Source of the DNA: Halalkaliarchaeum sp. AArc-CO
GTDB taxonomy: Archaea > Halobacteriota > Halobacteria > Halobacteriales > Haloferacaceae
DNA length: 64,000 bases
NCBI RefSeq assembly: GCF_024972735.1
Contig: NZ_CP087723.1
Location: 2,852,001 to 2,916,000, forward strand
Reading direction: 5' to 3'
A program made the translations under genes and the position numbers. Below, piece by piece: positions 1 to 64,000 of the stretch. Under the pieces are notes generated by a model, which worked only from the letters and a program-made list of their open reading frames with translations, searched no databases and was not told where the DNA came from. Position 1 is the first letter of the stretch. Each line of letters starts with the position of its first letter.

Positions 1-2
1 CA

Positions 3-503
3 CCGGAGGAACCGGATTCCGAAGGGGAATTGGAACCACAGACCGAAGACGAGGAGTGTCCCGACGACGAGGAAACCGAAGCGGGGAACCGGGAGACCGA
101 CCTCCCGCGCATCGAAAACCTCGTTCTAGCTGTCGACGAACCGACTGGCTATCGGGAGTACACTCCAGTCCAGGACGCCGTCTACTCCCCTGGGTCTACT
201 GTCTGGATATACTTCGAACCGTTCGGCCTCGCGACTCAGTCGGGTGGATGCGGGGCGGCTCGTCTCCGATACAGTCACTCGCTGGTTGGAACTGGTCCCG
301 GTGGAGACATCTTTCTCGAGGATGAAGAAGTCGTTTACAGAGAAGTCTCGACGGACGAAAGCAAGAAACAGTACGTGGTTCGAAGGTTCGACCTCGCGGA
401 AACAGCTGATCCGGGGACTTACTCCCTCGATGTGACGATAGTTGATTCCTACACGAACGAACAGGATTCTCGGACGATTACGGTCACTGTTGCCAGTGAG
501 TGA
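3..503 (+). CDS. C-terminal part of a hypothetical secreted-type protein (5' truncated by window)
   Basis: The reading frame is open from base 3, so the start lies outside the window; an internal TTG at 30 is only the first possible start inside it. The visible part begins with a very acidic, low-complexity stretch of Glu, Asp and Pro (about 35 residues), the kind of linker that follows a lipoprotein or Tat signal in haloarchaea. About 120 residues of beta-rich sequence with aromatic residues follow and end in alternating Thr/Val strands. This suggests an extracellular Ig-like or beta-sandwich domain. I do not recognise the family. It converges with dmsD, with 68 bases between the stops. Confidence 0.6.
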   Translation, partial: PEEPDSEGELEPQTEDEECPDDEETEAGNRETDLPRIENLVLAVDEPTGYREYTPVQDAVYSPGSTVWIYFEPFGLATQSGGCGAARLRYSHSLVGTGPGGDIFLEDEEVVYREVSTDESKKQYVVRRFDLAETADPGTYSLDVTIVDSYTNEQDSRTITVTVASE

Positions 504-571
504 GGTGCGACGTGCGTCGAGATCGGGTAACCGCTCCATCGCTGTGAAATTTTAAAAACAACCTGCCAGTA

Positions 572-1099
572 TCAGAAGAGAGCGTCTTCGGTGGCGTCCG
601 CGAGTTCGGCGTAGAACGGCTCGCGAGTCTCGGCACGCACTCCGTCGAGGAACGACCGCATCCACTGGCGTGGGTGTTCCTCGAGGAACTGCCCGAGGGC
701 GTCGGCGTCCCCTTCGGCAGCCAGATGTCCAGCGAACTCGAGTTCAGTGGCGACGTGGTCTGGGAGGTCCGGCCAGTCCGGATCCAGCCCTAGATCGTAC
801 GTCTGGTACCACTTTACGACGGCGCCTGTCGAGGGGCCCAGTACGTTCCCAGGAGCAGCCTCTTCTCCATCGCGGTAGACACTCTCGTATGGTGGACACG
901 GCGGTCCCTTCGGTCCGACGAACAGGCGGGTGTGTTCGAGGCGCAACTCCTCGGCCGTCACCGTCTCCACGTCCGGAACGACTGCCGACAGCGTATCCTC
1001 ATTGATCGCCTCGACGAGCGCCTCGTCCGGCTGTCGCCAGCAGCGCGCGAGCACCGCATATCCGCTGGCAAGCTGTCTGGTATCGTCGGCGGTTGCCAT
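572..1099 (-). CDS. dmsD: DmsD/TorD-family chaperone for the DMSO-reductase-like enzyme
   Basis: About 175 residues, the usual TorD/DmsD length. The core shows the family pattern of a conserved Glu-His-Thr-Arg-Leu-Phe segment, then a Pro-Pro-Cys-Pro-Pro-Tyr-Glu-Ser-Val-Tyr motif, and a late region rich in Phe, His and Leu. These chaperones bind the Tat signal of the molybdoenzyme and hold it in the cytoplasm until the cofactor is inserted. A GTG at 1135 would give a longer protein overlapping dmsC by 32 bases. I chose the ATG at 1099 because it lies four bases after the dmsC stop and has a GGTGAG-type ribosome site just upstream. Last gene of the dms operon. Confidence 0.85.
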   Translation of the reverse strand: MATADDTRQLASGYAVLARCWRQPDEALVEAINEDTLSAVVPDVETVTAEELRLEHTRLFVGPKGPPCPPYESVYRDGEEAAPGNVLGPSTGAVVKWYQTYDLGLDPDWPDLPDHVATELEFAGHLAAEGDADALGQFLEEHPRQWMRSFLDGVRAETREPFYAELADATEDALF

Positions 1100-1103
1100 C
1101 ACG

Positions 1104-2450
1104 TCACTCACCACGCCCTCGTTCGTCGCGTTCACAGCCGCCGTCGGCGACTGCCGCGTCAGTCACGGGCGCGTCGCGCTCGTGGAGTCCGACGGTTTCG
1201 CCGGGCTGAATTGGGATGAACCGCAGTCCGACAGTCACGATCAGTGCGCCCAGTGCGATGATACCCACTGAAACGAGCAGCTCTATGGGTGTCGGCGTGT
1301 AGGCGCCGACGGTCGTCCAGACGTCCGCCCCGATGCCGGTGTAGCCACGACCAGTCGTTACACCCGGAGAGTCCCCGATGTTTAGCTCGGTGTAACCGGT
1401 GAACACCAGATAGATCCCTTCAAAGAGGATCCCGACGATCGCCAGGACGCTCGCGGTGACGACCGCCCAGACTTTCTTGCGGACCGACGGAATCACTAGC
1501 AGCGCGAGCGGGATCGCACCGCCGACGACCGTCCAGATCCAGAAGTGGATCGAGTCGCCGATCAGGAACGAACTGGTAATCGCCCAGAACTCGAAGTTCT
1601 CCGCCCAGGCGATCGGGAGGCGTTCGGCCGCCACGAGGTAGACGATGTGGAGTGCGATGAAGACGCCCAGGATTTTCCCGAGTTCCGGCACCAGCTTTTC
1701 GGGCAGGCGGTAGCGGGTGAATTTATCCGCGAGCACCGCGGTCACCAGCAGGAGGCCGAGGCCGGACACGAGCGCTTTCATGATGAACATCGGCGCGACG
1801 AGCGGGCTGAACCAGTCGCCACGACCGATCTGGAGGCCGAAGATCCAGCCGGTCACGGAGTGAAGCATGATGGCGAGCGGGATAGCGACCGCGGCCGCCC
1901 AGAAGGCTTTTTTGCGGTCGGCTTCCCGTCCGGTTTCGGTGTCCTGGACGCCGAAGGCCAGCGGCGAGCCCATCTTTGCGAGGTCACGGCGGGTCAACAG
2001 CCAGAGATACCAGGCGCTGAAGAGGCCGTAGACGACGACGATGCCGAAGTCCCAGACCATCGGGGATCGGAAGTCCGGCGAGGTGATGAAGCCGGTGAGC
2101 TGGCTGGGCCGACCCAGGTCGGGGATGATCATGAGCCCGGCAACGACGATGCAGGCGAAACTGAGCAACACGCCCAGGGCCGCGAGACTGTCGTAGCGTT
2201 TCGAGTGGAAGAACTTGGGGACACTCGAGATGATGAGACCGCCGGCCGAGAGGCCGACGAAGAAGACGAACAGCATGATGTACAGCGCCCACGAGAAGAC
2301 GTTGTCCATGCCGGTGACGACCAGTCCCTGGCTGAGTTGGTACAGCCAGGCAGCGAGGCCGGCGCCGACGAGGACGACGAGTGCGAGCAGCCAGATGCGG
2401 CCTTTGGTGCCGAACTGCGGGATCGCGAGCCCGGAGTCTTCAGTGCTCAT
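1104..2450 (-). CDS. dmsC: NrfD/PsrC-type membrane anchor subunit
   Basis: This 448-residue polytopic membrane protein has about nine or ten hydrophobic segments and the NrfD/PsrC look: long helices with Gly-Gly-Leu turns, a conserved Pro-Asp-Leu-Gly-Arg-Pro loop near residue 110, and Trp/His-rich segments. The family oxidises menaquinol in the membrane and passes electrons to the ferredoxin subunit. Its start overlaps the dmsB stop in an ATGA arrangement, so the two are translationally coupled. The position matches the dmsC slot of the dmsREABCD operon described in Halobacterium. It has no haem-binding motif, as expected for NrfD-type anchors. Confidence 0.85.
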   Translation of the reverse strand: MSTEDSGLAIPQFGTKGRIWLLALVVLVGAGLAAWLYQLSQGLVVTGMDNVFSWALYIMLFVFFVGLSAGGLIISSVPKFFHSKRYDSLAALGVLLSFACIVVAGLMIIPDLGRPSQLTGFITSPDFRSPMVWDFGIVVVYGLFSAWYLWLLTRRDLAKMGSPLAFGVQDTETGREADRKKAFWAAAVAIPLAIMLHSVTGWIFGLQIGRGDWFSPLVAPMFIMKALVSGLGLLLVTAVLADKFTRYRLPEKLVPELGKILGVFIALHIVYLVAAERLPIAWAENFEFWAITSSFLIGDSIHFWIWTVVGGAIPLALLVIPSVRKKVWAVVTASVLAIVGILFEGIYLVFTGYTELNIGDSPGVTTGRGYTGIGADVWTTVGAYTPTPIELLVSVGIIALGALIVTVGLRFIPIQPGETVGLHERDAPVTDAAVADGGCERDERGRGE

Positions 2451-3205
2451 CAGTTCTCACCTCCATCGGTAGAGGCGAACCCTGGTGGGGGGGAGTCATC
2501 GCCATCGGCCAGCGACTCTTTCTTCGGTGTCCCCTCCAGTTCGTTGCCCGTTTGCGGGCGGCCGGGGCTCATCTTCCCACGCACGTAGTAGGTGTTGGGC
2601 TCGGTGTCGAGGTCTTCGAGTAGACGGTCTGTTTCGTACTTTTTGACGTAGCGCGAGACCGTGCTTTCCGGGTCGTCGAGGTCGCCGAAGATTCGGGCAT
2701 CCGCCGGACAGCCGATCGCACAGGCGGGATCGATCCCTTTTTCGAGGCGGTGTGTACAGAACGTGCACTTTTCGACGACGCCTTGCGGTCGCTCTTCGAC
2801 GTGCCCAGTCCCGTCTGCGGGAATGGTCTTCGATTCGTCGAAGTTGAACACGCGAGCGTTGTACGGGCAGGCTGCCATGCAGTAGCGACAGCCCATACAC
2901 TTCTCGTAGTCGATTTCGACGATGCCGTCCTCGCGCGTGTACGTCGCGTTAACCGGACAGACTTTGACACAGGGCGCGTTCTGGCAGTGCTGGCACGCCG
3001 TCGGCTGATGTTTCATCTCCAGTGAGCCGTCGCGGCCGAACGTCGGATACTCTCCTGCAGGCGTGTCCATATTGTCGCCTCCTTCCGTCAGTATCCTGTT
3101 CCACTGCTGGTCCAGGGAGACGTTGTTCTCCTGGCTGCAGGAGATCGCACAGGCCTGACAGCCAATACACCGTTCCAGGTCGATTACCATTCCGTAGCTT
3201 GTCAT
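2450..3205 (-). CDS. dmsB: Four-cluster 4Fe-4S ferredoxin electron-transfer subunit
   Basis: This 251-residue protein has four Cys groups typical of DmsB/PsrB/NrfC: Cys13-x2-Cys-x2-Cys-x3-Cys at the N-terminus, then a second group with His-Cys-Gln-Asn spacing, a third Cys-Met-Gly-Cys-Arg-Tyr-Cys group, and a fourth with a longer insertion before Cys-Ala-Ile-Gly-Cys-Pro. It carries electrons from the NrfD anchor to the molybdenum subunit. It has no signal peptide, so it is presumably exported with the Tat-tagged DmsA. The start ATG is close to the dmsA stop, within the operon. The C-terminal tail is acidic and haloarchaeal. Confidence 0.9.
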   Translation of the reverse strand: MTSYGMVIDLERCIGCQACAISCSQENNVSLDQQWNRILTEGGDNMDTPAGEYPTFGRDGSLEMKHQPTACQHCQNAPCVKVCPVNATYTREDGIVEIDYEKCMGCRYCMAACPYNARVFNFDESKTIPADGTGHVEERPQGVVEKCTFCTHRLEKGIDPACAIGCPADARIFGDLDDPESTVSRYVKKYETDRLLEDLDTEPNTYYVRGKMSPGRPQTGNELEGTPKKESLADGDDSPPPGFASTDGGEN

Positions 3206-5691
3206 TAGTCGTCACCTCCGACTGTTCCCGTTTCGAGCCAGTCGGCTGGCTCGGGGTCCTCGTACATGCTCGTATCCACGTCGTCAGGTGCTGACTCGAC
3301 TTCTACGCGCACGTCGTAGAAACAGAACGTGGGTGCGAGTTCGTTGACCTCCGTGTGCGTGAGGTCCTGTAGGTTCCCTTCGATGAAGTCCTCCGTCCAC
3401 CAGCCCTGGTCGGTGTTGACCAGCCCCGGTTGATAGCCTTCGTTGTATTTCGCTTTGACAACCATCTCACCGCGTTCGTTGTGCACGCGGACGTAGTCTC
3501 CGTCTTCGATTCCGCGTTCTCGAGCATCATCGGGGTGGATGTCGAGACGTGGCTCGGGGTCGAACTTTCGGACCACGGCGTTGTCGGCCCACTGAGAGTG
3601 AATCCGCCACTTCGAGTGTTTCTGCATGAACAGCAGTGGGTACTCGTCTGCGAGTTCGTGGTCGTCGGCGCTTCGATCTTCGATCGGGCGCGGGAGATCG
3701 AGTACAGTTCCCTCGTCCTCGACCGGCTGATCCTCGTCGTAGATCTCGATTCGACCGGTGTCTGTCGGGAACGGATCCGTGTATTCGATGATATCATCTT
3801 TCACGCGGATGTTCCCCCGTTCTCGCAGGTCGTCGAAGTCGAACCGGGGATCGTAGGACGCGATCTTCCGAAGCTCTTCGTGCTTGTCACCCTCGAAGAG
3901 GTCCTCGTATCCGAGTCGCGCTGCGAGGTCGTTGATGATGTAGTAATCGTCACGAGCCTCCCAGAGTGGTTCGTGCGCCTGCTGTCTGTAGCTGATGTGG
4001 GGATGGGACCCCCACGCGTCCGAGATGTCCTCGCGCTCGAACCAGTGGGCTGCTGGCAGCATAATATCCGCGTGCTGGACTGTCGGCGTGTTGTGGATGT
4101 CGGCCATCACGAACAGGTCGACGTTCTCCAGCAGGTCAATCCAGAGTTTCCGGTCCGGGAACTGGTTGACAAGCATGTTTGACTCCATCCCGTAGATGAC
4201 TTTCAGGGGGTATGGGTCACCGTGACGAAGGGCGTCGATGTTCTGGTGGTGTCGCAACGATGACGCTCCGACACCGCCAGGTCGCCGAGCGCCGTAATCA
4301 CCGGAAATCAGCGACGTTCCGGACGGGTGGTGGGAGTGAAGCGTACCGGATTTCCCGTAATCGCCAGTCAGCCCCATCAGGATTGCGTAGGTCTGTCCGA
4401 AGACGTGGCCGTACTTGTACCGGCCGATCGCATAGCTCGGACAGACGCCACCGGGCCCTCTCGTGGCGAGCCACTCTGTCATCTGTCGAATGTCGTCGGC
4501 GTCGATCTGGGCAACCTCTGCAACGCGTTCCGGTGTGTACTCTTCGACGTGCTCTTCGAGAAGCGTCAGCCCCGTCGTCCCCGTAATTCCTCCGAGTTCG
4601 TACTCCCCGAACAGTTCGACATCGGCGTAGGTGTCGGGTTCGAGCGGTACTGGATCGCCTGTTTCTCGATCGACTCCGACGACGCGGTCGTCGTCTTCGT
4701 CGCCGTCGGGGAGATCTGCGATCCGGAGCATCTTCTGGGTGTCGTTTCGGACCAGCGCCCCGGCGGTCGTGCGCTCGCGAAGGAATTCCGCGTCGTAGGT
4801 CTCCGAATCGAGCACCTCGTGTATCATGGCGAGGCCGAGATGCACGTCTTTCCCCGGTTTGATTGGTATCCAGAGGTCGGCCTTCGATGCCGTCGTGGTA
4901 TAGACCGGGTCTACCACGACGAGTTTCGCGCCACGTTCCATGGCATCGAGAATCTTCGAGGCGTCGTTCTGGAACTGACTTTTCAGGATGTCGGATCCCC
5001 AGACGATGATCGTGTTGGCGTTAACCCAGTCCTCGGATTCGTTCGTCGGCGGAAGGAAAAACCCGTATCCAGTAATGCGGTTGAACCCGACCCCGACGTT
5101 CGTGTCTATCGACCAGCCCTGGGTCGTACCGCCGAACATGCTCGCCAAGCGGCTGAAAATCCTCGTTCCCATTCCGTTGTCGCCAGAACCGGTGTGGAAG
5201 AAGACGCTCTCCGGGCCGTACTCGTCGCGAACGCGGAGCATCTCGTCGGCAATGTAATCGAGCGCTTCGTCCCACTCGATCCGCTCGAACTCGGCGTCTT
5301 CGCCACGTCCCTGCGGATTCGGATCGCCGGGCGACCAGTCTGTCCGCTTCATCGGGTATTTCAACCGTTTCGGGCTGTATACTCGCTGAATGTGTGACTG
5401 ACCGAGCAGACACGCCCGACGATACTGTTCGTCGTCGGTCATTTGCGGTTCGACGAACTTGATCTCTCCATCGCGCACGTAGACGTTGAGGGGGCATTTC
5501 CCCCGACAGTTCGGCGCACACGACGTCGTGACTACCTCCGATTTGTCGATGAGTCCCTCGACCTGCGCTGGATTCGTCTCCGAGAGCGACAGACTGTAGT
5601 CTCCCCCGCCGAGGCCGAGAACACCTGCTGCAGCTCCGGCTCCCAGTAGTACAGAGCGCCGGCTGACGCCGTCCCTGTCGTCACTCATCAC
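3205..5691 (-). CDS. dmsA: DMSO-reductase-family molybdopterin oxidoreductase, catalytic subunit
   Basis: This 828-residue enzyme begins with a Tat signal (Ser-Arg11-Arg12-Ser-Val-Leu-Leu followed by a hydrophobic Ala/Gly stretch). A 4Fe-4S site follows: Cys58-x3-Cys62-x3-Cys66-x27-Cys94. The bis-MGD fold covers the rest, with a C-terminal molydopterin dinucleotide-binding domain. Asp196, in a Ser-Ile-Asp-Thr-Asn segment upstream of a Ser-Glu-Asp-Trp-x-Asn pattern, is my guess for the Mo ligand; this resembles type II (NarG-like) enzymes more than the Ser ligand of E. coli DmsA. The likely role is reduction of DMSO, TMAO or a related S/N/Cl-oxo acceptor outside the membrane. The exact substrate cannot be read from sequence. 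Confidence 0.85.
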   Translation of the reverse strand: MMSDDRDGVSRRSVLLGAGAAAGVLGLGGGDYSLSLSETNPAQVEGLIDKSEVVTTSCAPNCRGKCPLNVYVRDGEIKFVEPQMTDDEQYRRACLLGQSHIQRVYSPKRLKYPMKRTDWSPGDPNPQGRGEDAEFERIEWDEALDYIADEMLRVRDEYGPESVFFHTGSGDNGMGTRIFSRLASMFGGTTQGWSIDTNVGVGFNRITGYGFFLPPTNESEDWVNANTIIVWGSDILKSQFQNDASKILDAMERGAKLVVVDPVYTTTASKADLWIPIKPGKDVHLGLAMIHEVLDSETYDAEFLRERTTAGALVRNDTQKMLRIADLPDGDEDDDRVVGVDRETGDPVPLEPDTYADVELFGEYELGGITGTTGLTLLEEHVEEYTPERVAEVAQIDADDIRQMTEWLATRGPGGVCPSYAIGRYKYGHVFGQTYAILMGLTGDYGKSGTLHSHHPSGTSLISGDYGARRPGGVGASSLRHHQNIDALRHGDPYPLKVIYGMESNMLVNQFPDRKLWIDLLENVDLFVMADIHNTPTVQHADIMLPAAHWFEREDISDAWGSHPHISYRQQAHEPLWEARDDYYIINDLAARLGYEDLFEGDKHEELRKIASYDPRFDFDDLRERGNIRVKDDIIEYTDPFPTDTGRIEIYDEDQPVEDEGTVLDLPRPIEDRSADDHELADEYPLLFMQKHSKWRIHSQWADNAVVRKFDPEPRLDIHPDDARERGIEDGDYVRVHNERGEMVVKAKYNEGYQPGLVNTDQGWWTEDFIEGNLQDLTHTEVNELAPTFCFYDVRVEVESAPDDVDTSMYEDPEPADWLETGTVGGDD

Positions 5692-5932
5692 TTTTCACCT
5701 GCTTTGTCGGCCTGTTGTCGACGCCGAACTCCTCGACGACGTCCTCGTGATATTTCTCCTGGAACTCTCCTTCCGACATCTCGCCGATGCTGACCCGGAT
5801 TGCGTCCCGGCCCATGCGCTTTCCCAGTTCCGTGTCGTGGGCACTCTCCTCGAGTACGTCCTCCACTGTCCGTTCCCACTCCTCGTCATCTAGCACGTCC
5901 GCCATCCTTCGCGGACTTCGATCGGTATTCAT
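5681..5932 (-). CDS. dmsE: Small acidic protein at the head of the dms operon (DmsE-like)
   Basis: An 83-residue, highly charged, cysteine-free protein, probably helical, with a conserved-looking core (Asp-Thr-Glu-Leu-Gly-Lys-Arg-Met ... Phe-x-Glu-Lys-Tyr-His-Glu-Asp). It overlaps the dmsA start by 11 bases and so is translationally coupled to it. Its position between the regulator and dmsA matches dmsE of Halobacterium. Its function is unknown. I have seen similar haloarchaeal sequences labelled as a ferredoxin N-terminal domain, but there are no Cys ligands here, so it cannot bind a cluster itself. An assembly or stability factor for DmsA/B is possible. Confidence 0.75.
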   Translation of the reverse strand: MNTDRSPRRMADVLDDEEWERTVEDVLEESAHDTELGKRMGRDAIRVSIGEMSEGEFQEKYHEDVVEEFGVDNRPTKQVKSDE

Positions 5933-6007
5933 TGTGTAGTTCCTCTACAATCATATCTAGCGCTCCCGGAGCCATCCATCCGCGCGGCCATAGTTGCCTT
6001 CTTTAAG

Positions 6008-6026
6008 TACTACTACGTGTAGAGTA
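6008..6026 (-). promoter_or_regulatory. Inverted repeat upstream of the dmsE TATA box (candidate DmsR activator site)
   Basis: TACT-(A)-CTAC-GT-GTAG-AGTA forms an inverted repeat with a single bulged base. It lies immediately upstream of a minus-strand TATA-like element (CTTAAAG, 6000-6006), about 70 bases before the dmsE start. Bat-type activators bind just upstream of the TATA/BRE. A second CTACA/TGTAG pair (TGTAG-TTCCT-CTACA, about 5933-5947) lies at the start codon. Confidence 0.45.
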
Positions 6027-6063
6027 AATTCTTTGAGAAGGATTAACATCACACTGACAAGAA

Positions 6064-6078
6064 CTGTCTGCGAGACAG
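6064..6078 (-). terminator. Hairpin just after dmsR stop
   Basis: CTGTCT-GCG-AGACAG is a perfect 6-bp stem with a three-base loop, two bases beyond the dmsR stop. It could end or attenuate the regulator transcript before the dmsE promoter. There is no long T-run, so termination is uncertain. Confidence 0.35.
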
Positions 6079-6079
6079 A

Positions 6080-6703
6080 CTATTCGTTGCTGTACAAGTT
6101 CCGCATTATCTTTCCTTCTGACGAACTGAGGCGTTTCGATAGAGCGGATTTAGTAATGTTCAATTCGCTTGCAAGTTCGCCGAATTTTGCGCCGCCTGAC
6201 TTGTCGTAGTAGCCCATCAGAATCGCCTTCTCGACTGTCTCACGCTCGAGAGTCGTTAGTTCCTGGAGGTTCACGAGTGCCGAACTCGAGCTCGTCTGCT
6301 CTCCACCAACGACGAGACTGCGGAGCCGTACTTCGTCGACGACGTCATCCAGATCCGCTATCAGTTCGCGAAGTACCGTCCTGTTCTGTGGGTTCGTTCG
6401 CAACACCATCCGCTCGCTGTCGACCGATTGTAGCGACGGGATGCAATCGTGGTGTGCAAGTACCCGGCAGGCACATTCCGAATCGATCTCTACCTTCCCC
6501 TGAATTATCTCCGTATCGGAGTCGCCACTCTGGCAGGTGTAGTAACACGTGTCGTCAATGACGTGGTGTTCGATCGGCTTTTCCAGACAACAGTCCGAGC
6601 AGACTGCACAGCTTTTCGTGGCTGTACCGAATTCGAGCGCGAGTTCGACCACTAGACTCCGCTTTGACCTCCTGGAACCGACTTCCTGTGGGTTTTTTTG
6701 CAT
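6080..6703 (-). CDS. dmsR: Bat/HTH_10-type transcriptional regulator of the dms operon
   Basis: The C-terminal 55 residues are a bacterio-opsin-activator type HTH (Leu-Thr-x-Leu-Glu-Arg-Glu-Thr-Val-Glu-Lys-Ala start, then Gly-Glu-Leu-Ala ... Lys-Ser-Ala-Leu-Ser-Lys-Arg). The middle is unusually Cys-rich: nine Cys between residues 76 and 131 of the longest reading, in Cys-x2-Cys-x2-Cys-Cys and Cys-Ala-Cys groups. This suits a metal, Fe-S or redox sensor. The frame extends to 6835, but the first 44 residues look non-haloarchaeal and lie over promoter-like sequence, so I favour the ATG at 6703 (another is at 6775). It precedes dmsE in the same direction, as in Halobacterium. Confidence 0.8.
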   Translation of the reverse strand: MQKNPQEVGSRRSKRSLVVELALEFGTATKSCAVCSDCCLEKPIEHHVIDDTCYYTCQSGDSDTEIIQGKVEIDSECACRVLAHHDCIPSLQSVDSERMVLRTNPQNRTVLRELIADLDDVVDEVRLRSLVVGGEQTSSSSALVNLQELTTLERETVEKAILMGYYDKSGGAKFGELASELNITKSALSKRLSSSEGKIMRNLYSNE

Positions 6704-6800
6704 GTTATTCAGGGTCTTCGGCGTTCTACTCTCAGCTGAAAGTCGGTGCCCCACTGTCCTTACCTTCTCGCCCATTCTCGCCTCGTGGGAAATGTAATCA

Positions 6801-6847
6801 TTATCTGATGATAAGAAGTGAACAATGTGTTTCACCGCTGATTAAAA
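6801..6847 (-). promoter_or_regulatory. Putative dmsR promoter with inverted repeat
   Basis: A minus-strand TATA-like TTTTTAAT lies at 6840-6847. A perfect TTATC-TGAT-GATAA inverted repeat (6801-6814) sits where the transcript would begin. If this promoter is used, the start codon must lie at 6775 or 6703 rather than 6835. The repeat could be an autoregulatory operator. Confidence 0.35.
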
Positions 6848-6854
6848 AGAGCAT

Positions 6855-7029
6855 ACGCCGAGCGAAGTGAGGCGTTTTACCGATAGCAAGGGCTGGAGGC
6901 CCGAGCTATCGGCTTTTTGGTCTGCTCACGGAGCAAAGCTCCGTGGCATCCAGCAAATCCGTCGGATTTGCACGAGAGCTTTTGTAACGGGGGTCGAGGG
7001 GCCTCGCAGAGCGCCCGAGGCCCCCGTTA
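6855..7029. ncRNA. Run of five strong hairpins, candidate structured RNA or degenerate repeat element
   Basis: Between dmsR and the ABC exporter there is no plausible gene but a chain of perfect stems. They are ACGCC/GGCGT (6855/6871); CCGATAGC/GCTATCGG (6880/6905) with an inner GGGC/GCCC, followed by CTTTTT; CACGGAGC-AAA-GCTCCGTG (6927-6945); GCAAATCC-GTC-GGATTTGC (6953-6971); and AACGGGGG/CCCCCGTT (6986/7021), which competes with GGGGCCTCG/CGAGGCCCC and is followed by A6. Nearly every base is in a helix. It could be a noncoding RNA, a bidirectional terminator region or a decayed mobile repeat; I cannot decide. Confidence 0.45.
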
Positions 7030-7078
7030 AAAAAGGTCGTGTCACAAGCCTTTATTCGATGACGGGGGAAGAGACCGT

Positions 7079-8071
7079 ATGGCTGCCATCGAGTTGTCCG
7101 GCGTGAGAAAGGAGTTCGCCGACGTCACGGCGGTCCGCGACCTCGATTTGACCGTCGAGGAGGGGGAGGTGTACGGCTTCCTCGGTCCGAACGGGGCCGG
7201 GAAATCGACGACGATCAACATTCTGCTGGACTTCGTTCGCCCGTCCGCTGGGGAAGTGCGCGTCCTCGGACGAGACGCCCACCGCGAGAGCCTGGCGGTG
7301 CGCCAGCGGACCGGGGTTCTGCCGGAGGGGTTCGGCGTCTACGACCGGCTCTCCGGCCGACAGCACGTCGAGTTCGCGATCGATTCGAAGGACGCCGCTG
7401 ACGATCCCGACGAGCTGTTATCCCGGGTCGGACTCGCGGCCGACGGCGCCCGGAAGGCCGGCGGCTACTCGAAGGGGATGCGCCAGCGGCTCGCGCTCGC
7501 GATGGCGCTGGTTGGCGAGCCCGACCTCCTCATTCTGGACGAACCGTCGTCGGGCCTGGACCCCACCGGTGCGAAGGACATGCGCGAGATCGTTCGCGAG
7601 GAGGTCGACCGCGGCGCGACCGTCTTCTTCTCCTCGCACGTGCTGGGACAGGTCGAAGCCGTCTGCGATCGCGTGGGGATCCTCCGGGACGGCCGGCTCG
7701 TCGCCGAGGACAGCGTCGAGGGGCTCCGCGAGGCTGTCGGCGACGACGAGACGCTGGTGATCACCATCGGCGAGGGAGCCGAAGGCGTCGGTGAGGAGGG
7801 CGTCGCCGGCGCGACGGCGGCGATCCGCGACCTCGAGGGCGTCTCGGCAGTCGAACTGGACGGCGACACGCTGACGGTTTCCTGCCGCGGCGACGCCAAG
7901 ACCGCGGTGCTGTCGACGCTCGAGGAGCAGGGGATCGACGTCGACGACTTCACCACCCGCGAGGCGTCGCTCGAGGACCTGTTCCTGGCGTACACGGAGG
8001 GTGAGGCCGGAGACTCGGATGGGTCACCGCAGGCTGCCGAGACCCCGGTCGATCGGGAGGGGTCGGCGTGA
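7079..8071 (+). CDS. ABC-2 exporter ATP-binding protein
   Basis: 330 residues with a complete ABC domain in the first 220: Walker A Gly-Pro-Asn-Gly-Ala-Gly-Lys-Ser-Thr (about 38-46), signature Tyr-Ser-Lys-Gly-Met-Arg-Gln-Arg, Walker B Leu-Leu-Ile-Leu-Asp-Glu-Pro, D-loop Ser-Gly-Leu-Asp, and H-loop His in Ser-Ser-His-Val. The last 100 residues form the accessory C-terminal domain of NatA/CcmA-like ATPases, with an acidic tail. It energises the permease encoded immediately downstream; the genes overlap by four bases (GTGA). The exported substrate is unknown. Confidence 0.9.
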   Translation: MAAIELSGVRKEFADVTAVRDLDLTVEEGEVYGFLGPNGAGKSTTINILLDFVRPSAGEVRVLGRDAHRESLAVRQRTGVLPEGFGVYDRLSGRQHVEFAIDSKDAADDPDELLSRVGLAADGARKAGGYSKGMRQRLALAMALVGEPDLLILDEPSSGLDPTGAKDMREIVREEVDRGATVFFSSHVLGQVEAVCDRVGILRDGRLVAEDSVEGLREAVGDDETLVITIGEGAEGVGEEGVAGATAAIRDLEGVSAVELDGDTLTVSCRGDAKTAVLSTLEEQGIDVDDFTTREASLEDLFLAYTEGEAGDSDGSPQAAETPVDREGSA

Positions 8072-8871
8072 GCCTGCTGTCTGTCGCCCGGAAGGACTTC
8101 GAGGACGCGATCCGGTCGCGGTGGCTGATCGGGCTCACGGTGCTTTTCGTCCTGTTGTTCACTGGGACGGCGTACCTCTTCCGTCCACCGGAGGGGGAAA
8201 CGCTGGAGGCGAACGTCATCCTGAGCCTGTTCGGGCAGCTGTTCGTGGGGACGCTGGTCCCCCTGATCGGGCTCGTCATCGGCTACAACGCGATCAGCGG
8301 GGAGCGCGAGAGCGGTTCCCTGAAGCTGCTGTTGGCGTTGCCCCACAGCCGGATCGACGTCGTCTTCGGCAAGGTCCTCGGCCGGGCGGCCGCACTCGGC
8401 GGGGCGATCCTGGTGGGGTTCGTGCTCCCGGCGATCGTGCTCGCGGTCGGTCCCCTGGAGTTCGATCCGCTGGCGTACGTGGGGTACACGCTGCTCGTCG
8501 TCGTCTTTGCGGCTGTGTTCGTCAGCATCGGCGTCGGGTTCTCGGCGGCGGCGTCAACACAGCGCCGGGCGCTGGCGGGCGCGATCGGGCTGTACTTCCT
8601 GTTCGTTCCGCTGTGGAACGCCGCGACCGGGGGGTTCCTGCTGTTGTTCGCGCAGTTCCCCGACTGGTTCCCGCTCGAGCGGGCACAGGAAGTCGCAGAA
8701 CTGGCGAACCCAAGTACAGCGTTCCAGCTGGTCACCGACGGCTTCCTCGCCGGCCAGCTGTTCGCCGGCGAGACCGCGGGCCTCCAGGTGTCGGCGGCCG
8801 CGATGCTGGTCGTGTGGCTGCTCGCGCCGCCGCTTCTGGGGAGCCTGAAGTTCCAGCGCGAGGACCTGTGA
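8068..8871 (+). CDS. ABC-2 type exporter permease
   Basis: 267 residues with six hydrophobic segments and the ABC-2 layout: a short cytoplasmic N-terminus (Ser-Val-Ala-Arg-Lys-Asp-Phe-Glu-Asp, typical of NosY/NatB-like permeases), a first helix, then a Gly-Glu-Arg-Glu-Ser-Gly-Ser-Leu-Lys coupling helix before the second half. It starts with GTG inside the stop of the ATPase gene, so the two are coupled. Together they form a small two-gene exporter such as those for drugs, ions or lipids. Confidence 0.88.
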   Translation: MSLLSVARKDFEDAIRSRWLIGLTVLFVLLFTGTAYLFRPPEGETLEANVILSLFGQLFVGTLVPLIGLVIGYNAISGERESGSLKLLLALPHSRIDVVFGKVLGRAAALGGAILVGFVLPAIVLAVGPLEFDPLAYVGYTLLVVVFAAVFVSIGVGFSAAASTQRRALAGAIGLYFLFVPLWNAATGGFLLLFAQFPDWFPLERAQEVAELANPSTAFQLVTDGFLAGQLFAGETAGLQVSAAAMLVVWLLAPPLLGSLKFQREDL

Positions 8872-8926
8872 GCCGAAAGGCCTGTGAGCCGATACGCGTT
8901 TAGGAAGCGCGTGTGAATCGGTCGGT

Positions 8927-10324
8927 ATGAGCCTGGAGGCGGTGTTGTCGGCGGTCGAAGCGCGCGTGACGCCAGACGAGGCCGAGCGCGCCCGGTTCGA
9001 GGAGGTCGCCGGCGAACTTCGCGAGCGAACGCTGTCGGCGCTGTCCGACCTCGACGTCGAGGGCGACGTCGTCCTCGTCGGGTCGACCGCCCGGGGGACG
9101 TGGCTGTCGGGCGACCGCGACATCGACATGTTCGTGCGGTTGCCCCCCGAGATCGACCGCTCGGAGCTCGTCCAGTACGGGCTGACGATCGGTCACGAGG
9201 TGTTGCCAGACGGCCGCGAGGAGTACGCCGAACACCCGTACGTGAAGGGAATCTACGAGGGATTCGACGTTGATCTCGTCCCGTGTTACGACGTCGAGGA
9301 CGCCGAGCACATCCAGTCGGCCGTCGACCGGACGCCGTTTCACTCCACGTACCTGGAGGAGAACCTCGACGACGAACTGGCGCGGGACGTCCGACTCGCA
9401 AAGCGGTTCCTCAAGGGGATCGGCGCGTACGGCAGCGACCTCAGGACGCGCGGGTTTTCGGGCTATCTCACGGAACTGCTGGTCTGTGAGTACGACGGCT
9501 TCGTCCCCCTCGTCGAGGCCGCCGCCGAGTGGCATCCGCCGGTGGAACTGGATCCGGAGGAGCACGGCCGGGAGACGTTCACGGATCCGCTGATCGTGAT
9601 CGATCCGACGGACCCCGAACGGAACGTGGCGGCGGTCCTGTCGGCCGAAAACCTCGCACGGTTCCAGCATTACAGCCGGGCGCTGCTCGAGGATCCCCGC
9701 GAGGAGCTGTTCTTCCCGCCGGAACGCGAGCCACTCTCGGCGGCGGAGCTGCGAGCCCACGTCCGCGACCGTCGGACCACCCCCGTCGCCGTCGTCTTCG
9801 AGGCGCCCGACGTCGTCGACGACCAGCTGTGGCCCCAGCTCCGCCGGACATTGGGGGGCGTGATCGACGGGCTGGACGACCACGGCTTCGACGTCTTCCG
9901 GGCCGACACCTTCGTCGAAGACACTGGAGGGCCGGCGGACGAACAGGGGCAGGCAGTGCTGTTCCTCGAACTCGCGAGCCCGACGGTGCCGGCGGTGTCC
10001 CGTCACGTCGGCCCGCCGGTGAGCGTCCGAAGCCACGCCGAGGGGTTTTACGAGAAGTATGCGGGGCGGTCCGGGCGCGACGACGGGACCGACGACCGTC
10101 TGTACGGGCCGTTCCTGGTGGAGGATCGCTACATCGTCGAGCGCCCCCGGGAGTTCACCGACGCGAGCGAGTATCTCCGCAGCGAGGTGTTGCTGGAGGT
10201 CAGAACGGGGGCCCAGATCGAGGACGCACTCGAGGATCGGACGGTGCTGGTCGGGGACGAGGTCGACACACTTGTCGAGTCGTTCGGTCGCGACCTCGCT
10301 GCGTACTTCGATCCACGTCCCTGA
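8927..10324 (+). CDS. cca: CCA-adding enzyme (archaeal class I tRNA nucleotidyltransferase)
   Basis: 465 residues. The catalytic nucleotidyltransferase motif Gly-Ser-Thr-Ala-Arg-Gly-Thr-Trp-Leu-Ser-Gly-Asp-Arg-Asp-Ile-Asp (about residues 48-63) supplies the metal-binding Asp pair, with the third Asp in Phe-Asp-Val-Asp-Leu-Val-Pro. Length and order match the archaeal class I enzyme, which adds or repairs the 3' CCA of tRNAs. Two tRNA genes lie just downstream, and neither encodes its CCA, so the enzyme is needed for both. Confidence 0.95.
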   Translation: MSLEAVLSAVEARVTPDEAERARFEEVAGELRERTLSALSDLDVEGDVVLVGSTARGTWLSGDRDIDMFVRLPPEIDRSELVQYGLTIGHEVLPDGREEYAEHPYVKGIYEGFDVDLVPCYDVEDAEHIQSAVDRTPFHSTYLEENLDDELARDVRLAKRFLKGIGAYGSDLRTRGFSGYLTELLVCEYDGFVPLVEAAAEWHPPVELDPEEHGRETFTDPLIVIDPTDPERNVAAVLSAENLARFQHYSRALLEDPREELFFPPEREPLSAAELRAHVRDRRTTPVAVVFEAPDVVDDQLWPQLRRTLGGVIDGLDDHGFDVFRADTFVEDTGGPADEQGQAVLFLELASPTVPAVSRHVGPPVSVRSHAEGFYEKYAGRSGRDDGTDDRLYGPFLVEDRYIVERPREFTDASEYLRSEVLLEVRTGAQIEDALEDRTVLVGDEVDTLVESFGRDLAAYFDPRP

Positions 10325-10410
10325 GGTAACGGCTTGCAACGACTCGAACCTCGCCCGGGCAGACGGAAACGAAAGCCCTATCAAAACAACTGGTCTACCA
10401 ACTGGTGCAA

Positions 10411-10483
10411 GCCGGAGTAGCTCAGATGGTAGAGCGCCTCGCTGTTAACGAGGCGGTCCCAGGTTCGAGTCCTGGCTCCGGCG
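10411..10483 (+). tRNA. tRNA-Asn (GTT)
   Basis: Full cloverleaf of 73 bases. The acceptor GCCGGAG pairs with CTCCGGC, the D-arm is GCTC/GAGC, the anticodon stem CCTCG/CGAGG carries loop CTGTTAA (anticodon GTT, Asn), and the T-arm is CCAGG-TTCGAGT-CCTGG. The discriminator is G and CCA is not encoded. No intron is visible. Confidence 0.95.
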
Positions 10484-10492
10484 CTTCTCCCC

Positions 10493-10514
10493 CGCGGCTA
10501 CGCCCCGAGCCGCG
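10493..10514 (+). terminator. Hairpin downstream of tRNA-Asn
   Basis: CGCGGCT and AGCCGCG form a 7-bp GC-rich stem about ten bases after the tRNA. It may take part in 3'-end formation or termination. No long T-tract follows. Confidence 0.3.
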
Positions 10515-10587
10515 TGGCCGCCGTTCGGTTTCGAGGGTCGGACTGGTCCGGCACACTCAAGGGGAGCGACGGGAAACTACGGATCGA

Positions 10588-10662
10588 GGGCCCTTAGCTT
10601 AGTCTGGACAGAGCACCCGGCTCATAACCGGGCGGTCGCTGGTTCAAATCCGGCAGGGCCCA
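10588..10662 (+). tRNA. tRNA with CAT anticodon, probably tRNA-Ile2 (else elongator Met)
   Basis: 75-base cloverleaf with acceptor GGGCCCT/AGGGCCC, anticodon stem CCCGG/CCGGG with loop CTCATAA, and T-arm GCTGG/CCGGC, which includes a G-U pair; discriminator A. It lacks the three G-C pairs next to the anticodon loop that mark initiator tRNA. The GGGCCC acceptor is what I remember for archaeal tRNA-Ile2, whose C34 is modified to agmatidine to read AUA; archaeal elongator tRNA-Met usually starts GCC. The assignment is from memory, not a search. Confidence 0.85.
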
Positions 10663-10836
10663 TGTTTTCACCAGCCGATTCTTGGCTGAAGTAGAAACAC
10701 AGCGTAAAGGCATCGAAGCACGTATTTTCGACGGATTAGAGGGTCCGGGGAACCCCCCTCTCAGGCAGTATGTCAACTGGTCACTGGTTGGATCCCTCTA
10801 CCGTCGGGCGGTTTTTATTCCTGAAGGTGGTGCGCC

Positions 10837-11076
10837 ATGACGCCGCTCGTCACGGGGGAAACCGGAAGACGGCGGTGTCTCGAGTGTGGCGCCCACGTGC
10901 CCACGGACTTCCGGCGGGTGTACGGCGACGAACGCGACCGCGCCCATCGTTGCCCACAGTGTGACACCTGGGTTCGGCTCTTCGAGGGAAGTGCCGCCGG
11001 CAAGTCGGTGTCGACGCCAGACGCTCGAGAGGCGCCAGGTCGTCACGGTCCGAGCGAAGCGAGGTGGTTCGAATGA
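10837..11076 (+). CDS. Small haloarchaeal zinc-ribbon protein
   Basis: 79 residues with one zinc-ribbon: Cys-x2-Cys near residue 14, then Val-Tyr-Gly-Asp-Glu and a second His-Arg-Cys-x2-Cys near 39, followed by a Ser-Ala-Ala-Gly segment. I have seen this arrangement in small haloarchaeal proteins (DUF7563-like) that are often found in integrated elements and plasmids. A GGTGG ribosome site precedes the ATG. It is the first of three genes linked by ATGA and GTGA overlaps next to two tRNA genes. It may be nucleic-acid binding; function unknown. Confidence 0.7.
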   Translation: MTPLVTGETGRRRCLECGAHVPTDFRRVYGDERDRAHRCPQCDTWVRLFEGSAAGKSVSTPDAREAPGRHGPSEARWFE

Positions 11077-11327
11077 GGTTCGTTCGGGCCTCCGAGCTGT
11101 ACGACCCCCGGACAGGCGAGCGGATCGCTCACCCCGATGCTGGCGCGAGCGACGAGGAAGTGAGTGAGGCGATCGACGAGATCGTGACCGATGGGGGTCG
11201 GCCGGTGATCCGGACGGAACGCACCTGTCGGTTCTGTCGACGATCGCTTCGTAACGAGCCATATCGGTGTTGGTACTTCGGTGTCTGCCGGATCTGTTCC
11301 CGGCGCTTCGGGGAGGGATCGCGGTGA
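11073..11327 (+). CDS. Small zinc-finger hypothetical protein
   Basis: 84 residues starting at the ATG that overlaps the preceding stop (ATGA); an in-frame GTG at 11064 is less likely. The N-terminal half is acidic and helical. The C-terminal half has Cys-Arg-Phe-Cys-Arg-Arg ... Cys-Trp-Tyr ... Cys-Arg-Ile-Cys-Ser-Arg-Arg, a treble-clef or zinc-ribbon pattern. I do not recognise the family. The coupling implies co-expression with both neighbours. Confidence 0.65.
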   Translation: MRFVRASELYDPRTGERIAHPDAGASDEEVSEAIDEIVTDGGRPVIRTERTCRFCRRSLRNEPYRCWYFGVCRICSRRFGEGSR

Positions 11328-11574
11328 AAGCCGTCGAGACCGCCCCTCACGAGTACCAGGCGAACTATCTGTATCCCGATGGGCTTGGGCCGTGGTTCGC
11401 GGCGGCGAAGCGTCCGGCGACGGTGAGTCCGACGGTGAGGATTCCGACGGCGACGACACGCCGACGCCGGCGGCAACACCGGACGGGGGCGAGTCCGGGA
11501 GTTCGGGGACCGGATCGATCTTGCAGTGGTTCCGGTCCCGGATCGACGCGCTTCTTCACCGCGTGCCGCCCTGA
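11324..11574 (+). pseudogene. Small acidic protein gene with an apparent one-base deletion
   Basis: A GTG at 11324 overlaps the previous stop (GTGA). It reads a convincing start ending Tyr-Leu-Tyr-Pro-Asp-Gly-Leu-Gly-Pro-Trp-Phe, but then turns into Arg/Thr/Pro-rich nonsense. In the next frame from about 11400 the sequence is typically haloarchaeal: Gly-Gly-Glu-Ala followed by Asp/Glu/Ser repeats and a helical C-terminus ending Leu-Leu-His-Arg-Val-Pro-Pro at 11574. Adding one base near 11400 (for example TTC-GAC-GGC in place of TTC-GCG-GCG) joins the halves into an 83-residue acidic protein. It is either a recent inactivating deletion or a sequencing error. Confidence 0.55.
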
Positions 11575-11792
11575 CACCGCAGCTGCGATCTATCCTCTCG
11601 GTGTGCGGACGGGCTCCCCCTCCAGAACGACCAGGTTTGCAGAGACTGGGTCGGTACCCCGGTCACGACGATCCGCACACTCGGATAGCGTCCAGTCGCG
11701 TTTGTCCCACTACGAGGCTCTCCGGGTTCTCTTCGTGGAAAGCCGCTCATCCGTGGGTATTTACTTCTCTGTTCCGTTCACCGTAGCAGAGT

Positions 11793-12326
11793 ATGTGGCC
11801 CTGGGGACACGTTGCAGTTGCCTATCTCTGTTATTCGATCGCCGTGCGAATACGAGCGAACGAACTCCCCGATCACGGTCCTGTCCTGATGGTGGTGGTT
11901 GGGAGTCTCTTTCCGGACATCGTCGATAAGCCACTCGCATGGTACCTCGGCGTGCTCCCGACGGGACGGACCCTCGCCCATTCGCTTCTGGTATTGATCC
12001 CGCTTTCATATCTCGGCTACCGGGTCGCGAATCGGTTTGAACGCCCCGAATACGGTATCGCGTTTGCGATCGGTGCACTTTCCCATTCGATCGTCGATGC
12101 GCTTCCAGTTCTGTGGGATGCGGAGGCGGAGGCGAACTTTCTCCTCTGGCCGCTACTGGCCGTCGAACCATACGAGGAGGGGGCTCCGTCTGTCCTGCGT
12201 CTTCTGTTGGATTCGCTTTCGAGCCCGTACTTTCTCTCCGAGTTCGTTCTCCTCGGGATCGCCGCCGTCCTCTGGCGGCGTGACGGGTATCCGGGTGCAG
12301 AGCCAGTGAGAGCCTTCCTCCGGTAA
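11793..12326 (+). CDS. DUF457/YdjM-type membrane-bound putative metal-dependent hydrolase
   Basis: 177 residues with about four hydrophobic segments. Motifs of the family are Trp-Gly-His at the N-terminus, Leu-Phe-Pro-Asp-Ile-Val-Asp-Lys (about residues 45-52), Gly-Arg-Thr-Leu-Ala-His-Ser, and Gly-Ala-Leu-Ser-His-Ser-Ile-Val-Asp. The His and Asp residues could bind a metal at the membrane face. In vivo roles are poorly known. It ends one base before the stop of the convergent cysteine desulfurase gene. Confidence 0.8.
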   Translation: MWPWGHVAVAYLCYSIAVRIRANELPDHGPVLMVVVGSLFPDIVDKPLAWYLGVLPTGRTLAHSLLVLIPLSYLGYRVANRFERPEYGIAFAIGALSHSIVDALPVLWDAEAEANFLLWPLLAVEPYEEGAPSVLRLLLDSLSSPYFLSEFVLLGIAAVLWRRDGYPGAEPVRAFLR

Positions 12327-12327
12327 C

Positions 12328-13461
12328 TCACCCCCGAGCGACCTCGAGAGCGTCCTCGAGCGCGGCAACTGCCTGATCGACGTCGTCGGCCGTGGTATGC
12401 CGCCCCATCGAGAACCGGACGGCGCCCAGTGCGGTCTGGGCGTCGATGCCCATCTCGGTGAGCACCCTCGACGGGGAGGCCGTTCCGGTATGGCACGCCG
12501 AGCCGCTGGAGACGGCGATCCCCCGGTCGGCCAGCGCGTCGACGAGCTGGGCGCCCGTCGCCTCCTCGAAACAGAACAGTGCATATCCCGGCAGCCGCTG
12601 TTCGGGGTGGCCGACGAGCGTCCCTCCGCTCACCTCCCGGACCCGTCGCACGAAGTCGTCACGCAACCCGGACAACCTGTCGGCACGCTCCTCGAGATCT
12701 GCCCGGGCCCGCTCGGCGGCGACGCCCATCCCGACGAGACCGGGGACGTTTTCGGTTCCGCTGCGGAGACCACCCTCCTGGCCCCCGCCGTGGATCAGCG
12801 GTTCCAGTTCGGCCTCGAGGCCGTCGCGGACGTACAGCGCACCCACGCCCTTGGGGCCATAGAACCTGTGTGCGCTGAGGCTCGCCATGTCCAGGCCGAG
12901 CCGCTCGACGTCGACGGGGAGTTTCCCCGCACTCTGGACGGTGTCCGAGTGCACGAGGGCACCGTGCTCGTGAGCGACCGTCGCAATCTCCTGTAGCGGC
13001 TGCACGACGCCCGTCTCGTTGTTGGCGTGCATGATCGAGACGATCACCGTGTCCGAGCGGATCGCGTCTTCGACAGCGGCCGGATCGACTCGGCCGTCCT
13101 CACGTGGCGCAATACGCGTCACTTCGACGCCACGCCGTTCGAGCCAGCGACACGTCTCTTCGATCGCATCGTGTTCCATCGCCGAGGTGACCACGTGTCC
13201 GCGGTTCTCGCCGGCGGCGGTGTCCACGATCCCTTTCAGTGCCAGATTGTCGGCCTCGCTTCCGCCGCCGGTGAAGACGATCGACGCCGGCGGGGCTCCG
13301 ATGAGGGTTGCAACCCGTTCTCGTGCGGTTTCCAGTCCCTCGGCTGCGCGGTCGGCGTATCCTGCAGCAGGGTTGTGGTAGTGCGATTCCAGGTACGGTT
13401 CCATAGCGGCGACGACGTCTTCGTGTGGCAGGGTCGTCGCGGCGTGGTCGAGATAGATCAT
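12328..13461 (-). CDS. NifS/IscS-like cysteine desulfurase with Lys-to-Arg change at the PLP site
   Basis: 377 residues of a class V aminotransferase fold closely following NifS/IscS: Tyr-Leu-Asp-His-Ala-Ala-Thr-Thr start, His in Ala-Met-Glu-His-Asp-Ala, Asn-Asn-Glu-Thr-Gly at 147-151, Asp173 and Gln176 for PLP binding, and the persulfide Cys323 in Ser-Ser-Gly-Ser-Ala-Cys. The Schiff-base position, normally His-Lys before a Tyr-Gly-Pro-Lys-Gly motif, is His198-Arg199 here, with codon AGG (12865-12867). Without the lysine the usual cysteine-to-alanine chemistry should fail, so the protein may be inactive, repurposed or newly mutated. A DsrE-like gene lies 63 bases upstream on the same strand. 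Confidence 0.9.
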   Translation of the reverse strand: MIYLDHAATTLPHEDVVAAMEPYLESHYHNPAAGYADRAAEGLETARERVATLIGAPPASIVFTGGGSEADNLALKGIVDTAAGENRGHVVTSAMEHDAIEETCRWLERRGVEVTRIAPREDGRVDPAAVEDAIRSDTVIVSIMHANNETGVVQPLQEIATVAHEHGALVHSDTVQSAGKLPVDVERLGLDMASLSAHRFYGPKGVGALYVRDGLEAELEPLIHGGGQEGGLRSGTENVPGLVGMGVAAERARADLEERADRLSGLRDDFVRRVREVSGGTLVGHPEQRLPGYALFCFEEATGAQLVDALADRGIAVSSGSACHTGTASPSRVLTEMGIDAQTALGAVRFSMGRHTTADDVDQAVAALEDALEVARG

Positions 13462-13524
13462 GTGAGGGATCTCGTCGGTCGGTTGCCGAACACTGTGCGC
13501 CGAAGCGGCATTCCACTCTCCGTG

Positions 13525-13848
13525 CTATCCGATCGTGAGCACTTCATCGCCCTCTTCGACGATCCGGAGGAGTTCACCCATCGTCGACCGGGGCCGGAGG
13601 TCGTCCGGTTCGATGTCGCGGGAGTCGAGACACGTCCCACAGGCCTCCAGTTCCCCGCCGTTCCGGGTGTATTTCACCATCACTCCGTGCGGGTTGAACT
13701 TCTCGGTCTCGATGTCCGGCGCCTCTACCCCGTCACCCAGCAGGAAGGTCTCCACGTCGTGGCCGTTCTCGAGGGCAGTGTTCGCCAACCTGAAGGCGTT
13801 CCATACGCGTTCGGCGTCGTTCGTCTCGATGATGAGGTTTAATTGCAT
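13525..13848 (-). CDS. DsrE/DsrF-like sulfur-relay protein
   Basis: 107 residues of the DsrE fold: a beta-strand N-terminus (Leu-Asn-Leu-Ile-Ile-Glu-Thr), Ala-Phe-Arg-Leu-Ala-Asn-Thr-Ala helix, Val-Glu-Thr-Phe-Leu-Leu-Gly-Asp-Gly-Val, and a Cys-Gly-Thr-Cys-Leu-Asp-Ser-Arg motif near residue 70 where the family keeps its reactive Cys. Such proteins accept persulfide sulfur and hand it on. It is encoded just before the cysteine desulfurase-like gene and probably shares its transcript, which suggests a donor-acceptor pair. Confidence 0.82.
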   Translation of the reverse strand: MQLNLIIETNDAERVWNAFRLANTALENGHDVETFLLGDGVEAPDIETEKFNPHGVMVKYTRNGGELEACGTCLDSRDIEPDDLRPRSTMGELLRIVEEGDEVLTIG

Positions 13849-13996
13849 ACTTATTCGAAGAGGTGAGTATCTGGGCTTATAGTTCTTCCAGCGGTTCGTC
13901 GTCGGCCAGTTCTGGAAACGCTCTTCGTTCGGGTGTATCGCGACGACGACACCGACGAACTGTACGTTCGCTTCTCTTGCGGAATGCTGCTGGAGG

Positions 13997-15334
13997 CTAC
14001 AGCTTCTCGATCGCCTCGTCGATGACGTCGAACTTCACGAAGGCGATTACGTGATCCCCCGGTTCGATGACGGTCTCCCCCCGAGGAATCACCATCTCCC
14101 CGTCGCGGGTGATCGCGCCGATCACCACCCCGGCCGGGAGGTCGCCGACCGACTCCCGGATCGGCCGCCCAGCGAGCACGCTCTCCTCGTCGACTTCGAT
14201 CTCCAGCACTTCTGCCTTGTCCGTCTCGATGAACGCGATGTTCTCGGTGTTGCTGCTCTGGGTAAAACGGGTTATCTCCTCGGCGACGACGCTTCTGGGG
14301 CTAATCGCAACGTCGACCCCGATCCGCTCGAAGAGCCCGACGTACGATGACTGGTCGATCACGCTTATGGTTCGTTCGATGCCCAACTGGTCGGCCAGAA
14401 GCGACTCCAGCAGGTTCTTCTCGTCGCTGTCGAGTGCCGAAACCAGGATGTCGGCGTCGCCGACGTGTTCTCGCTCCAGGAACCCGGCGTCGGTCGCGTC
14501 CGAGTGCATCACCATCGTGTCGGGCAGCGCCTCTGCGAGCTTTCGTGCCCGGTCTTCGTCCTGTTCGACCAGCCGCGTCGACAGCCCCTGTTCGTTCAAC
14601 AGGCGGGCGACGTGATAGCCGATCTCGGACCCGCCCGCGATGACGACCTCGGTTGCCTCCTGGCGCATCTCCTCGGGGACGCTGTCGCGGGCGAACTCGT
14701 GGACGCTCTGGGAGCTCCCGATGACGACCACCCGGTCGCCGACCGCGATTTCAGTGTCCCCACGGGCGATCTCTACGTCCCCGTTCCGGAGCACGGCCGC
14801 GAACGTGAGCGAATCGTACTGGTCGGCCTCCTCGACGGTCCCGCCTGCGATCGGCGACTGCTTGCAGACGTCGAACTCGGCCATCTGTACCGTCCCATCT
14901 GCGAAGAAGTCGGCGTCCCGTGCGGTCGGAAGGGCAGCGACCCGCGCGATCGCCTCCGCCGCAAGCAGGTTCGTCGCGACCATGAAGTCGATTCCGAACG
15001 CTTCCTCGGTGCGTTTCCACGTCCGGAGGTACTTGCTGTCCTTGATCCTGGCGACAGTGAACGCCTCCGATATCGCCTTTGCCGTCGAGCACGCGACGAT
15101 GTTGGTCTCGTCGTCGTCGGTCGCCGCGAGAACCATGTCCGCCGAGCCGACGTCGGCGTCCTCCAGGGTCTCGACGTCGGTCCCGTCGCCGGCGACCGCC
15201 AGCACGTCCATCGAGTAGTTCAGTTCGTCCGCCCGATCCTCGCGCACGTCGATGACTATCACGTCGTGGGTGTCACACAGTCCCGCCGCGATCGATTCCC
15301 CGACTTCGCCGGCGCCGACGATGGCGACTTTCAT
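13997..15334 (-). CDS. trkA: Trk potassium uptake NAD-binding subunit TrkA
   Basis: 445 residues with two RCK units in tandem. Each has a Rossmann Gly-x-Gly-x2-Gly type loop (Val-Gly-Ala-Gly-Glu-Val-Gly at the N-terminus; Ala-Gly-Gly-Ser-Glu-Ile-Gly near residue 230) followed by an RCK_C domain. It binds NAD(H) or ATP and gates TrkH from the cytoplasmic side. I chose the ATG at 15334 over a GTG two codons upstream. A TrkH gene lies about 3.5 kb away on the other strand, and an RCK_C-containing regulator lies just upstream. Confidence 0.9.
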   Translation of the reverse strand: MKVAIVGAGEVGESIAAGLCDTHDVIVIDVREDRADELNYSMDVLAVAGDGTDVETLEDADVGSADMVLAATDDDETNIVACSTAKAISEAFTVARIKDSKYLRTWKRTEEAFGIDFMVATNLLAAEAIARVAALPTARDADFFADGTVQMAEFDVCKQSPIAGGTVEEADQYDSLTFAAVLRNGDVEIARGDTEIAVGDRVVVIGSSQSVHEFARDSVPEEMRQEATEVVIAGGSEIGYHVARLLNEQGLSTRLVEQDEDRARKLAEALPDTMVMHSDATDAGFLEREHVGDADILVSALDSDEKNLLESLLADQLGIERTISVIDQSSYVGLFERIGVDVAISPRSVVAEEITRFTQSSNTENIAFIETDKAEVLEIEVDEESVLAGRPIRESVGDLPAGVVIGAITRDGEMVIPRGETVIEPGDHVIAFVKFDVIDEAIEKL

Positions 15335-15382
15335 CGCCACTTCCCCGCAAATACGCCAGTTGTATTCGACCCGTTCATTTGA

Positions 15383-16177
15383 TTACGCACCGTCATCGTT
15401 CGATTGAATGGACTGTTCGTCCCCGTGAAACGCCTCGAGCACCTGTTCCGGATCGCCACCGCGAGCCAAAAGCGTCACGACGTCCCCCTGCTGGACCACC
15501 GTCTCCCCGCGGGGCGTGATCGTCGATCCGTCGCGCTCGATGGTAATGACGAGCACCTCTTCCTCGAGGATTTCCCGCTCGTTCGCCTCGGCTAGCGACA
15601 GATCGACGACCGGTGCCGACGCCGAGACTGACACCTCGACTACCTCGGCCCCACCCGCAAGGCTGATGACGTCCGTCGGGGACCAGGCCGACCCCTCGTC
15701 TTCCGGTCCGTACGGCGCGTACGGTTCGAACGCCTCGTTGCGAACGATCTGATCCGCCTCGATCTCGAGTCCGAGGTCGGTTAACTCGGCCATGATTCGC
15801 TCCCGGTCGTCGCTGTCCTCCGAGACTGCAGTCACGTGGAGATTCTGATCGCCCGACAGCAGCTCCCGAACGTGGATTACGCCTGGAATTGCCCGCACTT
15901 CCAGCGCCAGCACCTCCAGTTTCGACACCGGCGCCGAACAGACGAATAACGATGTCGACAGCCCCTCGGCGCGTTCGAAATCGACCTGTGCCGTGTATCC
16001 TCGGACGACACCGTGGTTCTCGAGGTTTTCGATCCGGTTTCTGATCGTCCCGGCGGAGACGTTCACCGTCTCCGCGATCGCCGGCGCCGAGGTGTTCCGG
16101 GCGTCCTGCATCAGCGCGTAGATCGTGCGCCGATCGATTCGATCGAGTCGGTAGTCGTTCTGGGTGTCCCTGGGCAC
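15383..16177 (-). CDS. Lrp/AsnC-type regulator fused to a TrkA-C (RCK_C) domain
   Basis: 264 residues starting at GTG. Residues 10-60 are an AsnC-type winged helix (Asp-Arg-Arg-Thr-Ile-Tyr-Ala-Leu-Met ... Ser-Ala-Gly-Thr-Ile-Arg-Asn-Arg-Ile). A RAM-like alpha/beta region follows. The last 85 residues are an RCK_C domain with Ile-Thr-Pro-Arg-Gly-Glu-Thr-Val-Val-Gln-Gln-Gly-Asp, almost the same motif as in TrkA next door. The ligand-binding half suggests regulation by a small ligand related to potassium status, cyclic-di-AMP being one known RCK_C ligand. It lies directly upstream of trkA and divergent from the APC-UspA gene, so it probably controls both. Confidence 0.88.
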   Translation of the reverse strand: MPRDTQNDYRLDRIDRRTIYALMQDARNTSAPAIAETVNVSAGTIRNRIENLENHGVVRGYTAQVDFERAEGLSTSLFVCSAPVSKLEVLALEVRAIPGVIHVRELLSGDQNLHVTAVSEDSDDRERIMAELTDLGLEIEADQIVRNEAFEPYAPYGPEDEGSAWSPTDVISLAGGAEVVEVSVSASAPVVDLSLAEANEREILEEEVLVITIERDGSTITPRGETVVQQGDVVTLLARGGDPEQVLEAFHGDEQSIQSNDDGA

Positions 16178-16373
16178 GGCTGTCTCCGTTGCCGGCGCAT
16201 TTCTCCTTCAACAATATAATACTACGCAATTGTCTTTACCGAACGATTTCCGCCAGTTCTTTGTCGCATCGATAATTCCCTTCGGCAGTCTTTTATATAG
16301 TGTCTCCATGTATCTCATCCATGGATCGCCAGCTATCGATCGTTTCTCCCCGGTTTGTCGTCCGCTATCTCAG

Positions 16374-16387
16374 GGTGATCTGGCGTG
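16374..16387 (+). promoter_or_regulatory. Strong Shine-Dalgarno site deciding a GTG start
   Basis: GGTGATC, a full match to the archaeal 16S rRNA 3' end, lies four bases before the GTG at 16385. This supports that codon as the start of the transporter gene. Confidence 0.6.
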
Positions 16388-18796
16388 GCTGAAAACGAGC
16401 AGGAACTCGCCCGTGACCTCGGTTTCCTCGAGGCGTACACCCTCGGTCTGGGCACCATGATCGGGGCGGGGATCTTCGTATTGCCCGGAATCGTCGCCGG
16501 ACGGGCAGGCCCGGCGAGCATGGTGTCGTTTGCGATCGCTGGCGTCGTCTCGCTTTTGGCCGCGCTGTCGCTGTCCGAACTGGCGACCGGGATGCCGAAA
16601 GCAGGTGGGAGTTACTACTACGTCAATCGTGCGCTCGGCGGATTTTTCGGCAGTATCGTCGGCTGGGGAATGTGGGTCGGGCTCATGTTCGCGACCGCGT
16701 TCTACATGCTCGGATTCGGACAGTATCTCGCCGGCCTTCACCCGTCGATTCCGATCGTCGCCTCGGCGCTCGTGATGGGGGCGATCCTCACGCTCGTCAA
16801 CTACCGTGGAGTAAAAGAGACCGGATCGCTTCAGAACGTGATCGTCATCGCGCTGGTCGTGTTGATCATCGCGTTTATCGCCTTCGGCCTCGCGGCGCTC
16901 GACCCGTCGCTTTTGACGCCGTTCGCTCCCGAGGGGTGGAGTGCAGTGGGACTCACCGCCGGCACCGTCTTCGTGGCGTTCATCGGGTTCGAAGTGATCG
17001 CAACGTCGGCCGAGGAGATCAAGAACCCGGGTCGCAACCTCCCGCTGTCGATGATCGCCGCGGTCGTGACGCCCGCAATCCTGTACGTACTCGTGATGCT
17101 CGTCTCGACGGGCGTACTCCCGATTCCCGAACTCGAGGTTTCGACGATTCCTGTCGCGGACGTCGCCATGGTGTACGCCGGCGAGATCGGCTCGCTCGCG
17201 ATGATCTTCGGGGCGGTGCTGGCAACCGTTTCTTCGGCGAACGCGTCGATCCTCTCGGCCGCACGGGTGAACTTCGCGATGGGCCGGGACAGAATCCTCA
17301 CTGTCTGGCTCAACCAGGTCCACGAACGGTTCCGAACCCCGTATCGGGCGATCCTTGCGACCGGGATCGTCATCCTCCTGTTGATCGCAGGTCCCCTTCC
17401 GATCGACACGCTCGCGGACGTCGCCTCCTTCTCGTACCTGGTCGCGTACGCGCTGGTTCACGTCGCGGTGGTCGTCATGCGTCGGGCAGACCCCGCGACG
17501 TACGATCCGGATTTCCGCATCCCAGATCCCCTGTATCCCGCCGTGCCGATCGCCGGTGGGTTGGGGTGTCTCGCCGTCATGATTCAGATGCGACCACTCG
17601 TCCAGGGGATCGGTCTCGCGATCGTGGGCATCGGTGTCGGCTGGTACTTCCTGTACGTCCGCGAGCGAACCGAGACGGTCGGCCTCGTCGGCGAGGCGAT
17701 AGCAACTGAACCGGCCGGTGGAGCCGGATCCGTCGGGGGGACCGGAAACGGAGACGGGGATGGGGACGTATACCGCGTCGTCGTTCCGGTCGCGAACCCG
17801 GACACCGAAGAGACGCTGATCCGGTATGCGGCCGCCAGCGCCCACGGACACGATGGGGAGGCCGAATTGATAGCAGTCAACGTGATCGAAGTGCCCCCCC
17901 AGACCTCTCCGGCCCAGATCGAACTCGAGGAGGAGCGCGTCGGGCGTCAGCAGGAACTGCTCGAAAGTGCCCGGGACACTGCCGACACGCTGTCGTTACC
18001 GCTGCAAACGCGAGCGATCGTCGGCCGGCACGCCGGCGACGCGATTCTCTCGATCATCCGCGAGGAAGAGGCCGACCACGTGTTGATGGGCTGGAGTCCA
18101 GACCATCGCCGACGGGACGCGGTGTTCGGATCCACGCTCGACACGGTCGTCGAACAGGCGCCGTGTGAGGTGTCGCTCGTGACGCGTCCGAGTATGCGTC
18201 CCGGTAACGTCGTCGCGCTCGCCGGACGTGGGCCGAACGCACCCGTGGCAGCAAGGCGGGCTGGCGAAATCCACCGTACGTTCGAAGATTCGTCGCTCAC
18301 GCTCCTGAGCGTGCAGCAACCGCTCGCCGCGACTGACCAGTCCGAATCGGTGGGCTCCGGCGTGGACGGACCGGACGGTTCCGACGATGGTGAAACAAGC
18401 GATTCCGACGCCAGTGAAACGAGCGATTCCGACGACGGTGAACGGGAGGATCCCGAAACCGTCGGCAAAGAAACCATCGACGACGTCGCAGCCGCTGCGG
18501 GCCTCGACCCGGACGAGTACGAGTCGCGGGTAGTGGTCGACGAGAACGTCAGGGAGGCGCTGCTCGAAACGGTCGACGCGTACGACACCGTCGCCGTCGG
18601 AGCGACCGGGGAGAGCTTCGTCGCCCGGACGATGTACGGCACTATTCCACGCGACATCGTTTCACGTACCGACAACACGGTCGTGATCGCACGCGGGGGC
18701 GACGCACGGCCTCGTTCGCTCAAACGGGCAATCCTCGAGCGTCTCGTCGCCCTCCTGGAATCCGAACCGACGGAAAACCAATCGATGAACTCGTGA
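16385..18796 (+). CDS. APC-family amino acid permease fused to two UspA-type domains
   Basis: 803 residues. The first 430 form a 12-helix APC transporter with the opening Gly-Leu-Gly-Thr-Met-Ile-Gly-Ala-Gly-Ile-Phe motif and a Gly-Phe-Glu segment mid-way. Residues 460-610 are a UspA domain (Tyr-Arg-Val-Val-Val-Pro-Val-Ala-Asn-Pro start). A second, partial UspA follows, interrupted by an Asp/Ser/Glu-rich low-complexity insert around residues 660-695. The hydrophilic tail probably binds a nucleotide and regulates transport in the cytoplasm. Its stop is one base from the trkH start, so the two are co-transcribed. The substrate could be a cationic amino acid or another solute. Confidence 0.88.
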   Translation: MAENEQELARDLGFLEAYTLGLGTMIGAGIFVLPGIVAGRAGPASMVSFAIAGVVSLLAALSLSELATGMPKAGGSYYYVNRALGGFFGSIVGWGMWVGLMFATAFYMLGFGQYLAGLHPSIPIVASALVMGAILTLVNYRGVKETGSLQNVIVIALVVLIIAFIAFGLAALDPSLLTPFAPEGWSAVGLTAGTVFVAFIGFEVIATSAEEIKNPGRNLPLSMIAAVVTPAILYVLVMLVSTGVLPIPELEVSTIPVADVAMVYAGEIGSLAMIFGAVLATVSSANASILSAARVNFAMGRDRILTVWLNQVHERFRTPYRAILATGIVILLLIAGPLPIDTLADVASFSYLVAYALVHVAVVVMRRADPATYDPDFRIPDPLYPAVPIAGGLGCLAVMIQMRPLVQGIGLAIVGIGVGWYFLYVRERTETVGLVGEAIATEPAGGAGSVGGTGNGDGDGDVYRVVVPVANPDTEETLIRYAAASAHGHDGEAELIAVNVIEVPPQTSPAQIELEEERVGRQQELLESARDTADTLSLPLQTRAIVGRHAGDAILSIIREEEADHVLMGWSPDHRRRDAVFGSTLDTVVEQAPCEVSLVTRPSMRPGNVVALAGRGPNAPVAARRAGEIHRTFEDSSLTLLSVQQPLAATDQSESVGSGVDGPDGSDDGETSDSDASETSDSDDGEREDPETVGKETIDDVAAAAGLDPDEYESRVVVDENVREALLETVDAYDTVAVGATGESFVARTMYGTIPRDIVSRTDNTVVIARGGDARPRSLKRAILERLVALLESEPTENQSMNS

Positions 18797-18797
18797 C

Positions 18798-20333
18798 ATG
18801 ACGGTGAAAGTAGACTGGCGAGCAAGTGTCGCCCTGACTGGAACTGCGTTGAAGTACATCTCGTTTGCGATGTTCGTCCCCCTCGCCGTCGCCGTCGTCT
18901 ATCGGGAGGACGTTCTGGTGTTCCTCGTCTCGCTTTCGATCGCACTCGGGATCGGACTGCTGCTGGAACGCGCCTCCGATCACACGGATCTGGGGCCTCG
19001 CGAGGCGCTGTTGTTCGTCACGCTCGTGTGGGGCGTCGTGTCGCTGGTCGGTGCCGTCCCGTACGTGCTGGCCGGCTACGGGACCGCCTCGACGCTGTCA
19101 CATCCGATCAATGCGCTGTTCGAATCGGTGTCCGGATTCACGACCACCGGCGCGACCGTGATGGGGGAGATCTCCTTCGAGCAGCATTCACACGCACTGT
19201 TGCTGTGGCGACAGCTCACCCAGTGGCTCGGCGGAATGGGGATCATCGTACTGATGGTCGCGATCCTGCCCGAGCTGGCGGTCAACGGGGCACAGCTGGT
19301 CGACTCGGAGGCGCCGGGTCCAGAACTCCAGAAGCTGACGCCGCGCATTGCGGAAACCGCCCGGATCCTGTGGCTGTTTTACTTCGCGTTCACGCTGCTT
19401 TACGTGCTGCTGTTGCTCGTGTTACATTTCGTCGGATTCGCACCGAATATGGACGTGTACAACGCCGTGGCCCACGGCTTCACGACGCTGCCGACCGGAG
19501 GGTTCTCCCCGCAGGCCGACAGCATCGCCGCGTTCTCGCCTGCGGTGCAGTGGGTCGTGATTCCATTCATGCTCGTCGCAGGGACGAATTTCGCGCTGTT
19601 TTATTACGTCCTCCAGGGGGAGTACCGGTCGTTCTTCCGGAACCGGGAGTTCCAGGCGTACATCGGTGCCGTCGCCGGATTGATCGTCGTCCTCTGGGGA
19701 CTGCTGTTCACCGGCGCAGCACCGACCCTCGAACTCGGCGGCACGACGGAAGGTGTTCTCGAGAACTCGCTGCGGCAGGCTGCATTCCAGATCGGCTCTC
19801 TCCTGAACTCGACAGGGTATGCAACCAGTGACTTCGCCCAGTGGGACGCGAGCGCCCAGATCGTGTTGTTGTTCGCGATGTTCATCGGCGGTTCGGCTGG
19901 GTCGACCGGGGGTGGAATCAAAGTCGTCCGGTGGCTCGTCGTCCTCAAGACGATCCGACGCGAGCTTTTCACCACTGCACACCCCGATGCGGTCAAGCCG
20001 GTCCGACTGGGGAGGTACGTCGTCGACGAGGACGTAATCAAAGCAATTTTCGCCTTTACGCTGTTGTATCTGGTTCTCTTCGCCGTCGCAGCCGTCGTGA
20101 TCACGCTAGACGCCTCCCGTGTCGGGCTCGAACTTTCGGTTCTGGAGGCCGCAAGCGCAAGCCTTGCGACGATCGGGAACATCGGTCCGGGGTTCGGGCT
20201 GCTCGGCCCGTTCGGAAGCTATCTGGCGTTTCCCCCGACGAGCAAGCTACTGATGATCTTCCTGATGTGGATCGGCCGGCTCGAGATCATCCCCGTATTG
20301 GTGCTTTTCACCGGCGCGTTCTGGAAGCGGTAA
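18798..20333 (+). CDS. trkH: TrkH-family potassium transporter
   Basis: 511 residues with about ten to twelve hydrophobic segments in the four-fold TrkH/KtrB pattern. The pore-loop selectivity motifs are visible: Thr-Thr-Thr-Gly-Ala-Thr (first), Thr-Leu-Pro-Thr-Gly-Gly-Phe (second), Asn-Ser-Thr-Gly-Tyr-Ala (third), Thr-Ile-Gly-Asn-Ile-Gly-Pro-Gly (fourth). A Gly-Ser-Thr-Gly-Gly-Gly-Ile-Lys stretch near residue 370 is the intramembrane loop that gates the pore. It would work with TrkA encoded upstream. Essential to salt-in osmoadaptation, where the cell holds molar potassium. Confidence 0.92.
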   Translation: MTVKVDWRASVALTGTALKYISFAMFVPLAVAVVYREDVLVFLVSLSIALGIGLLLERASDHTDLGPREALLFVTLVWGVVSLVGAVPYVLAGYGTASTLSHPINALFESVSGFTTTGATVMGEISFEQHSHALLLWRQLTQWLGGMGIIVLMVAILPELAVNGAQLVDSEAPGPELQKLTPRIAETARILWLFYFAFTLLYVLLLLVLHFVGFAPNMDVYNAVAHGFTTLPTGGFSPQADSIAAFSPAVQWVVIPFMLVAGTNFALFYYVLQGEYRSFFRNREFQAYIGAVAGLIVVLWGLLFTGAAPTLELGGTTEGVLENSLRQAAFQIGSLLNSTGYATSDFAQWDASAQIVLLFAMFIGGSAGSTGGGIKVVRWLVVLKTIRRELFTTAHPDAVKPVRLGRYVVDEDVIKAIFAFTLLYLVLFAVAAVVITLDASRVGLELSVLEAASASLATIGNIGPGFGLLGPFGSYLAFPPTSKLLMIFLMWIGRLEIIPVLVLFTGAFWKR

Positions 20334-20391
20334 CGGAGTGGGGGATCCGTTGCCGACCCCGTTTTAAGTAACTCCGCGGCGTACCTTCAGT

Positions 20392-20880
20392 ATGCACACG
20401 AACCGCTCGCTCGGGCTTCCGTCCGGTCGTGAGGCACTTCTCGCGGCGGGCTTCGTCGTCGGCGTCAACGCCCTCGGCGCGCTCCCCGCATTCCTTTTCG
20501 GCTCCGAAACCGGCTGGATCGACCGGCCGTGGTTCTATCCGCCGGAGATCCTGTTCCCGATCGTCTGGACGCTGCTTTTCACGCTACTCGGGCTTGCGCT
20601 GTACCGCGTCTGGAAACGCGGGATCGGACGCCGCGACGTGCGGGTCGCGTTCGGCGTCTTCGCCGCCCAGTTCTCACTCAACCTCCTGTGGACGCCGGTC
20701 TTTTTCGGCCTCCAGCGACCAGATCTGGGGCTGTTGGTGATCCTCGTGCTCTGGGTCGGAATCGTTGCCACAATTGTCGCCTTCGACCGCGTCGACCGGG
20801 TGGCTGCCGCGCTTGTCGTCCCGTATCTGCTGTGGGTGTCGTTCGCTGCGGTTCTCAATTACGCAATTTACGCCGCGTGA
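20392..20880 (+). CDS. tspO: TspO/MBR family protein
   Basis: 162 residues with five membrane segments. The family signature is seen as Trp-Phe-Tyr-Pro-Pro-Glu-Ile-Leu-Phe-Pro-Ile-Val-Trp (residues 45-57), followed by a Tyr-Arg-Val-Trp-Lys segment and later Asn-Leu-Leu-Trp-Thr-Pro-Val-Phe-Phe. TspO proteins bind porphyrins and take part in light or oxidative-stress responses. It stands alone between trkH and a rhodanese gene. Confidence 0.9.
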   Translation: MHTNRSLGLPSGREALLAAGFVVGVNALGALPAFLFGSETGWIDRPWFYPPEILFPIVWTLLFTLLGLALYRVWKRGIGRRDVRVAFGVFAAQFSLNLLWTPVFFGLQRPDLGLLVILVLWVGIVATIVAFDRVDRVAAALVVPYLLWVSFAAVLNYAIYAA

Positions 20881-20948
20881 CAGGCGGACACCATTGTGCT
20901 GGCGGGTGGAAGAGCGACACTTATCGGTCGTGGGTACAACGGGGAGTT

Positions 20949-21320
20949 ATGAGCAAGATTACGCCCCCCGAACTCGACGACCGACTCTCAGCCGGTGAGA
21001 ACCTGTTTTTGCTGGACATCCGCCCCCGAGACTCGTTTCGAAACGGAAGTATCGACGGGTCACATAACGTTCCGGTGTACGGTGACCTCCAGCGCGGAGA
21101 CGAATCGTCGCTTCGAAGTCAACTGGACGAAATCCCCCGCGACGAGGACGTCGTCGTGATCTGCAAGGCCGGCATCGTCGCGAAGAAGGCGACCGCCATC
21201 CTGAACGAGGAGGGATGCGACGCCGCCACACTTCTGGGAGGGATGAGCGGTTGGAACGGCTACAAAAACGGAACGATCGGGTACAGATTGCGGTCGCTGC
21301 TGTGGCGGGCGACCGGTTGA
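20949..21320 (+). CDS. Rhodanese-like sulfurtransferase
   Basis: 123 residues, a single rhodanese domain. Its features are Leu-Leu-Asp-Ile-Arg-Pro-Arg-Asp-Ser-Phe (residues 20-29), Gly-Ser-His-Asn-Val-Pro, and the catalytic Cys in Val-Val-Ile-Cys-Lys-Ala-Gly-Ile-Val-Ala. The active loop lacks the Arg common in Cys-x2-Gly-x-Arg, so substrate binding may differ from classical thiosulfate rhodanese. The C-terminus ends Leu-Leu-Trp-Arg-Ala-Thr-Gly. The ATG at 20949 is the natural start; longer frames run into tspO. Confidence 0.85.
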   Translation: MSKITPPELDDRLSAGENLFLLDIRPRDSFRNGSIDGSHNVPVYGDLQRGDESSLRSQLDEIPRDEDVVVICKAGIVAKKATAILNEEGCDAATLLGGMSGWNGYKNGTIGYRLRSLLWRATG

Positions 21321-21549
21321 GACGGCAAGTCAGGACCACGGTGAGTCGAGACCCCCGATGTACGGACCGCGGGCGAGAGCGTCCGAGCGTGTTCCCGTGG
21401 CTGTTGCCCTATTGATGTCGGGTTTGTGCCCGGTTTGCACGACAATTCTGCGCTTTTATTGAAAATGGCCCCCAGTAGTACGGCCCTCCGGTCACTGTCA
21501 ACGCGTCTCAGACGAACGATTGAAATACCGCGTGCGTCTACCCGCCCCT

Positions 21550-24384
<2,835 letters not shown>

Positions 24385-24631
24385 GCGGTTCGAGCGGTCT
24401 CGCCGGTCTGACATTCGTTTCGCGGAGACCGGCTATCGTTCGGGCTCGACGACAGATGCGTCTATGGCGGATTGCTTCCAGCAGTTAGTATGGGGGAGGA
24501 TAGTATTTCGGAAGAGTACTATATTACGTTAAACCGCGGGTTTTGAAGACACGTTCCCGTTCGACCCATCCCGTGCGACGGAGTGCCGGCGTCCAAAAAC
24601 ACTTATCCCGCTCGTCCGGCTTCTGGATGAC

Positions 24632-26578
24632 ATGAGCGAGAGCGACGCCCAGGCAGACGTGACGGTCGTCCTTCCGGACGGATCACAGCTTTCCGTACCG
24701 GAGGGATCGACAGTCGAGGACGTCGCCTACGAGATCGGTCCGGGGCTGGGAAGGGACACAGTCGCGGGCGTCGTCGACGGCGAACTCGTGGACAAGGCCG
24801 CGGTCGTCCCCGACGGTGCCCGCCTCGAGATCGTCACCGACGACGCCGATGAGTACCTGCGGGTCCTCAGACACACGGCCGCCCACGTGTTCGCCCAGGC
24901 GCTCCAGCGGCTGTATCCGGAAGCGAAACTCGCGATCGGTCCCCCGACCGACGAGGGCTTCTACTACGACGTGACGAACGTCGACCTCGACGAGGACGAC
25001 CTCGCAGAGATCGAAGAGGAGATGGAACGGATCGTCGAGGCCGACTACGAACTCCATCGCGACGAGCGCCCGCGCGAGGAGGCGATCCACGGCTACGAGG
25101 ACAACCGGTTCAAACGCGAGATCCTCGAAGAGGAGGCTGCGGGCGAAGCGGTCGTCTCCTTTTACGTCCAGGACGACTGGGAGGATCTCTGTCGGGGGCC
25201 ACACGTGGAGTCCACCGGCGAGGTCGGCGCGTTCGCCCTGTTGAACATCTCCTCGGCGTACTGGCGCGGCGACGAGGACAACGAGACGCTCACCCGCGTG
25301 TACGGCACGGCGTTCGAAACCGAGGACGACCTCGAGGAGTACCTCGAGCGACGCGAGGAGGCCAAAAAGCGGGACCACCGGAAGATCGGCCGGGAGATGG
25401 ACCTGTTCTCGATCCCCACGGTGACGGGTCCCGGGCTCCCGCTGTATCACCCCAACGGGAAGACCGTGCTCCGGGAACTCGAGGAGTACGCCAACGAGCT
25501 CAACCGTGGGGCCGGCTACGAGGAGGTCGAGACGCCCCACGTCTTCAGGACGGAGCTGTGGAAGCAGTCCGGCCACTACGACAACTACCGGGACGACATG
25601 TTCCTCCTGGACGTAAACGAAGAGGAGTACGGTCTCAAGCCGATGAACTGTCCCGGTCACGCGACGATCTTCGACCAGAAGTCCTGGTCCTACCGGGAGC
25701 TTCCAATGCGGTACTTCGAGAACGGGAAGGTGTACCGGAAGGAGCAGCGCGGCGAGTTGTCCGGGCTCTCGCGAGTGTGGGCGTTCACGATCGACGACGG
25801 CCACCTGTTCGTCCGGCAAGACCAGATCGAGGCCGAGGTCCGGCAGGTCATGGATATGATCTTCGAGGTGATCGAGACGTTCGACCTCGAGGTCGAGGTG
25901 GCGCTTGCGACCCGGCCGGAGAAGTCGGTGGGAAGCGACGAAATCTGGGAGTCTGCGGAGTCACAGCTGCGGGAGGTGCTCGAAAACGACGGACACGATT
26001 ACGACCTCGAACCCGGTGACGGCGCCTTCTACGGGCCGAAGATCGACTTCGCGTTCGAGGACGCGCTCGGCCGCAGCTGGGACGGGCCGACCGTTCAGCT
26101 GGACTTCAACATGCCCGAGCGGTTCGATCTCACCTACACGGGCGAGGACAACGAGGAGCACCGCCCGGTGATGATCCACCGGGCGCTGTACGGCAGCTAC
26201 GAGCGCTTCTTCATGGTGCTGATCGAGCACTTCGACGGGAACTTCCCGCTGTGGCTGGCCCCCGAACAGGTTCGGATCCTCCCCGTGAGCGACGAGACGC
26301 TCGGCTACGCCCACCGCGTGAAAAACGATCTTTCGGAGGCCGGCTTCCGGGTCGACATCGAGGACCGCGACTGGACGGTCGGCCGGAAGATCCGGGCCGG
26401 CCACGACGACCGGCTCCCATATATGCTGGTCGTCGGTCCCGACGAGGAGGAGACCGGTACTGTCTCCGTACGGGACCGGTTCGAGCGTGAAAAAGCGGAC
26501 GTCGAACTGGAGGCGTTCCTCGAACACCTCGAAAACGAACGCGAGGAGAAACGGACCGAACCGGACTTCCTCGCGTGA
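24632..26578 (+). CDS. thrS: Threonyl-tRNA synthetase (bacterial-type architecture)
   Basis: 648 residues. An N-terminal TGS domain (1-65) is followed by the editing domain with His-Thr-Ala-Ala-His and Asp-Leu-Cys-Arg-Gly-Pro-His. The class II core has Asn-Cys-Pro-Gly-His, the motif 2 Arg-Lys-Glu-Gln-Arg-Gly-Glu, and motif 3 Arg-Ala-Leu-Tyr-Gly-Ser-Tyr-Glu-Arg. A C-terminal anticodon-binding domain begins with Pro-Glu-Gln-Val-Arg-Ile-Leu-Pro-Val. The editing domain is the bacterial/eukaryotic SAD type rather than the archaeal D-Tyr-deacylase-like one. Confidence 0.95.
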
Positions 26579-26674
26579 GCTAGTCGCCAGGTCGATTTGC
26601 CGGGGAGCGCGATCGGCGGGGACCGGATCGACGTCCCGGGGTCGTGATCGCCGTGCGTTCGTTCTGTGGACAGT

Positions 26675-26944
26675 TCAGGCGGGTTCGACGCGCCAGGTCG
26701 TCGCGCCGGTGTAGGACCACTTTTCGATCTGGAGGTCCGCGGCGGATTCGCTGAGCTTCACCATCAGCGCGCCGATCTCCTTCGGGGAGAGGTCGACATC
26801 GTCGGCGATGAACTTGCTCTTGAAGTAGAGTTCGCCGTCTTCGGCTCGCTTTCGGAGGTACGACCTGAGACGTTCCTCTTTCGACTCTTCAGTGGAGTCC
26901 GTCTCCGTCGTCACGTCGGTGGAGGGGGTTGCAGTCGCGCTCAT
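26675..26944 (-). CDS. Small conserved haloarchaeal protein (DUF7123-like)
   Basis: 89 residues. A Thr/Ser/Glu-rich N-terminus precedes a compact winged-helix-like core (Leu-Arg-Lys-Arg-Ala-Glu-Asp-Gly-Glu-Leu-Tyr-Phe-Lys-Ser-Lys-Phe-Ile, then Leu-Ser-Pro-Lys-Glu-Ile-Gly) and ends Thr-Thr-Trp-Arg-Val. I recognise the pattern from haloarchaeal proteins of unknown function. A minus-strand TTTATA box lies about 35 bases upstream of the ATG, giving a nearly leaderless mRNA. A possible DNA-binding protein. Confidence 0.75.
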   Translation of the reverse strand: MSATATPSTDVTTETDSTEESKEERLRSYLRKRAEDGELYFKSKFIADDVDLSPKEIGALMVKLSESAADLQIEKWSYTGATTWRVEPA

Positions 26945-27214
26945 TGTGACACCTCGTCCCTCCATTGTGCCGAGGGGGTGTTATAAAGGCAGGAACGTTA
27001 GGGGTGATTCAGCTCCTTTCAGGAGAGTGTTGCCGATAAACTGTGTCTGACGGACGTTTTACGAACTTTTTAAATCAGTCTAGAAGTTTTAAAACATGAT
27101 CTGAGGCTTCAAGATGGGTTCCGATCGACGAGACGTTCGGTCCACGAATGAACGGTAGTTTCGACGCCGAAATCCGTTTTCGATCGGTGAGAATTCCGCT
27201 TTCGTCGGCGATAC

Positions 27215-28102
27215 TCACTCGCGCTCGTGGAGCCAGAACTCTTCGCTTTCGGTCGATTCCTTCTTGAAGATCGGCACTTCTTCCTTCAACTGGTCGATCC
27301 CGTCTTCGACTGCCCGGAACGCCTGCTTTCGATGCCCCGCGAGGACGACGACGAAGACGATGTCCTCACCGGCCTCGATGACGCCCGAACGGTGGTGTAG
27401 CAACACTTCGAACACCTCATCCCGGGACTCCAGGCGCTTCCGGATGTCGTCCATCCGGTTTTCGGCGACGCCGTCGTACTTTTCGAAGACCAACCGTTCG
27501 GTCCGATCGTCGTCTGGGGAATCCGTAACCCGAACGCGGCCGGTGAAGGTTGCGATCGCACCCGACCGCTCCGCCATCGGCGAGGCTTTCGCCTCCGCCA
27601 CGAGCTCCTCCAGGGTGACGTAGGGCTCGAAGCTGTCGATCCGCCCGGCGAGAGCCTCGAGATCTAGATCCTCCGGATTTATCGCCGTCTCCACGATATC
27701 ACCGGCGATCTCCTCCTCGTTGGGCCCTTCACTGCCCGCGTCGGACCCCTCGTCAGTGTCGCCGGTCAGCCGAACCGTCGGCACCCGCAACCGGGTAAAC
27801 CCGGCCGCGAGCACGTAGTCGTGGGTCGGCGCAAGCGTCTCGAGGAGGTCAGTGAACGTGCCGTCCGATCCGCTGACGCTCCAGGTTCCGTCTTCGGCCA
27901 GTGTTACCGTCGTCGATAGATCTGGGTTCGGCTCCGCCGTGGACGTGCTGGCTGCGAGTCCGCCGTCCGCGACGCCCGTGCCCTCTCCGGTTCCCGTTTC
28001 GCGTTCGGCTGCCCGCACCGTGGCGACCCGGCCTTCGAGACGCGTCGCGAGCGATCGCACGACGGCGTCGGCGCCCGGGCCGACGACGCTGAGTGGTTGC
28101 AT
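27215..28102 (-). CDS. moaE: Molybdopterin synthase large subunit MoaE with N-terminal extension
   Basis: 295 residues, twice the length of plain MoaE. The last 140 residues are MoaE: Ser-Gly-Ala-Ile-Ala-Thr-Phe-Thr-Gly-Arg-Val-Arg, a His-His-Arg-Ser-Gly segment, His-Arg-Lys-Gln-Ala-Phe, and Val-Pro-Ile-Phe-Lys-Lys-Glu with the catalytic Lys. The first 130 residues resemble a MobB-like domain (Met-Gln-Pro-Leu-Ser-Val-Val-Gly-Pro-Gly) but no intact P-loop Lys-Ser/Thr is evident. It converts precursor Z to molybdopterin with MoaD. It would support the dms enzyme and other molybdo- or tungstoenzymes. Confidence 0.88.
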   Translation of the reverse strand: MQPLSVVGPGADAVVRSLATRLEGRVATVRAAERETGTGEGTGVADGGLAASTSTAEPNPDLSTTVTLAEDGTWSVSGSDGTFTDLLETLAPTHDYVLAAGFTRLRVPTVRLTGDTDEGSDAGSEGPNEEEIAGDIVETAINPEDLDLEALAGRIDSFEPYVTLEELVAEAKASPMAERSGAIATFTGRVRVTDSPDDDRTERLVFEKYDGVAENRMDDIRKRLESRDEVFEVLLHHRSGVIEAGEDIVFVVVLAGHRKQAFRAVEDGIDQLKEEVPIFKKESTESEEFWLHERE

Positions 28103-28183
28103 ACGTAGTTCCCGGGGTCGCGTGGATAAATGGCTTTCCGCCGTAGTTCCGGCCGACCGAGTCGGCGGCGCCGGACTCGACGG

Positions 28184-30679
28184 TCACACCGCCGCGGTTT
28201 CGACGCCCCGCAGGCGGGCCTCAGCCCGAACCCACACCACGATCGTGGCCGGGAGCAACAGGATCGCCGCGAGGTAGGCGTACAGCACCCCCAGCGCGAT
28301 CAGGATCCCGAACTCCGCGATCAGAGGAATCAATGCGACGTACAGCACGCCGATTCCGGTGACGGTCGTGAGCATACTGCCGGTCAACGCACCGCCGGTT
28401 CCTCGAACTGTCACCAGCAGCGCCTCGTACACGTCGACGGCGGGATCACCGTCGAATTCGTCGACGAATCGATGCATGAAGTGGACGGTGTAATCCACCC
28501 CGAGACCGATCGAGACTGCGAGGATCGGCGCGTTGATCGGTGTCAAGGCGATGTCGAACAGCCGCATCGATCCCGCCAGCAGGGCGACAGTCACGACGAC
28601 GGGAACGAGGTTGATGATTCCGTAGATCGCCCGTCCTTCGAGCAGCCGGTAGCTGATCGCGAGAAACGCCGCCGTCAGCCCGAACGCCACGAACAGGCTC
28701 ACGATCGCCGACTCGGTGATCCGGTCGATCACCGCCTGGTTCACCACGATCTGTCCGGTCGGCGTCGCCTCCAGCGTCTGGAACCGTTCTGCGACCACCC
28801 ACGCGTCGCGAGTGGCGTCCGTCGCGTCCGCTTCGGCGGTGAGCTGGAACTGGATCCGGGTCGCGCTCCGGTCGTCGGCGAGATACGTCCGTGCCTGGTC
28901 ACCTCGCGGGGAATCCAGAAGCGACTCGAACACCCGGTCGACGTCGCGGTCCGGAACGCCGTTTCCGGTGGTGTCGGTCTGCCGGACGAGCGCGCCGAAC
29001 TCGGGGTTCTCTTCGGCGTGTTGTCGAGTCACGGAGAGCACGCTGCTGGCGTCCGCCTCGCGCCGGTCGCCGGCGAACGCCGGCGGCGGATCCCGGGTCG
29101 CGCGGTCGATCTCTCTGAGGGTGGCGTCCGAACGCACCTCCGGCCCCTCGATGTACAAGGTCACGCTCCCGATGAATCCCTGATCGAAGTCGTCCTCGAG
29201 TATCGAGATCACCTCCAGGAACGAGTAGGTTCCCGGTTTGAACGGCTCGGGAAGCCGATCGTACTGTTCGATGCGCTCTTCGTTCGGGAAGAACACCTCC
29301 TGGGAGAACTCCGTGTCCACGCCGGTCCCGTACGCGCCTGCCGCGCCCCCGACCACGAGTGCGACCACGAGGACGCCGACGGCACCCACCCTGGCCAGGG
29401 AAACGCCCGCCGGAAGGATCGTCCCCAGGATCGATCCCTTCCGTCCGAGCGGTTTCGTTCCGAACTGGGGGAACCGCCGTCCCTCCCGGAGCCGGTCGAA
29501 AGCGACCTTCGCCGCCGGGAGGAACACGCCGAAGATGAGGAACGTGAAGGTGATACCCGCCGCAGCGACCAGCCCGAAGTCCCGCAGGCTCCCGAGCGGG
29601 CTCGTCAGGTTCGCCGCGAAACTGAACACGGTGGTGATCGCGACGATGAGAAACGCCACAGTCAGCTGGCTGGTAGTTAGTAGCATTGCGTCGTCGATCC
29701 CGGCGCCGTCGAGCCGTTCCTCGCGGTACCGGTTGATGATGTGGATCCCGAAGTCGATCCCCACCGCGAGCAACAGCGGGAATATCGTCACCATCGTGTC
29801 GCCGAACGGGATCCCGGCGTATCCCATGAAGCCGAACGTCCACACGAGCGTCATCACGAGTGCGGCGACCCCGACCCCGAGGTCGACGGGGTCCCGGTAC
29901 GCGATCACGAGGAAGAAGACGATCAGCAGTATCGCTGCGGGAAAGACGACGATTGCGGTGTCGTTGAGCAGTTGCAGGATCTCGTCTTCCAGGAGCGCGT
30001 CCGCGAAGACGACGACGTTGTCGTTGATCGTGTAGCCGTCGACGGTTTCGAGGACGTCGATCGTTCGATACTGCAGCGCCGCCCGGTCGGACTGTCCGGC
30101 GCCGGCGGGCAGGTCGTAACTCACCTGCAGTTGTGCCGTCGACGCCGATCCCGTAGCCGGATTCAGGTCGGTGCTGACTCCTCCCAGGGATCCTCGGTCG
30201 GCGGCGGACTGGATCGCCCCAGCGAGCTGTCGGGGGGAGGCGCGTTCGATCGTCCGGCGCTGGGTCTCGACAGTCGTCGCACTCGGGTCGATTTCGCGGG
30301 CGATCGTCGACGCCGGGCTCGACGTCGCCGACACCCGGAGGCCCTCGCGATCTTCGAGCCGCTGTTGCGCCTCGAGCATCCGCAACAGCGACTGCTCGGA
30401 CAACACGTTCCGGTCGTCTTTCACGAACACTGTAGCGCTGGCTCCACCGCCATCACGGTCGCGGGGGGCGAACACCTCCTGCATCTCCTCGAACGCCTCG
30501 AACTCCTCGATGTCCTCGGTGAACTGGTCGGCCCCTGCCTGCTGTTCGGCGTCGGTTCCGATCCCCACGGCGAACCCAGCGGTGAGAAGCAGGAAGACCG
30601 CGACGATCGTCCAGGGTCGCTCCGTGACCAGCCGGTTTACGGCCCTGGTCACGGGATCGTTGTCGTCGGACTCAGCCAT
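28184..30679 (-). CDS. RND superfamily (MMPL/SSD-type) exporter
   Basis: 831 residues with two halves, each of one helix, a large outer loop, then five more helices. The conserved RND patterns are Gly-Ile-Asp-Phe-Gly-Ile-His in the first half and Gly-Leu-Gly-Val-Asp-Tyr-Thr-Val-His-Phe-Met-His-Arg-Phe in the second, where Asp carries the proton relay. This is the single-protein archaeal type, probably moving lipids or hydrophobic compounds. It is encoded 16 bases after a COG1361-type surface protein, with which it forms an operon divergent from a TrmB-like regulator. Confidence 0.87.
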   Translation of the reverse strand: MAESDDNDPVTRAVNRLVTERPWTIVAVFLLLTAGFAVGIGTDAEQQAGADQFTEDIEEFEAFEEMQEVFAPRDRDGGGASATVFVKDDRNVLSEQSLLRMLEAQQRLEDREGLRVSATSSPASTIAREIDPSATTVETQRRTIERASPRQLAGAIQSAADRGSLGGVSTDLNPATGSASTAQLQVSYDLPAGAGQSDRAALQYRTIDVLETVDGYTINDNVVVFADALLEDEILQLLNDTAIVVFPAAILLIVFFLVIAYRDPVDLGVGVAALVMTLVWTFGFMGYAGIPFGDTMVTIFPLLLAVGIDFGIHIINRYREERLDGAGIDDAMLLTTSQLTVAFLIVAITTVFSFAANLTSPLGSLRDFGLVAAAGITFTFLIFGVFLPAAKVAFDRLREGRRFPQFGTKPLGRKGSILGTILPAGVSLARVGAVGVLVVALVVGGAAGAYGTGVDTEFSQEVFFPNEERIEQYDRLPEPFKPGTYSFLEVISILEDDFDQGFIGSVTLYIEGPEVRSDATLREIDRATRDPPPAFAGDRREADASSVLSVTRQHAEENPEFGALVRQTDTTGNGVPDRDVDRVFESLLDSPRGDQARTYLADDRSATRIQFQLTAEADATDATRDAWVVAERFQTLEATPTGQIVVNQAVIDRITESAIVSLFVAFGLTAAFLAISYRLLEGRAIYGIINLVPVVVTVALLAGSMRLFDIALTPINAPILAVSIGLGVDYTVHFMHRFVDEFDGDPAVDVYEALLVTVRGTGGALTGSMLTTVTGIGVLYVALIPLIAEFGILIALGVLYAYLAAILLLPATIVVWVRAEARLRGVETAAV

Positions 30680-30694
30680 CGCTTCGCGTCCCCC

Positions 30695-32629
30695 TCACGG
30701 TCTGCCGCCGGCCGATCGTCGCCGCCAGAGGACCACCGCCACGGCGAGGACGGCGAGGACCCCGACGCCGACGCCGACGAGTTCGATCGGGAGGCCGTCG
30801 TCGTCGTCGGACGCAGGCTGGACGTCTACTGCCTGCTTGTACGTGTTCGAGAGCACGGTGTCACCCCGCTGGGTGTCGTACTGGAAGTCGAGTTCGACCG
30901 GGTACGTCTTCGGCATCGTTCCGTCGTCTGCCGACAGCTGGAACTGGAGTGTCGCGCTCTCTCCGGGCGCCAGCTCCGTCACGAACGCCTCGTCGCTCGT
31001 CGAGTCGAACGGGCTCTCGGCGTACAGCCTGGCGTCGATGTTCGAGAGCGTCTCCGGCCGATCGTTGGTGATCTCGATCTCGAGGGTGGTCGAGCCGCCC
31101 GCCTCGACGGACGCGTCGGGGGCCGAAAGCGAGAACTCCGGGCGGCGCTCGTCGACGACCACGCGTCGGGTGATCGGTTCGGACTGGACGGTGCGACCGG
31201 TCGCGCCGCGGTAGTCGACGGTGAAGCTGACCTGCCGGGGACCGGCGTCGGCCTGCCCGCTGACGTCGGTGGGGAACTCGAACGCGGCCGACTCGCCCGG
31301 TTCGAGCCGAGGGAGCGCGTATCGGCGCTCTTCGACGAACAGCGAGTCGGAGGCCGGCTCGATCGTGAGGACGCCGTCCTCGATTGGGTTGTCGCCGTGG
31401 TTGACCAGTGTCCCCGTGATCGTCCCGTCGTACCCCACCGAGAGCGTGTCATCGAGATCGACGACGTCGAACCGGGTCTCCGCGACGTCGACGCGCCGGG
31501 TAACGGGTTCCGCCCGGAGCGAACTCCGGTGATCGTCGTCGTAGCCGACGGTAACGGAAACCTGCCTGGGCCCGGGATCGGCGTCGGCAGACACGCCGGC
31601 TCGGAACTGGAACGTTCGGGCCTCGCCGGCCTCGAGGGTACCGATCGACACGCGGGGTTCGTCGATCTGGACGGCAGGCGACTCGGAGTCCACGGTGACG
31701 ACGACACCGGTGGCGTCTCTCGGGCCGTCGTTGACGACGGTACCGGTAACCGTCCCGCCGTAGCCGGTCGACAGGGTTCCCTCGAGATCTCGGACGTCGA
31801 AAGACTGCTCGGCGATGGGAACGAGGCTCCCGTTTCGCGCGCGCGCCTCTCGGTCGCGACCGTCGCCGTCCCGGTACTGGACGTTCGCGGAGACGGGTTT
31901 GGGTGCGGCGGTGGCGTCGTCCGGGAGCGAAGCGTCGATCTCGACGGTCGCCGACTCGTCCGGTTCGAGGTCGCCGAGGAACGCCTCGGCGGCGCCGCCG
32001 TCGAAGACGAGTCCACCGGAGCCGGTCACGGTGGCGCGCGCTTCGCGGGCGGTTTCGGTGCCGACGTTTTGGATCTCGACGGCGGCTTCGCCGCCGCTGC
32101 CGGGCTGAACGTCGCCGCTCACGGAGACGATTTCGAACTGCGAGTCGGGGAGAACGCGAACGGTCACCGTGTGGGTTTCCCTCGCGGAGCGATCGAACGG
32201 GATGTCCGATCCCGTCTGCACCTGCTGAGTGTAGGAGTACCGGACCCGGAGGTCGATCTCGTACTCGCCGGGTTCGAGGTCCTCGGGGACCGTGATCCTG
32301 ACCGGCGCGGAAACGGTCATGCCGTCCTGGATCGTGCCGACGGGAGTCGTTCCGGTTCTCACCTCGAAGGGGCCGCCGTCACGGACTTCGACCGTCGTGC
32401 TTCGGGCGGTCAGGACGGCGTCCCGCTGTGTCCCGGTCGACAGGTCGCCGTCGTTTTGCAGTTGGAGCCCGAGTGTGGCGTCCTCTCCGGGCGTGACCTC
32501 GTTTTCGGGGAGATACACGTCGATGTCGGGTTCTCCTCTGGTGAACCCGGTTCCTGCAACGGGGATCGCGAGCAGGGCGAGCACCATCGCGGCGGCGAAC
32601 CCGACGACCAGCCACGTGCGGGAGTTCAC
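30695..32629 (-). CDS. COG1361-type surface protein with repeated NEW3-like domains
   Basis: 644 residues. An N-terminal signal or anchor helix (residues 7-27) is followed by at least four Ig-like repeats, each with a Gly-Thr-Ile/Val-Thr-Gly-Thr-Leu/Val-Val-Asn core and a Leu-Glu-Pro-Gly-Glu-Ser/Ala strand. Near the end a transmembrane helix (about 615-637) is followed by Arg-Arg-Arg. This family typically accompanies RND exporters in archaea and may be a periplasmic/S-layer partner. The first gene of the operon. Confidence 0.85.
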   Translation of the reverse strand: MNSRTWLVVGFAAAMVLALLAIPVAGTGFTRGEPDIDVYLPENEVTPGEDATLGLQLQNDGDLSTGTQRDAVLTARSTTVEVRDGGPFEVRTGTTPVGTIQDGMTVSAPVRITVPEDLEPGEYEIDLRVRYSYTQQVQTGSDIPFDRSARETHTVTVRVLPDSQFEIVSVSGDVQPGSGGEAAVEIQNVGTETAREARATVTGSGGLVFDGGAAEAFLGDLEPDESATVEIDASLPDDATAAPKPVSANVQYRDGDGRDREARARNGSLVPIAEQSFDVRDLEGTLSTGYGGTVTGTVVNDGPRDATGVVVTVDSESPAVQIDEPRVSIGTLEAGEARTFQFRAGVSADADPGPRQVSVTVGYDDDHRSSLRAEPVTRRVDVAETRFDVVDLDDTLSVGYDGTITGTLVNHGDNPIEDGVLTIEPASDSLFVEERRYALPRLEPGESAAFEFPTDVSGQADAGPRQVSFTVDYRGATGRTVQSEPITRRVVVDERRPEFSLSAPDASVEAGGSTTLEIEITNDRPETLSNIDARLYAESPFDSTSDEAFVTELAPGESATLQFQLSADDGTMPKTYPVELDFQYDTQRGDTVLSNTYKQAVDVQPASDDDDGLPIELVGVGVGVLAVLAVAVVLWRRRSAGGRP

Positions 32630-32712
32630 GGCTGGATGTCCTCCAGGAGGGACGGTCGAGATCGGTACTGGAGGGAGGCGAGGAAGGGGGGTTCGGAACT
32701 CATATATCGTAG

Positions 32713-32734
32713 TGTTAGTATGAAGCTACTAACA
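32713..32734. promoter_or_regulatory. Perfect 22-bp operator-like palindrome in the divergent promoter
   Basis: TGTTAGTA-TGAAGC-TACTAACA has eight-base perfect arms and a six-base spacer. It lies between a minus-strand TATA-like ATATATG (32701-32707) for the COG1361/RND operon and a plus-strand TAAATATG (32745-32752), about 30 bases before the TrmB-like gene. The TACT/AGTA half-sites resemble the TACT-N7/8-GAGTA type reported for Halobacterium TrmB. Likely binding site of the adjacent regulator. Confidence 0.6.
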
Positions 32735-32778
32735 ATGTCGCTGCGTAAATATGTGGCGCCTTTCACCGGTGTCGGGAG

Positions 32779-33564
32779 ATGACTCGGTCGGACAGCGGAG
32801 ACGAGCAGGCGGCGGTCGGGTCGCTCGTCCGACTCGGCTTGACCCGCACGGAGGCACGGCTTCTGCTCGGACTCGCACGGCTCGGATCGGCGACCGCAAG
32901 GGAGCTCGCTGACGCCACAGACGTTCCGCGATCACAGGTGTACGGAACCGCCGAGGAGCTCGAGGAGCTCGGCCTCCTGCACGTTCAACACGCCACTCCA
33001 CGCGAGTACCACGCCACCGCTCCCGAAGAGATCGAGTCGATACTGCGATCCCGGCTCGAACGAGATCTCGAGACGGTCGTCGACCGGCTCGAGGAGTTGG
33101 AGCGCTCACAGTCCCACGATGCCGAGACCCGCGAGGAGATCTGGACGGTCCGGGGCCGGGAGGCGATCGACGGACGGATCGCTCAGCTGATCGGCGGTGC
33201 CGAACGCCGGATCGTTCTCGGAGTGCGAAACGAACGGTTCCTCCCGGACCGGCACGTCCAACTGCTCGCAGAGCGTGACGACGCCGGGATCGACGTTCTG
33301 GTAATAAGCAGCGACCGCCAGACGCTCGACCGGTTCGCGGACGTGGACGGCGTGACGGCGATCGAACCTCCCGAAACGATGTCCGAAGAGGACCACGCGG
33401 CCCGCCTTCTGGTGGTCGATGACGGAAACGTGTTGCACAGCGTTCTCGTTCCCGATCCCGGAGACGACGGCGAGGAGACGGCGTTCTGGAGCAGCGATTC
33501 GGGGTTTGCCCGCACGCTCGTTTCGCTCGTGGAACAGTCGCTTTCGGAGACGTCCGAGGAGTGA
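32779..33564 (+). CDS. TrmB-family transcriptional regulator
   Basis: 261 residues. A winged helix of the TrmB/Sugar_trans_reg type covers the first 70 residues (Gly-Leu-Thr-Arg-Thr-Glu-Ala-Arg-Leu-Leu ... Val-Pro-Arg-Ser-Gln-Val-Tyr-Gly-Thr). A coiled linker rich in Glu and Leu follows, then a PLD-like sensor half. It diverges from the COG1361/RND operon and shares a promoter region with a perfect palindrome, so it probably represses that operon and itself. Its ligand is unknown. Confidence 0.87.
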   Translation: MTRSDSGDEQAAVGSLVRLGLTRTEARLLLGLARLGSATARELADATDVPRSQVYGTAEELEELGLLHVQHATPREYHATAPEEIESILRSRLERDLETVVDRLEELERSQSHDAETREEIWTVRGREAIDGRIAQLIGGAERRIVLGVRNERFLPDRHVQLLAERDDAGIDVLVISSDRQTLDRFADVDGVTAIEPPETMSEEDHAARLLVVDDGNVLHSVLVPDPGDDGEETAFWSSDSGFARTLVSLVEQSLSETSEE

Positions 33565-33633
33565 TCGGCGGGGCGCCCGGGCTCGGCCGGCGGTTGACAA
33601 TCCTTAAGAGCGAAACAGGGCTATCCCGTGGCA

Positions 33634-34353
33634 ATGAGAGTCGTTCTTTCTATCGGCGGCAGCGTGCTCGCGCCGGACCTGGACCCGGATCGCGTGGCAG
33701 CGTACGCCTCCATGATCGAGACGCTCGTCGACGAGGGGTGTGACGTCGGCGTCGTCGCCGGCGGCGGCAAGGTCGCCCGGGAGTACATCGCCGCGGCGCG
33801 GGAACTGGGCGCGAACGAAGTACAGCTCGATCAGCTCGGGATCGGCGCGACGCGGCTCAACGCCCGGCTGTTGATCGCGGCGCTGGGACAGGCGGCGAAC
33901 CTGTCGCCGGCCAAAGAGTACGACGCCGCCGGTGAGGCGCTCCGCCGCGGGGACATCGCCGTGATGGGTGGAGTCGCCCCGGGACAGAGCACGGACGCGG
34001 TCGCCGCCGCCTTCGCCGAGTCGGTCGACGCCGACCTGCTCGTGTACGCTACCAGCGCGAACGGGGTGTACGACGCGGATCCGAACCAGGACGATTCCGC
34101 CACCCAGTACGCGGAACTCTCCCCGGAGGAGCTGGTGGAGATCATCGTGCCGATGAGCCGCGACGCGGGTGCGTCGGCCCCAGTCGACCTGCTCGCCGCC
34201 AAGCTCATCCAGCGCGGCGGCATCCGCACCGTGGTGCTAGACGGTACCGACCCCGAGCGCGTGGTCGATGCGGTGTTGCGCGGAGATCACACCGGCACCG
34301 ACATCGTCCCTGCAGAGAGCGACCGGCCGACCTACTGGGCACAGGTCGAGTGA
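33634..34353 (+). CDS. pyrH: UMP kinase (archaeal PyrH)
   Basis: 239 residues of the amino-acid-kinase fold. Ser-Ile-Gly-Gly-Ser at the N-terminus binds the phosphates, Ala-Gly-Gly-Gly-Lys lies near residue 50, and Gly-Gly-Val-Ala-Pro-Gly-Gln-Ser-Thr-Asp near 115. Phosphorylates UMP to UDP. I prefer the ATG at 33634 (Met-Arg-Val-Val-Leu-Ser) to a GTG two codons earlier. It is followed after four bases by lysS. Confidence 0.93.
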   Translation: MRVVLSIGGSVLAPDLDPDRVAAYASMIETLVDEGCDVGVVAGGGKVAREYIAAARELGANEVQLDQLGIGATRLNARLLIAALGQAANLSPAKEYDAAGEALRRGDIAVMGGVAPGQSTDAVAAAFAESVDADLLVYATSANGVYDADPNQDDSATQYAELSPEELVEIIVPMSRDAGASAPVDLLAAKLIQRGGIRTVVLDGTDPERVVDAVLRGDHTGTDIVPAESDRPTYWAQVE

Positions 34354-34357
34354 TTCC

Positions 34358-36013
34358 ATGACCGCTTTCGACTCCGATTCCACTGCAGACGGTGACTCCG
34401 GAGCAGCGCGACGGGCGTTCTGGGCGGAGGCGGTCGCCGACGAGATCGAGGCGACCGACCCCGACGAGCCGATCGTGATCAAAGGGGGCGTTTCGCCGTC
34501 GGGCGTGGCCCATCTCGGGAACTTCAACGAGATCATTCGTGGTTACTTCGTGGCGGCCGTGCTCCGGGACCGCGGTCACGAGGTCCGACAGGTGTTCACC
34601 TCGGACGACCGGGATCCCCTTCGGAAGCTCCCCCGGACACTGGCGGACCGGGACGGCAACCTCGTCGGTCTGGGCGACGTCGACGCCGGCGCGCTCGGGC
34701 GCAACCTGGGCAAGCCGTACACCGCGATCCCGGATCCCTTCGGCGAGGCGGAGTCGTACGCCGCCCACTTTACCGCACTCCTGCAGGCTGACGCCGCTCG
34801 ACTCGACATTCCCGTCGAGATGGTCTCGAACACCGAACTGTACGAGGAGGGCGCCTTCGACGACGTGATCGGGCGGATCCTCTCGGATCTCGACGCCGCA
34901 AGGGAGGTCCTGGGGAAGTATCAGGCCAAGATCGACGACTCGTACGTTCCGTTCAATCCGATCTGTGCGGAGTGCGGGAAGATCACCGAGACGGTGACTG
35001 CGGTCGACGTCGGCGCCGGTACCGTCGCGTATCGATGTACCGATCTGGAGGTCGGCGACTCCACCATCGACGGCTGCGGGCACGAGGGGACCGCCACGTT
35101 TCGGGAGGGGAAACTCCCCTGGCGCTTCGAGTGGCCCGCCCAGTGGGAGGTGCTCGACGTGGACTTCGAGCCGTTCGGCAAGGACCACGCCGAGGGATCC
35201 TGGCCCAGCGGCGAAGACATCGCCCGCAACGTCCTCGGGATCGAGCCGCCGGTGCCGATGACCTACGAGTGGTTCACACTCGACGGGGAGGCGCTCTCCT
35301 CGTCTGCGGGCAACGTCGTCACTGTCTCGGAGCTGCTAGAGCTGCTGGAGCCGGCAGTGATCCGGTACTTCTTCGCGCTCGACCCGTCGAAGGCCCGCAA
35401 CCTCGATCTCGCTCGACTCGACCAGCTCGTCGACGACTTCGACCGGTTCGAACGAGCGTACTTCGGCGAGGTCGACGACGAGGAGCTCACTCGGATGGCA
35501 GAGCGGGCGTATCCGTACGTTCTCGGCCCCGACGCCGACCCGGATCCCGACCGCGTCCGTCTCCCGTACACGTTTGCGGCGGTGCTCGGGATGGTCGACG
35601 ACCGGGAGTTCCGCGAGCGACTCGCACGCGAGGAGGGTCACCTCGACCCTGACACGCCCGACTGGGCGGTCGCGGAGGCGCTCGATCGGGTCGAAAAGGC
35701 CCGGGCGTGGGCCGAACGAATGGACAACGAGTACAACTACCGACTCCAGGCGGACCTCCCCGACGTCGCCTTCGACGCGGAAATCGAGACGGCACTCGAG
35801 GATCTCGCGGCGTTCGTCGAGGCCGGCCACGACGGGGAAGAGATCCAGGGAGAGATGTACGAGATCGCCAGACGGAACGATCTCGAGGTCGGCGAGTTCT
35901 TCGAGGCGGGCTACCGGCTGTTCTTCGACGAGACGCAGGGGCCCCGTCTGGGCGAGTTCCTGGGCGAACTCGAGTGCGACTTCGTCGTCGCCCGCCTCCG
36001 TCGAGAGGAGTGA
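34358..36013 (+). CDS. lysS: Class I lysyl-tRNA synthetase
   Basis: 551 residues. A HIGH-type motif reads His-Leu-Gly-Asn-Phe after Ser-Gly-Val-Ala, and the KMSKS equivalent is Leu-Ser-Ser-Ser-Ala-Gly-Asn (about residue 315), both usual for class I LysRS. A zinc-binding insertion has Cys-Ala-Glu-Cys-Gly-Lys and a later Cys-Gly-His. The N-terminal 15 residues are acidic and variable. Charges tRNA-Lys. The next small gene begins inside its stop (GTGA). Confidence 0.95.
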   Translation: MTAFDSDSTADGDSGAARRAFWAEAVADEIEATDPDEPIVIKGGVSPSGVAHLGNFNEIIRGYFVAAVLRDRGHEVRQVFTSDDRDPLRKLPRTLADRDGNLVGLGDVDAGALGRNLGKPYTAIPDPFGEAESYAAHFTALLQADAARLDIPVEMVSNTELYEEGAFDDVIGRILSDLDAAREVLGKYQAKIDDSYVPFNPICAECGKITETVTAVDVGAGTVAYRCTDLEVGDSTIDGCGHEGTATFREGKLPWRFEWPAQWEVLDVDFEPFGKDHAEGSWPSGEDIARNVLGIEPPVPMTYEWFTLDGEALSSSAGNVVTVSELLELLEPAVIRYFFALDPSKARNLDLARLDQLVDDFDRFERAYFGEVDDEELTRMAERAYPYVLGPDADPDPDRVRLPYTFAAVLGMVDDREFRERLAREEGHLDPDTPDWAVAEALDRVEKARAWAERMDNEYNYRLQADLPDVAFDAEIETALEDLAAFVEAGHDGEEIQGEMYEIARRNDLEVGEFFEAGYRLFFDETQGPRLGEFLGELECDFVVARLRREE

Positions 36014-36249
36014 TCGACGTGCCGGAAGAGTACTCGCTCGACGACTTCGTTCCGGACGACGACGATAACGAGAACGGAGAACCGTCCGACGGCGACGGGA
36101 CAGACGATTCAGTCGACGACGTCGAACCCGCCGCCGCTACGTCGCGCTGGTCGAGTGGGGGCGAGGCGTGTCCGGACTGTGGCTCGACTGCGTCCCGACT
36201 GTGGCGTCAAGAGGGAACGTTCGTCTGTCCCGACTGCAAGGAGTGGTGA
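36010..36249 (+). CDS. Small zinc-ribbon protein coupled to lysS
   Basis: 79 residues. A very acidic, probably disordered first half (residues 1-45) is followed by a zinc ribbon: Ala-Cys-Pro-Asp-Cys-Gly ... Trp-Arg-Gln-Glu-Gly-Thr-Phe-Val-Cys-Pro-Asp-Cys-Lys-Glu-Trp at the extreme C-terminus. The GTG at 36010 overlaps the lysS stop; another GTG lies at 36019. I believe this is a DUF7573-like haloarchaeal protein. Function unknown, though the coupling hints at a translation-related role. Confidence 0.75.
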   Translation: MIDVPEEYSLDDFVPDDDDNENGEPSDGDGTDDSVDDVEPAAATSRWSSGGEACPDCGSTASRLWRQEGTFVCPDCKEW

Positions 36250-36253
36250 CCCA

Positions 36254-36637
36254 TCAGACGTCGGGGGCGTCGTCCTCGACGGCGCGTTTCATCGACTCCC
36301 GGCGTGACTTCGCGTCCCGGCCGGTTACCTCCTCGAGGAAGTCGTTCTTCAGCGAGACCGCCTCGGCGGCGGCGTCCGCCTGCCCTTCGGCGATGACGTC
36401 CTCGGCCGGACGTTCCTCGAAGTGAACGGCGAGTTTGTCCTTCTTGCCGCTGTACTTCGCTGTCCCGGCGAGGATTCGTTCGAAGACGGGATTGTCCGGA
36501 TCCTCGACGACGAACAGCTCGTGGCCGTTCATCTCGTCGGTACCGGCAACCTCGCCGAAGTACTCCTCGATTTTCCCTTTCAGGTCCGGGACGCGCTCCT
36601 CGAGATGCTCCCCGCGGCGCATCTTGTACTCCTTCAT
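36254..36637 (-). CDS. DUF5611-like conserved archaeal protein
   Basis: 127 residues. It starts Met-Lys-Glu-Tyr-Lys-Met-Arg-Arg-Gly-Glu-His-Leu-Glu and continues with a compact alpha/beta core ending at a Glu-Asp-Asp-Ala-Pro-Asp-Val tail. The frame runs open far upstream, but that part is out-of-phase shadow of the next gene. Family recognised from memory; role unknown. It converges with the zinc-ribbon gene after lysS, with four bases between the stops. Confidence 0.75.
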   Translation of the reverse strand: MKEYKMRRGEHLEERVPDLKGKIEEYFGEVAGTDEMNGHELFVVEDPDNPVFERILAGTAKYSGKKDKLAVHFEERPAEDVIAEGQADAAAEAVSLKNDFLEEVTGRDAKSRRESMKRAVEDDAPDV

Positions 36638-36674
36638 GGACACTCGTTCGAAAGGGTGACGTTTACCTGTTTCG

Positions 36675-37784
36675 TCACCGCTCGGGGGCCCGTTCCCGCT
36701 CCGCGATATACCCCCGGCGACACTCCGGGCAGATGTCGCCGGTACGCAGCGACGATCCGTCGGTCGGTGCGGTGTGACCACACTCCGGACAGAAGAACTC
36801 CGTCTCGAACGGCGTCCCCGTGCTCGTGTCGACGGCGTCGGCAGCTCGGGTGAACTCCGTGTCCTCGGCGGCGTCCGTCTCCGACACCTCGGCACGGTCG
36901 TCGTCTCCGTTGGCATCGTCGGTGTCACCGGCGGCGCTGTCGGCGGTTTCTCTAGGGGCGCCGTCCGTCGGGTCGGGCCATGCTCCGCCGGAACCCGACA
37001 CGTCCCCGGCGCTTTCGATGAATTCGACCCCCTCGTCGTCCTCCGGGGACTGTCCGTCGGTCGCCTCGGGCCTGAGCCCACTTCCGAACGAGACACCCTC
37101 CGGCGTGCCGCCGCCCGGCTCGGCGTCGTACCCCTCGTCTTCACCGTGCTGGTCGGGCCACGGTTCAGCACGGTCGTCTTCGGCTGTCTCGTCCACGATC
37201 GCGCTTTCGTCTCCAGCCGCGCCTTCGACGCCGTCGGGGGTCGGATCCTCACCTTCCTGGCGCGTGTCGCTTGCGTCCGGCCAGGCACCCGGAGACCGGT
37301 CGGAGTCGGTCGGTTCGTCGTCGAGAATGATCCCGTCGTCCTCCTCGGCGTCCTGTGAAACGTCGTCGTCTTCGAACGCGGGTCCCTCGTCGGCGTCACT
37401 CTCTCCGGACGCGTCCACCGTGACCTCGTCGTCCGGATCGACTTCCGACCCCTCGTCGATCTCCTCCTCCCCGACATCCGGTTCGGAAGGGGCTTCGGCG
37501 GGCGAACCGGAGGCCAACTCGTCGGTGCCAGCGTCGGCCGCGCCTGGTTCCGGTTCGGGGGACGACTCCGGCGAGCTATCCCCGTCATCGGCTCTCCGGG
37601 CAGTTTCCGCGAGCTGTTCGACCGACGTGACTTCCTTGTTTTCGCTGACGATCTGGGTTTCCCCACACCGGCGGCACGTTTTGACCTCCCGAACTGTGAT
37701 GACGACTTCCCCACCCGACGTCTCCCGGTCGCGCTCGAGTTCGGGTTCGGTGAAGTCGTGTCCGAGCAGACACCTGAGTCCCAT
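36675..37784 (-). CDS. Zinc-finger protein with long acidic linker (DUF7093-like)
   Basis: 369 residues. The N-terminal 70 residues (Met-Gly-Leu-Arg-Cys-Leu-Leu-Gly-His ... Cys-Arg-Arg-Cys-Gly-Glu) and the C-terminal 45 (Cys-Pro-Glu-Cys-Gly-His ... Cys-Pro-Glu-Cys-Arg-Arg-Gly-Tyr) are zinc-binding caps. About 250 residues of Asp, Glu, Ser, Gly and Pro lie between, with short Ala-Trp-Pro-Asp repeats. I recognise the caps as a haloarchaeal family. A bridging or nucleic-acid-binding role is possible but unproven. Confidence 0.8.
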   Translation of the reverse strand: MGLRCLLGHDFTEPELERDRETSGGEVVITVREVKTCRRCGETQIVSENKEVTSVEQLAETARRADDGDSSPESSPEPEPGAADAGTDELASGSPAEAPSEPDVGEEEIDEGSEVDPDDEVTVDASGESDADEGPAFEDDDVSQDAEEDDGIILDDEPTDSDRSPGAWPDASDTRQEGEDPTPDGVEGAAGDESAIVDETAEDDRAEPWPDQHGEDEGYDAEPGGGTPEGVSFGSGLRPEATDGQSPEDDEGVEFIESAGDVSGSGGAWPDPTDGAPRETADSAAGDTDDANGDDDRAEVSETDAAEDTEFTRAADAVDTSTGTPFETEFFCPECGHTAPTDGSSLRTGDICPECRRGYIAERERAPER

Positions 37785-37912
37785 TGGCTGGAAGAGCGGT
37801 TTCCTCTACTAAAAGCGCCACGCTCGCTGTCTGACGGACGGCTGACGCTACGGGCCGAACGAGCGATTGCCCCGCCGGTAAACGTAAACGGTCGCCGGTC
37901 GTTCGTACGCGT

Positions 37913-38212
37913 ATGCAGGCGAAGCCGGAGTATCGCGACCGTCCAGACACGGAGGTCGCGGTGCTCGACGCGCTCGTCGATCGCGCCGAGGAGGGGATGA
38001 CGGTTCTCGAACTCCGTACGGCCGTCGACACGGGAATCGACGGACTCGAAGAGGCACTTGCGGCGCTGAAGGACGACGGTCTCATCCACGTCGATCGAAC
38101 CGGCGAGGCGGTGCGGATCACGCCCGCAGACCGTGTGGTGCCCGAGTCGGGAGAGGGCTCGGACGGTCGCCACGGATTCTTCGAGGAGATCCGCGAGCGG
38201 CTCGGACTCTAG
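37913..38212 (+). CDS. Small winged-helix protein (DUF6432-like)
   Basis: 99 residues. A winged-helix core is visible: Thr-Glu-Val-Ala-Val-Leu-Asp-Ala-Leu-Val-Asp ... Gly-Met-Thr-Val-Leu-Glu-Leu-Arg-Thr-Ala-Val ... Leu-Glu-Glu-Ala-Leu-Ala-Ala-Leu-Lys-Asp-Asp-Gly-Leu-Ile-His-Val. It ends Phe-Glu-Glu-Ile-Arg-Glu-Arg-Leu-Gly-Leu. Probably DNA-binding; a haloarchaeal family of unknown function. It converges with the methyltransferase gene. Confidence 0.78.
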   Translation: MQAKPEYRDRPDTEVAVLDALVDRAEEGMTVLELRTAVDTGIDGLEEALAALKDDGLIHVDRTGEAVRITPADRVVPESGEGSDGRHGFFEEIRERLGL

Positions 38213-38237
38213 CTCCCGGAGGCCGTACCGCTCGAGC

Positions 38238-38876
38238 TCAGGCTTCCCGAGCGGATCCCCACTCGATCCGGTACACTTCCGTGTCGATGTCGCGCCGGTC
38301 TTCGGCGTGATGGTCGAACTGGTGTTCCAGTTCGAACTCCGCTTTGAACGCGTGGGTGATCGTGCCGCCGTTGTCCGACGCGAACGCCTCCAGGAAGTCC
38401 TGGCTGCCTTCGTTGTGAATAGAGTAGGAGACGTCCGCGAGTTCGGCAGCAGTTGCGAGGAAGCGCCGATCCGCATGGCGGTGTCCGTCCTGGGCGCCGA
38501 ACGGTGGATTCATCACGACCGTCGTAGGGGCCCCGTCTCGGATCGGCGGTCGGCCGGCGTCCCCGCGAATCCAGTGGACGGGGGCAGTCGATCCCACCCG
38601 GCGCTCGTTTCGCTGTGCGATCGACAGTGCCGGTGCGTCGATCTCGATCCCGACCACACGTGCCGGGGAACGGAGGGCAGCCCCCAGTGCGAGCATTCCG
38701 GTCCCGGTACCCAGATCCAGCACCGTCCGTCCTTCGATGTCGCCCTGCAGGTCCGCGACGTGGATCACGTGGGCCGCGAGCTCCGGCGGGGTGGGGTACT
38801 GTTCCAGGCTCGCGACCGGGTCCTCGAAGCCGGCGACGACCGCGAGCTGGGTCGCCAGGTTCCGTTTGGAGGACAC
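38238..38876 (-). CDS. METTL5-family N6-adenine RNA methyltransferase
   Basis: 212 residues. SAM-binding motif I is Leu-Asp-Leu-Gly-Thr-Gly-Thr-Gly (about 53-60) and the catalytic Asn-Pro-Pro-Phe-Gly lies near 122. Upstream are the Leu-Glu-Gln-Tyr-x-Thr-Pro motif and a helix that precedes the fold in METTL5/HemK-like enzymes. The likely job is m6A in 16S rRNA, by analogy with METTL5. Its start lies one base from the end of the next gene upstream, so they form an operon. Confidence 0.88.
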   Translation of the reverse strand: MSSKRNLATQLAVVAGFEDPVASLEQYPTPPELAAHVIHVADLQGDIEGRTVLDLGTGTGMLALGAALRSPARVVGIEIDAPALSIAQRNERRVGSTAPVHWIRGDAGRPPIRDGAPTTVVMNPPFGAQDGHRHADRRFLATAAELADVSYSIHNEGSQDFLEAFASDNGGTITHAFKAEFELEHQFDHHAEDRRDIDTEVYRIEWGSAREA

Positions 38877-38877
38877 G

Positions 38878-39336
38878 TCAGGCGGAAACGGTGACGCCTT
38901 CGGGGACGCTCACCGAAAGCGCGATCCCTTCGCGGCGCGCCCGCTCTTCGATTGCGGACAGCGCAGGGGCGACCCGAGCCGGATTCGAGACCGCGTCGAT
39001 CTCGACGGTCACGCGCCCGGCGCCCAGAAACGACGCCGCCAGCAGGTGCCGGCGGAGTCGATCGGTCTCGCTGTGGATCGGGATCGATCCCGGCTCGTCG
39101 AACGTCGCTTCGACGACAACGTGGGCCGGTTGGCGGTCGTTCGAAAGCAGTGTCGACTTCAGGTCCTGCAGATACGGTTTCGCCGTCGACTCGATCTCCT
39201 TTGCATCGATCTCGACGGGGATCGCGTCCGTCGGTCGACACGGCAGTGACTCGGCTTCGACCGTCGCTTTCGAAGGTTCGTCGCTCGTTTTTCGGGCGAG
39301 TGTCCCATCCGTCCCGGCTGAGTCGGTCGTGCTCAT
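38878..39336 (-). CDS. Hypothetical protein upstream of METTL5-like gene
   Basis: 152 residues. The first 35 are Ser/Thr/Asp-rich and probably flexible. The rest looks like a compact alpha/beta domain: Ile-Pro-Val-Glu-Ile-Asp ... Ala-Ala-Ser-Phe-Leu-Gly-Ala-Gly-Arg-Val-Thr-Val-Glu-Ile-Asp-Ala-Val, then a helix and a final strand Ile-Ala-Leu-Ser-Val-Ser-Val-Pro-Glu-Gly. I do not recognise the family. A TATA-like TTTAGTATAA lies about 26-35 bases upstream of the ATG on this strand. Adjacent to the methyltransferase, it may act with it. Confidence 0.6.
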   Translation of the reverse strand: MSTTDSAGTDGTLARKTSDEPSKATVEAESLPCRPTDAIPVEIDAKEIESTAKPYLQDLKSTLLSNDRQPAHVVVEATFDEPGSIPIHSETDRLRRHLLAASFLGAGRVTVEIDAVSNPARVAPALSAIEERARREGIALSVSVPEGVTVSA

Positions 39337-39905
39337 ATCTGCCAATAGCTTCTAGTTATACTAAAGACTTTGTTTATGCTTAATAGTAATCCACCGGACC
39401 TTCCGACGAACGATCGACTGATCGTCCCCGCTCGCGTGCCTACACGTTGTCTCCGATCGGTGCCTTGTTTTCGTTTCCTTTTATCAGATTATAAAATATC
39501 TCCCACAACTATGTGCCCGGGAGTCGTACGCACTCCTGGGGGAAGTCACACGCTCCATTCCCCCTCCCTTTCTGACGGCGAGCTGTGGGTCGATTCCGAT
39601 TGAGTCCCGAACGCGTCAACTAACGTGACTGGCTTCTCAAGTGGCGGCGCTGTCCGTCGCTCGGCGGCGCCGACCCCGACTGGACGAGTTTACATTTCCT
39701 ATAGCACTATAGAGTTTAAACAAAGGATATTCTCCCTTGCGAATCTCTCGGTAACAACAGCGGGGCGCAGAGAAACAGTTCTGCGGCGAGCATGAAGCAC
39801 TTCGAGGCGAACAGATCGGCCGGATCCGTCGAAACGTCTCGCCTGTTGAAGGGACGATCCTGCAGCTATTCCGGCTGATCCCAAAACGGAGAGATAGTCG
39901 GCCGT
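39337..39905. other. Gene-poor region (569 bases) with structured stretch
   Basis: I see no credible protein gene. The left end holds the minus-strand promoter of the preceding hypothetical gene. The middle holds a TATA-like element and two overlapping hairpins (listed separately). Near 39702-39715 a CTATAG hexamer appears twice (CTATAG-CA-CTATAG) beside TTTAAAC, possibly another promoter. The remaining bases look unremarkable. Confidence 0.4.
39487..39564 (+). ncRNA. Candidate small RNA or leader with two mutually exclusive hairpins
   Basis: A plus-strand TATTATAA-like box (ATTATAAAATA, about 39488-39498) is followed about 25 bases later by CCCGGGAGT-N7-ACTCCTGGG (39516-39540, nine pairs including one G-U). 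A second stem, GGGGGAA/TTCCCCC (39538-39544/39558-39564), shares three G residues with it, so the two cannot form fully together. No gene follows on this strand for 650 bases. Prediction by eye only. Confidence 0.25.
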
Positions 39906-40061
39906 TCAGGCGAGCGTCGAGATCCCGTTGATCTCGATGAACCCGAAGTTACATTCGCTACAGCGCCACTTCGTCTTCTCTCCGAGGTGAACCTCCATCG
40001 ACGCAGTCAGCCAGAACTTCTGTTCCCCACCACACTTCGGACACTCCTCATTGCGTTCCAT
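39906..40061 (-). CDS. 51-residue zinc-ribbon protein
   Basis: A short gene: ATG at 40061, stop at 39906. The product begins Met-Glu-Arg-Asn-Glu-Glu-Cys-Pro-Lys-Cys-Gly-Gly, continues with a Phe-Trp-Leu-Thr-Ala-Ser-Met-Glu-Val-His-Leu-Gly stretch, and closes with Trp-Arg-Cys-Ser-Glu-Cys-Asn-Phe-Gly-Phe. Two Cys-x2-Cys knuckles make a zinc beta-ribbon. It resembles small haloarchaeal zinc-ribbon proteins (DUF7838-like) of the kind found in proteome surveys. Function unknown. Confidence 0.75.
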   Translation of the reverse strand: MERNEECPKCGGEQKFWLTASMEVHLGEKTKWRCSECNFGFIEINGISTLA

Positions 40062-40215
40062 GGTATGCTCGAAACTCCACGTCCAACCGAATTGAATATT
40101 GGGATTTTCGTCTCTGATCGGAGAGCCCGCCCGATTGTAAATTCCATGATGCTATATAGAATACCTACTCTCCGGTTTCGGATCGGCTAAGTTAGCCGCC
40201 GGACAATCGCGAACC

Positions 40216-40611
40216 ATGACCGAGTTTACGACCGACGTTCAGGTTCGGTTTCGCGACCTCGACGCGTACGGGCACGTGAACAACGCCGTGTACGTGACGT
40301 ATCTCGAACAGGCGCGCGTCGAGTATCTCCGAACCGTGCTCGGGGCCGGCATCGGCGAACTGGACGTCGTGCTGGCGTCGCTTTCCGTCGACTACCGGAA
40401 ACCAGTCACCGACGCCGACTCCGTCGAGGTCGCGATCGACGTTCCCGAGCTGGGGCGCTCCAGCGTTCCGATGGAGTACGAAATCCGGACGGGCGGGAGC
40501 GTGGTCGCCGTCGCCGAGTCCGTCCTGGTGACCTACGACTTCGAGTCGGACTCCTCGAAGCCGATCCCCGAGGAGTGGCGCGAGGAGATCGCCGCGTCCC
40601 ACGGTCTCTGA
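40216..40611 (+). CDS. Acyl-CoA thioesterase (4HBT hotdog fold)
   Basis: 131 residues. The 4-hydroxybenzoyl-CoA thioesterase signature reads Val-Arg-Phe-Arg-Asp-Leu-Asp-Ala-Tyr-Gly-His-Val-Asn-Asn-Ala-Val-Tyr (residues 9-25), with the catalytic Asp at the expected place. A single hotdog domain with normal length. It hydrolyses an acyl-CoA thioester; the chain length cannot be told. It is followed 66 bases later by a glutaredoxin stub. Confidence 0.87.
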   Translation: MTEFTTDVQVRFRDLDAYGHVNNAVYVTYLEQARVEYLRTVLGAGIGELDVVLASLSVDYRKPVTDADSVEVAIDVPELGRSSVPMEYEIRTGGSVVAVAESVLVTYDFESDSSKPIPEEWREEIAASHGL

Positions 40612-40677
40612 TCCCATCGATCGAGGAGAGTCGCCAACGAGGGAACTTACTTGCCCCTGGGGAGCCATCGTTCGACA

Positions 40678-40758
40678 ATGACGACCACACTGTACGCGCT
40701 GGACGGCTGTCCGTTCTGTGAGCACGTTCGGGAGACGCTTTCGGAGGTGGCCCGATGA
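40678..40758 (+). pseudogene. 26-residue glutaredoxin N-terminus, truncated
   Basis: The frame reads Met-Thr-Thr-Thr-Leu-Tyr-Ala-Leu-Asp-Gly-Cys-Pro-Phe-Cys-Glu-His-Val-Arg, the first strand and Cys-Pro-Phe-Cys active site of a haloarchaeal glutaredoxin-like protein. After 26 codons it stops inside the start of the adenosyltransferase gene (ATGA overlap). A normal glutaredoxin is about 80-90 residues, so roughly two thirds is missing. It may be a deletion remnant, or a retained micro-ORF that couples ribosomes onto the next gene. Confidence 0.6.
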
Positions 40759-41321
40759 GGATCTACACCGGGCGCGGTGACGACGGCATGACCGATCTCG
40801 GAAACGCCACTCGCGTTTCGAAAACCAGCGCCAGAATCGAGGCGTACGGCACCGTCGACGAGGCCAACGCTCTCGTCGGAACGATCCGTCCGACGGGCTA
40901 CGACGACGTCGACGAGACGCTGTCGGCGATCCAGAACCACCTCCACATCATCCAGGCCGACTTCGCAAGCCCCGGAACCGACGGAATCGATACCGACGGG
41001 GAGGGCGAGGCGGGTGGCGACTTGACCCGGATCCGCGAGGAACACGTCGACCAGCTCGAGGAGTGGATGGACGAGTTCGACGAGGAGCTCGACCCCCTCG
41101 ACTCGTTTATTCTCCCGGGTGGAGGCGAGTCGGGGGCGCGGCTCCACCACGCCCGGACGGTGGTCCGCCGGGCAGAGCGCCGGGCGGTCGCGCTGGCGGC
41201 CGACGATCCGATAAACGAGGAGGCGATCGTCTACCTCAACCGGCTCTCAGACGCCCTGTTCGTGTTTGCCCGGGTGGTCAACCGGCGGGACGGCGAACGC
41301 GAGGAGTCGCCGACCTATTGA
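40755..41321 (+). CDS. PduO-type cob(I)alamin adenosyltransferase
   Basis: 188 residues. The N-terminus reads Ile-Tyr-Thr-Gly-Arg-Gly-Asp-Asp-Gly-Met-Thr-Asp-Leu-Gly, then Arg-Val-Ser-Lys-Thr ... Ile-Glu-Ala-Tyr-Gly-Thr-Val-Asp-Glu-Ala-Asn, the PduO-type ATP site. The C-terminus has Val-Val-Arg-Arg-Ala-Glu-Arg-Arg and Tyr-Leu-Asn-Arg-Leu-Ser-Asp. It transfers adenosyl from ATP to cob(I)alamin, giving coenzyme B12. An acidic insertion (residues 75-95) is haloarchaeal. Translation overlaps the glutaredoxin stub. Confidence 0.92.
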   Translation: MRIYTGRGDDGMTDLGNATRVSKTSARIEAYGTVDEANALVGTIRPTGYDDVDETLSAIQNHLHIIQADFASPGTDGIDTDGEGEAGGDLTRIREEHVDQLEEWMDEFDEELDPLDSFILPGGGESGARLHHARTVVRRAERRAVALAADDPINEEAIVYLNRLSDALFVFARVVNRRDGEREESPTY

Positions 41322-41629
41322 GAGAGCCGCCGTCAACTACCCCACCCTACTCGCTTGTGCTTCCGATTGACCATCGGAACCCCTGCGCTCGTTGAGGATG
41401 GGGCCTCCGCCTTGAATTGGGTGAGATGGCCCGATAGGCCTGCCAAGCAGTCCAGACGCCGACGTGCAGGACGGCTCCGATCGGGGTGGCGGCCGCGGCG
41501 TCGACGGTCGATCGATTCACTCTCGAACCGTTCGTCGTGGAGCGTCCTGCCTGTTACGATCGACCGCACGATGGCCCGTGCCGCCGGTTCCCCACAAGGA
41601 TTATATCTGTCCTCTTCCTAAGGGCAAAT
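41322..41629. other. Intergenic region with perfect hairpin, possible mobile-element scar
   Basis: No gene is convincing here. TTCCGAT-TGACC-ATCGGAA (41361-41379) is a perfect seven-pair hairpin. The plus-strand frame across it reads Gly-Thr-Pro-Ala-Leu-Val-Glu-Asp-Gly-Ala-Ser-Ala-Leu, coherent for a short stretch and then lost. This could be the end of a decayed IS200/IS605-type element, but nothing else of one is left. The right end holds a TATA-like TTATAT (about 41602) for the next gene. Confidence 0.3.
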
Positions 41630-41929
41630 ATGAGCAAGCACTTCGAAGACGCACGGTACTACCTCGGACGAGCGGTCGAACACGCGAAAGCGGGCATGAA
41701 AGAGGAACTCGAGGACCTCGAGGCGAAGGTCCGGGAGCTGACGGGCCGCGAGGCCGATGAGGAGCCAGAGCCGTCGCGACTCGAATCGCTCCAGGCCGAA
41801 CTGTCGGAGCTGGAAGAGCGCGCCGAGGGCGAGGCGAAGGAGGCCATCGAGAGCGCCCGCGCGAAGATCCAGGCGTTCAGGGACGACGAACCCGTGGATC
41901 TCGAAGACCCAGACGAACAGTCGCCCTGA
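41630..41929 (+). CDS. Small helical haloarchaeal protein (DUF7553-like)
   Basis: 99 residues, acidic and almost wholly helical. It starts Met-Ser-Lys-His-Phe-Glu-Asp-Ala-Arg-Tyr-Tyr-Leu-Gly-Arg-Ala and then has heptad-like Leu/Glu repeats, suggesting a coiled coil. I recognise the opening from a haloarchaeal family of unknown function. A TATA-like TTATAT about 28 bases upstream of the ATG supports a nearly leaderless transcript and this start rather than the 5' extension. Confidence 0.75.
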   Translation: MSKHFEDARYYLGRAVEHAKAGMKEELEDLEAKVRELTGREADEEPEPSRLESLQAELSELEERAEGEAKEAIESARAKIQAFRDDEPVDLEDPDEQSP

Positions 41930-42319
41930 TCGCGATAGCCCCGAAGGGAAGCTGGACGGAGTTTTCTCCGGTGGGCTTACATACCGGTGATTAGTATAAT
42001 ATATTATCATTGTAAGTTTGTTATTATTTTCATACATTTTCCGAACGATTCTCTTTTACCCGGGCAGCAAGCAATATCTCAAAAACCTCCGTGAATTTGG
42101 TGGTTTTATCGGTTATTGGTCTCCGATATCTCGGTGCAAAAGCCAATCAAGCAGAAATTCACGAGTTACATCCGCAGTTAGTGTTGCTGCGGCCGATAGC
42201 TATCGAATGATTAGAATATATTGACGAGTTTTTTAAATATGTTTGTATTTGTTATTTTAATCTATTGTAACTGTTCGTTATCCAATAGCATCATTAGCGA
42301 TGAACTACGAGTGGTCCGT
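41930..42319. other. AT-rich region with a possible decayed small gene
   Basis: About 390 bases, much more AT-rich than the surroundings. One frame from a GTG at 42091 to a stop at 42208 reads 39 coherent residues, containing Val-Ile-Gly-Leu-Arg-Tyr-Leu-Gly-Ala-Lys-Ala-Asn-Gln-Ala-Glu-Ile-His-Glu. It could be the tail of a decayed gene of foreign composition; no family is recognised. The rest, with T-runs around 42231-42270, is probably the promoter of the next small gene. Confidence 0.3.
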
Positions 42320-42592
42320 ATGAGTCGAGAGAGAAGCCGTAGTGACTCCGATTGCGAACGACTCTCCCCAGGCGAGGTGACGAACCGCATTGCCGAGCTC
42401 GAACCCGGCGACGAGATCGAACTCAACAATCGCCGCCCCGTGTTCGAAGTCGTAGAGACGCAGAAACACTCCGTCGTCGTCGCCGATCCCGATGGACACA
42501 CCGTTGTCGTCTCGAAAAACCTGCAATCGGGGGGGTGGCTCGCGAACGAGGACGTCTGGTGGGTCTCGATAGACAGCGACGGAAACACGTAG
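42320..42592 (+). CDS. Small hypothetical protein
   Basis: 90 residues from the ATG at 42320. The sequence has a Ser/Arg/Asp N-terminus, then Leu-Ser-Pro-Gly-Glu-Val-Thr-Asn-Arg-Ile-Ala-Glu-Leu-Glu-Pro-Gly-Asp-Glu-Ile, and a beta-rich rest (Phe-Glu-Val-Val-Glu-Thr ... Ser-Val-Val-Val-Ala-Asp-Pro-Asp-Gly-His), ending with a Trp-rich Asp-Val-Trp-Trp-Val-Ser-Ile. It may be a small beta-barrel. I do not recognise it. Codon use is ordinary haloarchaeal although it is flanked by AT-rich DNA. Confidence 0.65.
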   Translation: MSRERSRSDSDCERLSPGEVTNRIAELEPGDEIELNNRRPVFEVVETQKHSVVVADPDGHTVVVSKNLQSGGWLANEDVWWVSIDSDGNT

Positions 42593-42967
42593 TAGCCGCC
42601 CATCGTAACCGACGACGATAAACAACTCCCTAACTCGGCGAAGACGGTGTGTTGGTCGCTACTGGCGAATCGTGTCGTTCACTGGTATTACACCCCTAGT
42701 TATGTAAACTATATTCCCGGGTTAAGAACTCTCTACCCGTTCGAAGATAGACGTTTTCCAACTCCTACCGGTTGTTCTGGGCGGAAGGTTGTCGAGTGTC
42801 ATCCAGATCGCGATTGTCCTCTCGGGGGGACCGCCGCGATCTCGATGACGAACCGCGTGCACGGCCAGTCACGCTGAGGGCCGTAGATACGTGAGCCACA
42901 CAGTCGTCATCTAAATTAACAATAAATTATAATATATGGTGGTTAGAACGTACGATCGGTGTCGACA
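42593..42967. other. Intergenic region before the amide-utilisation genes
   Basis: 375 bases without a gene I can support. The right end carries a TATA-like AAATTATAATATA (about 42924-42936), 30-40 bases before the AmiS/UreI-like start, giving a transcript with almost no leader. The rest shows nothing notable. Confidence 0.45.
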
Positions 42968-43486
42968 ATGACCGAGATGCTCGGAATGGGATTACTGTAC
43001 GTCGGGGCAGTCTTGATCGTCAACGGGATCTGGCTGACTGGAGTCGGAAGCGATCGGGACGTAGCGTTGATAAACATCTTTGCGGGGGTCGTCACGTTTC
43101 TGATACCCATGTGGTGGGCCTTCGGCGGCTACTTCGGGGCGGACGGAACGCCGTTCGACGCGGCTTCGATGCTCCTGTTTTCGTTTACGTATCTGTGGGT
43201 CGCTGCCAACGCCCTCAGAGGCATCGAGGATCAGCGACTGTTCGGGTGGTACTGTCTGTTCGTCGCGCTGATCGCAGCACCGACGGGCTGGCTCGTGTTC
43301 GACGGCGGGGACATCGGCCTCGCGTTGCTGTGGTGGATCTGGGCCGTTCTCTGGTTCGTGTTCTGGGTCCTGCTGGGACTGGAACGCAACGAGTATCAGA
43401 CGCCGATCGGCTGGTACACCCTGATAACTGGAATCCTGTCGGGTGTGGCCGGCTATCTCATGGCGCTCGGGATGTGGCCGTGGTAG
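42968..43486 (+). CDS. AmiS/UreI-family amide or urea channel
   Basis: 172 residues with six hydrophobic helices. The opening Leu-Gly-Met-Gly-Leu-Leu-Tyr-Val-Gly-Ala-Val-Leu-Ile-Val-Asn-Gly, the mid Phe-Thr-Tyr-Leu-Trp-Val-Ala-Ala-Asn, and Trp-Tyr-Thr-Leu-Ile-Thr-Gly-Ile near the end fit AmiS/UreI. These channels pass urea or short-chain amides. A formamidase gene follows 93 bases downstream, so an amide substrate is likelier than urea. The ATG at 42968 (Met-Thr-Glu-Met-Leu) is preferred; a GTG is at 42959. Confidence 0.85.
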   Translation: MTEMLGMGLLYVGAVLIVNGIWLTGVGSDRDVALINIFAGVVTFLIPMWWAFGGYFGADGTPFDAASMLLFSFTYLWVAANALRGIEDQRLFGWYCLFVALIAAPTGWLVFDGGDIGLALLWWIWAVLWFVFWVLLGLERNEYQTPIGWYTLITGILSGVAGYLMALGMWPW

Positions 43487-43579
43487 TTGTAACAAGTTTC
43501 CAACCATGATTAATAGATACAGTTATCATATGGCGAATTGACAATTGGGACGCTGGTGTACTCCAGCAGGGACGAAGCA

Positions 43580-44848
43580 ATGCCAGAGTTAAAATTCGAA
43601 GCCGACCAGAATCGTGCACCCGACGAGCAACCGGGGGCCAACCCACACAACAGGTGGCATCCGGACGTTCCGGCCGCCGCTTCCGTCGAACCGGGAGACA
43701 CGTTCCGGCTGGAAATGATCGACTGGACGGGTGGACAGATCGGAAACAACGACAACGCAAACGAGATCAGGGACGTCGAACTCGAACAGGTCCATTATCT
43801 GAGTGGTCCGGTCGACGTGAAGGGGGCCGAGCCGGGCGACTTGCTCAAGGTCGAACTCCTGGATCTGGGTCCGTTACAGGAGATGGAGTGGGGGTTCACC
43901 GGAATCTTCTCCCAGCAGAACGGTGGGGGATTCCTCACCGACCACTTCCCGGACGCCGCGAAAACGATCTGGGACGTGGACGGCACCAAAGTGTCCTCCC
44001 GCCACGTTCCGGACGTGAACTACGAGGGGAAAATTCATCCGGGACTGATCGGGACTGCGCCGTCCCACGAACTACTCGAAGAGTGGAACGAACGCGAGCA
44101 AGAGCTGATCGACAAACATACCAACGATCCGGAGTCCATCCCGAATCATCCCACCGGCAGAGATCAACCGCCGGTCGCGAACCCGCCGACGAAGGACGGC
44201 GCGTTGATGGGTGAAATGGAGGACGACGAGGCCGAAGAGGCGGCAGAAGTCGCTGCCCGGACCGTTCCCGGACGGGAAAACGGCGGCAACTGCGACATCA
44301 AGGACCTGTCCCTCGGATCGACGATTTACTTCCCGGTGTACGTCGAGGGGGCGAAGCTCTCGATGGGCGACATGCACGCGTCACAGGGTGACGGAGAGAT
44401 CTCCTTCTGTGGTGGCATCGAGATGGCTGGCTTCGCCGACCTGCGGGTCGACGTCATCAAGGACGGCATGGAGAAGTACGGCGTCGATCACCCCATCTTC
44501 CAGCCCGGCCACCGAGGTCCGAACTTCTCCGACTGGGTGACCTTCGAGGGCTACTCCGTTCGCGAGGACGGCAAGCAGACCTACATGAACGCCCACGTCG
44601 CCTATCGCCGTGCGGCGCTCGAGGCGATCGAATACCTGAAGAAGTTCGGCTACACCGGCGAGCAGGCGTACATGATGCTGAGCACGATCCCGATAGAAGG
44701 GCGGATCAGCGGGATCGTCGACGTTCCGAACGCGGTTGCCACGATCGCGCTCCCGAACGAGGTCTTCGAATTCGACATCACCCCCGAGTCTCTCGGAGAA
44801 TACGAGGACCGCGGACAAGCCCCACTCACCGACGATCCGCTCCAGTAG
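43580..44848 (+). CDS. fmdA: FmdA/AmdA-family formamidase/acetamidase
   Basis: 422 residues. Signature regions are Gly-Asp-Thr-Phe-Arg-Leu-Glu (near 40), Val-Lys-Gly-Ala-Glu-Pro-Gly-Asp-Leu-Leu-Lys-Val-Glu-Leu-Leu-Asp-Leu, Gly-Gly-Asn-Cys-Asp-Ile-Lys-Asp-Leu (about 234-242), Tyr-Phe-Pro-Val-Tyr-Val-Glu-Gly-Ala-Lys-Leu-Ser-Met-Gly-Asp-Met-His-Ala, and Gly-Asp-Gly-Glu-Ile. It hydrolyses formamide to formate and ammonia, or acetamide to acetate. Encoded after the amide channel; the ATG at 43580 is supported by the Met-Pro-Glu-Leu start common in the family. Confidence 0.92.
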   Translation: MPELKFEADQNRAPDEQPGANPHNRWHPDVPAAASVEPGDTFRLEMIDWTGGQIGNNDNANEIRDVELEQVHYLSGPVDVKGAEPGDLLKVELLDLGPLQEMEWGFTGIFSQQNGGGFLTDHFPDAAKTIWDVDGTKVSSRHVPDVNYEGKIHPGLIGTAPSHELLEEWNEREQELIDKHTNDPESIPNHPTGRDQPPVANPPTKDGALMGEMEDDEAEEAAEVAARTVPGRENGGNCDIKDLSLGSTIYFPVYVEGAKLSMGDMHASQGDGEISFCGGIEMAGFADLRVDVIKDGMEKYGVDHPIFQPGHRGPNFSDWVTFEGYSVREDGKQTYMNAHVAYRRAALEAIEYLKKFGYTGEQAYMMLSTIPIEGRISGIVDVPNAVATIALPNEVFEFDITPESLGEYEDRGQAPLTDDPLQ

Positions 44849-44871
44849 GCTCTCGAACGGTAGTTCGGCCG

Positions 44872-44917
44872 CCGCCGCGATCCCGTGGCGGTGATTTCGC
44901 GTTCCGGCCCGTTTTTT
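44872..44917 (+). terminator. Putative terminator after fmdA
   Basis: A CCGCC/GGCGG stem (44872-44876/44887-44891) is followed twenty bases on by TTTTTT (44912-44917). The T-tract alone could end transcription in archaea. The thermosome-like gene converges from the right. Confidence 0.45.
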
Positions 44918-44931
44918 CGTCGGCGTCGCCG

Positions 44932-46653
44932 TCAGTGTGAGTGGCCCTGTGAGTGTCCGACTGCCCAGGGGAGTCCGCCAGTGCTTTCGACGAAACCGCC
45001 GGGTCCGTGATCGTGATCGTGGTCGTGACTGGCGTCGTGGTGATCGTCCTTGCGCGAGGCTGTGATCACGTCGTCGATTCTGATCAGGACGGTCGCGGCC
45101 TCCATCGCCCCCGCGATGGCCTGCTTTTTGATCGACAGCGGTTCGATCACTCCCGCCTGGGTCGTGTCCCTGATCGAACTGTCGGTCGCGTCGATGCCGA
45201 CGCTGGAGGAGCCGTTCCCGTGTCGCGTCCGGAGCTCCGCGATGGCGTCGATCGGATCCATCCCGGCCGACTCCGCGATCGTCCGGGGGATCGTTTCCAG
45301 TGCGTCGCCGAACGCTTCGACGGCGAGCTGTTCGTGTCCCGCCAGAGTCGGCGCGTACTCGCGAAGCTCTCGTGCGATCTCCATCTCGATTGCACCGCCA
45401 CCGGGCAGTACGCTCCCCTCCTCGATCACCAGTTTGAGAACCAACAGGCAGTCGTCGACGATGCGTTTTGTCTCCTCTGCGACGTGTTCGGTCCCCCCAC
45501 GCAAGATCAACGACACGTGATCTGCTCCCGTCTGTCCGTCCGTCCCGTCGGAGGGCTCTTCGGCCGTTACGATAGCCAGCTCCGTACTCCCGACAGGTTC
45601 CCGTTCGATTCTCTTCGCGACCCCCGTGTCGTCGCTCGAAAGCTCAGTCACGTTCGCGACCGCTCTCGCGCCGGTCGTGCGTTCGAGTTCGTGTAACTCG
45701 TCACGCCGGGTCCGTTCGACGGCGAGTACGCCGTTTCTCGCGAGGAGATACCGAACGGGGTCGTCAATCGATTTCTGACAGAACACGACGTCTGCACCGG
45801 TGCCGGCGATCACGTCCGCGTACGTCCGATACGTTTCCTGCTCGTGTTCCCTGAACTCTGCGAGCTGCTCGGGGGAGGTCACCGAAACCGTCCCTTGCCC
45901 TTTTGCGGATTCGATCGTCAGTTGACCGTCGACGATGGCGACTGTCGCCGGCTCGAAAACGTTCGGGAGATACTCGTCCGGAGAGACGAAGGTCGTCGAC
46001 GACTCGGCGACGTCTATTGCGAGCCCGAAAACGACTCTGGAGTCGTAGTAGGAGCCGCCCGGAAGGGATTTCCGCGTGACTTTCTCCAGGTTTACGCTCC
46101 GCCCGTCACGGACCGCTTCGAGTGTCTCGATCGCTCTGTCCGCCAGGAAGTTCTTCGACGGCTCGTCCCACCTTCCCGTTATCACCGTCGTACAAACGTC
46201 TCGGAGGTGAGTTTCGTTTTCGGGATCGACGGTAACCGTGTTCTCTTCGAGCGTTTCCACCGCCCGGCTCGCCGCAAGCGAGTATCCACGCGTTATTTTG
46301 GTCGGATGAACGCCCGTTTCAATCAATCGCTCGGCGTTCGAGAGGAGTTCGCCCGCCAGGACGACGACCGTCGTCGTCCCATCGCTCACGCGCTCGTTCT
46401 GTTGGTGTGCGAGTTCGGCGATCACTGACGCGGCAGGATGTCGGACGTCGATCCGGTTAAGAATGCTGGAACCGTTGTTCGTGACGAGGATTTCCCCCTC
46501 GTCTGTGGTGATCATCTTGTCCATTCCTTTCGGACCGAGTGTGGTCCTGATCAGTTCCGAAAGGGCACGCCCGGCTTGGAAGTTGGCTTCCCTTGCATTG
46601 TCGCTTCGAGACTGTGGTCTCCCGTTGCTACGGGTCTGTGTTCGATTCGACAT
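44932..46653 (-). CDS. Divergent group II chaperonin (thermosome) subunit with His-rich tail
   Basis: 573 residues, with Leu-Gly-Pro-Lys-Gly-Met-Asp-Lys-Met near residue 40, Asp-Gly-Thr-Thr-Thr (91-95) and Leu-Pro-Gly-Gly-Gly-Ala near 400. Two changes stand out. The nucleotide motif usually Asn-Asp-Gly is Asn59-Asn60-Gly61, losing the Asp equivalent to GroEL Asp52, and the usual Gly-Asp-Gly-Thr-Thr is Ser90-Asp-Gly. The last 38 residues have nine His in Asp-His repeats and end Gly-His-Ser-His instead of the Gly-Gly-Met tail. It is probably a specialised paralogue, possibly metal-binding, sited inside the amide cluster. Confidence 0.9.
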   Translation of the reverse strand: MSNRTQTRSNGRPQSRSDNAREANFQAGRALSELIRTTLGPKGMDKMITTDEGEILVTNNGSSILNRIDVRHPAASVIAELAHQQNERVSDGTTTVVVLAGELLSNAERLIETGVHPTKITRGYSLAASRAVETLEENTVTVDPENETHLRDVCTTVITGRWDEPSKNFLADRAIETLEAVRDGRSVNLEKVTRKSLPGGSYYDSRVVFGLAIDVAESSTTFVSPDEYLPNVFEPATVAIVDGQLTIESAKGQGTVSVTSPEQLAEFREHEQETYRTYADVIAGTGADVVFCQKSIDDPVRYLLARNGVLAVERTRRDELHELERTTGARAVANVTELSSDDTGVAKRIEREPVGSTELAIVTAEEPSDGTDGQTGADHVSLILRGGTEHVAEETKRIVDDCLLVLKLVIEEGSVLPGGGAIEMEIARELREYAPTLAGHEQLAVEAFGDALETIPRTIAESAGMDPIDAIAELRTRHGNGSSSVGIDATDSSIRDTTQAGVIEPLSIKKQAIAGAMEAATVLIRIDDVITASRKDDHHDASHDHDHDHGPGGFVESTGGLPWAVGHSQGHSH

Positions 46654-46682
46654 GATACTCGTGTTCGTGAATCAGCTACGAA

Positions 46683-46697
46683 ATACATGTATAAAAT
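46683..46697 (-). promoter_or_regulatory. Promoter of the divergent thermosome gene
   Basis: On the minus strand a TTTTATA box overlaps the perfect palindrome ATACATGTAT (46683-46692), about 40 bases before the start at 46653. A factor bound to the palindrome would block TBP. Confidence 0.4.
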
Positions 46698-46826
46698 ACT
46701 ACTGATCAATGAATTATCACGTGTCGCGTTACGGGTCGTTTGACAGACGAGAACGGCACGAGACGACAGAGAAGGATACGGAGCACAATCTTGATTATCG
46801 CAGCAGATCACTCCTCGTGACGAGAC

Positions 46827-48110
46827 ATGCCAGTCGAATCAGACAAAAACCGGTGGCTCATTGCGGTGTCCGCCGTGTTGATTCACCTCTCCATCGGATC
46901 CGTGTACGCCTACAGCGTCTATCAGTTGCCGCTCCAGCAGTCACAGAACTGGAGCATCGGAGGTGTCACGTTCGCGTTCACCGTCGCGATTTTCACACTC
47001 GGGATCTCCGCCGCGTTCCTGGGCAAATACGTGGACACACACGGTCCTCGAGCTACCGGATCGGTGGCGGCGTTGCTTTTCGGTGGCGGCACGTTTCTCG
47101 CGGGAGTATCCGTTCATCTGAGCAGCTATCCGGCGTTTATCGCAACCTACGGCGTACTTGCGGGGATCGGACTCGGGTTGGGATACGTCACGCCGATCTC
47201 GACGCTGGTCGAGTGGTTTCCCGACCGCCGTGGCATGGCCACCGGAATCGCAGTGCTGGGGTTCGGTGCGGGTGCGCTGGTCACTGGGCCGGCCGCCAAT
47301 TACTTGATCGGCATCGTCGGCACGCCGGCGACGTTCGCGGTGCTCGGTGTCGGTTACTTCCTCGCCATGGCCACCGGGGCCAGCTATCTCGAAAAACCAC
47401 CGAAGGGGTGGGTTCCCGAAACGGTGGATCCAGACGAGATCGAAGATGTGGGCGCCTACGGGATCACGGTCAGCTCCGACCTCGAGGAGCTCACTGCACG
47501 CGAGGCGCTCCGGACTCCCCAGTTCTATCTCGTTTGGCTGATAATCTTCATCAACGTCTCGGCGGGCATCATGCTCCTTTCGGTCGCCTCGAGCATGACC
47601 CAGACGATCACCGGGGTAACCGCCGCCGCGGCCGCGACCGTCGTCGGGTTGCTCGGAGTGTTCAACGGCGCCGGTCGGATCGTCTGGGCGAGTTTCTCCG
47701 ATTACATCGGTCGGACGAGAACGTACGCCGTCTTTTTCCTCGTCCAGATCGTCGCGTTCTTGCTGTTGCCTCGCGTCACGACGATCTGGCTGTTCGCCGG
47801 TCTGATGTTTCTCATCATCAGCTGCTACGGCGGAGGCTTTGCCTGTCTCCCGGCGTATCTGGGAGACCTGTTTGGAACCAGCGAACTGGGCGCGATACAC
47901 GGGTACACCCTCACTGCGTGGTCGCTCGCGGGAGCCGCCGGTCCGACCCTCGTTTCCCAAGTCGTCGAACTCACTGGAAGTTACGAGCTGTCGTTTTACC
48001 TCATGAGTCTCCTCCTGTTTGTCGGTCTCGTCTGCGTCGGACTCTTGCACAGACAGATCGGGCGGGTTCGCAGCGCACAACGTCACGGCTCGAAAGGACT
48101 TCCTCACTGA
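46827..48110 (+). CDS. OFA-family (oxalate/formate-type) MFS transporter
   Basis: 427 residues with 12 helices. The N-terminal Leu-Ser-Ile-Gly-Ser-Val-Tyr-Ala-Tyr-Ser-Val-Tyr and the loop Trp-Phe-Pro-Asp-Arg-Arg-Gly-Met-Ala-Thr-Gly are hallmarks of the oxalate:formate antiporter subgroup. Helix 11 has the Tyr-Gly-Gly-Gly-Phe-Ala-Cys segment usual there. The substrate is a small carboxylate such as formate, oxalate or lactate. It diverges from the chaperonin gene and lies near fmdA, whose product may be formate. Confidence 0.88.
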   Translation: MPVESDKNRWLIAVSAVLIHLSIGSVYAYSVYQLPLQQSQNWSIGGVTFAFTVAIFTLGISAAFLGKYVDTHGPRATGSVAALLFGGGTFLAGVSVHLSSYPAFIATYGVLAGIGLGLGYVTPISTLVEWFPDRRGMATGIAVLGFGAGALVTGPAANYLIGIVGTPATFAVLGVGYFLAMATGASYLEKPPKGWVPETVDPDEIEDVGAYGITVSSDLEELTAREALRTPQFYLVWLIIFINVSAGIMLLSVASSMTQTITGVTAAAAATVVGLLGVFNGAGRIVWASFSDYIGRTRTYAVFFLVQIVAFLLLPRVTTIWLFAGLMFLIISCYGGGFACLPAYLGDLFGTSELGAIHGYTLTAWSLAGAAGPTLVSQVVELTGSYELSFYLMSLLLFVGLVCVGLLHRQIGRVRSAQRHGSKGLPH

Positions 48111-48601
48111 GTAGCTAGCCGCCACTGAACGACCCCCAATAATTGAAAAAATATTCAATTAATATTCGATACTAATGAGAACGCACCAGGGATCGAACGG
48201 CACAGGTTCTACGCTACAAGAACCCCGATATAAATCAATTAAACCAATTTATAGCGAGTATTTCAGCATATACAAAGCGTTGTGATAGATTAATTCTCGA
48301 TGTTGTCCGATACGTCGCCCCAAAACGGAGTATCTAACTATCTATTTTGTGGTATTTGTTTATATTGTAGATGTTTACATATTGTAGCGTAAAGATATGC
48401 TACTGACGATACTTTTAGGCACATACTACATATAATATATCGTTTATTAATCGTCAGATACCATCATATATACATGTAAAAGAGCGAGGTAGTTACGACG
48501 AGGTGGAACGGTTAGTTGCGGTAGTTATTTGAACTATAGTTCAATTAAATTATTTTGAATCGGGGCACTGCTATTTTATTCGTGGGCCGATAGCTATTCG
48601 T
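48111..48601. other. AT-rich intergenic region (491 bases)
   Basis: No gene is visible. AATTGAA-N6-TTCAATT (48141-48160) forms a perfect seven-pair hairpin 31 bases after the transporter stop and may act in 3'-end formation. The middle (48200-48480) is unusually AT-rich with repeated TATA-like strings. The right end carries the palindrome listed next and a TATTTTAT box (about 48571-48578) for the thioredoxin-like gene. Confidence 0.45.
48529..48544. promoter_or_regulatory. Perfect 16-bp palindrome upstream of a thioredoxin-like gene
   Basis: TTGAACTATAGTTCAA is perfectly symmetrical. It lies about 30 bases upstream of the TATA-like TATTTTAT box and about 58 before the ATG at 48602. The placement fits a dimeric regulator controlling the redox gene downstream. 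Confidence 0.5.
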
Positions 48602-49201
48602 ATGGTAGAACTGCCGAGCATCCAGGTCATCGAGGAGGGCGAGGAGGCACCGTCGTTCGAGCTTCCCGGCGTCGACGGCGAGACGCACGCGCTTTCGGAT
48701 TTCACGGACAACGAGGCGCTGTTGGTCGTGTTCACGTGCAACCACTGTCCGTACGCCGAAGCCAAGGAGGGGACGCTCAACGACATCGCCGCCGAGTACG
48801 ACGACGTTGCCGTCGTGGGTATCAACCCCAACGACGCCGAGGAGTACCCGGACGACTCCTTCGAGAAGATGAAAGCGTACGTCGAGTCCGGGCGAATCGC
48901 CTACGACGCCTACCTGCACGATGAAACCCAGGCGGTCGCTGCGGCGTACGGCGCCACCTGCACGCCGGACCCGTTCCTGTTTGCAAACGACGGCGGAACG
49001 TTCCGACTGGCGTATCACGGTCGGCTCGACGACGCCTTGAACCCCGACGACGACCCCTCGGGAGAGCCCGGCTTCGAGATCCGGCAGGCGATCGAGGAGG
49101 TGCTCGCCGGCGAGGAGGTAACCGTCGACTGGAACGCCTCCCGCGGCTGTTCGATCAAGTGGGCGGAGGGTAACGAACCGGAGTACTGGGACGAGGTGTA
49201 G
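48602..49201 (+). CDS. Thioredoxin-fold redoxin (AhpC/TSA-related)
   Basis: 199 residues. The active site reads Phe-Thr-Cys-Asn-His-Cys-Pro-Tyr-Ala-Glu (about residues 45-54), with Pro-Asp-Pro-Phe-Leu-Phe as the cis-Pro region near residue 122. The architecture and length match the thioredoxin-family proteins of haloarchaea that follow a Val-Val-Gly-Ile-Asn-Pro-Asn-Asp strand. Probably a thiol oxidoreductase in the cytoplasm. No signal peptide. A palindrome sits in its promoter. Confidence 0.85.
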   Translation: MVELPSIQVIEEGEEAPSFELPGVDGETHALSDFTDNEALLVVFTCNHCPYAEAKEGTLNDIAAEYDDVAVVGINPNDAEEYPDDSFEKMKAYVESGRIAYDAYLHDETQAVAAAYGATCTPDPFLFANDGGTFRLAYHGRLDDALNPDDDPSGEPGFEIRQAIEEVLAGEEVTVDWNASRGCSIKWAEGNEPEYWDEV

Positions 49202-49228
49202 CCGTCCCCGTCGTGATCGGTTCGCATC

Positions 49229-49654
49229 TCACTCCACGCTGACGAGATACACCGCCAGTATCGCGAAGACGATCCCGAGCAGTTTTCGCGCGGTGAGATC
49301 CTCGCCGAGCACCACGATGCCGATTGCGGAACTGGTCACCAGAAACAGCCCGAACACCGGCGTGACGATGCTCACCGGCCCCAGCGCCAGCGCCCGGTAG
49401 TACGCCAGGATGCCGACGGCCAGACAGATCCCGGCGGCGTACACCAGCGGCGCCTTCTCGTGTGTCAAACTCCCGGCGAGCGGTTGATCCGTCGCCAGTA
49501 CGACCGCGAGTGCAGCCAAAACGAGGATCGTATTGGTCATCAGTGCGGCGACGTCGCTGGGGATCGGGTTCGTGCCGCTCGTTGCCACCCGCATCAGCGG
49601 AGCGACCAGGGTGTATCCGACGAGCGCGAGCAGCGCCCACGTGAGCCATCGCAT
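49229..49654 (-). CDS. Single-domain EamA (DMT) transporter
   Basis: 141 residues with about five hydrophobic segments, half the length of a usual 10-helix EamA protein. The motif Ala-Tyr-Tyr-Arg-Ala-Leu-Ala-Leu-Gly-Pro-Val-Ser-Ile-Val-Thr-Pro and the terminal Gly-Ile-Val-Val-Leu-Gly-Glu-Asp-Leu-Thr-Ala-Arg-Lys identify the domain. Single-unit members work as dimers. The substrate is unknown. Confidence 0.82.
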   Translation of the reverse strand: MRWLTWALLALVGYTLVAPLMRVATSGTNPIPSDVAALMTNTILVLAALAVVLATDQPLAGSLTHEKAPLVYAAGICLAVGILAYYRALALGPVSIVTPVFGLFLVTSSAIGIVVLGEDLTARKLLGIVFAILAVYLVSVE

Positions 49655-49801
49655 ACGTTCCCGCCGACCGGGTCGGACAAAAATTCGCCGGAACTGACGA
49701 GAACGGGTCGTCGAGACGGCCGAGGAAGCACTCCGCCCGTTGCCGGCCGCCAGGCTTGCGCCGGGCACAACCCATTTGCGGGTCGGCGTCGAGAGGGAGG
49801 T

Positions 49802-50284
49802 ATGGACCGCGAACTGCTCGAGGTACTCGCCGACGACGCCCGCACGTCGGTCGACGACATCGCCCGCCAGCTCGACCGCGAACCCGAGGCGGTCGCGGCC
49901 GCGATCGAGGAGCTCGAGAACGCCGGCGTCATCAAGGGGTACAGCGCCGTGATCGACTGGGACGCCGTCGACGCCGCCACGGTGCGGGCGATCGTCGAAC
50001 TGAACGTCGAACTCGACCGCGAGACCGACTACGAGGAGATCGCCGACCGGATCGCCCGGTTCCCGGAGGTGAAGTCGCTGCTTTTGGTCTCGGGCAACTA
50101 CGACTTCGCGATCGAGGTCGAGGGCGACTCGATGCAGGCCGTCTCCCGGTTCGTCTCCGAGCAGGTGGCCCCAGTACCGGAGATCACTCAGACCGTGACC
50201 CACTTCGTGATGGAGACGTACAAGGACGGCGGCTTCGTCTTCGAGGATCGCGACGAGGACGACCGCCTTTCAGTGTCGCCATGA
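49802..50284 (+). CDS. Lrp/AsnC-family transcriptional regulator
   Basis: 160 residues: an AsnC-type helix-turn-helix (residues 1-50, Val-Asp-Asp-Ile-Ala-Arg-Gln-Leu) and a RAM ligand-binding domain with Asp-Phe-Ala-Ile-Glu-Val-Glu-Gly. GGAGG directly before the ATG is a strong ribosome site. Its stop overlaps the start of an aminotransferase gene (ATGA), so it probably regulates or senses an amino acid of that enzyme. Confidence 0.9.
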   Translation: MDRELLEVLADDARTSVDDIARQLDREPEAVAAAIEELENAGVIKGYSAVIDWDAVDAATVRAIVELNVELDRETDYEEIADRIARFPEVKSLLLVSGNYDFAIEVEGDSMQAVSRFVSEQVAPVPEITQTVTHFVMETYKDGGFVFEDRDEDDRLSVSP

Positions 50285-51456
50285 GCGAACGCGAGATGGA
50301 GGGGTCGGCGTTCGGCTCCCGGCTCTCGGAGCGCGCCGCCACGCTTCCGGAGTCGGGGATCCGTCGCTTCTTCGAGCTCGCCGAACAGCGAGAGGACGTC
50401 ATCTCGCTGGGCGTCGGCGAGCCCGACGTCTCCGCGCCGTGGGCCGCCCGCGTCGCAGCCATCGAGTCGCTGGAGCGCGGTCGCACCTCCTACACGTCCA
50501 ATCGTGGACTCCTCGAACTGCGCGAACGGATCGGCGACTACCTGACTCGATGGGGGCTGTCGTACGACCCCGGCGAGGAACTACTCGTCACGACTGGCGC
50601 CAGCGAGGCGGTCGACCTCGCGATGCGCGCGCTGGTCGACCCCGGAGACGTCGTCGCGGTTCACCAGCCGACGTACATCTCCTACGGGCCGGGGGTCGAC
50701 CTCGCCGGCGGCGACCTGCTTCCGGTGCCGACGCGCGCCGCCGACGACTTCGCGCTCACCCCCGAAGTGCTCTCGTCGGCAGGCGCCGAAGACGCCGACG
50801 TGCTGGTGCTGTGTTATCCGAACAACCCGACCGGCGCGACGATGAGCCGCAAGCAGCTCGCGCGGGTGGCGGCGTTCTGTCGCGAACACGATCTGCTCGT
50901 GGTGAGCGACGAGATCTACGCCGCCTTGACGTACGACGGGGGCCACGTTTCGATCGCGTCGCTTTCGGGGATGCGCGAGCGGACACTGGTGGTCAACGGC
51001 TTCTCGAAGGCGTACGCCATGACCGGCCTGCGGCTCGGATTCGCGGCGGGTCCCCCGGAGATCGTCGACGCGATGACGCGGATCCACCAGTACACGATGT
51101 TGTCTGCGCCGACGACCGCACAGTACGCCGCGATCGAGGCGCTGTCGAGCTGCGGCGACGAGGTCGACCGGATGCGACGGGAGTACGACCGCCGTCGGAA
51201 CTACGTCCACAGCCGGTTCGAGGAGATGGGACTGGACTGTTTCGAGCCGACCGGCGCCTTCTATGCGTTCCCCGACTGTGGCGACGACGACGAGGCGTTC
51301 GCGGAGTCGTTGCTCGAGCAACAGGGCGTCGCCGTCGTGCCCGGACGGGTGTTCGGCGCCGGCGGCGAGGGACACCTTCGGGTCTCGTATGCGACTGGGA
51401 TGAACGAGCTGAAAACAGCGATGGACCGGATCGAGACGTTCGTCACCGAGGGCTGA
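50281..51456 (+). CDS. Class I/II pyridoxal-phosphate aminotransferase
   Basis: 391 residues. Asn-Asn-Pro-Thr-Gly-Ala in the middle binds the PLP/substrate phosphate region; the Schiff-base Lys lies in Asn-Gly-Phe-Ser-Lys-Ala-Tyr-Ala-Met-Thr-Gly (near 244), and a Arg-Val-Ser-Tyr-Ala segment near the end supplies the carboxylate-binding Arg. Probably aspartate or aromatic aminotransferase; the specific substrate is not evident. Coupled with the Lrp-like gene upstream. Confidence 0.9.
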   Translation: MSEREMEGSAFGSRLSERAATLPESGIRRFFELAEQREDVISLGVGEPDVSAPWAARVAAIESLERGRTSYTSNRGLLELRERIGDYLTRWGLSYDPGEELLVTTGASEAVDLAMRALVDPGDVVAVHQPTYISYGPGVDLAGGDLLPVPTRAADDFALTPEVLSSAGAEDADVLVLCYPNNPTGATMSRKQLARVAAFCREHDLLVVSDEIYAALTYDGGHVSIASLSGMRERTLVVNGFSKAYAMTGLRLGFAAGPPEIVDAMTRIHQYTMLSAPTTAQYAAIEALSSCGDEVDRMRREYDRRRNYVHSRFEEMGLDCFEPTGAFYAFPDCGDDDEAFAESLLEQQGVAVVPGRVFGAGGEGHLRVSYATGMNELKTAMDRIETFVTEG

Positions 51457-51498
51457 CTGTTGGTGGTTCTTCGGTGACGGTTCCGCCCCGACCCGCGC

Positions 51499-52095
51499 TC
51501 ACCCCTCGAACGGATCGACGTCGGCCTCGCGTTCGAGATCCCGAAACACACTGACGAACTCCTCGTGATCGCCAAAGGAGTCGAGCGTCTCCCCGAGCTC
51601 CGAACGGAGCGCTTCGAGCTCCCGTTCGAGCTGCTGGTACTCCTGGCTCTCCTCGAGTTCGGCCGATCCCTTCTCGGACTCCAACAGTGCCTTCTTCGAT
51701 GCGAGCGCGTACAGCTCCTGGACGCCTTCGTCGTAGCTGCTCCGCGTCAGCAGTGATTCGACGGTTTCGTACAGTTCCTCTTTCGCGACCGGCTTGACGA
51801 GGTAGTCGTCGAACCCCATCTCCACGATGTCGAAGTCCGGCTCGACGGCTGTCACCATCGCGATCCGGCAGTCGAGCCCCCGCCCCCGAATCTCCTCGAG
51901 CACCTCGTCCCCCGAGACGCCGGGCATCCGGCGGTCGAGCAGGACGACGTCGATCTGTTCGTCGAGTTCGTCGAGCGCTTCCTGCCCGCCGTAGGCGGTG
52001 CGCACGCGGTAGTCACTCGAAAGCCACGCGGCGTACAGATCCGCAAGATCGGGCTCGTCCTCGACGATGAGCACGAGCGGGGCATCCTCACTCAT
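51499..52095 (-). CDS. HalX-type response regulator
   Basis: 198 residues. The receiver domain (1-120) has Val-Glu-Asp-Glu-Pro-Asp, the phosphoacceptor Asp in Val-Val-Leu-Leu-Asp-Arg-Arg-Met-Pro-Gly, and Lys in Leu-Val-Lys-Pro-Val. The remaining residues form the HalX coiled region (Arg-Ser-Ser-Tyr-Asp-Glu ... Ala-Ser-Lys-Lys-Ala-Leu-Leu-Glu-Ser-Glu-Lys) known only in haloarchaea. No kinase is adjacent, so the cognate sensor is elsewhere. Confidence 0.9.
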   Translation of the reverse strand: MSEDAPLVLIVEDEPDLADLYAAWLSSDYRVRTAYGGQEALDELDEQIDVVLLDRRMPGVSGDEVLEEIRGRGLDCRIAMVTAVEPDFDIVEMGFDDYLVKPVAKEELYETVESLLTRSSYDEGVQELYALASKKALLESEKGSAELEESQEYQQLERELEALRSELGETLDSFGDHEEFVSVFRDLEREADVDPFEG

Positions 52096-52194
52096 AGTCT
52101 GTCCTCGAGGTGTACACGTTCTTCATGCCACGGGAGGGCATATGAAAATACCTCTTCGAGTCGGCGGTTCCGGCGAATCCGGTCGGGGAGGTCG

Positions 52195-53379
52195 TCATCG
52201 CGTCGTCCTCTCCAGGTCCACGAGTTGGCTCTCCTCTCCGGACCTGTCCGGCTTCGATCCGTCGACGTGTTCGATCCCAGTCACTGTCAGCCGTCGTGCC
52301 TCGATGTCCTCGATCACCGCGCCCCAGCCACCGACCGTCACCGAGTTCCTGTTCCGAATTTGGGATCCTGGAGTGGTGTCGACCACGTCGACGTTTTCGA
52401 TGTGGACAGTCACCTGACCGGCGAGCTGTGTGAGCGGGATGTCGCCGTCGTTGGCCTCTCCCACGTACGTGAGATCACACACGATCCCCTCGACGGTGAC
52501 CGCTCCCCCCGTTTCGGTGTCGTAGCCGTCGACGCGGGCCGTCACCGTCGTGCCATCGTCCACGAGCGGCTGCATCTCCCTGACGAACCGGCGGATGTCG
52601 GTGTAGGAAAGCGGCGGCTCGGCGTTCCGGTCGTCGTAGACGACGGGCCACACCTCCCACAGACAGGTCCGGAAGTACCAGTGGAACACGTACGAGAGAG
52701 TGTGGTCGTCGACCAGGACGCCGTACTCGTTCAGCGATGCACGGTGTGGGGAAAAACAGGTCCGCGTCCGGTCGACGAGCGCGAGGAACGGCGTCGGAAG
52801 CCGCCGGTGACGGATTTCCGTGACGGCCCCTTCGAACCGGTCCTCGTCGGGCAGTGCGGAGATGTCTTCCTCCCGGCCCGTGTGGATCGACACCTTCACC
52901 AGCGCTCCCGACTGGTGGGCAGACTCCAACGCCGGCTCCAGCTCCCGGTATCCCTCCGGGGTCACGGCGACCTGTACCTCGTTTTCCGCCTCCGAGATCA
53001 CGTGTGCCGCCCGGTCGAACACCGTCTGGAACCGCTTTACGATGCTGACTCGGTGGTCCTCGATGTCGGGTTCTTCCCAGCGGTTCTGGATCTCCGCAGC
53101 GGCGTCCTCGAGCCGGCTCGCACGCCGCCTCAGGTCCTCGAGAACTCCCTCCGGGTTACACGCCCGTACCTGGAGGCTCTCCTGGTCGTACGTCTCGACG
53201 TACCCTCGGTCCTCGAGGTCTCGGAGCACGTCGTATATCCGTGCAGTCGGGACGTCACAGGCTGTCGACACCTCCGTCACGCTCGCGGAGCCGAGCCGAA
53301 GGAGGGCCGTATACGCATCCGCCTGGTACTGCGACAGACCCGCCTCCTCGAGCGCGCGACGCAAGTCGGCAGTTTCCAT
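52195..53379 (-). CDS. TrmB-family regulator with C-terminal sensor domain
   Basis: 394 residues. The winged helix (Gly-Leu-Ser-Gln-Tyr-Gln-Ala-Asp-Ala-Tyr-Thr-Ala-Leu ... Val-Pro-Thr-Ala-Arg-Ile-Tyr-Asp-Val) is followed by a coiled linker, a PLD-like segment and the longer TrmB C-terminal sensor (about 250-390). This is the full-length type that binds sugars in Thermococcales and Halobacterium. No sugar transport genes lie nearby, so its targets are distant. The ATG at 53379 is preferred over a GTG three codons earlier. Confidence 0.85.
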   Translation of the reverse strand: METADLRRALEEAGLSQYQADAYTALLRLGSASVTEVSTACDVPTARIYDVLRDLEDRGYVETYDQESLQVRACNPEGVLEDLRRRASRLEDAAAEIQNRWEEPDIEDHRVSIVKRFQTVFDRAAHVISEAENEVQVAVTPEGYRELEPALESAHQSGALVKVSIHTGREEDISALPDEDRFEGAVTEIRHRRLPTPFLALVDRTRTCFSPHRASLNEYGVLVDDHTLSYVFHWYFRTCLWEVWPVVYDDRNAEPPLSYTDIRRFVREMQPLVDDGTTVTARVDGYDTETGGAVTVEGIVCDLTYVGEANDGDIPLTQLAGQVTVHIENVDVVDTTPGSQIRNRNSVTVGGWGAVIEDIEARRLTVTGIEHVDGSKPDRSGEESQLVDLERTTR

Positions 53380-53485
53380 ATCGCTCACTCGGACTCCGGG
53401 TACGTTAATCCCCTTTTCAGTAGCGTTACACTTCAGCCGGTCGACATCGCACGGCGGGATCGAGATCGGGCTGTCAGTCGTCCGT

Positions 53486-54982
53486 CTAGCGATCGGGGCT
53501 GTAGTTCGGTGCCTCGTCGGTGATCATCACGTCGTGGGGGTGCCCTTCGGTCTGACCCGCAGTGGAGACGCGGACGAACTCGGCTTCTGCCTTCACTTCG
53601 GGGATCGTCGCCGCGCCGACGTATCCCATCCCCGACCGCATCCCGCCGACCAGCTGGTACAGTTCGGAGGCCAGCGTCCCCTTGTACGGCGTCGCCGCCT
53701 CGACCCCTTCGGGGACGAACTCCTCGTCGTCTTCGGTGTCCTTGAGGTAGCGGTCGCCGCCGCCGGACTTCATCGCGCCGACCGAGCCCATCCCACGGTA
53801 CTGCTTGTACTTCTTGCCGTTCATGGTGATGATTCGGCCGGGTGCCTCCTCGGTGCCCGCAAAGTAGGAGCCGAGCATGACGGCGTCGGCGCCGGCGGCG
53901 ATCGCCTTGATCGCGTCCCCGGAGTAGCGGATTCCGCCGTCGGCGATCACCGGGACGTCGTGGTCGGCCGCCACGTCGGCGACCTCCGCGACGGCGGTGA
54001 TCTGGGGCATCCCCGCCCCCGACACCACACGGGTGGTGCAGATCGATCCCGGACCGATGCCGACCTTGAGGCCGTCCGCGAAGTCGACGCAGGCCTGTGC
54101 GGCCTCGCGGGTGCCGATGTTGCCGACGACGACGTCGGCGTCGACCTCGGCTTTGATCTCCCGGGCGGTGTCGAGCACGTTGAGGTTGTGGGCGTGCGCA
54201 CAGTCGATGAAGATCACGTCCACCTCGGCCTCGTCGGCGGCGCGGGCCCGGTCGGCGTCGAACGGGCCGACTGCGGCGCCGACCCGGAGCCGACCGTCCT
54301 CGTCGCGGGCGGCGTGTTCGTGTTCGCGCCGCTGGAGGATTCCCTGCATCGTCACCAGCCCCACCAGCCGGTCGGCCTCGTCGACGATGGGGACGCGCTC
54401 GATCTTGTAGTCGTACATCAGCTCCAGCGCCTCCCGGGCGGTGACGTCCTCGCCGGCGGTGATCACCTCGTCGGTCATCGCCTCCCTGACGGCGTCGGAC
54501 TCGCCGACCTCGAGGTACGGTCGGATGTCGGTGCCGGAGATGATCCCCAGTACGGTGTCGTCGTCGGCGACGACCGGGGCGCCCGAAACCCCCTCTCGCT
54601 CCATCATCGCGTCGACCTCCCGGACCGTCTGCTCCGGTCGGGCGGTGACGACGTTCTCCCGCCGGATCACCAGCTCGTGGGCCCGTTTGACGCGCTGTAT
54701 CTCCTCGACCATCTCCTCGTCGGTCATGTTCCGGTGGAGCACGCCGAGTCCGCCCTCGCGAGCCATCGCGATCGCGAGTTCGCTTTCCGTCACCGTGTCC
54801 ATCGCCGCCGACAGGACGGGGACGTTCAGCTCGACGTTCTTCGAGACCCGGGTGCTCACGTCGGCCTCGTCGGGTTCGACTCGGCTCTCTGCGGGTCGAA
54901 GCAGTACGTCGTCGAACGTCAGTGCCTCCGGAACGCGGAGTTTCTCCGAGAAGGGTTCGTCGCCGGAAACGTCTCTCTCCAT
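53486..54982 (-). CDS. guaB: Inosine-5'-monophosphate dehydrogenase
   Basis: 498 residues. The active Cys is in Gly-Ser-Ile-Cys-Thr-Thr-Arg, with a Gly-Gly-Ile-Arg-Tyr-Ser-Gly substrate loop and an Arg/Tyr flap further on. Two CBS domains interrupt the barrel at residues about 95-210. The family converts IMP to XMP with NAD, the first step to GMP. Start at the ATG 54982 (Met-Glu-Arg-Asp-Val-Ser). Divergent from the VOC gene. Confidence 0.94.
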   Translation of the reverse strand: MERDVSGDEPFSEKLRVPEALTFDDVLLRPAESRVEPDEADVSTRVSKNVELNVPVLSAAMDTVTESELAIAMAREGGLGVLHRNMTDEEMVEEIQRVKRAHELVIRRENVVTARPEQTVREVDAMMEREGVSGAPVVADDDTVLGIISGTDIRPYLEVGESDAVREAMTDEVITAGEDVTAREALELMYDYKIERVPIVDEADRLVGLVTMQGILQRREHEHAARDEDGRLRVGAAVGPFDADRARAADEAEVDVIFIDCAHAHNLNVLDTAREIKAEVDADVVVGNIGTREAAQACVDFADGLKVGIGPGSICTTRVVSGAGMPQITAVAEVADVAADHDVPVIADGGIRYSGDAIKAIAAGADAVMLGSYFAGTEEAPGRIITMNGKKYKQYRGMGSVGAMKSGGGDRYLKDTEDDEEFVPEGVEAATPYKGTLASELYQLVGGMRSGMGYVGAATIPEVKAEAEFVRVSTAGQTEGHPHDVMITDEAPNYSPDR

Positions 54983-55065
54983 GTAAGTCGTCGAGGTGGG
55001 AGCTGGAAAAGCGTGTCGAAGGTCGGCCGGGGACCTTTATGTTTCGCTCGGACGAACCCATACAT

Positions 55066-55431
55066 ATGTCAGGAATCGTCTTCTTCGCCACCGAGCGACA
55101 CGACGCAGTCGTCGACTTTTATACCGATACGGTCGGCGCGGACGTCTGGCTGGAACAGCCCGGCTGTACGATCCTCGAGTACGCGGACGGGGAGGGCGAC
55201 GACGCGTTCCGGTTCGGCTTCTGTTCCCGGGACCGCACCGACGACTGTGGGATCTTGACGTTCGTGTACGACTCGAGAGAAGCGGTCGATCGGATGCACG
55301 ACCGGATCGGCGACGCCGCCCTGGAACAACCTCACGAGAACGAGCGCTACCGGATCTACCAGTTCTTCGCCGAGGACCCCGACAGGCGGACCGCAGAGTT
55401 TCAGACGTTCCTCCACGACGTCGACCTGTGA
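55066..55431 (+). CDS. VOC (glyoxalase-like) family protein
   Basis: 121 residues. One VOC fold with His14 in Ala-Thr-Glu-Arg-His-Asp-Ala-Val-Val-Asp-Phe-Tyr, paired beta units and a final Glu-Phe-Gln-Thr-Phe-Leu. Reaction unknown; the family spans glyoxalases, dioxygenases and resistance proteins. A TATA-like CTTTATG 31 bases before the ATG supports this start. Confidence 0.82.
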   Translation: MSGIVFFATERHDAVVDFYTDTVGADVWLEQPGCTILEYADGEGDDAFRFGFCSRDRTDDCGILTFVYDSREAVDRMHDRIGDAALEQPHENERYRIYQFFAEDPDRRTAEFQTFLHDVDL

Positions 55432-55438
55432 TCGGCGA

Positions 55439-56998
55439 TCACAGGGAGGCGTCGCTGGTGCCGGCGTCATCCTTGGAATCGACAGTGGCTGATTCGGCCG
55501 AGTCCAGGTCGATCCACTCGAACCTCGGCTGGGGATCGCGTCGCTCCTCCAGCGCCTCCTGGAGCCGATCGGTCAGCTCCCCCCGGAGCCAGTCGGCGTC
55601 CTCGTCGTCGTAGTCGACGGCGGCTGCACCGCTGCCGGTCAGCGAGAGGGTGCCGGCGGTGTCGGCGTGGACCGTCGCGATGTTCCATCTCCGCTGGAAG
55701 ATCGTCCGGGTGTCGATCACGTTCTGGATCCGGTAGTACGGCACCGCCTTGATCTCCCGACGCCAGAAGCCGTTGCGCGTGAGGAAGTGGTCCTCCCCGA
55801 GCCAGTACCCCCTGTGTTTCCACTTGAGGTGGGCGGCTGCCGGAACGAACACGAGCAGACCCAGGACGTACGGCCAGGGAACGTCGAACCCGAGATACCG
55901 GTCGACGCCGTACGCGATCGCGGTTAGCACGCCGATCCCGATGCTGTACCGGAACGCGTACCGGCGTCGGGTGCGTCCCGGGGGGCGTTCGAACGCGGGG
56001 GTGCCGAACTCCTCGACCTCGTTTGCCAGCCGGTGGATCCGATCCGTCCGGGCGATCGGCACAGCGACCTGCTGGCCCCGCCCCTCGCCGCCGCCGGGGG
56101 CGTAGCCGGCTGTCTCGATCACCAGCGTCGCGTAGCCGAACGTCCGTTTCAGCGGGTTGTCCTGAACCGTGATGGACTGGACCTTCTCGGAGGGGATCGA
56201 GCCGCTGAACCGGCGCAACAGGCCCCGCTCGTACCGGAACTCGTCGCCCGATCGGGTGAGCCGGAACCCGTAGTAGTTGGTCACCGCGATCGCGACTCCC
56301 AGTATCCACGAGGCCGCAAACAGGCCGACGACGACCACCAGTCCGGTGATCGACAACAGCAGCGCCTCGGGGTCCGGGAGGAACTGCTGGAACACCGGAA
56401 ACGATCCCGACGCGAGGAACACTGCGAGCCCCAGCAGCCGCGGATCGAACGACAGCGCCCCGACTAACCCGAGTTCGGTCGGCGAGATGGCGTACAGCAG
56501 AGTTTCCTCGATTGGCTCAGCTTCCGCCCCGTCGTCTAGGTCCCCCCTGACGTCGGATTCGACCCGGCGTTTGCGCCGCTGGAGCTCCGACTGGAGCCGT
56601 TTCGCCTCGCCGGGGGAGACGTACCGGATCGATCCTTCCGTCGAACTACCTCCCGCAGTCTCCAGGTTGACGGCCGCGATCCCGAGGAGCCGCTGGAGCA
56701 CGTTCCGGCTGATGTCGACGTTCTGGATCCGTCGATACGGGATCTCCCGCTCGCGGCGGGAGACCACGCCCGACCTGATGTCCAAGGTGTCGTCGGTGAG
56801 CTCGTACTCGAAGCGTCGGTAGTAGGCGACCTCGTACCCCACCGCGAGCAGGACCGCGCCGACCGCGAGGGGGACGACCACCGGGACCCCGGCGACGTCG
56901 CCGCCCGAGCCCGCAGCCACGACGAAAAACGCCGCGATCAGGAGGCTCGAGGCCTTCTGGAACGCCCGGTACGGGATCGAAACCGGCGACAGCTTCAC
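55439..56998 (-). CDS. Bacterial-PH-domain membrane protein (YdbT-like)
   Basis: 519 residues. Three bPH2 domains are seen by their repeated Ile-Pro-Tyr/Val-Pro-Leu-x-Arg-Ile-Gln-Asn/His-Val core, each following paired hydrophobic helices. It starts with GTG at 56998 overlapping the stop of the partner gene (GTGA). Homologues in bacteria are envelope proteins of unknown role. Both genes in the pair carry the same domain, which suggests a membrane hetero-complex. The 5' extension of the reading frame is spurious. Confidence 0.82.
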   Translation of the reverse strand: MKLSPVSIPYRAFQKASSLLIAAFFVVAAGSGGDVAGVPVVVPLAVGAVLLAVGYEVAYYRRFEYELTDDTLDIRSGVVSRREREIPYRRIQNVDISRNVLQRLLGIAAVNLETAGGSSTEGSIRYVSPGEAKRLQSELQRRKRRVESDVRGDLDDGAEAEPIEETLLYAISPTELGLVGALSFDPRLLGLAVFLASGSFPVFQQFLPDPEALLLSITGLVVVVGLFAASWILGVAIAVTNYYGFRLTRSGDEFRYERGLLRRFSGSIPSEKVQSITVQDNPLKRTFGYATLVIETAGYAPGGGEGRGQQVAVPIARTDRIHRLANEVEEFGTPAFERPPGRTRRRYAFRYSIGIGVLTAIAYGVDRYLGFDVPWPYVLGLLVFVPAAAHLKWKHRGYWLGEDHFLTRNGFWRREIKAVPYYRIQNVIDTRTIFQRRWNIATVHADTAGTLSLTGSGAAAVDYDDEDADWLRGELTDRLQEALEERRDPQPRFEWIDLDSAESATVDSKDDAGTSDASL

Positions 56999-57453
56999 AC
57001 CGCGTCCTCCCCCTCGGCCCGGATCGCGAGCCGCTTCAGTCGTTCGCGGAGCTGATCCGCCTTCTCCGGCGTCAGCCCCGGTATCCGAACGTCCGCCCCC
57101 CGGGAGCCGGCGGTGTAGACGACACAACTCGCCAGACCCGTGGCCCGCTCTATCGGTCCCCGGCGGGAATCGACATGCTGGATCCGAACCAGGGGGACGA
57201 CGGTGCGGACCTGGGTGATCACTCCTCGCTCCAGATAGATGTCGTCCTCGCGGATCTCGTATCCCCACCGCCGGTAGCGGGCGACCGCGAAGACGATTCC
57301 CAGAAAAAGCACCGCACCCGGAACGGCTGCTGCAACGTACTGGGACAGCCCGAAGAAGGCGTATCCGGCGCCGGCCGGGACCGCCGCGAGAGCCGCGAGC
57401 AACAGCGAACGGAGCGCCCAGACGAACTGTATCCGTGGATGTAGTCGGTTCAT
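56995..57453 (-). CDS. Bacterial-PH-domain membrane protein (YdbS-like)
   Basis: 152 residues. Two helices (about 15-55) precede one bPH2 domain with Val-Val-Pro-Leu-Val-Arg-Ile-Gln-His-Val-Asp-Ser-Arg. The gene comes first in a two-gene operon; the ATG at 57453 is used rather than upstream in-frame positions. The pair is the YdbS/YdbT arrangement of bacteria. Confidence 0.85.
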   Translation of the reverse strand: MNRLHPRIQFVWALRSLLLAALAAVPAGAGYAFFGLSQYVAAAVPGAVLFLGIVFAVARYRRWGYEIREDDIYLERGVITQVRTVVPLVRIQHVDSRRGPIERATGLASCVVYTAGSRGADVRIPGLTPEKADQLRERLKRLAIRAEGEDAV

Positions 57454-57584
57454 CGCTTCTCCTCCGCTCGGAGCGCTACGGGGGTTCGACGCATCGGTGA
57501 TTGTGGGGGATTGGATGCGGACGCCTATAAGTATCCGCAGTACCGTTGTGGCCCCGTCGGGGCCAGCGACTTCGGGTTCGTCGA

Positions 57585-58709
57585 TCAACTCCGGTCGGTC
57601 TCGGCATCGAACACCGCCACGTCGGCCGGCCGGATCCGCACCTCGACTCGCGTCCCCCGGTTCGGCGGTCTCGCCGCCCGTTCCGCGACGAGTTCGTCCC
57701 CGGTTTCGAGTTCGACCGTGACGTCGTACCGGCGCCCCACGTCGGCGACGCGGCGGACGACGGCCGGGAGCGAGAGGACGTCGCCGACGGGGGTTCGATC
57801 CTCGTCGACGGGGTTTTCATCGCCATCGTCGCCGCTGCCGTCGGTCACGCCCACTGAAAGCGACACGTCTTCGGGACGGACGTGGCAGTCGACGTTGCCC
57901 GATACTGGCTGCGGTTTGCCCCCCTCGGGAAGTCGCGCGGCCTCGCCACCGACCGCGATCGTCGGCGTCGGTCCGCCGGTCACCGTCGCCGAAAGCGCGT
58001 TCGACCGGCCGAGAAACGAGGAGACGAACGGTGTCGGCGGCGACTCGTACAGCTCCCGTGGCGGACCGATCCCGGCGACCCGGCCGTCGTCCATCACGAC
58101 GAGGCGATCCGCGAGCGACATCGCTTCCTCCTGGTCGTGGGTAACGAGCAGCGTGGTCACGCCGGTTTCCGACTGTATTCGAGCGATCTCCTCGCGCAGC
58201 CCGACCCGGAGGGACCGATCCAGCGCCGAGAGCGGTTCATCGAGCAGCAGCACGTCGGGTTCGGGGGCGAGCGCCCGGGCGAGTTCGACGCGACGCTTCT
58301 GCCCGCCGCTCAGCTCTCCAGGGTACGCCTCCCGCTGGTCCGGCAGTTCGACGAGCTCGAGGAATCTGGTTACGGTTTCCTCCCGGCGTTCCGGCGGAAC
58401 GTCCCGGGCTTTCAGCCCGTATGCGACGTTCTCCTCCACCGTGAGGTGGGGAAAAAGCGTCGAATGCTGGAAGACGATCCCGACCTGTCGATCCTCGGGA
58501 GGATCGTCCGTGACGTCTACTCCCCGCAGTCGGATTCGCCCGCCCGACGGCCGGACGTGTCCCGCGATCGCCTGGACGATCGTCGTCTTGCCGCAGCCGC
58601 TCGGTCCGAGCACCGCAACCAGTTCGCCGCCCTCCAGACCGACCGAAACGCCGTCGACCGCCAGCTCCTCGCCGTAGCGGTGCGTGAGGTCCTCGAGTTC
58701 GAGAATCAC
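57585..58709 (-). CDS. Molybdate/tungstate-type ABC importer ATPase
   Basis: 374 residues. The ABC domain has Walker A Gly-Pro-Ser-Gly-Cys-Gly-Lys-Thr-Thr, signature Leu-Ser-Gly-Gly-Gln, Walker B Val-Leu-Leu-Leu-Asp-Glu-Pro and the H-loop in Thr-His-Asp-Gln-Glu-Glu-Ala. A C-terminal TOBE-like extension (about 240-374) is expected for ModC/WtpC, which bind oxyanion. The GTG start overlaps the permease stop (GTGA). Third gene of the operon. Molybdate versus tungstate cannot be told. Confidence 0.88.
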   Translation of the reverse strand: MILELEDLTHRYGEELAVDGVSVGLEGGELVAVLGPSGCGKTTIVQAIAGHVRPSGGRIRLRGVDVTDDPPEDRQVGIVFQHSTLFPHLTVEENVAYGLKARDVPPERREETVTRFLELVELPDQREAYPGELSGGQKRRVELARALAPEPDVLLLDEPLSALDRSLRVGLREEIARIQSETGVTTLLVTHDQEEAMSLADRLVVMDDGRVAGIGPPRELYESPPTPFVSSFLGRSNALSATVTGGPTPTIAVGGEAARLPEGGKPQPVSGNVDCHVRPEDVSLSVGVTDGSGDDGDENPVDEDRTPVGDVLSLPAVVRRVADVGRRYDVTVELETGDELVAERAARPPNRGTRVEVRIRPADVAVFDAETDRS

Positions 58710-59524
58710 CGTTCGATCACCGTCGGCACGCGACCGAACCGTTGGACGAGCGCGAGCACCCCGAGCGTGATCGCGAACAGCGCGACCGCAAGGGGAACGA
58801 TCGCGTCGATCCCGCCGGCGATGAACTCCACCCAGATCCGGGTGGGCATCGTCCGCGGGTTGTACGCGACCATCATGGTGGCGCCGAACTCGCCGATCGC
58901 CCGCGCGAACGTGAGGATGATCCCCGCGATGATCGCCCCTCGGGCCAGCGGCAAGGAGACGTTCCAGAACGTCGACACCGGCCCGTACCCCAGCGACCGG
59001 GAGGCCTGCTCGACCCGGACGTCGATCGCGCCGAACCCGGCCCGGGCGGTGATGATGACGAACGGGGCGGCGACGAACAGCTGTGCGAGGATCACGCCCG
59101 CGAGGCTGTCCGTCAGCGGGAGCCCGACGGCGGCCGCCGCCGATCCAAGCGGCGTGAACCGCCCGACTGCCGTCAGGATCATCGCGCCGCCGACGACCGG
59201 CGGGACGATCAGCGGCATGATCACCAGCGCCTCCACGAGCCGCTTGCCCGGGAACGATTTCCTGGCGAGGACGTACGCGAGCGGGACGCCGAGAACGGTC
59301 GCGATCGCGGTGGTGACGGGGGCAGTGAGAAGCGAGTTCCGGATCGCGAGCTGCGCCTCCGGCGTGGCCAGTCCCGAGAGTACGTCTGCGGTCCCGGTCC
59401 GGTAGAGGAACGTCACGAACGGCAACAGGAAGTACGCGAGGATCAGCCCGCCCAGAAGCGTGGGCACCAAAAGCTCGGGAACACGGATCCCGCGCCACAC
59501 CGGTGTCCGGCGCTCGAAGCTCAC
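58706..59524 (-). CDS. Molybdate/tungstate-type ABC importer permease
   Basis: 272 residues with six helices. The cytoplasmic coupling loop has Glu-Gln-Ala-Ser-Arg-Ser-Leu-Gly-Tyr-Gly-Pro and then Ala-Arg-Ala-Ile-Gly-Glu-Phe-Gly-Ala-Thr, typical of ModB/WtpB. It starts with GTG inside the stop of the binding-protein gene and ends inside the ATPase start, so all three are coupled. Confidence 0.88.
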   Translation of the reverse strand: MSFERRTPVWRGIRVPELLVPTLLGGLILAYFLLPFVTFLYRTGTADVLSGLATPEAQLAIRNSLLTAPVTTAIATVLGVPLAYVLARKSFPGKRLVEALVIMPLIVPPVVGGAMILTAVGRFTPLGSAAAAVGLPLTDSLAGVILAQLFVAAPFVIITARAGFGAIDVRVEQASRSLGYGPVSTFWNVSLPLARGAIIAGIILTFARAIGEFGATMMVAYNPRTMPTRIWVEFIAGGIDAIVPLAVALFAITLGVLALVQRFGRVPTVIER

Positions 59525-60531
59525 GGCGCCACCTCCGCGGGCGGCTCCCCGAACGCTCGCGGCAGCGGGTCGGGGACGGAAAGCCCGGCATCGATCAGAA
59601 CCTCCGGCCAGTCCATCAGGAACTCCACGAGCTGTCGACCCGCGTCGGGGGTGTCGGCCTCCGCCAGCACGGCTGCGTTGTACAGGATCGGCCGCCCGAC
59701 TGCCTCGTACCCTTCTTCGTCGGTGACGAAGACCGCCGTCGCGTAGTGGTCGGAAAGCTCCGGCTCCGCGAAGTTGTACGCCGGCGGGAACTCGTAAAAG
59801 GGCATCCCGTGATCGACGGCCATGTTGCCGTAGACGACTGCGCCGGCGCGTGCGCCCGTCGAGACGCCCGCCATCATCTGTGGCTCCTCGGGCTCCCGGT
59901 AAGTCAACTCGAGCATCTCCTCCCGGAACCCGTCCAGCCCGTACTCGGCCTCGGCGAGCTCGAACGCCTGTACCGCCCGGTACCCCAGCGGATCCAGGTC
60001 CGGATCGCCGATAGTGAGGTCTCCCTCGGGCAGTCCCCGCACCAGTTCGTACCACGGCTCGTCGCGTTCGAGGCCCTTGCCGAGGTCGGTGTCGGGGTTG
60101 TAGCCGATCCCGAGCACGTTCGTCGCGAACTCCACGTCCCAGTCGACGAACCCCTCGTACAGGCGGTCGCGAAGGAGAGTCGCGTCCGCGCTCACGACGA
60201 CGTCCGGGTGTTTGGTCCCGTCTTCGACCATCCGCATCACCGCGTTCGACCCGTAGTACTCGCCGTGGAGGGCGACGCCGGTCCGTTCCTCGAACGCCGG
60301 CCCGACGTGGTCCTCGAAGGTGTGCGCGAGGCTCCCGGCAGCCAGAACGCTCACGGACTCGGCGGCCGATCCCAGACAGCCCGAAAGCGCCGGAAGGGCG
60401 ACCCCCGCCGTGATTCCTGTCCCGAGGTCGCGGAGAAACCGACGCCGACCGTGACCGGATCCATCCGGCTCCGCGACGGCGGAACGACGGCACCAATTTC
60501 CGGTGGCCTCCGCATCCTCATGTCGCTTCAT
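59521..60531 (-). CDS. Tat-exported molybdate/tungstate-type substrate-binding lipoprotein
   Basis: 336 residues. A Tat signal with Gly-Arg-Arg-Arg-Phe-Leu-Arg-Asp-Leu-Gly and a lipobox Leu-Ser-Gly-Cys is followed by a WtpA/ModA-like fold: Val-Leu-Ala-Ala-Gly-Ser-Leu-Ala-His-Thr-Phe-Glu at its start, Pro-Asp-Val-Val-Val-Ser-Ala-Asp, Ile-Gly-Asp-Pro-Asp-Leu-Asp-Pro-Leu-Gly-Tyr-Arg-Ala. Binding of the oxyanion outside the membrane. I chose the ATG at 60531; one at 60558 would lie within the promoter. Confidence 0.88.
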   Translation of the reverse strand: MKRHEDAEATGNWCRRSAVAEPDGSGHGRRRFLRDLGTGITAGVALPALSGCLGSAAESVSVLAAGSLAHTFEDHVGPAFEERTGVALHGEYYGSNAVMRMVEDGTKHPDVVVSADATLLRDRLYEGFVDWDVEFATNVLGIGYNPDTDLGKGLERDEPWYELVRGLPEGDLTIGDPDLDPLGYRAVQAFELAEAEYGLDGFREEMLELTYREPEEPQMMAGVSTGARAGAVVYGNMAVDHGMPFYEFPPAYNFAEPELSDHYATAVFVTDEEGYEAVGRPILYNAAVLAEADTPDAGRQLVEFLMDWPEVLIDAGLSVPDPLPRAFGEPPAEVAP

Positions 60532-60558
60532 GCTTCTACGTCTGACTCCGGGCCTCAT

Positions 60559-60576
60559 ATAACCACCTAGGGTTAT
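60559..60576 (-). promoter_or_regulatory. Palindrome over the promoter of the Mo/W importer
   Basis: ATAACC-ACCTAG-GGTTAT has perfect six-base arms. On the minus strand its inner end overlaps a TTATAT box (60557-60562) only about 28 bases before the ATG. A repressor bound here would block transcription, as for oxyanion-responsive control. Resemblance to the bacterial ModE box is loose. Confidence 0.5.
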
Positions 60577-60794
60577 CTCTCTGTGAAAATAAACTAAATA
60601 TGGTTACAATACGCCAGCTGTGTCTTCCTCACGCGCCAGTTCGTAACCGGTTCCGTTCGTACTCGGCGATAGTGGTCTGTTGTCCTCGGCGAGAACGATC
60701 TGGTGACTGATGCGATCGGAGTCCCTTCTGGAAGACTCAAAGGGGCGTTTGTGCCTTGCCAACTTATAGGGCAATCTCGCGCAGACGTCGGAGT

Positions 60795-61712
60795 ATGCAG
60801 AGACGAACCCTCGCAGTCGCAGCACTTGTGCTCCTGCTTTTCGCGGCCGGCTGTGTCGGTAGCGCACCGCTCGAGGACGACGCGGACTCGGCGGCGATCG
60901 AAGAACAGGTCGAAGCGGAACGGTCTGCAGACGTCGCTGCCGACGACGCGGACGTCGACATCGAGGGGGAGACATTCTCGACGACGGCCACGACGGGCTC
61001 GACGACAGCCCCACAGCCGGCGCCGGACAGGGATCTGATCTTCACCGGCAGCGTCGAACTCGAAGTCGATTCCTACGAAACAGCCGACGGGGAGATTCGA
61101 AAGATCGTCGCCGACCACGACGGGTTCGTGAGCGACTCCACCAGGCAGGTCCACGAGCGGGACAACGAGACGTGGACCACCGGCGAACTCGTGGTCCGGG
61201 TACCGAGCGACTCGTTCGACGAGGCGATCGACGAGATCGGCGGCGTCGGCAACGTGCAGTCGGTGTCGACCGAGTCCGAGGACGTGACCGACCAGCTGGT
61301 CGACATCGAGGCGCGCCTGGAGAACCTCCGGGCCGAGCGGGACCAGTACCGGAAACTGTACGAGCAGGCCAACGAGACCGAGGACGTGCTCGCAGTCCAG
61401 GAGCGGCTGTCCGCCACCCAGGAGGAGATCGAACGGCTCGAGGCCCGCCAGCGCGCCCTCGAACAGCAGGTCGCGTACGCGACGATCACCGTCTCGCTCG
61501 CCGAATCGACGCCGGAGCCGGAGACGGCCGATCCCGACGCCTGGTACGACACGCCAGTAACGGAGGCGTTCCTCGAGTCGATCTCGGGCGTGGCGACCGT
61601 GCTACGGGCGAGCGTCGTCGCGGCGGCGTACGCCGCGCCGTACGCGCTGACGTTCGGAGCGCCGTTCCTCGTCGCGCTCGGTGGCGTGCTGGTCTGGCGG
61701 TCGCGGCGGTGA
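60795..61712 (+). CDS. DUF4349-type membrane lipoprotein
   Basis: 305 residues. A signal peptide with lipobox Leu-Phe-Ala-Ala-Gly-Cys (Cys near 18) precedes an acidic, Thr-rich linker. The DUF4349 core (about 75-265) begins Leu-Ile-Phe-Thr-Gly-Ser-Val-Glu-Leu-Glu-Val and includes a coiled coil (about 170-225). A C-terminal hydrophobic helix (275-300) ends Val-Trp-Arg-Ser-Arg-Arg. Function unknown. A TATA-like CTTATAG lies about 30 bases before the ATG. Confidence 0.87.
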   Translation: MQRRTLAVAALVLLLFAAGCVGSAPLEDDADSAAIEEQVEAERSADVAADDADVDIEGETFSTTATTGSTTAPQPAPDRDLIFTGSVELEVDSYETADGEIRKIVADHDGFVSDSTRQVHERDNETWTTGELVVRVPSDSFDEAIDEIGGVGNVQSVSTESEDVTDQLVDIEARLENLRAERDQYRKLYEQANETEDVLAVQERLSATQEEIERLEARQRALEQQVAYATITVSLAESTPEPETADPDAWYDTPVTEAFLESISGVATVLRASVVAAAYAAPYALTFGAPFLVALGGVLVWRSRR

Positions 61713-61741
61713 GGTGCTGGTCTGGCGGTCGCGGCGGTGAG
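61686..61741. repeat. Perfect 28-bp tandem duplication across a stop codon
   Basis: Bases 61686-61713 and 61714-61741 are identical, each starting GTGCTGGTCTGG and ending GCGGTGAG. The first copy holds the last codons and stop of the DUF4349 gene; the second lies after the stop and codes nothing. A recent slippage or unequal exchange. It reaches 26 bases before the stop of the next gene on the other strand. Confidence 0.85.
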
Positions 61742-61766
61742 GCCGACGGAATCCACGCAGTGCTTT

Positions 61767-62201
61767 TCAAAAGCGGCGTTTCGCGTCGTCGTCGTGGCCG
61801 AGCGCCTGTCGCAGAAACGACATCCACCGTTTCCGGTCGGCCGCCTCGTTGCGTCGCTGTTCGGCTTCGAGATCGACCGGCCCGAGCTGTTCGAGCGCGT
61901 CCAGTGCGCGGTCGATCCCGACGATCGACTCCGCGAGCCGTTCGCCCTCGTCGTAGCTCATCTCCTCGGTTTCGAGCCGGTCGAGCCGTCTGCGGCGTTC
62001 CCGACGGAGGTTCCGCTTTGCGGTTTCGACCCGCTCTCGTTCTCCCGACGGGATCGTCTCCCGGCGCTTGATCTCGAAGACGAACGACCGCAGCTGGATC
62101 TCCTCGCCGCCGAGTTCGATCGTCTCCGGGATCGACGCGCCGACCGTGGCCGCCTCCCGATTCACGCGTTCGAGCAGCCCCTTGCGCTGATACTCTTTCA
62201 C
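61767..62201 (-). CDS. Helical haloarchaeal protein (DUF5788-like)
   Basis: 144 residues. The start Met-Lys-Glu-Tyr-Gln-Arg-Lys-Gly-Leu-Leu-Glu-Arg and Thr-Ile-Glu-Leu-Gly-Gly-Glu-Glu-Ile-Gln-Leu-Arg-Ser-Phe-Val-Phe-Glu, then long Arg/Glu helices with Ile-Val-Gly-Ile-Asp-Arg-Ala-Leu-Asp-Ala-Leu-Glu, are familiar in haloarchaea. No function is known to me. Confidence 0.78.
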   Translation of the reverse strand: MKEYQRKGLLERVNREAATVGASIPETIELGGEEIQLRSFVFEIKRRETIPSGERERVETAKRNLRRERRRRLDRLETEEMSYDEGERLAESIVGIDRALDALEQLGPVDLEAEQRRNEAADRKRWMSFLRQALGHDDDAKRRF

Positions 62202-62260
62202 CGCAGCGTAGGGGTTGACACCACGGACGCTTAAGCGTCTGGACCGTGGACTGTCAGCCG

Positions 62261-63082
62261 ATGCTGGAGCTGGAGCACGGGTTCCGGATCGTCGACGTGG
62301 GTGTGCGCCTCGATCCGGACCGGGAGGCGGTCACTCGACGGGGGCGGGACATCACCCCCGAACGGCTCGAGCGGGAACTCCACCAGGCCGGAGTCGTTCG
62401 CGCGGTCGTTGCACCTGGACCCAGAGAATCGGGCGGGTATCTCCGGATGAACAACGCCGTCGCGCGGTTGAGCGTCGATCGACCGTTCATGGCGTTCGCA
62501 CGGGTGGGGGGTCCCCGCGTCCCCGACTCGTCGACGATCGGCCGGGTCCGGAACCTCGCTGTCAAGCGGGAGCCGTATCACGCCGATCCGGAGGACGTCG
62601 AGCAGTACGCCTACGACGATCGGTTCCACGGGTTCCTCCTCGATCCTGCCCGGGACGGACTCCCGGAGGCCGACGTCCTCGAGATGCTCGCGGACGTCGG
62701 TTCCCCCGTGCTCGTCAGAGGCGGGGTTCGATTCCCTCCCCAGGCGGTCGCGGAGTTCGTCCTCGACTACGAGTTTCCGGTCGTCCTCTCCGGATTCGGT
62801 GGATTCCCGCTGAACCGGGAACTCATGGCCGAGTCGATCGAACTGCTGTCGGCACACGACGAACTCTACCTCGACACCCGGTTCGTCAGGTATCGCGATC
62901 CGATGGAACGGGCGCTCCGCGAACATCCCGATCGGGTGCTGTTCGCCAGCGGGGCACCCGATTCGCATCCCGACGTTGCGGTGATGGAGATCCTCACGCT
63001 CGACGTTCCCGAGGACGCGATGCGGCGGGCGTTCTCGAAGAACCCCGGACGGGTGATCCCGGGGCTCGCCGGGAGCGAGTGA
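62261..63082 (+). CDS. Amidohydrolase-2-like protein lacking the metal-binding HxH
   Basis: 273 residues. The TIM-barrel layout of PF04909-type hydrolases is recognisable (Ala-Phe-Ala-Arg-Val near 75, Gly-Phe-Leu-Leu-Asp-Pro-Ala, Pro-Val-Val-Leu-Ser-Gly-Phe-Gly, Arg-Val-Leu-Phe-Ala-Ser-Gly-Ala-Pro, terminal Lys-Asn-Pro-Gly-Arg). The first strand, which should carry Asp-x-His-x-His, reads Asp-Val-Gly-Val-Arg, and the later metal Asp in Gly-Ser-Asp-x-Pro is Ser-Gly-Ala-Pro. It may be a pseudoenzyme with a binding or structural role. ATG at 62261 preferred; a GTG is at 62246. Confidence 0.75.
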   Translation: MLELEHGFRIVDVGVRLDPDREAVTRRGRDITPERLERELHQAGVVRAVVAPGPRESGGYLRMNNAVARLSVDRPFMAFARVGGPRVPDSSTIGRVRNLAVKREPYHADPEDVEQYAYDDRFHGFLLDPARDGLPEADVLEMLADVGSPVLVRGGVRFPPQAVAEFVLDYEFPVVLSGFGGFPLNRELMAESIELLSAHDELYLDTRFVRYRDPMERALREHPDRVLFASGAPDSHPDVAVMEILTLDVPEDAMRRAFSKNPGRVIPGLAGSE

Positions 63083-63177
63083 CGGGTGCCACGTCCGAAC
63101 TCCACGGGTTCGGGTCGTTATCACGCCTGAAAGTTCGCGGGAAAGCGTAAAGGCCACGCGCTACCCGGGAACAATCG

Positions 63178-64000
63178 ATGGGGGAATCCGTCGTCGCCGA
63201 CTTCGTGGGGCGGGTCCACACCGCCGACGTAGCCGGGAACGAGCCCGTCGCGGGGCGAGTGTTGCTCAGCCAGCGTCGACTGGTGCTCGCCACCGACGAG
63301 GTCAAAACGACGGTGCCGCTCTCGTCGGTGTTCGACGTCGCCGTCGGGACGGTGCCCGGCGACCTCCAGTCGTTTTTCAGCGACACCGTCACCGTCGCGT
63401 ACACCGACGGGAACGCGCGACGGACTGCGGTTGTCGAAGGGAACCCGGAGCCGATGGAGCGGTTCACGACGGTGCTTTTCAAGGCGCTGTTGCACGACGT
63501 CACGGCGTCGGTCCGCCACCCCGCGAAGGTGGGTGGGCGCGTCACCGACGAACCGGACCAGCGGGCGGCGATCAAACTCGGCGACGGGGAGCTGAGCTTC
63601 GTTGGCTGTCGGGAGCCGTTTTCGATCGATCTCTCGACTGTCGTCGACTACGAGCGGCTCCAGCGGACGCTCGACGGCGAGACGCGACCGACGCTGTCGG
63701 TGCGGCACGTCCCCGAGGGATCGCCGGTGACGTCACTCGTCACCGTCTCCAGCGAGCGGACGCTCAACGTGATCGGTCGGTACGTCAAACTCGAGTACGG
63801 CGAGGTGATGGAGGAGGTGTACGAACTCGATCCGACCGAGGAGGAGCTCCAGATCCTCGTCACCCTCTACACCGCCGACGGGGACGTGACCGTCTCCGAC
63901 ATCGTCACCGGCGACGCCACCCGGGCGTCGATGGTGCTCGAGGGGCTCCGGGACCGGGGACTCGTCGTCGACGGGGAGGGTGGACCGACGCTGACGCCGA
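63178..64000 (+). CDS. cheF: CheF-type archaeal taxis protein (3' cut by window)
   Basis: At least 274 residues, open to the window's end. The start Met-Gly-Glu-Ser-Val-Val-Ala-Asp-Phe-Val-Gly-Arg-Val, Gly-Arg-Val-Leu-Leu-Ser-Gln-Arg-Arg-Leu-Val-Leu-Ala and a C-terminal winged helix (Glu-Glu-Leu-Gln-Ile-Leu-Val-Thr-Leu-Tyr onwards) fit the archaeal CheF family. CheF links CheY and the archaellum motor switch, so it is an adaptor between chemotaxis and swimming. The remaining taxis genes may lie beyond the window. Confidence 0.85.
   Translation, partial: MGESVVADFVGRVHTADVAGNEPVAGRVLLSQRRLVLATDEVKTTVPLSSVFDVAVGTVPGDLQSFFSDTVTVAYTDGNARRTAVVEGNPEPMERFTTVLFKALLHDVTASVRHPAKVGGRVTDEPDQRAAIKLGDGELSFVGCREPFSIDLSTVVDYERLQRTLDGETRPTLSVRHVPEGSPVTSLVTVSSERTLNVIGRYVKLEYGEVMEEVYELDPTEEELQILVTLYTADGDVTVSDIVTGDATRASMVLEGLRDRGLVVDGEGGPTLTP

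Follow-up and report, generated by a model that had tools for sequence, protein, structure and literature searches.

A gene in the chromosome of the haloarchaeon Halalkaliarchaeum sp. AArc-CO raises the question of what becomes of a cysteine desulfurase when the lysine that holds its cofactor is replaced by arginine. The gene lies in a window of 64,000 nucleotides, which is the whole stretch of DNA analysed here (contig NZ_CP087723.1, positions 2,852,001 to 2,916,000). A sequence-only reading of this window had described a NifS/IscS-like protein with Arg at the pyridoxal phosphate (PLP) Schiff-base position, and had proposed that the protein is dead, has a new role such as that of a persulfide carrier, or works in a changed way with the adjacent DsrE protein. 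We found the open reading frame, its strand and length, and the AGG codon at the Schiff-base site to be exactly as described. The features on which the analysis turns are as follows (positions in the window; residue assignments by alignment).

12328 to 13461, minus strand: NifS/IscS-family protein (aminotransferase class V, fold type I), 377 amino acids
12865 to 12867, minus strand: AGG (Arg) as codon 199, the Schiff-base site for PLP; 6 of 6 orthologues have AAG
12493 to 12495, minus strand: Cys323, the persulfide cysteine of the mobile loop, kept
12934 to 12936, minus strand: Gln176 (E. coli IscS Gln183), kept; altered in both old Lys-less clades described below
12943 to 12945, minus strand: Asp173, the aspartate of the PLP pyridine nitrogen, kept
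13171 to 13173, minus strand: His97, the PLP-stacking histidine, kept
12415 to 12417, minus strand: Arg349 (E. coli IscS Arg354), kept; both old Lys-less clades have Leu here
13525 to 13848, minus strand: DsrE/DsrF-family protein, 107 amino acids, with an ACGTC motif (Pfam PF02635, 9.5e-10)

By sequence family, the 377-residue protein is a NifS/IscS (class I) cysteine desulfurase. It matched Pfam PF00266 with full-length homology (2.5e-81) and E. coli IscS at an E value of 8e-85, and its best NCBIfam model was TIGR03402 NifS, at 410 bits, which is below the cut-off of 530.75 and thus short of the equivalog threshold. A class-V aminotransferase fold was predicted for it with confidence (pLDDT 89) from only 15 sequences, and this model matched IscS and NFS1 structures with Z scores of 51-54 (54 for human NFS1; 51.9 for Archaeoglobus fulgidus IscS). 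Judged as an enzyme from its aligned residues, the protein keeps the persulfide Cys, the PLP-binding His, Asp and Gln, and the conserved Arg of class I, and lacks the Lys for the PLP internal aldimine, with Arg199 in its place.

The assignment of residue 199 is direct. This residue, in the motif SAH-R-FYGPKG, aligns with the solved desulfurases at the position of E. coli IscS Lys206, and thus sits where the internal aldimine is made; the family alignment has no gap there, and 108 of its 115 sequences carry Lys. The other key residues named in the sequence-only reading (Asp173, Gln176, the NNETG loop at residues 147-151, and Cys323) were all present, as were His97 and Arg349. Indeed, among 43 near-invariant columns (those at least 95% conserved among the 108 Lys-bearing family members), the window's protein departs from the family in a single one, position 199.

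We considered that a different Lys might serve at the cofactor, an outcome for which the sequence-only reading had allowed. The protein has only three Lys residues (76, 180 and 204), each aligned with a Lys of the Lys-bearing orthologues, and position 204 is Asn in three of those orthologues. Since all three fall at positions usual for the family, and some orthologues do without one of them, we rejected a substitute Schiff-base Lys on sequence grounds; none is apparent. We also note that the Asn-bearing orthologues (L117, L118 and L119) have YGPNG in place of the near-invariant YGPKG (K204N).

To find out if Arg199 is shared by relatives, we ran searches against the genus, 170 genomes of the haloarchaeon's family, two further families and an order-level sample. 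The six closest orthologues (G392, G474, G262, G067, G523 and G341), one from the same genus and the others from the same family and other families, were 62-66% identical to the window's protein and share its fold motifs and persulfide Cys, but all six have Lys at this position, encoded by AAG. Arg199 was found in none of the near relatives within these searches; among the 80 best genome-contig loci it occurred only in a separate paralogue clade, and plasmids held no closer copy (none above 49% identity). In the tree, the window's protein is sister to the six Lys199 haloarchaeal proteins, in a clade of seven with full support (100/100). Thus, Arg199 is a private substitution explained by one A-to-G transition, the same single step from AAG that the sequence-only reading had pointed out, and this transition lies on the window's lineage, in its genome, or in its assembly. 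AGG makes up 4.8% of the Arg codons in the window's genes, a rarity that weakly favors a recent origin of Arg199, although the nifS-like gene itself has two further AGG codons.

The pace of evolution of the protein was ordinary. Its path length from the clade ancestor is 0.38 (summed from the tree), and those of its sisters run from about 0.33 to 0.52, so that there was neither acceleration nor a long relaxation. Together with the single change in 43 near-invariant columns, this path length indicates that the gene was constrained nearly throughout its history and that the change looks late, although, with identities of only about 65% to the orthologues, the age of the change within so long a branch cannot be fixed. 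Divergence at synonymous sites is probably too great for a selection test, and the 35 columns in which the six sisters agree and the window's protein differs cannot be polarised, the window's protein being the outgroup.

We compared this protein with known desulfurase-family proteins that lack the Lys. The E. coli IscS mutant K206A is devoid of desulfurase activity, although it retains some PLP and Cys-PLP intermediates arise on it very slowly (PMC9978102); it resembles the window's protein in that the Lys alone has gone from the site, but its replacement is an engineered Ala. The natural case is A. fulgidus IscS, which is Lys-less and without desulfurase activity (PMC7585200) and contributes one of its Cys residues as a ligand of the IscU cluster (PMC7585200; PMC9769115). 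It has Asp at the Schiff-base position (PDB sequence 4EB5; the structures are 4EB5, 4EB7 and 4HVK, and 4R5F is the D199K mutant). Like the window's protein, it belongs to the IscS family, has lost the Schiff-base Lys and keeps the persulfide Cys; unlike it, A. fulgidus IscS has Asp rather than Arg, has Q176 replaced by Ala and R349 by Leu, belongs to an old Asp199 clade, and forms complexes with IscU. Within the window's phylum, we found Asp199 proteins of this type in four genomes (L158, L149, L147 and, as a second copy, L130). Methanosarcina acetivorans IscS1, also reported to be without the essential Lys (PMC7585200), is linked to IscU1, unlike the window's protein.

Arg at this position recurs in the separate paralogue clade, which comprises six Hydrothermarchaeota-type archaeal contigs (L028, L029, L033, L045, L047 and L105). 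Each Arg199 copy there lies in tandem with a Lys199 IscS, and in L028:4594-7964 two genes after the pair were assigned as IscU-like from a reading of their sequence. These proteins share Arg199 and the persulfide Cys with the window's protein, but they have Ser or Cys at 176, His148, Pro322 and Leu349, and their Arg codon is CGC in four of the six sequences. Every full-length member of both the Asp199 and Arg199 clades has a residue other than Gln at 176 and Leu at 349; the two clades therefore suggest that Lys may have been lost repeatedly together with Gln176, and with Arg349 where the sequence is full length. The Arg199 clade looks like a settled Arg equivalent of the Asp199 IscS found in A. 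fulgidus.

Membership of the window's protein in the Hydrothermarchaeota-type clade is ruled out by the tree and by residues 176 and 349. Since it keeps Gln176 and Arg349, it belongs to neither old Lys-less clade, and its Arg199 arose independently of both. Measured against the A. fulgidus type, it shares the absence of Lys and neither the co-changes at 176 and 349 nor placement in the Asp199 or Arg199 clade.

The neighboring DsrE gene does not account for the substitution. It lies upstream of the nifS-type gene in the same direction, across a 63-base gap, and the two probably form an operon. A DsrE orthologue lies beside or near four of the six Lys-bearing orthologues: it adjoins nifS in G392, G341 and G523 (divergent) and is about 4.3 kb away in G474; none was found near nifS in G262, and the G067 contig ends too close to judge. 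Because DsrE accompanies Lys-bearing orthologues, the NifS-DsrE pair is older than Arg199 and does not explain it, and the proposal of a changed way of working with DsrE loses its footing. With the terms used, our literature search found no paper on haloarchaeal NifS-DsrE pairs or on natural Lys-to-Arg desulfurases. In a separate observation on gene order, four sister orthologues (L121:7177-8897, L120, L119 and L117) are immediately followed by a SAM methyltransferase gene, and in three genomes also by a PNP_UDP_1 (phosphorylase-family) gene, with DsrE mostly nearby; a close copy of either gene was not found in the window's genome.

We think it reasonably probable that an accessory haloarchaeal cysteine desulfurase of the NifS/IscS type has recently lost its catalytic activity at this locus, through Lys199 to Arg by one A-to-G transition. 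Arg199 would be unable to form the internal aldimine or to shuttle the proton; the protein may still be a folded dimer that binds some PLP, but it would not remove sulfur from cysteine at a useful rate. Among the three outcomes first proposed, a protein dead as a desulfurase fits best, given the inactivity of IscS K206A and A. fulgidus IscS. The cell would tolerate the loss through its Lys-bearing SufS and NifU_N protein, which would cover the essential sulfur supply; indeed, the genome encodes a SufS with both Lys and Cys (TIGR01979, 540 bits; cut-off 475) and a NifU_N protein whose gene is unlinked to the nifS-type gene, which would make loss of the enzyme tolerable; that the cell does tolerate it we infer.

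Moreover, the gene is sparsely distributed and appears dispensable. Only 20 of 392 genomes in the order search had any match at an E value of 1e-60 or better, and only four of these 20, including the window's own, belong to its orthologue group. The orthologue in G341 (L120:7484-8594) has lost two bases, and with them its reading frame, in comparison with the intact G523 copy, which is 94% identical to it, and it is this frameshift in a sister that makes the gene appear dispensable. The G341 orthologue also has Lys for the conserved Glu69. The nifS-type gene of the window is probably in early decay, which would leave the adjacent DsrE without this dedicated donor or charged by another; counting against decay, the gene has no stop, frameshift or second active-site loss.

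The principal competing explanation, which we consider unlikely, is that the protein is non-catalytic but selected, as a Cys323 persulfide carrier or as a partner or scaffold for DsrE or the NifU_N protein. Its open reading frame and intact Cys323 and other conserved motifs are consistent with this, and precedent exists both in the inactive A. fulgidus IscS (PMC7585200; PMC9769115) and in the independent Arg199 clade, with its neighboring Lys copy and IscU. However, both established Lys-less clades replaced Gln176 and Arg349, and the window's protein has replaced neither; Lys-less copies elsewhere can adjoin IscU, whereas here the NifU_N gene is elsewhere in the genome; and none of the orthologues has Arg199. 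A retained role of this kind, the persulfide carrier of the sequence-only reading included, is possible but unsupported.

Less likely still, the codon could be a mistake of base calling or assembly, or a mutation that only the sequenced culture carries, with AAG in the natural population. A lone substitution in an otherwise perfect active site, seen in one genome against AAG in every orthologue, is what such an event would leave, but the assembly consists of 2 contigs and is 99.9% complete, and substitution errors are rare in assemblies of such quality. Recent loss of catalysis is the most economical account, and the data do not separate it from error or a culture-specific mutation. We regard as doubtful, more so than error, a stable, selected Arg199 NifS-family protein that does without the aldimine Lys, either by carrying persulfide for the neighboring DsrE or by slow PLP catalysis that relies on His97 instead. 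Finally, an active enzyme with an altered mechanism, in which Arg199 holds PLP non-covalently while, for example, His97 transfers the proton and DsrE is possibly the acceptor, is very improbable and unsupported: the other catalytic residues are kept and K206A still slowly forms some Cys-PLP intermediates, but K206A has no measurable desulfurase activity (PMC9978102), no Lys compensates, and DsrE pairs with Lys enzymes too, so that the pairing needs no Arg.

Lys-less IscS proteins have been described before, and the question of their origin is one of how an enzyme turns into a scaffold. A loss of the Lys alone, in a protein whose sisters keep it, would be a natural case of the first step. If the change is mere decay or error, it warns that this gene should not be annotated as a functional cysteine desulfurase. 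The Arg199 clade, with its shared co-substitutions, is the better place to seek a settled Lys-less function.
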